From positions 1-34,102 of the forward strand of contig JADGOB010000031.1 in the NCBI GenBank assembly GCA_017883185.1: 34,102 nucleotides of DNA, in the 5' to 3' direction. The notes below the pieces were generated by a model. It made no database searches, was not told the DNA's origin, and saw only the letters and a list, made by a program, of their open reading frames with translations. The translations under genes and the position numbers were made by a program. This document shows positions 1 through 34,102 of this stretch, one piece after another (within the stretch, counting starts at the first letter, position 1; each line of letters begins with the position of its first letter). This stretch comes from Acidobacteriota bacterium (GTDB taxonomy: Bacteria > Acidobacteriota > Vicinamibacteria > Vicinamibacterales > Fen-181).

Positions 1-2604
1 CGCCGGCGCCGCGGGGGGCGGGCCGTCCAGCGTCGCCAACGTCTGCGGCACCGCGTTCGGCGTCAGGTTCATCCCGACGCCCGGGATAGCCGCGCCGCCC
101 CGTCCGCCGCCGCCACCACCCCCAAAGCCGCCGGCTCCGCCGACACCCAGCACCGGCGCCTGGCTGAAGTAGACCGCGAGATTGTCGCTGTCGTACCCGT
201 ACGCAATCGGGCTCTTCCGGTCCGCGAACACGCTCTTGAGCACCACGCCGCGGGCGAACAGGCCGGTCGGCTCTTCGACAGTGACGCCGCTGATCAGCTT
301 GTACTCGGGGAAGATCGTGGACGTCGATCCCTCGGTGATCAGGAGGCCGCCTTCCTGCACGAACTTCATCAGGTTTACCAGACCCTCGAAGCCCATGCCG
401 CCGCGGATGTCATCCGACCGGTCCTGCACGCCGAGATTCGGCGTCAGATCGGTCTTCTTGTACGGGATCGGTTCGGCGCCCTGGACGCCGTTCACCTGCG
501 ACTCGGGTGTGCCGCCGACGTGCGGGAAGATGATCACGTCGTACTTCTTCCGCAACCCGGGCTCGCGCAGTTTCGTGTCGCTGACGTACTCGTAGGGGAT
601 CTTCAGCTTGTCGAAGGCCATCCGCACCCAGCCCTCGTTCTGCGTGTTGGACCACGAGTGCACGTAGCCGATCCTCGGCACCTCCATCTCGTGCGTCTTC
701 ACGGTCGGCGCCGCCGCCACGCCGTACGCCGCCAAACCGTACTCCTTGATCGACGCCTCGAGCTTCGCGCGATCGGCTGCCGGGATGATGAACGCGCCGG
801 CGCTGAACTTCTGGCCGGCCGCCTCGAACGGCTCCTCGGCCGCCAGCATCTTCACGTCCTTGTTCGCGAAGCGGAACGACGCGAGGCTCGTATCGCCGTT
901 GTGATCGATGATGACGACGTTGCCCGTGCCGTTGATGATGCCCGGGATGCGGACGTCCGCGGCGAGCAGCGTCATCCCCTGGTCGAGCACCGCCTTGTCG
1001 TCGATCTTCGCGACCTTCACGTTCCGCAGCAGCGGGATGGCCCAGCCGGTGTCGTCGTACGGATTCGGGTTGGCGGGCGAGAAGAACTGCGTGTCGAGGA
1101 AGTTGGTGACGAGGTTGCCGAACGGCTGGTCCATCCGGACCACGTAGTCGCCAGCCGCGACCTGGACCTTCCCCGCCGTGAACGCGGCGTTGGCCGTGTG
1201 CACCTCCACGCCCTGCAGGCGCAGCAGGTTGACGAAGTTCGCGGCCTCGCCCCTGCGCCGCTGGCCGGCCGGGATCACCCACGCGTGCGGCGCCTCGGTC
1301 TTGCCCTTCTCTACGGCGCGCCTGTTCTTCAGGTAGTAGTTCTCGAGGAACATGTCCTTGTTCTTCGCGACGAACGACATGGCCAGCAGCAGCGCGCTCT
1401 GCTGGATGTTGACGTTGTTGCGCGGGCCCCACTTGATGGTCGGGAGCGGCGGGTTGGGCCGGTACCACTCCTTGCTCGTCGAGTTCGCCGGCAGGGTCAG
1501 GGTCTGGTTGCGAGGCCCGTAGGTCTGCGTCTCGTAGAACCGCCCGATGCTGTTGTGGAGGTTGGCGATGAAGAACAGGTAGTTGGGGGTCCAGCCGTCG
1601 TAGAAGCCGCCCGTCCACACGCCTGGGACGCCGCGCTTGGTCATCTCGGCGACTTCGTACTTCGACAACAGCCACCACTCGTCGGTCTGCAGCGGGTCGA
1701 GCGCGACGTTGTAGGGCCCGGCGCCCGTGGACGAATAGAGATACGACACCGACTCGTGCAGGTCGTGCAGCACGGTCGGGTGCCACTCGAGATACGTGCG
1801 GAGCACATTCTGCGTGAGCTTCAGTCCCACGCCGAGGCCGTCACGATTGTTGTCGTGCGCGACGTACTGCCCCCAGTAGACGAGCGGGATCGACTTGCTG
1901 GTCTTCTTCTGGTAGTAGAAGTTGTCCACCACCTTCTCGCGGCCGTCCACCTCGAGCACGGGTGTGAGGAACACGATGACGTTGTTCCGGATCGCCTGGA
2001 TGAACGGCGACTCTTCGACCAGCAGGCGATACGCGAGCTCCATTTCCATCTCGGCGCTGCCCGTCTCGCCAGAGTGCAGGTTGCCCGTCGCCCAGTAGAT
2101 CGGCTTCCCGCCAGCGATCAACGCCTTCGCTTGCGCCTCGGTCAACCGTCGCGGATCGGTGAGGTCGGCGAGGACCTTCTTGTACTTATCCAGCGTCTTG
2201 ATCGTGGCCTCGTCCGCGATGGCCATCACGATCATGTCGCGGCCTTCCTCGCTCTTGCCGATCGTGAACAGCTTCGCGCGCGGCGACGCCTTGGCCAGGG
2301 CATCGAAGTACCGCTGCATGTCCTTGTAGTACGTCAGCTCGTCCGGGGTCCCGGCGACGCGGCCGAGGAACTTGAGCGGGGTGGGCACGGTGGCCGACGC
2401 AGGCAGGTGGTCCACCAGTTCGGTGAGGATCCGCGGATCCTGCGTGTATTCCTTGATTTTCGCCGTGTACTCGGCGTCGATCTTCTGCGGCGGCACGGCC
2501 TTGCGCTGTGGCGCGCCGCTACCCGAGAGCACGGTCGGGCCACTGGCGAAGACGAGCCCGAGAAGACACGAAAGAAAGAAGATGCGCGTGAGGCGCCGTG
2601 GCAT
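1..2604 (-). CDS. secreted M14-family zinc carboxypeptidase, 3' end beyond window
   Basis: Open frame from the ATG at 2604 to the left edge, 868 codons with no stop, so the C-terminus is missing. The N-terminus is a signal peptide (basic MPRRLTR, then a hydrophobic stretch), so the enzyme should be exported. Residues about 80-400 form the M14 peptidase domain. The zinc motif HSGE gives H177 and E180, and a DLHES segment about 100 residues later (H283, with H280 nearby) supplies the third ligand. Residues about 640-800 look like the class I glutamine-amidotransferase-like domain that follows M14 in many large secreted bacterial members. A Gly-rich run with RGG lies near residues 819-840. The start is fixed by AGGAGG at 2611-2616, six bases upstream. 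It probably trims peptides outside the cytoplasm; the specificity cannot be read from sequence. Confidence 0.9.
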   Translation of the reverse strand, partial: MPRRLTRIFFLSCLLGLVFASGPTVLSGSGAPQRKAVPPQKIDAEYTAKIKEYTQDPRILTELVDHLPASATVPTPLKFLGRVAGTPDELTYYKDMQRYFDALAKASPRAKLFTIGKSEEGRDMIVMAIADEATIKTLDKYKKVLADLTDPRRLTEAQAKALIAGGKPIYWATGNLHSGETGSAEMEMELAYRLLVEESPFIQAIRNNVIVFLTPVLEVDGREKVVDNFYYQKKTSKSIPLVYWGQYVAHDNNRDGLGVGLKLTQNVLRTYLEWHPTVLHDLHESVSYLYSSTGAGPYNVALDPLQTDEWWLLSKYEVAEMTKRGVPGVWTGGFYDGWTPNYLFFIANLHNSIGRFYETQTYGPRNQTLTLPANSTSKEWYRPNPPLPTIKWGPRNNVNIQQSALLLAMSFVAKNKDMFLENYYLKNRRAVEKGKTEAPHAWVIPAGQRRRGEAANFVNLLRLQGVEVHTANAAFTAGKVQVAAGDYVVRMDQPFGNLVTNFLDTQFFSPANPNPYDDTGWAIPLLRNVKVAKIDDKAVLDQGMTLLAADVRIPGIINGTGNVVIIDHNGDTSLASFRFANKDVKMLAAEEPFEAAGQKFSAGAFIIPAADRAKLEASIKEYGLAAYGVAAAPTVKTHEMEVPRIGYVHSWSNTQNEGWVRMAFDKLKIPYEYVSDTKLREPGLRKKYDVIIFPHVGGTPESQVNGVQGAEPIPYKKTDLTPNLGVQDRSDDIRGGMGFEGLVNLMKFVQEGGLLITEGSTSTIFPEYKLISGVTVEEPTGLFARGVVLKSVFADRKSPIAYGYDSDNLAVYFSQAPVLGVGGAGGFGGGGGGGRGGAAIPGVGMNLTPNAVPQTLATLDGPPPAAPA

Positions 2605-2610
2605 CGAGAC

Positions 2611-2667
2611 CCTCCTGTTGTTCAGCGAGAAATGCGGACGGACCCGCGCGTTATAGCACAAAACGCG
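2611..2667 (-). promoter_or_regulatory. extended -10 promoter, inverted repeat and strong RBS of the M14 gene
   Basis: On the minus strand TGCTATAAC (TATAAC at 2655-2650) is an extended -10 element. It lies inside an inverted repeat CGCGTT/AACGCG (2647-2652 and 2662-2667) that could be an operator. No convincing -35 is present. AGGAGG at 2616-2611 is the ribosome binding site. Confidence 0.45.
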
Positions 2668-2692
2668 GGGGAAGGCGTGCCCGGGCCTGGAG

Positions 2693-2992
2693 TCACGCGG
2701 TCGCGCGTGGAAGGCAGGTCCTCTCTTCGGCCAGCGTCGCGCCGGCGAAGTCCTTGTCCGTCACGCCGCCCTCGCTGTGGGTCGAGTACGCGAGTGTCAC
2801 GCGCTTGTAGTTGACCGTGACATCCGGATGGTGGTCGGCCGCCTCGGCGCCGGGGACCAGCCGGCTCACGAAGGCCACGGCCTCGGGAAACCCGGCAAAC
2901 GTGAACGTCTTGACGATTGCGTCGCGTTCGAAGCGCCACCCGTCGAGCGAGTGCAGGCGCTCCTCAATCTGGTCGCGGGAAAGCAGGGGCAT
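2693..2992 (-). CDS. phhB: 4a-hydroxytetrahydrobiopterin (pterin-4-alpha-carbinolamine) dehydratase
   Basis: A 99-residue protein, the usual length of the family. It dehydrates 4a-hydroxytetrahydropterin, recycling the cofactor of aromatic amino acid hydroxylases; some bacterial members act in molybdopterin metabolism instead. The diagnostic signature is present: H54-H55-P56-D57, then a Y about six residues on, H72 and an Asp near residues 79-81. The start ATG at 2992 has AGAGGA just upstream. It lies 88 bases upstream of the carboxypeptidase on the same strand, and its 5' side is a heptad repeat tract. No phenylalanine hydroxylase gene is in the window, although an aromatic amino acid decarboxylase lies 3 kb away. 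Confidence 0.92.
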   Translation of the reverse strand: MPLLSRDQIEERLHSLDGWRFERDAIVKTFTFAGFPEAVAFVSRLVPGAEAADHHPDVTVNYKRVTLAYSTHSEGGVTDKDFAGATLAEERTCLPRATA

Positions 2993-3006
2993 GGGATCCT
3001 CTCAGA

Positions 3007-3083
3007 CAAAAGACGGAGAACGCCAAACGGAGAACGCGGAACGCCGAACTTTGAGCGGAGAACGCTCAACGGAGACCGGACGA
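3007..3083. repeat. period-7 degenerate tandem repeat (consensus CGGAGAA / CGCNNAA)
   Basis: Eleven consecutive 7-base units. CGGAGAA occurs at 3014, 3028 and 3056, exactly 14 and 28 bases apart. Between them lie CGCCAAA, CGCGGAA, CGCCGAA and CGCTCAA, all in phase. Every unit begins with C and most end in A. The tract fills the gap between phhB, whose ATG is 14 bases away, and the stop of the gene upstream of it. Confidence 0.85.
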
Positions 3084-3096
3084 CGAGCCCACGCGC

Positions 3097-3852
3097 TCAG
3101 GTGACGAGTTCGCCCGACTCATCCACCTTCAACACGCGCGTGTGTTTCTTCAGCACGCTGCAGACGATGAAGACGGCGGCGGTGAGGAGGAAGAAGGCCG
3201 TCCAGAATGGATCGAAGACGAGGCGGCCGGTCGCGAGTGCCGAGCGGACGACGTCCAGCACGAACAGCACGGCGCCGATCACGAGCAGGCCGTGAAACTC
3301 GCGGCTGAGGATACGGCGCCACACGAATGGCGCGGCCGAAGGCACGTAGCCAGACAGCCGCGGGAGCATCGCGGGTACCGAACCGGCCCATCGCAGGAAC
3401 TCGTCGCCGAAACGCCCCTCAAGGAACACTTCTTCGCGCGCGGCAATTCGCTCGTGGTAGAGCACGCCGAGCAGGGCGACAATCACGGGCAGGTACCACA
3501 CCGTGGTGAAGCACGCGAAGCCGACCGCGGTCAGCGTGTTGCCGACGTAGAGCGGGTGGCGCACCACCGAGTAGAGGCCTGTTGTCCGCAGCATCGAGGC
3601 GCGCGGATTAGTGGTGCTGCGCTCGGACGTTCCGGCCGGAGCGGTCCCGATGGCGATGACCCGGACGGCCAGGCCGCTGAGGGCGATGGCCAGCGACACG
3701 AACTGCCAGACCTGCACGGCCGGCGAAAGCGTCGCCGGAAGGCGTGCGTCGAGTAACCCCAGCAGGAACAGGGGAAGCATCAGCAGCGGCAGCGGCCCGC
3801 GCCAGCGGAACAGCACGTCGCCGGAACCGGGAATCTGATCGAGGAGTTTCAC
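3097..3852 (-). CDS. isoprenylcysteine carboxyl methyltransferase-like membrane protein
   Basis: An integral membrane protein of about 251 residues with five to six hydrophobic segments. The core motif GLYSVVRHPLYVGN, followed about 45 residues later by E-E-x-x-L-x-x-x-F-G-D-E-F, is the S-adenosylmethionine-binding signature of the ICMT/PEMT superfamily. In that fold the Arg-His-Pro stretch and the downstream acidic helix bind the cofactor and close the pocket. The C-terminal 80 residues add two more hydrophobic segments beyond the usual core. I chose the GTG at 3852 (MKLLDQIPG). The frame is open to an ATG at 4014, but the extra 54 residues are not membrane-like and would cross a hairpin-rich spacer. 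No clear RBS decides between them. Bacterial members methylate diverse small molecules or lipids; the substrate is unknown. Confidence 0.78.
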   Translation of the reverse strand: MKLLDQIPGSGDVLFRWRGPLPLLMLPLFLLGLLDARLPATLSPAVQVWQFVSLAIALSGLAVRVIAIGTAPAGTSERSTTNPRASMLRTTGLYSVVRHPLYVGNTLTAVGFACFTTVWYLPVIVALLGVLYHERIAAREEVFLEGRFGDEFLRWAGSVPAMLPRLSGYVPSAAPFVWRRILSREFHGLLVIGAVLFVLDVVRSALATGRLVFDPFWTAFFLLTAAVFIVCSVLKKHTRVLKVDESGELVT

Positions 3853-3883
3853 GTCGCACGATGATCGCACGAATCGGAAACGT

Positions 3884-3919
3884 GGGACAGGCCAGAGGCT
3901 GTCCCTGCCTGCGGGCAGG
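3884..3919. repeat. two adjoining hairpins in a divergent spacer
   Basis: GGGACAG (3884-3890) pairs with CTGTCCC (3899-3905). Immediately after, CCTGCC (3904-3909) pairs with GGCAGG (3914-3919) around TGCG. Both stems are perfect and share two bases. They sit in the 199-base spacer between the methyltransferase-like gene (minus) and the glycine-zipper gene (plus). They resemble dispersed intergenic palindromes rather than terminators, since no T-run follows. Confidence 0.6.
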
Positions 3920-4051
3920 CTGACCACTAGGGTGGACGGCGAACCGGCTGAAATGGAGGGTATGTTCGCCAGACGCACAAAAAACAGTGGGATTCTGGTG
4001 CGAAACCAGGGCACAGCAATTGCTCTACTGACCGGTCGTCAGGAGTGTCCC

Positions 4052-5125
4052 ATGCTCTCAAAACCGTGGGCGTTCGGCCTGCTCGTGGTTGCCTGCACGG
4101 CGACTGCGGGCGGTGGCGCCTATTTCGCGACGCTGCAGCACGCCAGGTCCAGCTCATCAAAGGCTGCTTCGCCTGCAACCCCGCTGGCGGCAGCATCACC
4201 ACAACCTGTAGGGGCTACGGGCACCACATCTCCAGCGGCCGGTGCCTCCCAGGCCTTTGCGGACGCGCCGCCTTCCGAGGTTGCGGCGCCTCCCGCTGCG
4301 CCGCCCAGTGCAGCCGCCGGAAATACCGAAAAGCCGCAGGCGAAGGCCAATTCGGCTTCGTGGCAGGCCCCGGGACGTTCAGCCAAGGTCCCACCACTGT
4401 CTCCCCGGGCAGGGGAGGCGCCCTCCCAGGCCCCCATCGAGCCGCCGCCCGCCCCGGCTTCGAGCGGAGCGGACTCGAATCTGGCCACGCAGCGCTCATG
4501 GCCCGGGCCGCTCGTTTCACCGCTCGCTCTTCCCCCGGTTACCTCGGTCGAGCCTGGGAAGGTTGAGCCCGAGCAGGCGTCGAACGACAACGTGAAGCTG
4601 TGGGAAGAGGTGGTGGTGCCGGCGGAATCGGTGCTCGGTTTGCAGCTCGAGTCGTCGATCAGCACCGAGTACGCCCGAGTGGAAGACCAGGTTGACGCGC
4701 GCGTCACACGCGACGTTCGCGTGAACGGGCGGGTGGCCATCCCGGCCGGCACGCACGCCATCGGCTCAGTGATCATGATCGAGAAGGGCGGGCGGGTGAA
4801 GGAGCGGGCAAGGATCGGGATCAGGTTCAACACGCTGGTGCTGGCCGATGAGTCGCGCGTGCTGATCAATACCGACACGGTGTATCGCGAAGGCGAATCG
4901 CCGGCGAACCAGAGTTCGGCCAAGATTGGCGGCGCGGCGATTGGCGGCGCGATCATCGGCGCAATCCTCGGCGGTGGCAGGGGTGCGGCAATCGGCAGCG
5001 GGATCGGCGCGGCCGGCGGCGCCGCGGCGGCGATGAGCGGTGACCGGCGCCCGGTCTTCCTGCCGGCCGGTACCACCCTGAGCGTGAGGACGCAGGCGCC
5101 GGTCAGTGTGACCGTCGAAAAATAG
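4052..5125 (+). CDS. envelope protein with Pro/Ala-rich linker and glycine-zipper segment
   Basis: A 357-residue protein. An N-terminal hydrophobic segment (about residues 7-28) is a signal peptide or anchor. A Pro/Ala/Ser-rich linker of about 140 residues follows, without predicted fold. A globular part (about 190-285) then resembles domains of conjugation TrbI-like and related envelope proteins. Residues about 291-329 are a glycine zipper (GGAAIGGAIIGAILGGG and onward), able to pack in a membrane or oligomer, and a short conserved tail with a PAGTTLSV motif follows. The start is set by AGGAG at 4041-4045, six bases before the ATG; an upstream in-frame start at 3932 has no such support. Function unknown; an outer membrane or periplasmic structural role is inference. 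Confidence 0.75.
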   Translation: MLSKPWAFGLLVVACTATAGGGAYFATLQHARSSSSKAASPATPLAAASPQPVGATGTTSPAAGASQAFADAPPSEVAAPPAAPPSAAAGNTEKPQAKANSASWQAPGRSAKVPPLSPRAGEAPSQAPIEPPPAPASSGADSNLATQRSWPGPLVSPLALPPVTSVEPGKVEPEQASNDNVKLWEEVVVPAESVLGLQLESSISTEYARVEDQVDARVTRDVRVNGRVAIPAGTHAIGSVIMIEKGGRVKERARIGIRFNTLVLADESRVLINTDTVYREGESPANQSSAKIGGAAIGGAIIGAILGGGRGAAIGSGIGAAGGAAAAMSGDRRPVFLPAGTTLSVRTQAPVSVTVEK

Positions 5126-5138
5126 CGGGTCGTTGTCC

Positions 5139-5154
5139 TACAATGGGAGACATG
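5139..5154 (+). promoter_or_regulatory. -10 box with near-leaderless start of the DUF442 gene
   Basis: TACAAT at 5139-5144 is followed by seven bases and then the ATG at 5152. Transcription would begin at or within a base or two of the start codon. An alternative ATG at 5143 overlaps the -10 box itself. The -35 region (TCGAAA at 5116-5121) is weak. Confidence 0.4.
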
Positions 5155-5778
5155 CAAACATCCCCACTGCGTGTCCGTTCACTCCTCGCCCTGACCCTCG
5201 TTCTCGGCCTGGCGGCCACTCTTGGAGCGCGGCAATCGGCCTCGCAACAGGTCGCGGCGCCAACCCAGCAAGCTGCCCAAGCCAAGCCCGAGCAGGCGCC
5301 TCCGGCCAAGGACGCCGTGGCCGGCGTCCGGAACTTCACGAAAGTCGATTCGACAATTGCGTGCGGCGGTGCGCTTTCACCCGAGGCCTTCGCCGCGCTG
5401 AAGCAGGCTGGCTACAAGTCGATCGTGAACCTGCGCACGGCGTCCGAGCCGGGCGCCAACCTTGAAGAGGAGCAGAAGGCCGCGCAGGACGCCGGCCTCA
5501 ACTACATCCACCTGCCCTTCGTGAACATGTCGCCCGACCCGTCCAAGCTTGACGAGTTCCTGAAGGTCGTGGCGATGCCCGAGAACCAGCCGATGATGCT
5601 GCACTGCGCAAGCGGCGGCCGCGCGTCGATGTTCTGGGCCGTCAAGCGCGTGATGATCGACGGCTGGCCGGTTGAGAAGGCAATGAGCGAGCTGCCCGAT
5701 CTCTCGAAGAACATCGCCCAGCCGCTGCGCGAGTTCATGCTCGACTACCTCAAGTCGCACGGAAAGACGAGGCCGTGA
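5152..5778 (+). CDS. secreted DUF442 (beta-lactamase-hydrolase-like) phosphatase-fold protein
   Basis: A protein of about 208 residues. A signal peptide (MQTSPLRVRSLLALTLVLGL) and a Gln/Ala-rich linker precede a single domain from about residue 60. The domain has the DUF442 pattern: an early GGALSPEAFAALKQAGYKSI segment, then NLR, and a cysteine loop HCASGGRAS. The loop is C-x4-R, one residue shorter than the C-x5-R loop of classical tyrosine phosphatases, as in rhodaneses and DUF442 proteins generally. Phosphatase or sulfur-handling activity is therefore both possible. The TGA stop overlaps the possible GTG start of the decarboxylase downstream by four bases, which suggests translational coupling, even though one product is exported and the other cytosolic. 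Confidence 0.8.
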   Translation: MQTSPLRVRSLLALTLVLGLAATLGARQSASQQVAAPTQQAAQAKPEQAPPAKDAVAGVRNFTKVDSTIACGGALSPEAFAALKQAGYKSIVNLRTASEPGANLEEEQKAAQDAGLNYIHLPFVNMSPDPSKLDEFLKVVAMPENQPMMLHCASGGRASMFWAVKRVMIDGWPVEKAMSELPDLSKNIAQPLREFMLDYLKSHGKTRP

Positions 5779-7220
5779 CCCGCGACCCGAGAGAGACCGG
5801 GGACATGGATCCCGAGTCCTTCCGGCGTGAAGGATACCGGGTCGTGGACTGGATTGCCGACTACTTCGCGCATCCTGAACGCTACCCGGTCCTGTCGCAG
5901 GTGAAGCCGGGCGATATCCGGAGCGCCCTTCCTGCCGACGCGCCCGAGCACGGGGAGGCGTTCTCCGACATCCTCTCCGATTTCGAGAGGCTGATTGTCC
6001 CGGGCGTCACGCACTGGAACCACCCGGGCTTCTTCGCCTACTTCGCGATCACCGGGAGCGCGCCAGGCGTGCTCGCGGAATTCTTGTCGGCGGCGCTGAA
6101 CGCGCAGGGCATGTTGTGGCGCACGTCGCCGTCGGTGACCGAGCTCGAAGAGGTGGCGCTCGGCTGGTTGCGCCGGCTGATGGGCCTGCCGGATCTCTTC
6201 GAGGGTGTCATCTACGACACCGCGTCAATGTCGAGCCTGCACGCGCTGGCCACGGCCCGCGAGGCGGCGGTTGACAGGGTGCGCACAGCCGGCATGCCGG
6301 GACGGCCCGAGCTTCCGCGCTACCGTGTCTACTGTTCGGACCAGGCCCATTCGTCGATTGACAAGGCCGTCATCCTGCTCGGCCTCGGCCACGACGCGCT
6401 GCGGAAGATCCCGTCCGACGCGGAGTTCCGCATGCGCCCGGACGAGCTCGACCTGGCGATTGCCGAAGACCGGCGCGCGGGCATCGTGCCGATGGCGGTT
6501 GTGGCCACCGTGGGCACGACATCCACGACGAGCGTGGATCCGGTGGAGGCGATCGTCGCGATCTGCGAGCGCGAGCGGATCTGGCTTCACGTCGATTGCG
6601 CGTATGCCGGCTCGGCGGCCATCGTCCCCGAGTGCCGCTACATCCTGAACGGAGTGGAGCGGGCCGACTCGATGGTCGTCAACCCGCACAAGTGGCTGTT
6701 CACGCCGTTCGATCTCAGTGCCTTCTACTGCCGCCGGATGGACCTGCTCAGGCAGGCCTTCTCCCTCACGCCCGAGTACCTGAAGACCACGGAAGCGGGC
6801 GCGGTGAAAAACCTGATGGACACGGGCGTGCAACTCGGACGGCGGTTCCGCGCGCTCAAGCTATGGATGATCCTGCGCTACTTCGGGGCGGAGGGCATTC
6901 GGGCGCGGTTGTCCGAACACATGCGGCTGGCTCGTCTCTTTGCCGGCTGGGTGGACGGGGATCCCGACTTCGAGCGGTTGGCGCCCGTCCCGTTCAGCGT
7001 GGTGTGTTTCAGGGCGAGGCCGCGCGGGAAGGACTGGTCGGAAGCAGGGCTGGAGACGCTGAACCAGCGACTTCTCGACGCGATGAACGCGACCGGCGAG
7101 GTGTTCCTCTCGCACACCAAACTGAACGGCCGCTTCACGCTGCGGCTGGCCGTCGGCAACCTGAGGACCGAGGAGCGCCACGTGGCCCGCGCGTGGGAGC
7201 TGGCGAAGACGCTCCTCTGA
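5775..7220 (+). CDS. PLP-dependent aromatic L-amino acid decarboxylase (group II)
   Basis: A 481-residue cytosolic enzyme that removes CO2 from an aromatic amino acid (Trp, Phe, Tyr or DOPA type). It aligns along its whole length with the animal DDC family: an FRREG..VDWIADY start, PGVTHWNHPGFFAYF, and an H in SDQAHSS (H192) that stacks on the cofactor. HVDCAYAG provides the Asp that pairs with the pyridine nitrogen, and NPHKWLF provides the Schiff-base Lys (K306). Tyr335 in the mobile loop (LTPEYLK) lies 29 residues after the Lys, as in true decarboxylases; aldehyde-forming relatives carry Phe there. Numbering is from the GTG at 5775, which overlaps the previous stop (GTGA). The ATG at 5805 fits the family N-terminus equally well. 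Confidence 0.9.
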   Translation: MTRDPRETGDMDPESFRREGYRVVDWIADYFAHPERYPVLSQVKPGDIRSALPADAPEHGEAFSDILSDFERLIVPGVTHWNHPGFFAYFAITGSAPGVLAEFLSAALNAQGMLWRTSPSVTELEEVALGWLRRLMGLPDLFEGVIYDTASMSSLHALATAREAAVDRVRTAGMPGRPELPRYRVYCSDQAHSSIDKAVILLGLGHDALRKIPSDAEFRMRPDELDLAIAEDRRAGIVPMAVVATVGTTSTTSVDPVEAIVAICERERIWLHVDCAYAGSAAIVPECRYILNGVERADSMVVNPHKWLFTPFDLSAFYCRRMDLLRQAFSLTPEYLKTTEAGAVKNLMDTGVQLGRRFRALKLWMILRYFGAEGIRARLSEHMRLARLFAGWVDGDPDFERLAPVPFSVVCFRARPRGKDWSEAGLETLNQRLLDAMNATGEVFLSHTKLNGRFTLRLAVGNLRTEERHVARAWELAKTLL

Positions 7221-7242
7221 CCCCGGCGTAGCAACTCGGCCC

Positions 7243-7270
7243 GCGACTTGGGGCTGGCGACCTGCGGCGC
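7243..7270. repeat. short period-7 repeat tract, CTTGCGA family
   Basis: Heptads CTTGGGG, CTGGCGA and CCTGCGG follow one another from 7247. The tract matches the one at 13051-13085, where CTTGGGG is followed by three CTTGCG(A/G) units. It lies between convergent genes; the 92-base gap shows no other structure. Confidence 0.6.
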
Positions 7271-7312
7271 TGCTGACGACAACACAACAAGCCAGGCAGG
7301 TCTCCAGGTGCC

Positions 7313-8734
7313 CTACCTTACGGCCCGGCGCGCCTGCGCCAGCAGTTGGTCGCGCTCGAGGACTTCGCCGCCGCGCACGATCAACTTGATCCGTTGCAGG
7401 TCCGCGACCCTCGCCAGCGGATCGCCTTCGACCGCAATCAGATCAGCCTTGAAGCCGACCTTGATCTGTCCAAGGGAACCCGCCGACCCCAGCAGTTCCG
7501 CGCAGTTGAGGGTGGCGGTCCGGATGGCGTCGACGGTGCTGACCCCGGCCGCGACGAGCAGCGCGAGCTCCCGGTGCACGCCGGCTCCCGGAATGTTGTA
7601 GCCGCTCGACTCGACATCAACGCCTGTCACCAGCCTGGCGCCGGCCGTCACCAGGTCGCGCGCGAGCCTGGCCCGGATTGCGGCGGCCTCCGCGGCGCGC
7701 GCAGCGCCTGGCCACGAGCCGGGATGCGCCCGCGCCAGGAGCGCCTCGCGCCAGCGGCCGGGCAGGACCGGGAGCGCCGTGTCCTGCATCAAGGCCTCGG
7801 CGCCGAGCGTGCCGTTGAATGACGCGAGCATCGGGATGACCACGACGCGACGTCGCGCCGTCTTCGGAATGACCGGCCGGAGGTCGGCTGCGCCCGCGCG
7901 CTGCCAGAGATAGTCGGTCAGCTCGTCGCCGACGGTGCGCGGGTAATCCGGCCGCGAGCCCAGCTCGCGTTCGTAGTCCTGGCGGCCTCTCGTCCAGAAC
8001 CCCAGTCGGTCGATGGCGTCAACGCCAAGCCGGACCAGTTCGCCGGTCGGTGTCGCACCGGGCTCGCCGCTGACGCGCAGCCCGCCAGTTCGCGCGGCGC
8101 CCACGATCGCCCGGTAGACGTCGGGCCCGGTGGTCGCAGAGACGGACACCCATTCGGCGCCGAGCGATGCCTGCTCGGCCACCTCGCGGCGCGCGGCCGC
8201 CTCATCCGCCACCCTGCGTGTCGAGAACGACGGCGGCGCCTGCTGGTCGAACCTGGGGCCGCCAATCCACAGCCGCGGCGCCACGATCTCGCCAGCTTTC
8301 ACCCGCTCGCGCTGTGATGCCGCCCACGGCAATCGTCCGCCAACCACGCGGTAGCTCGTGACGCCGTGGGCGAGCGCCATCGCATAGTAGAAGTCCGCGT
8401 CGGCAGACCCGTCGGGCGCCGCTGTCGCGAACATGTCGCCCAGCCCGGGGACCAGGGTCGCGCCAGCCAGGTCGATCCGGCGTGTGCCGGCCGGGAGATT
8501 CGTTGGAAGCCGCACGAAGATGTCGGTGATGCGATCGCCGACCACCAGGACGCCCGCCGCTGGCAGGTACCGACCTGCGAGAGTATCCAGGATGCGGACA
8601 CCAACCAGCAGCAGCGGTTCGGGCGTCGGCGGAGCCACGGTGTGGACGGCGAGAACGGCCGAGGCGACCAGCAGCAGGATGGTCGGGACCCGTGTGGTTC
8701 GTCGAGAACTGCGAGACGCGATGCCGGCCTTCAT
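7313..8734 (-). CDS. secreted amidohydrolase-fold protein lacking the metal ligands
   Basis: A 473-residue protein with a signal peptide (hydrophobic core about 17-32). It has the composite amidohydrolase architecture: N-terminal beta-sandwich (LLLVGVRILDT..), TIM-barrel, and C-terminal GQIKVGFKADLIAVEGDPL sandwich strand. The D-x-H-x-H metal motif reads D100-M-F102-A-T104, so both His are gone. The carbamylated Lys position reads VSVSA, the third His position reads VSGEPG (near 224), and the fourth reads DAIDRLG (R243). Only the last ligand-like Asp (D373 in TGVDVES) remains. The frame is intact, so this looks like a maintained pseudoenzyme rather than a broken gene. The ATG at 8734 follows TATACT by eight bases. 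It runs divergently from the next amidohydrolase. Confidence 0.82.
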   Translation of the reverse strand: MKAGIASRSSRRTTRVPTILLLVASAVLAVHTVAPPTPEPLLLVGVRILDTLAGRYLPAAGVLVVGDRITDIFVRLPTNLPAGTRRIDLAGATLVPGLGDMFATAAPDGSADADFYYAMALAHGVTSYRVVGGRLPWAASQRERVKAGEIVAPRLWIGGPRFDQQAPPSFSTRRVADEAAARREVAEQASLGAEWVSVSATTGPDVYRAIVGAARTGGLRVSGEPGATPTGELVRLGVDAIDRLGFWTRGRQDYERELGSRPDYPRTVGDELTDYLWQRAGAADLRPVIPKTARRRVVVIPMLASFNGTLGAEALMQDTALPVLPGRWREALLARAHPGSWPGAARAAEAAAIRARLARDLVTAGARLVTGVDVESSGYNIPGAGVHRELALLVAAGVSTVDAIRTATLNCAELLGSAGSLGQIKVGFKADLIAVEGDPLARVADLQRIKLIVRGGEVLERDQLLAQARRAVR

Positions 8735-8748
8735 GTTGGGAAAGTATA
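8732..8748 (-). promoter_or_regulatory. -10 box with near-leaderless start of the pseudo-amidohydrolase
   Basis: On the minus strand TATACT occupies 8748-8743 and the ATG begins at 8734, eight bases further on. No Shine-Dalgarno sequence lies between. No good -35 is visible. Confidence 0.45.
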
Positions 8749-8791
8749 GCCTCACGCCCGGTCACAAGCCGAGTCGCCACCCAGATTCCAC

Positions 8792-8866
8792 TATACTTGC
8801 ACCGCCTGAGCCGGCGGCCGGTCCTCGCCGCCAGCGCGATTCCGTCTCCTGCACTCATTGGAGGGC
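8792..8866 (+). promoter_or_regulatory. -10 box and RBS of the two-domain amidohydrolase gene
   Basis: TATACT at 8792-8797 implies a transcript with a leader of about 65 bases. GGAGGG at 8860-8865 sits four to five bases before the GTG at 8870. This RBS favours GTG 8870 over the in-frame TTG at 8858. The TATACT faces the opposite-strand TATACT at 8743-8748, so the promoters are divergent and about 45 bases apart. Confidence 0.5.
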
Positions 8867-8869
8867 ATT

Positions 8870-11590
8870 GTGAATTCCCGATACCTGCGTGGCCTGCTGG
8901 CCGTCGCGGCCGCGATCGCCTGCGCGTCCGCGTGGGCGCCGCTCGTCACAGCGCAAGCGCCGGCGCGCAGCGCCACGGCGCCGCTTGTCATCAAGGGCGG
9001 CACCATCCTGACCGTCACGAAGGGCACGATTCCCAACGGCATGGTGATCGTCCGCGACGGGAAGATCGCCGCCGTCGGCGCCAACCTCGCTGTTCCGGCT
9101 GGAGCCGAGGTCGTGGACGCGACCGGCAAGTTCGTCGCGCCTGGCATCATCGACGAACACTCCCACATTGCGGAGGACTCCACGAACGAAGGCGGGACGA
9201 CGGTCAGCTCGATGACCAACGTCCTCGACGTGCTCGACCCGGACGACGTGAATATCTACCGCGACTTGGCCGGCGGCGTGACGGTGGCCAGCGTGTTCCA
9301 CGGGAGCGCCAACCCGATTGGCGGCACGAACACGATTATCAAGCTGCGCTGGGGCAAGAGCCGCGCAGAAGAGTTCGTCTTCGACGCCGGGCTGCCGGGC
9401 CTCAAGTTCGCGCTGGGCGAGAACCCCAAGGCGATGAGGACCGGCGCCGTGCAGCCCGGTCCATCGCGGTACCCCGCGAGCCGGCCGGGCGTGGAGTTCG
9501 TCATCCGCGACGCGTTCACGCGCGCCCGGGCCTACCAGCGGGCCTGGCAGGACTACGAGAAACGCAAGAAGGCCGGCGAGAACGTCCTCGCGCCGCGCCG
9601 CGACCTCCAGCTCGATCCGCTGGTCGAAGTGCTCGAGGGGAAACGCCTCACCCACGTGCACGCGTACCGCTCCGACGAGATGCTGATGATGCTGCGCCTC
9701 GCGGAGGAGTTCGGCTTCAAGGTGACGACGTTCGAGCACGGTCTCGAGGGATACAAGGTCGCGAAGGAGCTGGCCGCGCATGGCGCGGCGGTCGGGACGT
9801 TCTCCGACTGGTGGGGCTACAAGGTGGAGGCGATCGACGCGATCCCCTACAACGCCGCCATTATGATGAAGGCCGGCGTGGTGGTCTCCATCGACTCGGA
9901 TAGCGCCGAGCACGCGCGTCGCCTGAACACCGAGGCGGCGAAGATGATGCACTGGGGCGGCCTCACCGAGCAGCAGGCGCTGGAACTGGTGACGATCAAC
10001 CCGGCGAAGCAGCTTCGCCTCGAGAAGCGGGTCGGCTCGCTCGAAGCGGGCAAGGATGCGGACATCGTCATCTGGACGAAGCACCCATTGAGCTCCTACG
10101 CCGTGGTGGAGCGGACCTACATCGACGGCGTGCTCTATTACGACCGGCAGGCGGACCTCGAACGCGTGGCGAAGGTGGACCAGGAGAAGGCCGAGTTGAT
10201 GGCGGCCGAGAAGGCGGAACGGCAGGCCAGCGAACGCCGGCCGGGTGCGGTGGCCCAGGCCGTGGACAGCGCGACGCCCGCCACAGGGGCATCGCCCCAG
10301 TCGTCCGCGACCCCGCCGTCGGGCGGCAAAGCCCTGCTCGCGCGCCTTGCGCCGAAGATGACCGCCGGCACCAAGACGAAGGGCGTGCTGGCGATCACCA
10401 ACGCGAAGATCGTTCCCGTCACGAAGCCCACGATCGAGCGCGGCACCATCGTGATCCGCGACGGGAAGATCGAAGCCGTGGGAGCGAACGTGACGGTTCC
10501 TGCCGGCGCGAAGGTGATCGACGCGGCGGGTGCCGAGGTGTACCCGGGCTGGATCAACGCGAAGACGACGATTGGCCTCTCCGAGCCAGGTCCTCGCGGC
10601 TACGAAGACACCACGGAGATGCTCGACTACAACCCGCACATGCGGACGGTCGTGGCCTACCACAACGACAGCGAGGCGATCCTGGTGGCCCGCGCCAATG
10701 GCGTGACCACAGTGGCCGTTTTCCCCAACGGCGGTGTGCTCGGCGGCCAGGTGCCGGTGATGAACCTCGATGGATGGACCTGGGAAGAGAGCACCGTGCA
10801 GCCCATCGCCGGGATCAGCTTCCAGTTCCCGGGCGTGGGCGGAGGCGGAGGACGCGGCGGGCCCGGGGGCGCTGGCGGCGGTACGGGCGAACGCACCTAC
10901 GACGACCTGAAACGGGAACGCGACGCCCGGCTCGATGGGCTGATGCGGGTGTTCGACCAGGCACGGGCCTACGCAAAGGCAAGCGGACCGGACCGGCAGG
11001 TGGACTGGATGCTCGAGGCGCTGGTCCCGGTTGTCGACAAGCAGATCCCGCTGTTTACGACGGCCAGCCGGGCGCAGGACATCAAGGACGCCGTCGCGTT
11101 TGCCGAGCGCGCCGGGATTCGGATCGTGATCTGCTCCGGCCCCGAGGCGGCGCTCGTCGCGGCGTTGCTCAAGGAGAAGAACGTCCCCGTGATCCTCGGT
11201 TCGATCCTGACGCTGCCCACCCGTGAGGACCAGTTCCACGCCGCCAGCTACCAGGCCGCGGCAGAACTGGCGAAGGCGGGCGTCAAGTTCGCGTTCGCCA
11301 CCGGCGACAACGCGAACGTGCGGCAGGTGCCCTACCAGGCGGCGATGTCGGTGGCGTGGGGACTGTCGCGCGACGAGGCGCTTCGAGCGCTCACCGTGAA
11401 CGCCGCGGAGATCCTGGGCGTTGCCGACACCCTCGGCAGCATCGAGCCAGGCAAGACGGCGAACCTGCTGGTGGCAAAGGGCGACCCGCTCGAGGTGCGC
11501 ACCGAGGTGACGCACGTCATCATCAACGGCCAGGACGTGGAACTGGCCAACAAGCACCTGTCGCTCTACGAGCGCTACCTGAAGCGGTAG
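8870..11590 (+). CDS. secreted protein with two fused amidohydrolase domains, second one lacking ligands
   Basis: A 906-residue protein with a signal peptide (about 1-30). Domain 1 (about 35-430) is a complete metal-dependent amidohydrolase: H97-S-H99, HVHAYRSDE (H262, H264), FEHG (H290) and IDSDSAE (D342, D344). A charged, Ala-rich linker follows. Domain 2 (about 500-890) repeats the fold, starting ITNAKIVPVTKPTIERG, but the His-x-His site reads N563-A-K-T-T567. Only the late Asp (D813 in ATGDNAN) survives. A Gly-rich loop with an RGG (about 655-674) interrupts domain 2. Domain 1 probably hydrolyses an amide or peptide-like bond; domain 2 may be structural or regulatory. The GTG start is supported by GGAGGG. 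A third related gene follows 75 bases downstream. Confidence 0.88.
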   Translation: MNSRYLRGLLAVAAAIACASAWAPLVTAQAPARSATAPLVIKGGTILTVTKGTIPNGMVIVRDGKIAAVGANLAVPAGAEVVDATGKFVAPGIIDEHSHIAEDSTNEGGTTVSSMTNVLDVLDPDDVNIYRDLAGGVTVASVFHGSANPIGGTNTIIKLRWGKSRAEEFVFDAGLPGLKFALGENPKAMRTGAVQPGPSRYPASRPGVEFVIRDAFTRARAYQRAWQDYEKRKKAGENVLAPRRDLQLDPLVEVLEGKRLTHVHAYRSDEMLMMLRLAEEFGFKVTTFEHGLEGYKVAKELAAHGAAVGTFSDWWGYKVEAIDAIPYNAAIMMKAGVVVSIDSDSAEHARRLNTEAAKMMHWGGLTEQQALELVTINPAKQLRLEKRVGSLEAGKDADIVIWTKHPLSSYAVVERTYIDGVLYYDRQADLERVAKVDQEKAELMAAEKAERQASERRPGAVAQAVDSATPATGASPQSSATPPSGGKALLARLAPKMTAGTKTKGVLAITNAKIVPVTKPTIERGTIVIRDGKIEAVGANVTVPAGAKVIDAAGAEVYPGWINAKTTIGLSEPGPRGYEDTTEMLDYNPHMRTVVAYHNDSEAILVARANGVTTVAVFPNGGVLGGQVPVMNLDGWTWEESTVQPIAGISFQFPGVGGGGGRGGPGGAGGGTGERTYDDLKRERDARLDGLMRVFDQARAYAKASGPDRQVDWMLEALVPVVDKQIPLFTTASRAQDIKDAVAFAERAGIRIVICSGPEAALVAALLKEKNVPVILGSILTLPTREDQFHAASYQAAAELAKAGVKFAFATGDNANVRQVPYQAAMSVAWGLSRDEALRALTVNAAEILGVADTLGSIEPGKTANLLVAKGDPLEVRTEVTHVIINGQDVELANKHLSLYERYLKR

Positions 11591-11606
11591 CTACCCAAAG
11601 CGGTAG

Positions 11607-11651
11607 GGCGGGGCTTCCTTGGCCTGAGCGAAGTCGAAGGCAGCCCCCGCC
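11607..11651 (+). repeat. large hairpin containing the CCTGAGCGAA..TCGAAGG motif
   Basis: GGCGGGG (11607-11613) plus CTTCCTT pairs with AAGGCAG plus CCCCCGCC (11637-11651), with one bulge and one mismatch. The loop carries CCTGAGCGAAGTCG. The element lies between two same-strand amidohydrolase genes, where it could act as an mRNA processing or attenuation site. The same motif occurs at 22735-22760. Confidence 0.55.
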
Positions 11652-11665
11652 ATGACGAGGCTCTC

Positions 11666-13045
11666 ATGAACACGCGATACACCCCGACCATCGTCCTTGC
11701 CTTTGCGCTCGTGGTCGCCGCCGTCTTTGCCGGCCGCGCCGAGGCGCCGCACGTCTATGCCATCACCGGGGCGCGCATCGTCACCGCGGCCGGCGCGCCG
11801 ATCGAATCGGGTACGGTTCTCGTCCGCAACGGCTTCATCGAGGCGGTCGGCTCCGGCCTGTCGGCCCCGGCCGACGCGGTGGTGATCGACGGCAAAGGAC
11901 TGTCCGTCTACCCGGGCCTGATCGACATGGGCAACTCCGCCGGACTCGTGATCCCGTCCGCCGAGCCGCCCCGCGACGCCCGGACGCTCATGGAAATCGA
12001 GCGGGCCCGGCGTCAGTTTATTCTCCGTCCACAGCTCGAGGCCGCGGCGTGCCTGCGCGCCGACGCGCCCGAGCTCAGGCGCCTGGCCGCCGCGGGGATC
12101 ACCACGGTGCTCTCGGTGCCGACAGGCGACGTGATCAAGGGCCGAAGCTCGTTGATCAACGTCGTCGCGCCGGACGATGAGCCGCAGATCGGCAACCTGG
12201 CGGACGAGCGTCGAGGACAGTACGTCCTCCGCACACCGGTCGCTCTTCACGTGTCGTTCCCCACGCGCGAAGGGGACGGTGGCTACCCGGGCTCGCTGAT
12301 GGGTGTCATCGCGTTCGTGCGCCAGGCGTTCCTCGATGGCGGTCACTACCAGCTCGAGATGGCGCTCTTCGATCGCGGGAAGAAGCCGGCGACCCGCCCG
12401 GTGTACGACGCGTCGCTCGAGGCGCTCCAGCCCGCGCTCGCCGGAAAGATGCCGGTGGCGTTCCAGGCGGGGAACGCGAACGAGATTCGCCGCGCGCTCA
12501 GCCTGGCGAAGGAGTTCAAGCTCGATCCGATCATTACCGGCGCCATCGAGGCCGACCAGGCCGCAGCGGATCTGAAGGCGCAGAAGGCCCGGGTCATCTA
12601 CAGCCTCAACTTCCCGACACGCTCCCGCATGTTGGCGCCCGATGCCGACGAGCCGATTCGCGTTCTCCGCGAGCGGGCCAACGCGCCCAAAGTTCCCGCC
12701 GCGCTCGACAAGGCCGGCCTGGTCTTCGCCTTCGAGTCGGGAGGGCTGACCGATCCGAAGGACTTCGTGCGGAACGCCGCGAAGGCCGTCAAGGCCGGCT
12801 TGTCGGCCGACGCGGCGATTCGCGCCCTGACGATCAACGGGGCGACGATTGCCGGGGCCGCGGACCGGGTTGGCTCCATCGAGAAGGGCAAGATTGCGAA
12901 CCTCGTGATCACCGATGGCGACCTGTTCGACGAGAAGACGACCGTGAAGCACGTGTTCGTGGACGGCCGCCCGGTGGCCTTTGACGCGGCGCCGGCCGTC
13001 GGCGGTGCGCGGCGTGGTGGCCGCGGCGGACGAGGTGGCCAGTAA
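11666..13045 (+). CDS. secreted amidohydrolase-fold protein lacking the metal ligands
   Basis: A 459-residue protein with a signal peptide (about 5-25). The start YAITGARIVTAAGAPIESG and the tail VGSIEKGKIANLVITDGD are the two halves of the amidohydrolase beta-sandwich. The metal site is lost: the D-x-H-x-H position reads D87-M-G89-N-S91, and the usual late Asp region reads VFAFESGG. It resembles domain 2 of the preceding protein more than domain 1. The C-terminus is a Gly/Arg tail (GGARRGGRGGRGGQ). Its position 75 bases after the two-domain gene suggests one transcript and perhaps one complex with the active domain. Catalysis by the classical mechanism is not expected. Confidence 0.85.
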   Translation: MNTRYTPTIVLAFALVVAAVFAGRAEAPHVYAITGARIVTAAGAPIESGTVLVRNGFIEAVGSGLSAPADAVVIDGKGLSVYPGLIDMGNSAGLVIPSAEPPRDARTLMEIERARRQFILRPQLEAAACLRADAPELRRLAAAGITTVLSVPTGDVIKGRSSLINVVAPDDEPQIGNLADERRGQYVLRTPVALHVSFPTREGDGGYPGSLMGVIAFVRQAFLDGGHYQLEMALFDRGKKPATRPVYDASLEALQPALAGKMPVAFQAGNANEIRRALSLAKEFKLDPIITGAIEADQAAADLKAQKARVIYSLNFPTRSRMLAPDADEPIRVLRERANAPKVPAALDKAGLVFAFESGGLTDPKDFVRNAAKAVKAGLSADAAIRALTINGATIAGAADRVGSIEKGKIANLVITDGDLFDEKTTVKHVFVDGRPVAFDAAPAVGGARRGGRGGRGGQ

Positions 13046-13050
13046 TCCGG

Positions 13051-13085
13051 CTTGGGGCTTGCGACTTGCGACTTGCGGCGCAGCC
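13051..13085. repeat. period-7 tandem repeat (CTTGCGA)
   Basis: CTTGGGG, CTTGCGA, CTTGCGA, CTTGCGG and CGCAGCC are consecutive 7-base units. They start six bases after the stop of the preceding gene and run directly into the gene relic. The consensus is shared with the tract at 7243-7270. Confidence 0.75.
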
Positions 13086-13298
13086 GAAGGGAACCGTATC
13101 GCTGGCCGCCCAGGGGCTTTCCAGGCGCAGCATCACGAGCCCCGTGCAGCTCACCACCTACTACCTCGGCTATCGGGAAGTGCGCGCCGTGTACGACGAG
13201 GCGCGCAAGACGCTCGGGCCGAACGCGATCTGTTCGCGCTGAAACGACACCTTGCGGCAAACGCCATCCCGGTGCGATGCTGGTGGGGTCAGGTCTGA
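13086..13298 (+). pseudogene. relic of a DUF885-type gene, C-terminal end only, frameshifted
   Basis: One frame reads LAAQGLSRRSITSPVQLTTY, continuing YLGYREVRAVYDEARKTLG up to a TGA at 13240. From 13227 the next frame continues sensibly as DLFALKRHLAANAIPVRCWW, with a stop at 13296 inside the palindromic repeat. Joined across one frameshift (13222-13230), the two pieces resemble the last 70 residues of DUF885 proteins (SP-x-Q-L-x-T-Y-x-x-G, then FDL..FH..LLANG.IPV). No N-terminal part exists; a heptad repeat tract abuts the 5' end. The family call is from memory of the C-terminal pattern and is moderate. The frameshift reading is better supported. Confidence 0.5.
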
Positions 13299-13329
13299 AA
13301 AAAGTGAGGATTCAAGACCTGGCCCCACC
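13282..13329. repeat. GGGGTCAGGTCT palindromic repeat (REP/RAYT-associated type)
   Basis: The left arm (13282-13296) starts GGTGGGGTCAGGTCT. The right arm (13315-13329) is AGACCTGGCCCCACC, its reverse complement apart from one G-T pair. The loop is 18 bases. This core matches a dispersed intergenic palindrome that I know from many genomes, often linked with REP-associated tyrosine transposases. No such transposase is in the window. The left arm supplies the stop of the gene relic. Confidence 0.65.
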
Positions 13330-13371
13330 CGGTCGATTGATCGGGGGCGGCGGTAGTTGTGCGGCCGGCTC

Positions 13372-14064
13372 ATGCTCATCCCCAGTATCGACCTCAAAGG
13401 CGGTAAAGTCGTCCAGCTCGTCCAGGGCGACCGGGTTGCCATCGAAAGCTCCGACGTCTTCCGTTGGGTCCGGCGCTTCCGGAACTTTCCCATGGTGCAG
13501 CTCATCGACATCGATGCGGCCATGGCTACCGGCAACAACGACGACCTCGTGCGACGCGTCTCCGCCAAGCTGGCATGCCGGGTCGGCGGCGGCATCCGCT
13601 CGGTCGAACGCGCGAAGCAGGTCATCGACGCGGGCGCGAAGCAGGTCATCCTCAGCTCGGCGCTCTTCAAAGAAGGGCGTCCGGACCTGTCGTTTGCCGC
13701 AAAGGTCTGCGACGCTGTCGGCCGCGACCAGGTGGTGGCGGCCGTGGATACGCGCGGTGGCCGCCTCGTTATCCACGGCTGGCGGACGACGCTGGCCATC
13801 ACGCCACTCGAAGCCATCAAGGCGCTCGAACCGTACTGCGGCGGGTTCCTCTACACCGACGTAGACCACGAGGGACTGATGCAGGGAATGGACCTGGCCG
13901 CCATCGAGACCATCCGCGCGGCCACCACGCGCCGGCTCTCCGCTGCCGGCGGCATCGCCACGCAGGCGGAAGTTGACAATCTCGACGCCAAGGGCATCGA
14001 TGCCGTCGTCGGCATGGCGATCTACACCGGGACGATGCAGCTGGACCTGCCACGAGAGCGGTAG
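13372..14064 (+). CDS. hisA: HisA-like phosphoribosylformimino-AICAR ribotide isomerase
   Basis: A 230-residue TIM-barrel protein. HisA catalyses the Amadori rearrangement of ProFAR to PRFAR, the fourth step of histidine synthesis. The N-terminus MLIPSIDLKGGKVVQLVQGD carries the first catalytic Asp. VGGGIRS is the first phosphate loop, and AAVDTRGG carries the second catalytic Asp region. DVDHEGLMQG, SAAGGIAT and AVVGMAIYTG complete the second half-barrel and second phosphate loop. The length is slightly under the usual 240. I start at the ATG at 13372; an in-frame TTG at 13357 is less likely. No other his gene is nearby, so it stands alone between a repeat and a secreted-protein gene. A specialised paralogue cannot be excluded. 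Confidence 0.85.
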   Translation: MLIPSIDLKGGKVVQLVQGDRVAIESSDVFRWVRRFRNFPMVQLIDIDAAMATGNNDDLVRRVSAKLACRVGGGIRSVERAKQVIDAGAKQVILSSALFKEGRPDLSFAAKVCDAVGRDQVVAAVDTRGGRLVIHGWRTTLAITPLEAIKALEPYCGGFLYTDVDHEGLMQGMDLAAIETIRAATTRRLSAAGGIATQAEVDNLDAKGIDAVVGMAIYTGTMQLDLPRER

Positions 14065-14142
14065 CAGCCGGCCACTTCCTGGGCCCAGGCAACCTTCCAC
14101 GCTGGCATCCCGTCTATGCCAACAGCGGAAGGAGCGCTACCG

Positions 14143-14700
14143 ATGAAATCTCTTCGTCCGATCTTTGCTGTTGCGTTGTTAGCGTGCCTGGTGCCGGTAT
14201 TCGCGGCTGCCGCGGAAACCGAGCGGATCCACAAAGTCGTTCCCCTGGCCGCGGGCGGAACGCTGTCTCTCCACAACTTCTCCGGGCAGGTGCGAATCGT
14301 CGGCGCCGACGTGAGCGAGGTGACGATCGACGCGGTTCGGACGGCGTCGCGTGACCGGTTGGACCACATCAAGCTGGACATCCAGGCCACCGGATCGACA
14401 GTGACCATCCAGGCCAACAAGAAGGAGGAGAACTGGCACTCCGAGAAGGACAACGTCGTCCAGACGGAGTTCGACATCCAGGTCCCGAGGAACGCTCTCT
14501 TGAAGCTGGACGTGTTCAGCAGCGACGTGCACGTGCGCAACGTCAGCGGCGAGCAGTCGATCAAGACGTTCTCGGGAGACCTGCCGCTGACGCTGAACGA
14601 GCAGAAGCGCGGGCGGCTGCGCGCCGACCTCAACGGAGGCGACCCGAACCGCAAGTTGCGCCTCAAGACGTTCTCCGGCGACGTGAAGATCGGCCGGTAA
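14143..14700 (+). CDS. secreted DUF4097-like beta-repeat protein
   Basis: A 185-residue protein with a clear signal peptide ([23 protein letters not shown]). The mature part is beta-rich, with repeated segments such as [41 protein letters not shown] and [12 protein letters not shown]. This FSGD-type ladder is typical of DUF4097/adhesin-like domains that form a beta-helix or prism. The start is fixed by AAGGAG at 14131-14136, about eight bases before the ATG. It is followed by a strong terminator and so forms its own transcription unit or ends one. Function unknown; such proteins often accompany envelope-stress or anti-sigma systems, but none is adjacent here. Confidence 0.75.
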
Positions 14701-14710
14701 GCCTCGATCG

Positions 14711-14750
14711 CGCAGGGCTGGTCTCGCGCCAGCCCTGCGTTCTGCCTCTT
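14711..14750 (+). terminator. terminator hairpin after the DUF4097-like gene
   Basis: CGCAGGGCTGG (14711-14721) pairs perfectly with CCAGCCCTGCG (14729-14739) around a 7-base loop. The T-rich TTCTGCCTCTT follows. The stem is 11 base pairs and starts ten bases after the stop codon. Confidence 0.75.
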
Positions 14751-14893
14751 CGCTCGCTGCTCAACCCTTCCCGCACCGTATCCCGCCCAGATCGCAGTTC
14801 TGGCTAGACTTCTCCCGCCGCGCTTTGCGACACTACCGTGTTCGTCCGATCGTGCTGCCTCACGTGATCTGGCACTTGGTCGAGGAGAATACG

Positions 14894-15337
14894 ATGTTGA
14901 AGGAGTTCAAGGAATTCGCCATGAAGGGCAACGTGCTCGACATGGCCGTTGGCATCGTCATCGGTGCGGCGTTCGGGAAGATCATCAGCTCGTTCGTGGC
15001 TGACATTCTGATGCCTCCGCTGGGCCTCCTGCTCGGCAAGGTGAACTTCTCGAATCTCTTCTTCACGCTCTCCGGCGCCTCGTTCGCGACCCTCGAGGAG
15101 GCGAAGAAGGCGGGCGCGGTGACGTTCAACTACGGCCTGTTCCTGAACAGCGTCGTCGATTTCGCCATCATCGCGTTTGCGATCTTCCTCGTGGTGAAGC
15201 AGGTGAATCGGATGCGCACGCCGGCGCCGGCTCCCGAGGTGGTGACGAAGGCATGTCCGTACTGCACGTCGACAATTCCGCTCAAGGCGAGCCGGTGTCC
15301 CCAGTGCACGTCCGACCTGAAGTCGGCGGTGGCATAA
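14894..15337 (+). CDS. mscL: large-conductance mechanosensitive channel MscL with C-terminal zinc ribbon
   Basis: A 147-residue inner membrane channel that opens under membrane tension and releases solutes on hypo-osmotic shock. The N-terminal helix and TM1 follow the family closely ([20 protein letters not shown], then [20 protein letters not shown]). TM2 is [24 protein letters not shown] at about residues 84-107. Instead of the usual cytoplasmic helix, the tail carries CPYC and CPQC pairs 15 residues apart, a zinc ribbon seen in MscL of several phyla. The ATG at 14894 has GAGGAG six bases upstream. It converges with the efflux operon, and a shared hairpin separates them. Confidence 0.93.
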
Positions 15338-15365
15338 GCTCGTTGGCTTCCCCGCGGGTGTCAAT

Positions 15366-15390
15366 CGGGCGGCGCGTTTTACGCCGCCCG
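15366..15390. terminator. bidirectional terminator hairpin between mscL and the efflux operon
   Basis: CGGGCGGCG (15366-15374) pairs perfectly with CGCCGCCCG (15382-15390) around CGTTTTA. The hairpin overlaps the last codons and stop of the minus-strand permease. It lies 28 bases past the mscL stop, so it can serve both convergent units, though no long T-run is present. Confidence 0.6.
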
Positions 15391-16497
15391 CTTGCTTGAC
15401 CGCAGCGTGGCGAGACCCAGGATCGCCACGCCCCACGCGAGCAGCGCCAGCGCCTGTGGCCACAACACGTCCAGCCCGACTCCCTTCAGGAAGATCCCTC
15501 GCACGATGACCAGGTAATACCGCATCGGGATGAGATACGTAAACGGCTGGATGACGGCCGGCATGTTCTCGATCGGAAACACGAATCCCGACAGGTAGAT
15601 CATCGGCGTCAGAAAGAAGAAGACCGCCGTCATCATGGCCTGCTGCTGGTTCTCTGAGATCGTGGAGACGAACAGGCCGAGGCCCAGCGTGCTGAGCAGG
15701 AACACCAGGCTCAGCCCAAACAGCAGCCAGAAGCTTCCGAGCAGCGGCACGCGGAACCACAGCCGCGCCACGCCCACCACCAGGAAGATGTCGATCATCC
15801 CGATCAGGCCGTAGGGCAGGAGCTTGCCGACGATGAGCTGCCAGCGCCGGAGCGGCGTCACGTTCAGCTGCTCGAGCGTTCCCAGTTCCTTCTCGCGCAC
15901 GATCCCCATCGAGGCGAGCACGATGGTCATGACGATGAGCAGGATTGCCAGGACGCCGGGGATCATGAAGTCCTTGCTCTCCAGTTGCGGGTTGAACCAG
16001 ACGCGGACGTCCGCCTCGAGCCCCGCCGGGAGCCGGCCGCCCGGCAGTCGCGCGGCCAGCAGCTCCTGCGCGTAGGAGGCCACGAGGTTGCTGGCGTACC
16101 CGAGCGCGATGTTCGTGGAGTTCGCGTCGGTTCCATCCGCCACGATCTGGACGCTGGTCGGACGTCCTGCGCCGACCTGCTGTCCGTACCCGACCGGGAT
16201 CGACAGCGCCATCCAGGCGCGACCCTCTTCGAGATAGGGCGCCACGTCGTTCACGCTGGTCACGATCGACGTGACCGTGAAGTACGGCGACGCGTCGAAC
16301 TTCTGGATCAACTCGCGGCTGGCCGCGGACCGGTCGGCGTCCGCCACGATCATCGGCACGTTCTTCACGTCCGTGGTCGTCGCGTAGCCGAGGACAATGA
16401 GCTGAAGGATCGGCGCCACGAACACGATCGGCAGCATCCGCTTGTCCTGCCGAAGCTCGAGGAGTTCTTTCCAGATCATGAAGAACAGGCGTCGCAT
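15379..16497 (-). CDS. ABC-2 type exporter permease (YbhR-like)
   Basis: A 372-residue inner membrane protein and the last gene of the efflux operon. It has one N-terminal TM (about 24-42), a large extracytoplasmic domain (about 45-170), then five TM segments. The coupling-helix region VREKELGTLEQLNVTPLRRWQLIVGK (about 198-224) and the FVFPIENMPAVIQPFTYLIPMRYY motif (about 312-334) are typical of the YbhS/YbhR/YhhJ group. Partners should be the permease just upstream and the two ATPases. The ATG at 16497 has GGAGG four bases upstream. The gap to the previous stop is 12 bases. Confidence 0.9.
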   Translation of the reverse strand: MRRLFFMIWKELLELRQDKRMLPIVFVAPILQLIVLGYATTTDVKNVPMIVADADRSAASRELIQKFDASPYFTVTSIVTSVNDVAPYLEEGRAWMALSIPVGYGQQVGAGRPTSVQIVADGTDANSTNIALGYASNLVASYAQELLAARLPGGRLPAGLEADVRVWFNPQLESKDFMIPGVLAILLIVMTIVLASMGIVREKELGTLEQLNVTPLRRWQLIVGKLLPYGLIGMIDIFLVVGVARLWFRVPLLGSFWLLFGLSLVFLLSTLGLGLFVSTISENQQQAMMTAVFFFLTPMIYLSGFVFPIENMPAVIQPFTYLIPMRYYLVIVRGIFLKGVGLDVLWPQALALLAWGVAILGLATLRSSKRAA

Positions 16498-16509
16498 GGT
16501 ACCTCCGCC

Positions 16510-17625
16510 TCACCCTCTCTCGCGCGCCAGGCGGGCCGACGCCAGGCCGAGCACGACGACGGCATAGATGCTGAGCGCCGTCATGTCGCGCCACACGGCG
16601 GCCAGACCGACTCCCTTCAGCACGATTCCCCGCAGGGCGACCAGGAAGTAGCGCGCCGGCACCAGATACGTGACCGCCTGGATCGGTGTGGGCATGTTCT
16701 GGATGGGAAAGATGAACCCGGACAGGAGGAACGTCGGCAGGAAGGCCAGAATCAACACCACCTGGAACGCGATCAGCTGCGAGTCGGCAATGGTCGAGAC
16801 CAGCAGGCCAGTCCCGAGCGCAGCGAGGAGGAACAGCGTGGTGGCCAGGAGCAGGGATCCCCAGGAGCCGCGCATCGGCAGGTCGAACAGCCACATCGCA
16901 GCCACGACGATGGCCATCGACGAGATGAGGGACAGTCCCAGGTACGGCAACGTCTTGCCGACGACGTACGACACGGTGTTGATGGGCGCCATTCGTACCT
17001 GCTCCCATGTCCCGCGCTCCTTTTCCCGGACGACAGAAAGCGCGGTGGAGATGGTCGCGGTGATCATCCCGATGAAGGCGATCAGCCCGGGAACGAGGAA
17101 CAGCGTGCTGCGGAGTTCCGGGTTGAACCAGATCCGAGGCTCGACGCTGACGGGCGGCGAGAGGTTCAACCCTCGCTGCTCGACGATCAGGCTGATCGAG
17201 ACGCTGCGGACGATGGTGACCGAGTAGCCCAGCACCGTCGCCGCCGTGTTGGCGTTGTCGCCGTTGATGATGATTTGTACCGGCGCGGCCTGACCCCGTC
17301 GGACCGAGCGACCGGTGTTCTCGGGGATGATAAGCGCGGCCCGCGCCACGTTGGCGTCCATCACCCGCCGGAGATCCTGCGGCGAACGGAGCGTGGCGGC
17401 CAGGTCGAAGTAGCCCGAGTTGAGGAACGCCGAGACCAGGGCGCGGCTCTCCACGCTGTCGTCCCGGTCCTCGACGGCCAGCGCCACGTGCTTGATGTCG
17501 AAGTTCAGCGCGTAGCCGTACAGGAGCAGGAAGAAGACGGGGATGAACAGCAGGATCATGAGCGTGCGCCGATCGCGCACGATCTGCCGGAATTCCTTCT
17601 TGCCGACCGCGAGCGCCTTCCTCAT
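16510..17625 (-). CDS. ABC-2 type exporter permease (YbhS-like)
   Basis: A 371-residue inner membrane protein, homologous to the next permease but clearly distinct, so the pore is a heterodimer. It starts MRKALAVGKKEFRQIVRDRRT, with TM1 at about 24-42, an extracytoplasmic domain, and five C-terminal TM segments. It has the same landmarks as its partner: VREKERGTWEQVRMAPINTV and FIFPIQNMPTPIQAVTYLVPARYF. Its ATG overlaps the TGA of the upstream ATPase (ATGA at 17622-17625), indicating coupled translation. The frame is open far upstream, but the start at 17625 is set by this overlap and by family length. Confidence 0.9.
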   Translation of the reverse strand: MRKALAVGKKEFRQIVRDRRTLMILLFIPVFFLLLYGYALNFDIKHVALAVEDRDDSVESRALVSAFLNSGYFDLAATLRSPQDLRRVMDANVARAALIIPENTGRSVRRGQAAPVQIIINGDNANTAATVLGYSVTIVRSVSISLIVEQRGLNLSPPVSVEPRIWFNPELRSTLFLVPGLIAFIGMITATISTALSVVREKERGTWEQVRMAPINTVSYVVGKTLPYLGLSLISSMAIVVAAMWLFDLPMRGSWGSLLLATTLFLLAALGTGLLVSTIADSQLIAFQVVLILAFLPTFLLSGFIFPIQNMPTPIQAVTYLVPARYFLVALRGIVLKGVGLAAVWRDMTALSIYAVVVLGLASARLARERG

Positions 17626-18575
17626 TTGCGCGCCGCCTTTTCCACCACGTCGAGGAACACGTCCTCGAGCGACGGTTGAACAGGTTCCACCGACTCGACC
17701 TCGAGCCGCTGCAAGGCCAGCCGGGCGACGAGATCCGCCGGGGAGACCCCACCGGACCGAAGCACCGCGTGCACGGCGGTGCCGAACAAGCTGCTCTCCT
17801 CGACATCCTCCATCGCGTCGAGCGCGCGCATCACGTCCACGGAACGGCGGGTCCGAATCTCGACGATCGGGCGGTCCGCGAAGATCTGCTTCAGCTCGCC
17901 CGTCGTGCCGAGGGCCGCCAGCTTGCCCGCGTGGATCAGGGCGAGGCGATGGCAATACTCCGCTTCGTCCAGGTAGTGCGTGGTGACCAGTACCGTCACG
18001 CCGGACCGCGACAGCTGGTCGATCAGCCGCCAGAACTGCCGCCGCGAAATCGGGTCGACGCCGCCCGTCGGCTCGTCCAGGAACAGGATGGGCGGCTCGT
18101 GGAGGATCGCGCAGCCGAGCGCCAGGCGCTGCCGGAACCCTCCCGGCAAATCCCTCGGAAGCGCAGCCTCCCGGCCGTGAAGTCCCGCCATTTCGATCAC
18201 GAATCGACGCCGTTCCGCGAAGCGCTCCGGCGCCACGCCGTACAGCTCCGCGTACAGGCGGATGTTCTGATCGACCGACAGCAGCTCATAGAGCGAGAAC
18301 TTCTGCGACATGTACCCGATGTGCGCCTTGACGCCCTCGGGATCCCGCTTCACGTCGATCCCGCCGACGAGGGCGGTTCCCGAGGTCGGCTCGAGCAGTC
18401 CGCACAGCATCCGGATGGTCGTGGACTTGCCGGCGCCGTTGCTGCCGAGGAAGCCGAAGATCTCGCCCGTGCGGACCGTGAAGGACACATGGTCCACGGC
18501 GACGAAGCTGCCGAACCGGCGGGTGAGGTCGGTGACGACGATGGCGTCCATGGATGAAGGAGCGGGGGCAGCCAT
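17622..18575 (-). CDS. ABC exporter ATPase, one half of a split YbhF
   Basis: A 317-residue cytosolic nucleotide-binding subunit. It has Walker A GSNGAGKS (44-51), a Q-loop near 91, Walker B ILFLDE (163-168), and an H-loop His (H200 in TTHYLDEAE). The signature motif is not canonical: LSGG is replaced by LPGG (143-146). The C-terminal 80 residues form the extra domain found in drug-exporter ATPases. The partner ATPase at 19897-20820 has a normal signature but no H-loop His, so the pair would make one good and one degenerate ATP site. The start at 18575 lies two bases after the TolC stop; the in-frame ATG at 18551 is an alternative. No clear RBS precedes either. Confidence 0.9.
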   Translation of the reverse strand: MAAPAPSSMDAIVVTDLTRRFGSFVAVDHVSFTVRTGEIFGFLGSNGAGKSTTIRMLCGLLEPTSGTALVGGIDVKRDPEGVKAHIGYMSQKFSLYELLSVDQNIRLYAELYGVAPERFAERRRFVIEMAGLHGREAALPRDLPGGFRQRLALGCAILHEPPILFLDEPTGGVDPISRRQFWRLIDQLSRSGVTVLVTTHYLDEAEYCHRLALIHAGKLAALGTTGELKQIFADRPIVEIRTRRSVDVMRALDAMEDVEESSLFGTAVHAVLRSGGVSPADLVARLALQRLEVESVEPVQPSLEDVFLDVVEKAARK

Positions 18576-18577
18576 GA

Positions 18578-19900
18578 TTACCGTCCGAGCGCGCGTTCGA
18601 GCCGGGCTTCTGCCAGGCGCACGCTGGCCAGCGCCTGCGTGCGATCGAGCCCCGCCTGGAGCAGCGCGACCTGCGCGTCGAGCACTTCGGTGCTGGTCGC
18701 CACGCCCGAGGCGAAGCGCTCGCCGACCACGCGACGCGCCTCGGTGGCCGCCCGCACCGAGTCGATCGCGGCCGCGACAGCGGCGCCCGCCGATTCGATG
18801 TCGAGACGACGCTGGCGGACCTCGAAATCGAGCACCGTGTCGAACTCGGCCAGGCGCTCGCGAACCGCGCGCTCGTTCGCCCGGGCCTCGGCCACGTCGG
18901 CCTGCACGCGGCCGAAGTCCCAGAACGTCCAGGTGAAGTTCACACTGGCATCCCACGACTCGTTCCACGCGGCAGCCCGCGGGAAGATCCGGGGATTTGG
19001 CCTGGCCAGGTCCACTCCGGCGCCCACCGAGATGACCGGCCGCTTGTTGGCGAGCGCGGCCTCGCGCCGCTCGCCCGCACCCTGCACCCGGGTCTCGAGC
19101 GCCTTCCTGTCGGGCCTCGCGCCGCGGGCGGCGACCACCAGACTGTCGGCTGGCGCCACCGCGGCGGCGGGCGCTTCGAGGACGGCATCGATCTCCAGCG
19201 GGCTGTCGGGGGGCGCGCCGGTCAGGCGCCGGAGATCGGTCAGCATCTGCTCGCGGTTGTTGCGCGCCTGCACCAGCAGCATCTGCTGTCGCGAGCGCTG
19301 CGCCTCCAATGACAGGACGTCGTTGGGCGGCACCAGGCCGACCTTCAGCCGGTTGCGCATGTCCTCCACCGACGCGTCCATCCGCTTCAGCGACTCGTCC
19401 ACCACCCGCACGGCCTCGTTCGCGGTGACGACCGCCCAGAATGCGCGCGTGATCTCCAGTTTCAGGTCGTTCCTGGCCGCCGCCATGTCGAAGCCGGTCG
19501 CGTCCGACTCCGCGCGAGCCGCGCGCTCCAGCGCGTCGATCCGGCCGAACGTGTAGATGGGCCACTGGAAGTCGAGCCGGGTCCTGAAGTTGTCGGGCAC
19601 ATCCGGGTAGATCACGCGAGGCGGGCCGACAGGCGCCTGGATCGAGTACTCGTCCACGTGGTTGGTGCGGGTATAGCCCGCCTGGGCCGAGAGCTGCGGT
19701 CGGCCGGCCGCCTGGCGGCCCTGCACGGCTGCCGCGGCCCCCTGCTGCCTCGCCGTCAGCTCGGCCAGGCGATGGCTGGCGGCAAGACCGCGGGCGATCG
19801 CGTCGTCGAGCGTGAGGCGCGATGAGGTTTGCGCGGCGCCGTCGCCTGCCAGGAGCGCCGCAGACAGGACGGTCACGAGCGAAATCTGGAGCGAGTTCAT
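18578..19900 (-). CDS. TolC-family outer membrane efflux protein
   Basis: A 440-residue protein: signal peptide (MNSLQISLVTVLSAALLAGDGAAQ), then two repeats rich in long Ala-rich helices, as expected for the TolC alpha-barrel and outer membrane beta-barrel. Typical motifs include LTLDDAIARGLAASHRLAELTARQQGA at the start and a duplicated pattern VGLVPPNDVLSLEAQ and SGVATSTEVLDAQVAL, which mark the equivalent helices of each half. It gives the exporter an outer membrane exit duct. Its ATG overlaps the stop of the upstream ATPase (19897-19900). Its position between the two ATPase genes is unusual, because related loci place the ATPase halves together or fused. Confidence 0.92.
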   Translation of the reverse strand: MNSLQISLVTVLSAALLAGDGAAQTSSRLTLDDAIARGLAASHRLAELTARQQGAAAAVQGRQAAGRPQLSAQAGYTRTNHVDEYSIQAPVGPPRVIYPDVPDNFRTRLDFQWPIYTFGRIDALERAARAESDATGFDMAAARNDLKLEITRAFWAVVTANEAVRVVDESLKRMDASVEDMRNRLKVGLVPPNDVLSLEAQRSRQQMLLVQARNNREQMLTDLRRLTGAPPDSPLEIDAVLEAPAAAVAPADSLVVAARGARPDRKALETRVQGAGERREAALANKRPVISVGAGVDLARPNPRIFPRAAAWNESWDASVNFTWTFWDFGRVQADVAEARANERAVRERLAEFDTVLDFEVRQRRLDIESAGAAVAAAIDSVRAATEARRVVGERFASGVATSTEVLDAQVALLQAGLDRTQALASVRLAEARLERALGR

Positions 19901-20820
19901 GGTACGGCCACCCTGTTGATGAACACATCCTCGAGCGAGGCCGGGATCTCCCGGATGCCCGCCACGTCAATTCCCTGTTCGCGGAGCCGGCGCTCGATCT
20001 GCTGCGCGGCCGTTCCCGGCTGGCTGTCGGTCCACCGCACATGGACGCGCTCGCCGAAACTCAGGATGTCCGCGACGCCAGGCAGCGAGCGGAGCGCGTC
20101 GATCGCCTCGTGCTGGGGCTGCGCAAGCACCTCGATGATCACGCCCGGGAGGCCGTCCCGCAGCGCCTGAGGCGTATCGACCACGAGCAGCGTGCCTCCC
20201 GAGAGCAGGCCGACACGAGAGCAGCGCTCGGCCTCGTCCAGGTAGGGCGTGGCCATCACGATGGTGATCCCCTGGGCGAGGAACTCGGAGAGCAGCTTCC
20301 AGAACTCGCGGCGCGATACCGGGTCTACGCCCGTCGTCGGCTCGTCGAGCAGGATGACCTGCGGTTCGTGGACGAGCGTGCACGCGAGTGCCAGCTTCTG
20401 CTTCATGCCGCCGGACAGGCGGTCGGCCAGGCGATGGCGAAACGGCGTGAGCTGCGTCATGTCGAGCAGCCGATCGCGCCGCGCTCCGAAGTCGGTGAGC
20501 CCATGGATTTCCGCAAAGAACGCGATGTTCTCGTCGATGCTCAGGTCACCGTAGAGGCTGAAGCGCTGGGAGAAGTAGCCGGCGCTCCCCGTCACGGTGG
20601 CGTGCTGCCTGATGGGGTCGGCACCCAGCACGCCTATCCGGCCCGCGTCCGCGCGCAGCAGGCCGCAGATCAGCCGGATGGTCGTTGTCTTGCCCGCGCC
20701 GTCAGGGCCAATCAGGCCGAACATCTCGCCGCGACGGATCTCGAGCGACACGTCGTTGACGGCGACGGTTGTGCCGAAGCGCTTGGTGACACGGTCGAGG
20801 ACGACAGCGGTGTCGGACAT
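19897..20820 (-). CDS. ABC exporter ATPase, other half of a split YbhF
   Basis: A 307-residue nucleotide-binding subunit. It has Walker A GPDGAGKT (38-45), Q-loop Q85, canonical signature LSGGMKQ (135-141) and Walker B VILLDE (155-160). The switch His is missing: the H-loop reads MATPYLDEAERC, with Pro192 where His belongs. As I recall, the N-terminal ATPase half of YbhF-type double proteins has a similar change, so this may be a family trait. A short C-terminal domain ends in ASLEDVFINRV, the usual end of drug-exporter ATPases. It lies five bases after the adaptor stop and overlaps the TolC start by four bases. Confidence 0.92.
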   Translation of the reverse strand: MSDTAVVLDRVTKRFGTTVAVNDVSLEIRRGEMFGLIGPDGAGKTTTIRLICGLLRADAGRIGVLGADPIRQHATVTGSAGYFSQRFSLYGDLSIDENIAFFAEIHGLTDFGARRDRLLDMTQLTPFRHRLADRLSGGMKQKLALACTLVHEPQVILLDEPTTGVDPVSRREFWKLLSEFLAQGITIVMATPYLDEAERCSRVGLLSGGTLLVVDTPQALRDGLPGVIIEVLAQPQHEAIDALRSLPGVADILSFGERVHVRWTDSQPGTAAQQIERRLREQGIDVAGIREIPASLEDVFINRVAVP

Positions 20821-20825
20821 GGCCG

Positions 20826-21851
20826 CTACTTCGCCGACAGCGGTACATCGGCTTCCACCGGCATGCCCTGCTTCAGGACGCCCCGCGTGTTGTCCACCGA
20901 GACCTTGATGCGGTACACGAGCTTCGACCGCTCCTCGGCTGTCTGCACGTTGCGGGGCGTGAACTCGGCCTTCGGCGAGATGAACGTGACGGTGCCCTTG
21001 ATGCCGGCGCCGCCTGCGTCGCTGTAGAGCGTCGCCGGCTGGCCGAGGCGGAGCCGCGGGATGAGCGGTTCGTCGATGTAGATGTTCGCCCAGGCGTGGT
21101 CGAGATCGACGACGTTCACGATCGGCGTCCGCGGCGCCAGGATCTCGCCCGCGTCGGCGAGTTTCTGGGTGACCGTGCCGGCCACCGGGGCAACCACCGT
21201 GGCGTCCTTGACGTTCTGTTCGAGGGTGGCAATCTGCGCGTTGGACGCCGCGAGTCGGGCCCGGGCAGCGGCGATCTCCTGCGGCCTCGGCCCGCGCTCG
21301 AAGCGCACCTGCGCCTCGCGGGCGGCGCGCACGCGCTCCTGCGCCGAGAGCAGCCGGGATCGTGCCACGTCCCGCCTGGTCGCCGCATCGTCGCGCTGCT
21401 TCTGGGAGCCGGAGTTCGACTTGAGCAGCGATTCGAAGCGGCCCAGGTCCGTTTCGGCGGCCGCGAGGTCGTCGCGGGCGCCGGCGGTGTCAGCCTCTGC
21501 GCCTCTCACCTGCGCTTCGGCCTGACGGATGTCCTCCTGGCGCGAGCCGGCCTCGAGCAGGGCAAGCTGGGCAGCGGCCTGGTCGCGATCCGCGGCGGCC
21601 CGCCGCAGCGCCAGCAGGGCATCGGTCGTGTCCAGTTGGGCGATCGCCTGGCCGGCCGTCACGCGGTCGCCTTCGGCCACCTTCAACTCGAGGAGGCGAC
21701 CGCCGACCTGCGAGGAGATCTGGACTTCGGTGGCTTCGACACTGCCCGAGGCGCGGACGCGATCGGACGGCGCCTTCGACGCGCACCCGGCGGTGAGCAC
21801 CGCGACGGCAAGAGCAACGGGAACGACGGTGACGAGAGCATTCGCTTTCAT
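20826..21851 (-). CDS. HlyD/YbhG-type periplasmic adaptor, predicted lipoprotein
   Basis: A 341-residue membrane-fusion protein linking the inner membrane ABC exporter to TolC. The N-terminus ends in a lipobox, LTAGC (C23), so it is probably lipid-anchored. The order is: lipoyl half-motif GSVEATEVQISSQVGGRLLELKVAEGDRVTAGQ (about 36-68), a long coiled-coil hairpin (about 75-215) rich in Ala, Gln and Arg, the second lipoyl half ATVVAPVAGTVTQKLADAGEIL, and beta-barrel and membrane-proximal domains. It matches YbhG/EmrA-like adaptors in length and layout. Its ATG overlaps the stop of the TetR gene by four bases, so regulator and pump are translationally coupled. Confidence 0.92.
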   Translation of the reverse strand: MKANALVTVVPVALAVAVLTAGCASKAPSDRVRASGSVEATEVQISSQVGGRLLELKVAEGDRVTAGQAIAQLDTTDALLALRRAAADRDQAAAQLALLEAGSRQEDIRQAEAQVRGAEADTAGARDDLAAAETDLGRFESLLKSNSGSQKQRDDAATRRDVARSRLLSAQERVRAAREAQVRFERGPRPQEIAAARARLAASNAQIATLEQNVKDATVVAPVAGTVTQKLADAGEILAPRTPIVNVVDLDHAWANIYIDEPLIPRLRLGQPATLYSDAGGAGIKGTVTFISPKAEFTPRNVQTAEERSKLVYRIKVSVDNTRGVLKQGMPVEADVPLSAK

Positions 21852-22531
21852 GCGTGGTCTCCAGAACGGGTCGAGCGTGAACGCCGATGCGCCGGCTGCC
21901 GGGCCGCCGGTGGGGCCGGGTTGGCGAGCAGAACCGTGAGAGCGGCGGCTTTCAGCTGCGCCACGAACGTCGCCGCCTCGACCACGCGCGTGTCGACGAT
22001 GTGCGACTTTTCGAGCGCGGCGCGAAGGGGGGCCGTGGCGCGGAAGAAGATGACCGGGCTGATGAGCGTGAAATACGTGAGAAGCGGATTGGCGGGCCGG
22101 AACACGCCCTCGCGTGCGCCCTCCTCCAGGATGAGCCTCAGGTTGTTGAAGATCCCTGCCATCAGCCGCAGCGTGTTGGCGTCGAGGCGGATGGCGCCCT
22201 CGGCCATCTCGCGCATCATGATGGGCGGCATGTAGGGCCGGCTGACCGCCATGTCGTTGAGGGCGTCGATGAACGCCTCGATCTTGGGGCCCGGCTCCCG
22301 GTCCGAGGCGGCGATGTCAGCCGTGCGGGCGCCCATGAAGCGGAAGACGTCGCGAAGGATCTCGACGTAGAGACCCTTTTTGCTCTTGAAGTGGTAGTAG
22401 ATCATCGCTTTGTTGACCCGAGCGCGGGCGGCGATGTCGGCCACCGACGCGCCGGCGAACCCGTCGGCGGCGAACTCGGTTGCCGCCGCCGCCAGGATGG
22501 CGCCGCGCGTCTTTCCAGCCGCTCTCTTCAC
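21848..22531 (-). CDS. TetR-family regulator of the efflux operon (CecR-like)
   Basis: A 227-residue repressor and first gene of the operon. The N-terminal helix-turn-helix (about 8-55) reads GAILAAAATEFAADGFAGAS, then VADIAARARVNKAMIYYHF, a close match to the family. Residues about 70-200 form the ligand-binding helical domain, and the last 20 residues are a Pro/Arg-rich tail. The start is GTG at 22531 with GGAGG five bases upstream. In E. coli the TetR regulator CecR heads the cecR-ybhGFSR operon, and this gene order is the same. Two AT-rich palindromes at 22574-22608 are the likely operator, implying autoregulation. Confidence 0.9.
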   Translation of the reverse strand: MKRAAGKTRGAILAAAATEFAADGFAGASVADIAARARVNKAMIYYHFKSKKGLYVEILRDVFRFMGARTADIAASDREPGPKIEAFIDALNDMAVSRPYMPPIMMREMAEGAIRLDANTLRLMAGIFNNLRLILEEGAREGVFRPANPLLTYFTLISPVIFFRATAPLRAALEKSHIVDTRVVEAATFVAQLKAAALTVLLANPAPPAARQPAHRRSRSTRSGDHA

Positions 22532-22573
22532 GCCTTCCTCCGTCGCCCGCCCGCGTCCCGCGCTCCCGGGCGA

Positions 22574-22608
22574 TTAACTAACCGGTAGGTTAAACTAACT
22601 ATTTAGTT
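22574..22608 (-). promoter_or_regulatory. probable TetR operator: two adjoining palindromes
   Basis: Site 1 (22574-22593), TTAACTAACCGGTAGGTTAA, is symmetric at 16 of 20 positions about the CCGG centre. Site 2 (22593-22608) has AACTAA and TTAGTT arms that match perfectly around CTAT. They share one base and the half-site AACTAA. This is the only AT-rich stretch in the region and lies 43-77 bases before the regulator's start codon, where an autorepressor would bind over the promoter. Confidence 0.7.
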
Positions 22609-22633
22609 AACACCGATTCGGATGGCGTGTCAA

Positions 22634-22674
22634 GCGGACAGCGGACTGCGGACAGCAGGCAGCAGGCAGCAGGC
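22634..22674. repeat. period-7 tandem repeat (GCGGACA / GCAGGCA)
   Basis: Six consecutive heptads: GCGGACA, GCGGACT and GCGGACA, then GCAGGCA, GCAGGCA and GCAGGCG. The consensus shifts half way through the tract. It lies in the gap between the TetR promoter and the helicase gene. Confidence 0.8.
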
Positions 22675-22698
22675 GCTGGGCAGCCAGAGACTCCGTAG

Positions 22699-22760
22699 GG
22701 GCGACCGGCCGGTCGCCCGCCGGCAGGCGGCCTGCCCTGAGCGAGCGAAGCGAGTCGAAG
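22699..22760. repeat. mosaic of palindromes and a CCTGAGCGA..TCGAAGG element
   Basis: A perfect 20-base palindrome (22699-22718; half-site GGGCGACCGG) is followed by a GGCAGG/CCTGCC hairpin (22722-22736). Then comes CCCTGAGCGAGCGAAGCGAGTCGAAGGG in two pieces (22735-22762), a longer form of the motif at 11623-11640. The mosaic ends against the helicase stop codon at 22764 and may help terminate its transcript. Confidence 0.6.
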
Positions 22761-22763
22761 GGT

Positions 22764-25049
22764 TCAGCTCGCGGTGAGCCACTCGCGCAGCTTCGTCCAC
22801 CGCCGCCTCGAATGTCTGCCCGCCACGGCAATCGCCAGCGCCTTCCTCTGGCCGACGATCACCACCAGCTTCCGGCCCCGCGTGATGCCCGTGTACACGA
22901 GATTGCGCTGCAGCATCGGGTAGTGCTGCGTGGAGAGGGGAATGACGACGGCCGGGTACTCGGATCCCTGGGCCTTGTGAATGGTGGTCGCGTAGGCGAG
23001 CACCAGCCGATCGAGATCCGAGAGGTCGTAGACCACCTCGCGGCCGTCGAAGTCCACCGTGAGCTCGCCGGCGTCCGCGTCGAGCGCGGTGATGAACCCG
23101 AGGTCGCCGTTGTAGACGTCCTTGTCGTAGTCGTTCTCGATCTGCATCACCTTGTCGCCGACCGCGTACACCCAGCCGAACCGTTCGATGTGCGGCTCCC
23201 GCCCCGGGTTCAGCAACTGCTGCAGCGACACGTTCAGGGCGCGGGCGCCCAGGGCGCCGCGGTTCATCGGGCACAGCACCTGGACGTCGCGCACGGGGTC
23301 GAGGCCGAACCTCGCGGGGATCCGCTCGCCCACGATCTGGAGCAGCCGCGCCGCCCCCTGCTCAGGATCGTCGACCTCGATGAAGTAGAAATCAGACACC
23401 GCGTTTGCCGCCGCCACCTCCGGCATCTCGCCCCGGTTGATCCGGTGGGCGTTGACGATGATCCGGCTCTCGCTCGCCTGGCGGAACACCTCTGTGAGCC
23501 GGACGACCGGCACGGCCCCCGACTCGATGATGTCCGACAGCACCTGTCCCGGTCCGACCGACGGCAGCTGATCGACGTCGCCCACCAGGATGACGGACGC
23601 GTGCGGCGGCACGGCGCGAAGCAGCGCGTGCATCAGCGGGACGTCCACCATCGACATCTCGTCCACCACGAGCAGGTCGCACGCCAGCGGGTGCGATTCC
23701 TGCCGCTTGAACGCGCCGCCGCGCGGGTCCACCTCCAGCAGCCGGTGAATGGTCTTCGCCTGGAGGCCGGTCGTCTCCGACAGGCGCTTGGCCGCCCGCC
23801 CGGTCGGCGCGCACAGCGCAAGACGGATGTTGCGCACGCCGATGACCGCCAGAATCGCGTTCAGCAGCGTGGTCTTGCCCACGCCGGGGCCGCCCGTGAT
23901 GACGAGGAACTTCGACCGGACGGCCAGTCGCAGCGCTTCGGCCTGCATGGCGGCCAGCGACATCGACAGCCGCGCCTCCACCCAGAGAATGGCGCGCTCG
24001 GCATCGATCGGCTTCCACGGGATCGATCCCGACGCCAGGCCGCGGATCCGTGCTGCAATCATCCGCTCGGCGGCGTGCAGGCCGGCGAGAAACACGCACG
24101 CGGCGCCGGCCACCGTGTCCTCGACCACCGTGCCGGCCGACAGTTCCAGTGCCAGCGCTTCGCCGACCAACGTCTCGGGGATATCGAGCAGCTTCGAGGC
24201 GGCCGGCCGGAGTTCGGCGAGCGGGAGCCCGCAGTGCCCTTCGTCCATCGCCTCTCCGAGCGTGTAGCCGATGCCGGCGCGAGCCCGGATCATCGCGGTC
24301 TTCTCGATGCCCAGCGTCCCGGCGATCTTGTCGGCCGTCAGGAACCCGATGCCGCGAATGTCGGCGGCCAGCCGGTAGGGGTTCTCGGAGATGATGGCCA
24401 TCGCGTCCTGCCCGTAGGTCTTGAAGATTCTCACGGCGCGCGACGTGCCGACGCCGTGCGAGTGGAGGAAGACCATGATCTCCCGGACCGCCTTCTGCTC
24501 GCGCCAGGCATCGACGATCCGTTGCGCGCGGACGCGGCCGATCCCCTCGACCGACCTGAGCTTCTCCGGCGCCTGGTCGATGACATCGAAGACTGAGGCT
24601 CCGAACGCGTTGACGAGTCGGCCCGCAAAGTGCGGCCCGATTCCCTTCACGAGGCCCGACCCCAGGTACTTCTCGATCCCCTCGACCGTCGTGGGCGCGA
24701 CAGCCCGCAGGAGGCGGGCGCTGAATTGCACGCCGTGAACGCGGTCGTTGACCCAGCCGCCCTCCGCCTGGATGAACTCGCCGGGTGACACCGAGGCCGC
24801 GTGGCCAACGACGGTGACGAGTTCGCGACGGCCGCGCGCCTGGACGCGCAGGACCGAGAAGCCGTTCTCGTCGTTGTGAAAGGTCACCCGCTCGACAGTG
24901 CCCGAGAAGTGGTCGGAGGGCGACGACGGGACATCGAGAAGCCGAGGCTGCTCGGGTTCCCGCGCCTCTGGGCCTCCGGGGGTCGCGCCTGGTCGCCCAC
25001 CTCTGCGGCTTTCGTGTTTCTGCCCGTTCACGAGGGACGACGGTAGCAT
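22764..25049 (-). CDS. recD2: RecD2-type ATP-dependent 5'-3' DNA helicase
   Basis: A 761-residue superfamily 1B helicase. A conserved N-terminal region begins at about residue 48 (FSGTVERVTFHNDENGFSVLRV) and is followed by helix-hairpin-helix elements (LVKGIGPHFAGRL and VEGIGRVRAQRI). The motor has motif I GGPGVGKTT (386-394), motif II VVDEMSM (461-467), motif III GDVDQLPSVGPG (490-501), motif IV TEVFRQA and motif VI YTGITRGRK near the end. It differs from RecBCD RecD by the long N-terminus and works without RecBC, probably in replication or repair. I chose ATG 25049. The frame continues further upstream only through a heptad repeat tract, so a longer N-terminus is unlikely, and a start nearer residue 40 is possible. 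Confidence 0.92.
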   Translation of the reverse strand: MLPSSLVNGQKHESRRGGRPGATPGGPEAREPEQPRLLDVPSSPSDHFSGTVERVTFHNDENGFSVLRVQARGRRELVTVVGHAASVSPGEFIQAEGGWVNDRVHGVQFSARLLRAVAPTTVEGIEKYLGSGLVKGIGPHFAGRLVNAFGASVFDVIDQAPEKLRSVEGIGRVRAQRIVDAWREQKAVREIMVFLHSHGVGTSRAVRIFKTYGQDAMAIISENPYRLAADIRGIGFLTADKIAGTLGIEKTAMIRARAGIGYTLGEAMDEGHCGLPLAELRPAASKLLDIPETLVGEALALELSAGTVVEDTVAGAACVFLAGLHAAERMIAARIRGLASGSIPWKPIDAERAILWVEARLSMSLAAMQAEALRLAVRSKFLVITGGPGVGKTTLLNAILAVIGVRNIRLALCAPTGRAAKRLSETTGLQAKTIHRLLEVDPRGGAFKRQESHPLACDLLVVDEMSMVDVPLMHALLRAVPPHASVILVGDVDQLPSVGPGQVLSDIIESGAVPVVRLTEVFRQASESRIIVNAHRINRGEMPEVAAANAVSDFYFIEVDDPEQGAARLLQIVGERIPARFGLDPVRDVQVLCPMNRGALGARALNVSLQQLLNPGREPHIERFGWVYAVGDKVMQIENDYDKDVYNGDLGFITALDADAGELTVDFDGREVVYDLSDLDRLVLAYATTIHKAQGSEYPAVVIPLSTQHYPMLQRNLVYTGITRGRKLVVIVGQRKALAIAVAGRHSRRRWTKLREWLTAS

Positions 25050-25052
25050 GGG

Positions 25053-25108
25053 CAGTTGCCGGTTGCCAGGGGCCAATGGTCAGTTGCCAATTGCCAGTGG
25101 TCAGTCAA
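25053..25108. repeat. period-7 tandem repeat (CAGTTGC / CAATTGC)
   Basis: Eight consecutive heptads, including CAGTTGC twice (25053 and 25081), CGGTTGC, CAATTGC, CAATGGT and CAGTGGT. All begin with C and nearly all fit CARTKGY. The tract starts four bases upstream of the recD2 start codon. It occupies a third of the 185-base divergent spacer; the rest has no recognised element except a -10 box. Confidence 0.82.
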
Positions 25109-25214
25109 TCACCCATGTCACACGCCAGGCTCGGTCGCCAGCCGGAATACAACTATCCCGCTGCTCACTTGGGTTGACGACGACCCTGAGCGTCAACTCA
25201 AGTGACTTTCGCGT

Positions 25215-25220
25215 TAGAAT
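25215..25220 (+). promoter_or_regulatory. -10 box upstream of the epimerase gene
   Basis: TAGAAT lies 14 bases before the ATG at 25235, implying a very short leader without a Shine-Dalgarno sequence. The -35 position (GTCAAC) is poor. Confidence 0.35.
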
Positions 25221-25234
25221 TTCCAAAGGCGTAC

Positions 25235-26143
25235 ATGAAGATTGTCATCGCGGGCGGGAGCGGGTTTCTCGGGCAGGCGTTGTCCGAACGCCTCATCGCC
25301 GACGGGCACCGCGTGCTGGTGTTGACCCGTGGCGCCAGCGCATCCACCCCGTGGGAAGGCGCGCGGTCGTCTCTTGCCTGGACCCCGGATGGAACCGCGG
25401 GGGACTGGGCCTTTGCGCTGGAAGGGGCCGACGCGGTGGTGAACCTCGCCGGAGAGTCCATCGCCAACGGCCGCTGGACGGACGCGCGGAAAGCGCGAAT
25501 CCTCGACAGCCGCCTCGAGGCGACACGAAGCCTGGTCGCGGCCATCCACAGACTCCGGCAACCACCGGCCGTGTTCGTCAGTTCGTCGGCCCAGGGTTAC
25601 TACGGGGATAGGGGTGACGAAGAACTCACCGAAGGCGCTTCTGCCGGCCGTGGCTTCCTGGCGGATGTCTGTGCGCGGTGGGAAGCCGAAGCGCGCAAGG
25701 CCGAAGACCGCGCCCGTGTGGTGACGCTGCGGACCGGGATCGTCCTGACGGCCGAGGCGGGGGCGCTGCCGCGGATGCTGCTGCCGTTCAGGCTGTTCGG
25801 CGGCGGCCCGCTCGGCTCGGGACGCCAGTTCATGTCGTGGATTCACGTCGACGACTGGGTGGGCATCGCCGCCCTGGCCATCACCGACGACCAGGTTCGC
25901 GGCCCGGTCAATCTCGGTTCCCCAGCCCCGGTTCGCAACCGTGACTTTGCCCACGTGCTGGGACATGTGCTGCACCGGCCCAGCCTGCTGCCCGCCCCGG
26001 CCTTCGCACTGCGCCTCGCGGTTGGAGAAATGGCGGGACCGCTGCTCCTGGCGAGCACCCGCATGGTCCCGGCGCGAGCTCTCGCCGCCGGGTACCTGTT
26101 CCGGTACCCGGACATCGGCGACGCGCTCCTGAACCTGCTCTAA
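25235..26143 (+). CDS. TIGR01777-family NAD-dependent epimerase-like protein (YfcH/SDR39U1)
   Basis: A 302-residue extended short-chain dehydrogenase. The Rossmann start MKIVIAGGSGFLGQALSERL holds the GGSGFLG dinucleotide loop. ADAVVNLAGESIANGRWTDARK and VSSSAQGYYGDRGDEELTE are hallmarks of the TIGR01777 group, as are VCARWEAEA and LGSGRQFMSWIHVDDWV. The group lacks the standard YxxxK catalytic pair in its usual form, and its reaction is not established; E. coli YfcH and plant and animal SDR39U1 are relatives. The ATG at 25235 begins the Rossmann strand, so no longer start is needed. The next gene begins 13 bases after its stop but seems to have its own promoter. Confidence 0.92.
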   Translation: MKIVIAGGSGFLGQALSERLIADGHRVLVLTRGASASTPWEGARSSLAWTPDGTAGDWAFALEGADAVVNLAGESIANGRWTDARKARILDSRLEATRSLVAAIHRLRQPPAVFVSSSAQGYYGDRGDEELTEGASAGRGFLADVCARWEAEARKAEDRARVVTLRTGIVLTAEAGALPRMLLPFRLFGGGPLGSGRQFMSWIHVDDWVGIAALAITDDQVRGPVNLGSPAPVRNRDFAHVLGHVLHRPSLLPAPAFALRLAVGEMAGPLLLASTRMVPARALAAGYLFRYPDIGDALLNLL

Positions 26144-26159
26144 TATACTTACCGCCATG
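26144..26159 (+). promoter_or_regulatory. -10 box with near-leaderless start of the M14 peptidase
   Basis: TATACT at 26144-26149 is followed by TACCGCC and the ATG at 26157. It touches the TAA stop of the epimerase. No Shine-Dalgarno sequence is present, so the transcript would be leaderless or nearly so. Confidence 0.45.
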
Positions 26160-27551
26160 AATCGACTCACCCTCCCCCGCCCGTGCGTTCTCGTCGTGTT
26201 CTCGTTCGCGGTCCTGGGCATCTGGCTGTCGGTGGCCCCCGCGTCAGCGCAGGACCCCCAACGCGACGCCCTGGGCGTCGCCCGGGTATGGGAGGCGGAG
26301 CACATCGACTACGGTCCGCCCGCGCTTCTCGACCACGCCCGCCTGCTGCCCCGGCTGGACGCTGCGGTGAAAGAGGGCCCCGGGCTGTACCAGATGGAGA
26401 AGATCGGCGAGTCGCTCGAAGGGCGCTCGATCAACCACGTCTGGTTCGGCACCGGCCCGATGCACGTCCTGCTCTGGTCGCAGATGCACGGCGACGAACC
26501 GACGGCCACGTCGGCCCTCCTGGACATCCTGCACATCCTGGCGCGTCACCAGGCCGACGCTCCCGTGCAGCGCCTGCTGCAGCAGTTGACCATTCACGTG
26601 GTGCCGATGCTCAACCCCGATGGCGCGGAGCGGTTCCAGCGCCGCAACGCGCAGGGGATCGACATCAACCGCGACGCGCTGCTGCTCCAGACGCCCGAGG
26701 GGATGGTGCTCAATGCGCTCCGCAATCGCCTTCAGCCCGCGCTGGGCTTCAACCTGCACAACCAGGGCTGGCGCACGTCCGCCGGCAAGACGAAGCCGGC
26801 GTCGATCTCGCTGCTGGCGGCGGCGTTCGACGAGGCGCGAACGGAGACGCCGGGCCGGTTGCTCGCCAAGCGCACCTGCGCCGTGATCCGCGAATCGGTG
26901 GAGGCGCTCGCCCCCGGCCAGGTTGCGCGGTACGACGACGAGTTCGAAGTGCGCGCGTTCGGCGACAACGTGACGAAATGGGGAACGCCGGTGGTGCTGA
27001 TCGAAACAGGACCCTACCCGGGAGACGCGGCCGACAAGGACCTGATCAAGCTGAACGTGGTGGCTATCCTGACCGCGCTCGACGCGCTGGCGACCGGCCG
27101 CGTGCAGGGAGCCGACGCCGCCAGTTACGCCTCGCTGCCCATCAACGAATCGAATCTCTTCACCGTCATCATCAGGAACGCGTCGATTGTTCCCGGCACC
27201 GGGATTGCGCCATTCACCGGCGACCTCGCCCTCGGCTCGAGCCGCGTCGTCAAGCCCGCGGACGCGAAGGGCGTGCGGCAAGCGGTCCAGGCGCTTCGCG
27301 TGGAGGACCTGGGCGACATGCGCGTGTTCTCGACGCTGGACACGGTAGATGCGACGGGCCTGTTCGCGGTGGCAAACCAGGGCTGGAAGGAAGGGGACGT
27401 CGTTCAGATCGCCGACTGGAAAACGTTCAAGTCCGATCGGCCGCTCGTCGTCGGCGCCAGCTCGGACATCGCCCTGCTGCGCGCAACCGGCACCGGCAGC
27501 TACACGGTGGTCCGCATCGTTCGCCTCGAGCGCCCCCTCGGCACCTCGTGA
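26157..27551 (+). CDS. secreted M14-family zinc metallopeptidase
   Basis: A 464-residue protein with a signal peptide (about 8-31). Zinc ligands are H111 and E114 in MHGDEPTA and H201 in FNLHNQGW. The catalytic Glu is E283 in VLIETGPYPG. MLNPDGAERFQRRNAQGIDINRD carries the substrate-binding Asn-Arg segment typical of M14 carboxypeptidases. A C-terminal domain (about 310-464) has no identified fold. Complete active site and export signal imply extracytoplasmic trimming of peptides or murein-type substrates. The start follows a TATACT box by seven bases and the N-terminus is a good signal peptide. It is one of three M14-superfamily enzymes in the window. Confidence 0.9.
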   Translation: MNRLTLPRPCVLVVFSFAVLGIWLSVAPASAQDPQRDALGVARVWEAEHIDYGPPALLDHARLLPRLDAAVKEGPGLYQMEKIGESLEGRSINHVWFGTGPMHVLLWSQMHGDEPTATSALLDILHILARHQADAPVQRLLQQLTIHVVPMLNPDGAERFQRRNAQGIDINRDALLLQTPEGMVLNALRNRLQPALGFNLHNQGWRTSAGKTKPASISLLAAAFDEARTETPGRLLAKRTCAVIRESVEALAPGQVARYDDEFEVRAFGDNVTKWGTPVVLIETGPYPGDAADKDLIKLNVVAILTALDALATGRVQGADAASYASLPINESNLFTVIIRNASIVPGTGIAPFTGDLALGSSRVVKPADAKGVRQAVQALRVEDLGDMRVFSTLDTVDATGLFAVANQGWKEGDVVQIADWKTFKSDRPLVVGASSDIALLRATGTGSYTVVRIVRLERPLGTS

Positions 27552-27556
27552 TCTTG

Positions 27557-27605
27557 CCGGCGGCCAGGCGGCAGGGGCCGCGAGCCGCCGGTCGCAGGCC
27601 GCCAG
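27557..27605. repeat. period-7 repeat (CCGCCAG type) forming a hairpin between convergent genes
   Basis: Seven heptads, including CCGGCGG, CCGCGAG, CCGCCGG and CCGCCAG. The first and fifth create a perfect stem, CCGGCGGC (27557-27564) with GCCGCCGG (27584-27591). The tract starts six bases after one stop codon and ends five bases before the other, so it fills the convergent gap and may act as a terminator. Confidence 0.6.
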
Positions 27606-27609
27606 CCGA

Positions 27610-29037
27610 TTACGTCAGCTCCCTGTTGATGACGATGATCTTCTGCTCCGTCATCTCCTCGATGGCGTAGCGCGGCCCCTCGCGGCCTATCCCTGAGTCT
27701 TTCACGCCGCCGTACGGCATGTGGTCGATGCGCCACGCAGAGACATCGTTGACGATCACTCCGCCCACCTCGAGGACGTCCATCGCGTCGAGCGTGCGGA
27801 GCAGGTCGCCGGTAAAGAGCCCGGCCTGCAGGCCGTACGACGAGCGATTTACCCTGGCGAGCGCGTCGTTGAACTCCTCGAACCGGTACAGGCCGACCAT
27901 CGGCGCGAAGACCTCCTGCGCGCACACCTTCGACGTCTCAGCGACGTTGGTCAGCACCGTCGGCGCGTAGAGAGCCGGGCCGAGCCGGCGTCCGCCGGTG
28001 AGCACCGTCGCGCCCTCCTGCACCGCTTCGCGCACCCATGACTCGATGCGCGCCGCCTCGGACTCCTCGATCATCGGCCCGATGTCGGTCGCGGGGTCCA
28101 TCGGGTCGCCGACCTTCAGCGCCTCGAGGCGGGCGACGAGTTGCGAGGCAAAGCGGTCGAATACCGTCTGGTGGACGAACACCCGCTGAACCGAGATGCA
28201 GCTCTGACCCGCCAGCGCGAACCCGCCGACGGCAATCCTCTTCACGGCGTAGTCGATGTCGGCCGTTTCGTCCACGATGACGGCCGCGTTGCCGCCCAGT
28301 TCCAGCACCACTCTCTTCCGCCCGGCCCGCGCCTTCATGCCCCAGCCGACCGCTGAGGATCCGGTGAACGTCAGCAACTTGTAGCGATTGTCGGTGACCA
28401 GGCGGTCTCCGACCTGCCGTGGCATCGGCAGGACGCTGAGCGCGCCTTTCGGGAGTCCAGCCTTGTCGAGCGCGTCGGCGAGGATCAGCGCCGACAGCGG
28501 CGTCTTGGTGGCCGGCTTCAGGACGATCGGGTTGCCCGCGGCAATCGCCGGCGCCAGCTTGTGCGCCGTCAGGTTGAACGGGAAGTTGAACGGCGAGATG
28601 CCGGCAATCGGGCCGATGGGGTACCGCCGGGTGAACGCGACACGCCCCCTGCCGTGCGGCGCGAGATCCATGGGGATTACCTCGCCGCCGATGCGCCTGG
28701 CCTCCTCGGCCGCCACCTGAAACGTCTGGATGCCGCGGTCGGCTTCGCCCAGCGCATCGCGCAAGGCCTTGCCGGCCTCGCCGGCGATCGTGCGGCCGAT
28801 CTCGTCGCGTCGCGAAACGAGGTCCCCGTGCGCCCGCATGAGAATCGCCGCGCGCTCGTAGGCCGGCAGGCGCCGCATGACCTCGGCCGCCTCGACTGCC
28901 GCCTGCGTGGCCTCTTCGAATTCCACGTCACCCGCCAGCCAGGTCTGGCCGACCAGCGAGTTGTCGTATGGGCACGTCACGTTCAAGGGCTCGCTGGACT
29001 GTCGCCAGGAGCCGGCGAGGAAGAAGGGATGGGTCAT
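27610..29037 (-). CDS. NAD(P)-dependent aldehyde dehydrogenase
   Basis: A 475-residue cytosolic enzyme oxidising an aldehyde to its acid. Family motifs are complete: FNFPFN with the oxyanion Asn (N151), LKPATKTP with the cofactor Lys (K174), FTGSSAVG, LELGGNAA with the general base E246, and GQSCISVQR with the catalytic Cys280. The PYGGVKDSGIGREGPRYAIEEMTE ending is also typical. The sequence is closest in style to the lactaldehyde and phosphonoacetaldehyde-type dehydrogenases; the substrate is uncertain. I chose ATG 29037. A GTG one codon earlier is in frame, and TAGAAT lies six bases before the ATG, so the mRNA may be leaderless. The neighbours do not reveal a pathway. Confidence 0.92.
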   Translation of the reverse strand: MTHPFFLAGSWRQSSEPLNVTCPYDNSLVGQTWLAGDVEFEEATQAAVEAAEVMRRLPAYERAAILMRAHGDLVSRRDEIGRTIAGEAGKALRDALGEADRGIQTFQVAAEEARRIGGEVIPMDLAPHGRGRVAFTRRYPIGPIAGISPFNFPFNLTAHKLAPAIAAGNPIVLKPATKTPLSALILADALDKAGLPKGALSVLPMPRQVGDRLVTDNRYKLLTFTGSSAVGWGMKARAGRKRVVLELGGNAAVIVDETADIDYAVKRIAVGGFALAGQSCISVQRVFVHQTVFDRFASQLVARLEALKVGDPMDPATDIGPMIEESEAARIESWVREAVQEGATVLTGGRRLGPALYAPTVLTNVAETSKVCAQEVFAPMVGLYRFEEFNDALARVNRSSYGLQAGLFTGDLLRTLDAMDVLEVGGVIVNDVSAWRIDHMPYGGVKDSGIGREGPRYAIEEMTEQKIIVINRELT

Positions 29038-29049
29038 CACCGGATTCTA
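29035..29049 (-). promoter_or_regulatory. -10 box with near-leaderless start of the aldehyde dehydrogenase
   Basis: On the minus strand TAGAAT (29049-29044) is followed by CCGGTG and the ATG at 29037. No Shine-Dalgarno sequence or convincing -35 is present. Confidence 0.38.
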
Positions 29050-29082
29050 CCGCCAACCGGCCCATCGCCACCGCCAGGTCCT

Positions 29083-29127
29083 CGCCTTTCCGCCCCTCGC
29101 CTTTCCGCCCCCCGCCTTCCCGCCTGC
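29083..29127. repeat. 15-base tandem repeat, three copies
   Basis: CGCCTTTCCGCCCCT at 29083 is repeated at 29098 with one change and at 29113 with several. It lies in the 157-base divergent spacer between the aldehyde dehydrogenase and AstE-like genes. Unlike the other spacer repeats, its period is 15. Confidence 0.7.
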
Positions 29128-29141
29128 ACCCCGTGTTCCCA

Positions 29142-29171
29142 TTGCATTCTCCCGCAGTCGCGCCTCATACT
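29142..29171 (+). promoter_or_regulatory. candidate promoter of the AstE-like gene
   Basis: TTGCAT (29142-29147) and CATACT (29166-29171) are separated by 18 bases. The second hexamer matches four of six consensus positions. A leader of about 17 bases would contain AAGGGAG (29181-29187), a good RBS for the ATG at 29195. Confidence 0.35.
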
Positions 29172-29194
29172 GCCGCACGCAAGGGAGCACAACC

Positions 29195-30268
29195 ATGAGA
29201 ACTCAGCTCGAGCGTTCGGCACTCGTCCTGGCAGGCACGCTGTTCTGCGCGGCCAGCCTGTTCGCCCAGTCGGCCGACCCACGCCCGACCTTCACCGTGG
29301 GCACCGCGAAGGCGGCTCGCGGCCAGAAGGCCACCGGTGTCATTGCCGTCCCGGCGGGTGTCGATGCCGGCACCAACATCCCCGTGGCGGTCGTGCACGG
29401 CGCCAGGCCGGGGCGCGTCCTCGCGCTCGTCGCCGGTGCGCACGGCACCGAGTATGCGTCGATCATCGCGCTCGAGAAGATGATCGCGCTGCTCGACCCG
29501 GCGCAGATCTCGGGCACGGTGATCATCGTGCCGCTCGTGAACCTCGCGTCGTTCGAGCAGAAGATCGCCCACGTCAACCCGGTGGACGGCAAGAGCATGA
29601 ACCGGTTCTATCCGGGCAACCCGACCGGCACGCAGACCGAACGCGCGTCGTACGCGATGACGCGCGAGGTGGTCGAACCGTCCGACCACCTGATCGACCT
29701 GCACGGGGGCGACCTCGACGAGAGCCTTCGGCCCTACAGCTACTGGACCGTCACGGGCAAAGAGAAGCAGGACCAGGTGTCGCGCGAGATGGCGCTCGCC
29801 TTCGGCCTCGACACCATCATCATCTCGGCCGACCGGCCGAAGGATCCCGCCGCGTCGCGCTACCTCGAGAACACAGCCAGCACGCGCGGAAAGGCATCAC
29901 TGACGGCCGAGGCCGGCCACGCCGGAACCGTCGAGACCGACGACGTGAACGCGCTCGTCAGCGGCTGCCTGAGCGTGATGCGGTATCTCCAGATGCTGCC
30001 CGGCGTGCCATCGGTGGTCGAGCACCCCGTGTGGATCGAACGGATCGCCGGGATGACGAGCGATCAGGCGGGCATGTTCTATCCGCTGGTCAAGCGGGGC
30101 ACCTACGTGGAGAAAGGCATGCTGGTCGGCTACGTGACCGACTACGTCGGCAAGACGATCCTCGAGGCCCGCGCCCCCGAAGCGGGCGTCGTCCTCTTAC
30201 TGCGAGCCGTTCCGTCGATGACGAAGGGCGAGACGATTGCGAACATCGGGGTGGTCAAGCGCGAATAG
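29195..30268 (+). CDS. secreted succinylglutamate desuccinylase/aspartoacylase-family hydrolase
   Basis: A 357-residue protein with a signal peptide (MRTQLERSALVLAGTLFCAASLFAQ). It belongs to the AstE/AspA branch of the M14 superfamily: zinc ligands H83 and E86 in GAHGTEY and H170 in DLHGGD. MNRFYPGNPTGT carries the substrate-binding Asn-Arg pair, and catalytic Glu E239 lies in TAEAGHAG. The C-terminal 90 residues form the biotinyl/lipoyl-like beta domain of this branch (VKRGTYVEKGMLVGYVTD). Characterised relatives deacylate N-acyl amino acids; an exported member may act on N-acyl amino acids or peptides outside the cytoplasm. AAGGGAG lies eight bases before the ATG. Confidence 0.9.
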   Translation: MRTQLERSALVLAGTLFCAASLFAQSADPRPTFTVGTAKAARGQKATGVIAVPAGVDAGTNIPVAVVHGARPGRVLALVAGAHGTEYASIIALEKMIALLDPAQISGTVIIVPLVNLASFEQKIAHVNPVDGKSMNRFYPGNPTGTQTERASYAMTREVVEPSDHLIDLHGGDLDESLRPYSYWTVTGKEKQDQVSREMALAFGLDTIIISADRPKDPAASRYLENTASTRGKASLTAEAGHAGTVETDDVNALVSGCLSVMRYLQMLPGVPSVVEHPVWIERIAGMTSDQAGMFYPLVKRGTYVEKGMLVGYVTDYVGKTILEARAPEAGVVLLLRAVPSMTKGETIANIGVVKRE

Positions 30269-30323
30269 GGATCAGGGGTTGGGGATCGGGGATTGGGGGG
30301 CAGGGATCGGGGACCAGGGGCGG
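30268..30323. repeat. period-7 tandem repeat (GGGATCG)
   Basis: Eight consecutive heptads, including GGGATCA, GGGATCG (twice), GGGATTG and GGGACCA. All begin with GGG. The first unit starts at the last base of the upstream stop codon. Confidence 0.82.
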
Positions 30324-30373
30324 CCGACGCTGGAGGTCGTCCTCGGCGAGCCGGGATCCGTCCCTCCGGCGCG

Positions 30374-30429
30374 GAAGTCGGTAGTCCGCAGTCGGCAGTC
30401 GCCAATCGGCCAGCTGCCAACTGCGGGCT
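30374..30429. repeat. period-7 tandem repeat (GCAGTCG)
   Basis: Eight heptads, including GAAGTCG, GTAGTCC, GCAGTCG (twice), CCAATCG and GCCAACT. It lies 50 bases from the GGGATCG tract in the same convergent gap, with a different consensus. It ends 18 bases from the stop of the M16 gene. Confidence 0.78.
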
Positions 30430-30446
30430 CTCAACCGTGACACGCG

Positions 30447-31940
30447 TCAGTTCGTCCCCTTGATCTTCCCTTCCGTGTCGTACACCTCGACCGTCCCGAA
30501 CTTCTTCAGGACGTCTACGATCTTCTTCGCGTCGCCGACCGCCACGATCTGGATGCCGCCGGCGTCGAGGTATTTCTTCGCGTCGGCCTGCACCTGGTCC
30601 TGCGTGATCGCCGCCATCCGCTGCGGGTACTTGTCCCAGTAGTCGGCCGGGAAGTTGTAGATCCGCGACGTGATGTAGTTGCTCATGATCGACATCGGGG
30701 CCTCGAGCGACAGCGCGAAGCTGGCGACCATCGACCGCTTCTTGTCGGCGAACTCCTTGTCGGCGATGCGCTCGGTGCGCAGCCGGTTGATCTCGTTCAG
30801 GATCTCGGCAACCGCGCCCTCGGTGACGTCGCCGCGGATCTCGGTCGACGCGGACCAGTGGCCGCGATACCGCAGCGCGCTCAGGCCGCTGTACGCGCCG
30901 TAGGTCCACCCCTTCTCCTCGCGCAGGTTGAGGAACAGGCGCCCGGTCGGTCCGCCGCCGATGACCGTGTTCATCAGCGACATGGCTTCGTACTCGGCGT
31001 TCATCCGGTTGATGCCGGCGGCGCCGACGATGAGGCTCGTTTGAACCGAGTTCGCCCTGTCCACCAGGTAGATTTTCGCCGGCCCGACGGGCGGCGGATC
31101 CTGGACCGGCGGCACCGGCACCCCGGATCTCTTCCAGCCGCCGAACTTCGCCTCGACCTTCTTGCGCGCCTCGGCGACGGTGATGTCACCGACAACCGCG
31201 ATGATCGCCTCGTCCGGCACGTAATGGGCCTTGTGGAAGGCGACCAGCGCATCGCGCGTCACCCGATCGAGGCCCTCGGGGCTCAACATGACGCGGGAGG
31301 CGGGATGGTTTCCGTAGATGACCCGCGAGAACCGCTCCTGAGCGAGGAACGACGGGTTCGATCGCGCCTGCATGATGCTCGCCCTCTGCCGGGTCTTGTA
31401 GCGCGAGAGTTCCTCGTCCGGGAACACCGGGTTCAGCAGGATGTCGGCGGCGAGGTCGAGCGTCTTGTCGAAGTTGTCGGCGAGCGAATACACCGACATG
31501 CTGGCCGCCTGGCTCCCCAGGCTGGTGCCCAGGCTGACCATCGACGCCATCGTCTCCTGTTCCTGCGCGATCTGCCGGGTGTTCCGGGTCGTCGTGCCCT
31601 CCACCATCATCGCCGCCGTCACGGTGGCGATTCCTGGCAGATCGGCGGGATCGTAGTACCCGCCCGCGCCCCGGATCTGCAACTGCATCTGGACGAGCGG
31701 CGCCCGGTGGTCTTCGAACACCATCAGGTGAAGGCCGTTCGGCAGGTCGGCCTCATGCGGCCGCGGCAGGGCGATCTTCAGGAGGTCGTTCGACACCGGC
31801 GCCTTGCCCTTGATGACGACGCCCTTCGACGAGGGCGGCTGCATCTGGCCGGCCTGACCCTGCGTGGCGACCTGGGCCTGCGGCGTGGCGCACAGCAGCG
31901 CCACGACGGCGAACATCGTCAGCATGCGTCTGGTGAGCAT
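30447..31940 (-). CDS. M16 peptidase-family subunit, non-catalytic type
   Basis: A 497-residue protein with a signal peptide (about 6-23). It has the two-half M16B fold but no zinc site: where HxxEH belongs, the sequence reads GIATVTAAMMVEGTT (about 103-117). It keeps the substrate-binding Arg-Tyr pair of non-catalytic subunits, R340 and Y347 in NLREEKGWTYGAYS. The gene upstream encodes a subunit with the zinc site but without this pair, so the two probably form a heterodimer like the mitochondrial processing peptidase or the paired bacterial M16B proteins. The ATG shares one base with the partner's stop (TAATG at 31942-31938), consistent with equal expression. Confidence 0.9.
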   Translation of the reverse strand: MLTRRMLTMFAVVALLCATPQAQVATQGQAGQMQPPSSKGVVIKGKAPVSNDLLKIALPRPHEADLPNGLHLMVFEDHRAPLVQMQLQIRGAGGYYDPADLPGIATVTAAMMVEGTTTRNTRQIAQEQETMASMVSLGTSLGSQAASMSVYSLADNFDKTLDLAADILLNPVFPDEELSRYKTRQRASIMQARSNPSFLAQERFSRVIYGNHPASRVMLSPEGLDRVTRDALVAFHKAHYVPDEAIIAVVGDITVAEARKKVEAKFGGWKRSGVPVPPVQDPPPVGPAKIYLVDRANSVQTSLIVGAAGINRMNAEYEAMSLMNTVIGGGPTGRLFLNLREEKGWTYGAYSGLSALRYRGHWSASTEIRGDVTEGAVAEILNEINRLRTERIADKEFADKKRSMVASFALSLEAPMSIMSNYITSRIYNFPADYWDKYPQRMAAITQDQVQADAKKYLDAGGIQIVAVGDAKKIVDVLKKFGTVEVYDTEGKIKGTN

Positions 31941-33319
31941 TACCGGCCTCCCTTCTGCTCGGCCGTCGGGTTGGTAGGCGCTGGCGGCTTCGGATTCGTG
32001 ATGACGACCGTGCGGTTCTCGGGCGTCAGGTACTGCTTCGCGACGCGCTGGACGTCAGCGGCGGTGATGGACGACAGCCGCTGGTAGCGCGTGTTGATGA
32101 GACCGGGGTCGTTGTAGAAGACCGCGTACTGCGACAGCGAAATCGCGCGGCTCAGGCTGCTCGTCATCGTGCCGACGAAACCGCGCAGTGCCGCGTTCCT
32201 CGTCTTCTCGATCTCCCACGCCTCAATCGGCCCCCCCTTGACCTTCTCGATCTCCTCGTAGATCGCCTTCTCGAGGTCCGCGACCGACTTGCCGGGCATG
32301 ACCGTCCCGCCGACGCGGAACAGGCTCGGGCCGCGGTTCTGGCCGGCGTAGGCACTGACGCTCTGCGACAGTTGCTTCAGGCGGACGATGTTGTCGTAGA
32401 ACCGCGAACTCCGGCCGCTCGACAGCACGCTGCCGAGCATCGACAGCGCGTCACTGTCGGCCGTCAACCCCTGCGGGATGTGATAGACGACATCGAGGCG
32501 CGTGAGCTTCGCCAGCGGATCGTCGATCGTCTGCCGCTTCTCGGCCGTCTGGGCCGGCTCGGTCATGTCGACCTCGGGCGGCGGCGCCTGCTGCGGGATC
32601 GACTCGAAGTACTGGCGCACCTTCGCGAGGCAATCGGCCGTCCTCACGTCGCCGACGATCGCGAGCGCGGCGTTGTTCGGCGCGTAGTACGTCCGGAAGA
32701 ACGCGGCGACGTCATCCACGGTCGCCGCCCGCAGGTCGTCGAGCGAGCCGATCACCGAGTGTTTGTAGGCGAAGTTCGTGTAGGCGAGCTCCGGGACCAG
32801 CTCGCGCGTCCGGCCGTACGGCTGGTTGTCTACGCCCTGCTTGCGCTCCTCCGAGACGGTGCCGATCTGGTTGTCCAGGTTCGCCTTATTGATGTCGAGC
32901 GCCCGCATCCGATCGGCCTCGAGAAACAGCGCCAGGTCCAGCTGGTTGGCCGGCATCATCTCGTAGTACATCGTGCTGTCCTGGCTGGTGCCGCCGTTCA
33001 TGTCGCCGCCGTTGTTGTAGACGAGCGTGAAGTGCTCGCCGCTGCCGACGTTCTGCGACCCCTTGAACATCATGTGCTCGAACAGGTGCGCAAAGCCCGT
33101 GCGGCCCTTCCGCTCGTTGCGCGATCCGACGTTGTACACGATGCCGATGGAGAAGACAGGCGCCGTGTGATCTTCGGAGATCAGGACACGCAGCCCGTTC
33201 TTCAGGCGCGTGTCGGTGAACTGCACCTTCGGTGGGGTGGCGGCGCCGATCGTGACCCCGGCGACCAGGGCGACGATACAGCCGGTCCACAGCGCGCCGC
33301 GTGTGAGAGGCCGCTTCAT
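31940..33319 (-). CDS. M16 peptidase-family subunit, catalytic type
   Basis: A 459-residue protein with a signal peptide (about 8-27). The inverted zinc motif HLFEH gives H78, E81 (base) and H82, and the third ligand is E158, 76 residues after H82, as in pitrilysins. The C-terminal half lacks the R-x6-Y pair, reading NIVRLKQLSQSVSAY in that region, and so needs the partner encoded downstream. The pair should degrade small proteins or peptides in the periplasm or at the cell surface. The ATG at 33319 has GAGGAGG about nine bases upstream. A promoter candidate lies 255-282 bases further upstream. Confidence 0.93.
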   Translation of the reverse strand: MKRPLTRGALWTGCIVALVAGVTIGAATPPKVQFTDTRLKNGLRVLISEDHTAPVFSIGIVYNVGSRNERKGRTGFAHLFEHMMFKGSQNVGSGEHFTLVYNNGGDMNGGTSQDSTMYYEMMPANQLDLALFLEADRMRALDINKANLDNQIGTVSEERKQGVDNQPYGRTRELVPELAYTNFAYKHSVIGSLDDLRAATVDDVAAFFRTYYAPNNAALAIVGDVRTADCLAKVRQYFESIPQQAPPPEVDMTEPAQTAEKRQTIDDPLAKLTRLDVVYHIPQGLTADSDALSMLGSVLSSGRSSRFYDNIVRLKQLSQSVSAYAGQNRGPSLFRVGGTVMPGKSVADLEKAIYEEIEKVKGGPIEAWEIEKTRNAALRGFVGTMTSSLSRAISLSQYAVFYNDPGLINTRYQRLSSITAADVQRVAKQYLTPENRTVVITNPKPPAPTNPTAEQKGGR

Positions 33320-33573
33320 CGGATGTTCCCTCCTCGGGGGCTGGTTGTCAGTTCTCGTTCGACCGGAGCTTGATCACGAATGCCGACCGCCGCAGCGGCG
33401 GCAGCGGCGACTTCCCGCCGGACGCCGCCTTCCAGACGTCCTCGCCGACCGCGATTCCGGGGGCGCGACCCGCATCCTGGGACGACACGGAGCAGTCGCA
33501 ACGTCTCCCATCGCCCTCCGCTCAACTGGCGGGGAGCAGTCTCCCCATCACATACAGTCCTCGCACAGCGCTG
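33320..33573 (-). other. leader or gene-free stretch upstream of the M16 operon
   Basis: No credible gene is visible on either strand in this gap of about 370 bases (33320-33689); short open frames here are Ala/Arg-rich and GC-driven. It contains a small hairpin, GGGGA (33531-33535) with TCCCC (33542-33546). If the promoter at 33574-33601 is real, most of the stretch is an untranslated leader of about 245 bases. I recognise no riboswitch in it. Confidence 0.4.
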
Positions 33574-33601
33574 TTTATCAGCGTTGCTCCCGGCTTGTCA
33601 A
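33569..33601 (-). promoter_or_regulatory. sigma70-like promoter with overlapping inverted repeat
   Basis: On the minus strand TTGACA (33601-33596) and GATAAA (33579-33574) are 16 bases apart; the -35 is perfect. A perfect inverted repeat, CGCTG-5-CAGCG (33569-33583), covers the -10 box and could be an operator. The promoter points to the M16 pair. Confidence 0.55.
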
Positions 33602-33689
33602 GGTACGGAATGCCGAGCGGAGCCCGGAGCGACAGACCGGGCCGCGGTCGCCATCTCACCAGCCGGCGAGTACGCGCCGGCACAGGCGC

Positions 33690-34102
33690 TCAGCGGCTCC
33701 GCGTGTACACCACCTTGCCGTCGAAGATCGTCGTCTCCACCTTCGTGTCGAGGAAGCGCTCGGGCGGCGTGGCAAAGACGTCGGTGGAGAGGATGACGAG
33801 ATCGGCCAGCATGCCGGGCGCCAGCGTGCCCTTGCGGCGCTCGTCGAATGAGGCGTAGGCCGCGCCCGACGTGTAGCCGTCAATCGCGGCGGCCATCGGG
33901 ATCTTCTGTTCGGGACGCCAGCCGCCCGCCGGTTTGCCGTCGAGCGACGTCCGGTTGACGGCCGTGTGGATCCCGATCCGCGGGTCCATCGACACCACGG
34001 CCCAGTCGCTGCCGAACGCGACGTGGCCGCCCGTCTTCAGGATGCTGCCGTAGGCCCAGCCCCTTGATGCGCGCTCGTCCCCGATGTTCGGGATCCACAC
34101 GC
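33690..34102 (-). CDS. YtcJ-like amidohydrolase (amidohydrolase family 3), C-terminal part
   Basis: The last 136 or so residues of a protein whose start lies beyond the right edge. GGHVAFGSDWAVVSMDPRIGIH contains the metal-ligand Asp of the family (GSDW). MAAAIDGYTSGAAYASFDERRKGTLAPGMLADLVILSTDVF is the usual end of the barrel and return to the beta-sandwich. The final strand is VETTIFDGKVVYTR. Relatives hydrolyse amides, formamides or cyclic amides and are often secreted. Here the one visible ligand is intact, unlike in the three amidohydrolase domains further left. Confidence 0.9.
   Translation of the reverse strand, partial: VWIPNIGDERASRGWAYGSILKTGGHVAFGSDWAVVSMDPRIGIHTAVNRTSLDGKPAGGWRPEQKIPMAAAIDGYTSGAAYASFDERRKGTLAPGMLADLVILSTDVFATPPERFLDTKVETTIFDGKVVYTRSR

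Follow-up and report, generated by a model that had tools for sequence, protein, structure and literature searches.

The closest described counterparts of the sequences analyzed here are the heptameric repeats GGGAATC and GGGGA(C/T)T of Xanthomonas and Nostoc, which Rehm et al. (2015; PMC4692102) interpreted as G-quadruplexes. These repeats have a 7-base unit, are mainly intergenic and scarce between divergent genes, lie on the sense strand near stop codons or on the antisense strand near start codons, form paired inverted tracts in convergent orientation and vary in length between close species; they were not seen as G-rich repeat patterns in the plasmids of Nostoc 7120. In filamentous cyanobacteria the STRR, in what Rehm et al. 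relate of them, are 7-base tandem repeats with more than one word per genome, different heptamers being cited for a single Calothrix genome, and they are reported there as few words. The TAACTGA direct repeats of Beggiatoaceae, cyanobacteria and Bacteroidetes (MacGregor 2015; PMC4679880) are likewise intergenic heptamers spread across phyla. As cited by Rehm et al., a 2007 study had already proposed that the heptamer step comes from the machinery. For another system, in which the repeats are counted as SSRs, the same period preference is reported and the contact length of the polymerase has been suggested as its cause; in the accessible part of that source we found no description of degenerate multi-word tracts, hairpin layout or an 8-base class.

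The tracts of the window, by which we mean the whole 34,102-nucleotide stretch of Acidobacteriota DNA analyzed here, and those of its relatives share with the Xanthomonas and Nostoc repeats all the properties of unit, location, pairing and length variation given above. They differ in that Xanthomonas and Nostoc use one word family per genome whereas dozens of words per genome occur here, and also in the presence of an 8-base class in relatives and in the replacement of words within one spacer. A single conserved G-rich word (GGGNATC or GGGGAYT) is not found, about one third of the words having GGG or CCC. Unlike the TAACTGA repeats, which use a single word and sit just upstream of start codons, and unlike the few words reported for STRR, the tracts are strongly degenerate and drift. 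Compared with intergenic heptameric SSRs in general (Mrazek, Rehm, STRR), the unit of 7 is present, together with the 8-base class in relatives, and so are the concentration in spacers, the low number between divergent genes and the length variation between relatives. The tracts extend this published class (Mrazek 2007; Rehm 2015) as a broader, word-independent form. The multi-word form as such, which the original prediction had not recognized as described, is not new, judging by the differing heptamers cited for Calothrix (PMC4692102) and by the several words found in a Nostocaceae replicon. Our scan applied to 250 kb of Trichormus variabilis plasmid A gave 10 segments at lag 7 and 1 at lag 8; multi-word heptad tracts were seen on this plasmid (L281-L285), with one inverted pair (L283 43054-43145).

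A seven-base step in spacers

The original prediction held that eight intergenic tracts of the window are degenerate tandem repeats with a unit of exactly 7 bases and with words that differ from tract to tract. All eight lie within spacers according to gene calling, which relied on simple hexamer statistics learned from the DNA sampled here and gives approximate spacer borders. Seven of them stood when the best lag-7 segment score of each spacer was set against 500 dinucleotide-preserving shuffles (0/500 in each case), but 7243..7270 has no support as a 7-base repeat, its lag-7 score of 3 being matched by 420/500 shuffles. The tract at 3007..3083 (CGGAGAA/CGCCAAA-type, score 14, also reported by TRF) occupies the spacer between two - strand genes, and because lags 14 and 21 exceed lag 7 in strength there it appears to contain duplications of two and three units. 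The tract at 13051..13085 (CTTGCGA, score 18) begins 5 bp 3' of the stop codon of a + strand gene (11666-13045), that at 22634..22674 passes from GCGGACA to GCAGGCA (score 27), that at 25053..25108 (CAGTTGC, score 18) lies in a divergent spacer, and that at 27557..27605 (CCGCCAG, score 14) in a convergent spacer, again 5 bp 3' of a stop codon. Two more lie in the convergent spacer 30269-30446 (best lag-7 score 24, 0/500): 30268..30323 (GGGATCA/GGGATCG), which starts at the stop codon of an AstE-like gene (29195-30268, + strand), and 30374..30429 (GGCAGTC, then complement-like words such as GCCAACT), which has local hairpin arms and a lag-7 segment at 30372-30424 with a score of 24. The words thus differ among tracts, as predicted, while the step is constant, and in the tract spacers of the window no other lag from 4 to 13 exceeded 6, except for a score of 13 at lag 4 in the spacer 22532-22763. 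Upstream of the AstE-like gene, at 29080-29124, there is also a 15-base unit, CCTCGCCTTTCCGCC, repeated three times.

The same period dominates the spacers of the window's assembly, which comes from a soil-type bacterium probably belonging to a group near Luteitalea (Vicinamibacteria). We counted local self-match segments because raw pooled autocorrelation was too diluted, and the intergenic DNA within 21 stretches (312 kb) of this assembly gave 28 segments at lag 7, 20 at lag 14, 14 at lag 21 and 9 at lag 28, with 0-4 at each remaining lag from 3 to 30. Coding sequence showed multiples of 3 and background only. The predicted excess at lag 7 in spacers and its absence from genes are therefore borne out, the spectrum being flat apart from 7 and its multiples. 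Neither outcome named beforehand as refuting, a missing lag-7 excess or peaks of equal height at other lags, was observed, and the same segment test gave zero lag-7 segments in 150 kb of E. coli K-12. That the unit is exactly 7 is true of the window's own genome, where lag 8 has 0-2 segments depending on the threshold, but not of its relatives: the sister species G001 has 12 segments at lag 7 and 5 at lag 8, G009 has 74 and 28, and in two relatives the 8-base class is the larger (G030, 5 and 8; G036, 1 and 4). The values for G021 (48 and 9) come from a sample in which 8 of the 21 stretches were picked around heptad hits, which biases density upward and leaves the period unaffected; these stretches were left out of the comparison covering G001, G030, G036 and G004. 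Density is highly unequal among relatives, G004, of the same genus, having 2 tracts in 120 kb compared with 31 in 312 kb. Over 79 loci, mostly titled Acidobacteria with a few from other phyla, lag 7 gave 73 and lag 8 gave 26, with 6-9 each, that is, background, at lags 4, 5, 10, 11 and 13; lags 6 and 9 are not cleanly readable, as missed coding sequence contributes multiples of 3. The step is nearly always 7 bases, eight in some relatives, and the word changes from gap to gap.

Among the window's tracts, 30268..30323 is the sole one built on GGG runs and is, from its letters, putatively G-quadruplex-competent. It is of the GGGATCR type, its word recurs across the order, and it would suit the G-quadruplex explanation proposed for the GGGNATC repeats of Xanthomonas and Nostoc. 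GGG or CCC, however, is present in the words of only 115 of 351 tracts and GGG in the 5' arm of 6 of 48 inverted pairs, and tracts of AAGTTTG, ATTTCAG and CAGTTGC keep this step and layout. G-quadruplexes are refuted as a general cause and, although they may apply to the G-rich subset, we hold them to be a very improbable explanation of the whole.

Turnover of words and units between species

Between the window and G001, whose genes are ~97% identical, substitutions amount to 3.2% in coding sequence, 11.7% in tracts and 10.0% in other spacers, so that by substitution the tracts are not exceptional among spacers. Whole heptads have been gained or lost between these species, which the original prediction had suggested checking: the spacer of the 25053..25108 tract (window 25070) is shorter in G001 by exactly 21 bp, or three heptads, and that at L050:13294 by 35 bp, two clean orthologous unit indels being recovered in all. 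At L047:11354 the spacers are equally long (0 bp) and their heptads carry many substitutions; the 30268..30323 tract is contracted in G001, and the spacer of the 27557..27605 tract is longer there by ~170 bp. Other tracts have been rapidly replaced. G001 carries wholly different words at L042:5161 and L046:6268, and the spacer orthologous to the 22634 tract (G001:C213; L051/L052) holds a 20-base-unit array (GGTCGGAACTGACGATGAAG-like) instead of heptads. Length shifts at replaced or lost tracts are generally not multiples of 7 (+139, -171, -31; L046 +7). A lag-20 peak was seen in G001 only, and the 15-base repeat at 29080-29124 is shorter in that species by exactly 30 bp, that is, two units. 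Two M16 peptidase genes (30447-33319) are absent from G001 (window 30270-33684 compared with G001:C213), and since the junction of this gap lies inside the heptad spacer 30268-30429, the breakpoint in gene content coincides with a tract; a second breakpoint is found near 13125, ~40 bp off the 13051 tract.

Over larger distances, the AstE-like gene has a tract at its 3' flank that is of period 7 in the window, G001, L078, L083 and L109 and of period 8 in L102, L103, L107 and L117, with words that are all different, the pair formed by the window and G001 excepted. Within tracts, words drift while the step is kept (CCGATCC..CCGACTC..CCGGTAC; CGTTTAA..CGTTTGA..CGCCGAA), and identity falls with unit distance, from 0.85 through 0.79, 0.74 and 0.70 to 0.67 in G009; the decay is the same in G021 and G006 and less regular in G000. 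Such a decay points to stepwise local duplication followed by point mutation, a fixed functional array predicting a flat curve, and it favours the slippage that had been proposed at the outset. An array of sites for a protein with 7-base spacing, the other proposal made then, would be in keeping with the strong period and with the modest enrichment of TCA/TGA in the words, but the decay of identity along the tract, the complete word turnover in orthologous spacers of species that are ~97% identical and the occurrence of 8-base tracts at the same positions make us regard it as very improbable.

Layout of tracts within spacers

Neighboring lag-7 tracts of one spacer are often reverse complements of each other, 20 of 41 matching at 6-7 of 7 positions compared with ~6% of distant pairs, and among lag-8 neighbors 11 of 13 match at >=6/8. 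Folding yields long hairpins whose arms are repeat arrays (for example, L129 17045-17160, L087 505-690 and L107 past 10979). Within 60 bp of stop codons 13.9% of the sequence belongs to tracts, as opposed to 4.9% beside starts, and they are present in 35.5% of convergent spacers as opposed to 16% of divergent ones. These figures fit selected 3'-end elements, namely RNA or DNA hairpins acting as terminators, transcript stabilizers or insulators for which the repeat would be mere material, as do the stronger inverted repeats of tract spacers relative to other spacers (12/48 vs 3/113 in G009; 9/40 vs 4/113 in G021) and the presence of a tract, with differing words and periods, at the AstE-like 3' flank of several distant species. 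Intrinsic terminators are nevertheless rejected, as a T-run follows the 3' arm in only 3 of 96 flanks. Moreover, many tracts are single and unpaired, pairing is weaker in the window's genome (3 inverted pairs; a strong inverted repeat in 0 of 19 tract spacers), and a hairpin needs no 7-base step. We consider such elements an unlikely explanation, albeit one deserving more weight than any of the other alternatives to slippage.

The tracts also show a polarity centered on the spacer. Read on the + strand, tracts are G-rich when they lie in the left half of a spacer and C-rich when they lie in the right half. The odds ratio is 3.6 (p = 8e-8) for all tracts, 3.7 (p = 3e-6) when each spacer contributes one tract and 2.9 (p = 0.002) for spacers that have a single tract, with the same direction in all four gene orientations and significance not in all of them; there is no effect in G009 and none in non-tract spacers. 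In inverted pairs the 5' arm has G>C in 30 and G<C in 15, in line with the G-rich-strand-first order of the Rehm-type pairs, although the three lag-7 pairs of G009 are reversed. Rehm et al. (PMC4692102) described for a single word in Xanthomonas a strand rule and inverted pairs in convergent orientation, both of which this polarity generalizes.

In 4 of 5 sets TCA/TGA were enriched and CAC/GTG depleted in tract words relative to other spacer DNA. A role in providing stop codons in all frames (7 and 8 both being coprime to 3) was rejected because the TGA enrichment is greater on the antisense strand; the fraction of sense-strand frames stopped rises only from 0.67 to 0.78.

Gene associations and the origin of the step

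Four gene families were tried against the tracts, and tract counts across genomes are not phylogenetically independent. Within the order (40 genomes), those with Ku are richer in tracts (16/18 vs 4/18 when the cutoff is 1 per 20 kb, p = 1.3e-4; when the model includes genome size, p = 0.0045). Here and in the comparison outside the order, most genomes were sampled at 10-40 kb only. This association, together with the word-independent step, is what would be expected if staggered breaks left 5' overhangs of 7-8 nt that were filled in before Ku/LigD joined the ends, so that 7-8 bp would be duplicated whatever the word. The Ku signal is unreplicated, however: outside the order Ku is present in 42 of 50 genomes, drawn from the survey loci, and inspection of the lists gave no visible link to tracts, while L087, L103, L142, G007 and G026 are tract-rich yet have no Ku match. 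In addition, for long pure 8-base arrays to form, unit length would have to be remembered from one event to the next, and independent breaks have no such memory; we regard this explanation as quite improbable. Loops of 7-8 nt escape mismatch repair. If such long loops do so here, MutS is expected everywhere, and it was found in all 40 genomes searched. Neither MutS loss nor SbcD nor the Y1 transposase tracked with tracts, and no Y1 transposase, as REP/BIME with RAYT would call for, was detected in the tract-bearing G000, G001 and G005. The idea that the repeats are driven by defective mismatch repair or by a transposase of the REP type, for which we found nothing in favor, is refuted on these grounds and is the least credible of the alternatives.

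Taking the period, decay and turnover together, we think it probable that the tracts arose through repeated local slippage with a step of 7, less often 8, set by the machinery and tolerated in spacers; the fixed step is most likely a slip of DNA copying rather than a code read by a protein. Misaligned strands would duplicate a unit whose length depends on the machinery of replication or repair, not on the sequence, and the independence of the words places the step in that machinery. Units would be gained and lost in spacers, chiefly a short way past stop codons, where a change of +7 or -7 would be harmless; within a gene such a change would cause a frameshift. Point mutations would then make neighboring units drift, giving several words per tract with the step unchanged, and in a large subset an inverted partner may have arisen through copying or fold-back of the tract, producing a hairpin with repeat-array arms. 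Decay and whole-unit indels fit slippage, and the bias toward 3' ends could come either from purifying selection on promoters or from a function of the hairpins that is under selection. Simple slippage, however, does not predict full word replacement (L042, L046 and window 22634) or the indels of -171, +139 and -31 at replaced tracts, it gives no reason for 7 over 5, 6 or 9, and spacer-centered G/C polarity has no place in it. Polarity and word replacement are the strongest reasons for a further search. It is improbable that intergenic DNA is continually rewritten by a dedicated enzymatic process which copies exactly 7 (or 8) bases in tandem, whatever their sequence, and keeps a single strand polarity with respect to the spacer center, this reading falling behind the 3'-end elements and ahead of the staggered breaks.

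The over-representation of heptamers in bacteria has been without an accepted cause since 2007. What is new here is that step and layout persist as words differ between tracts and within them, which separates the step from the word; as the step outlasts changes of word, causes based on G-quadruplexes or on words read by a protein cannot be general. The cause of the step length becomes testable, and the mixture of 7 and 8, varying by lineage, offers a handle on what sets the step.
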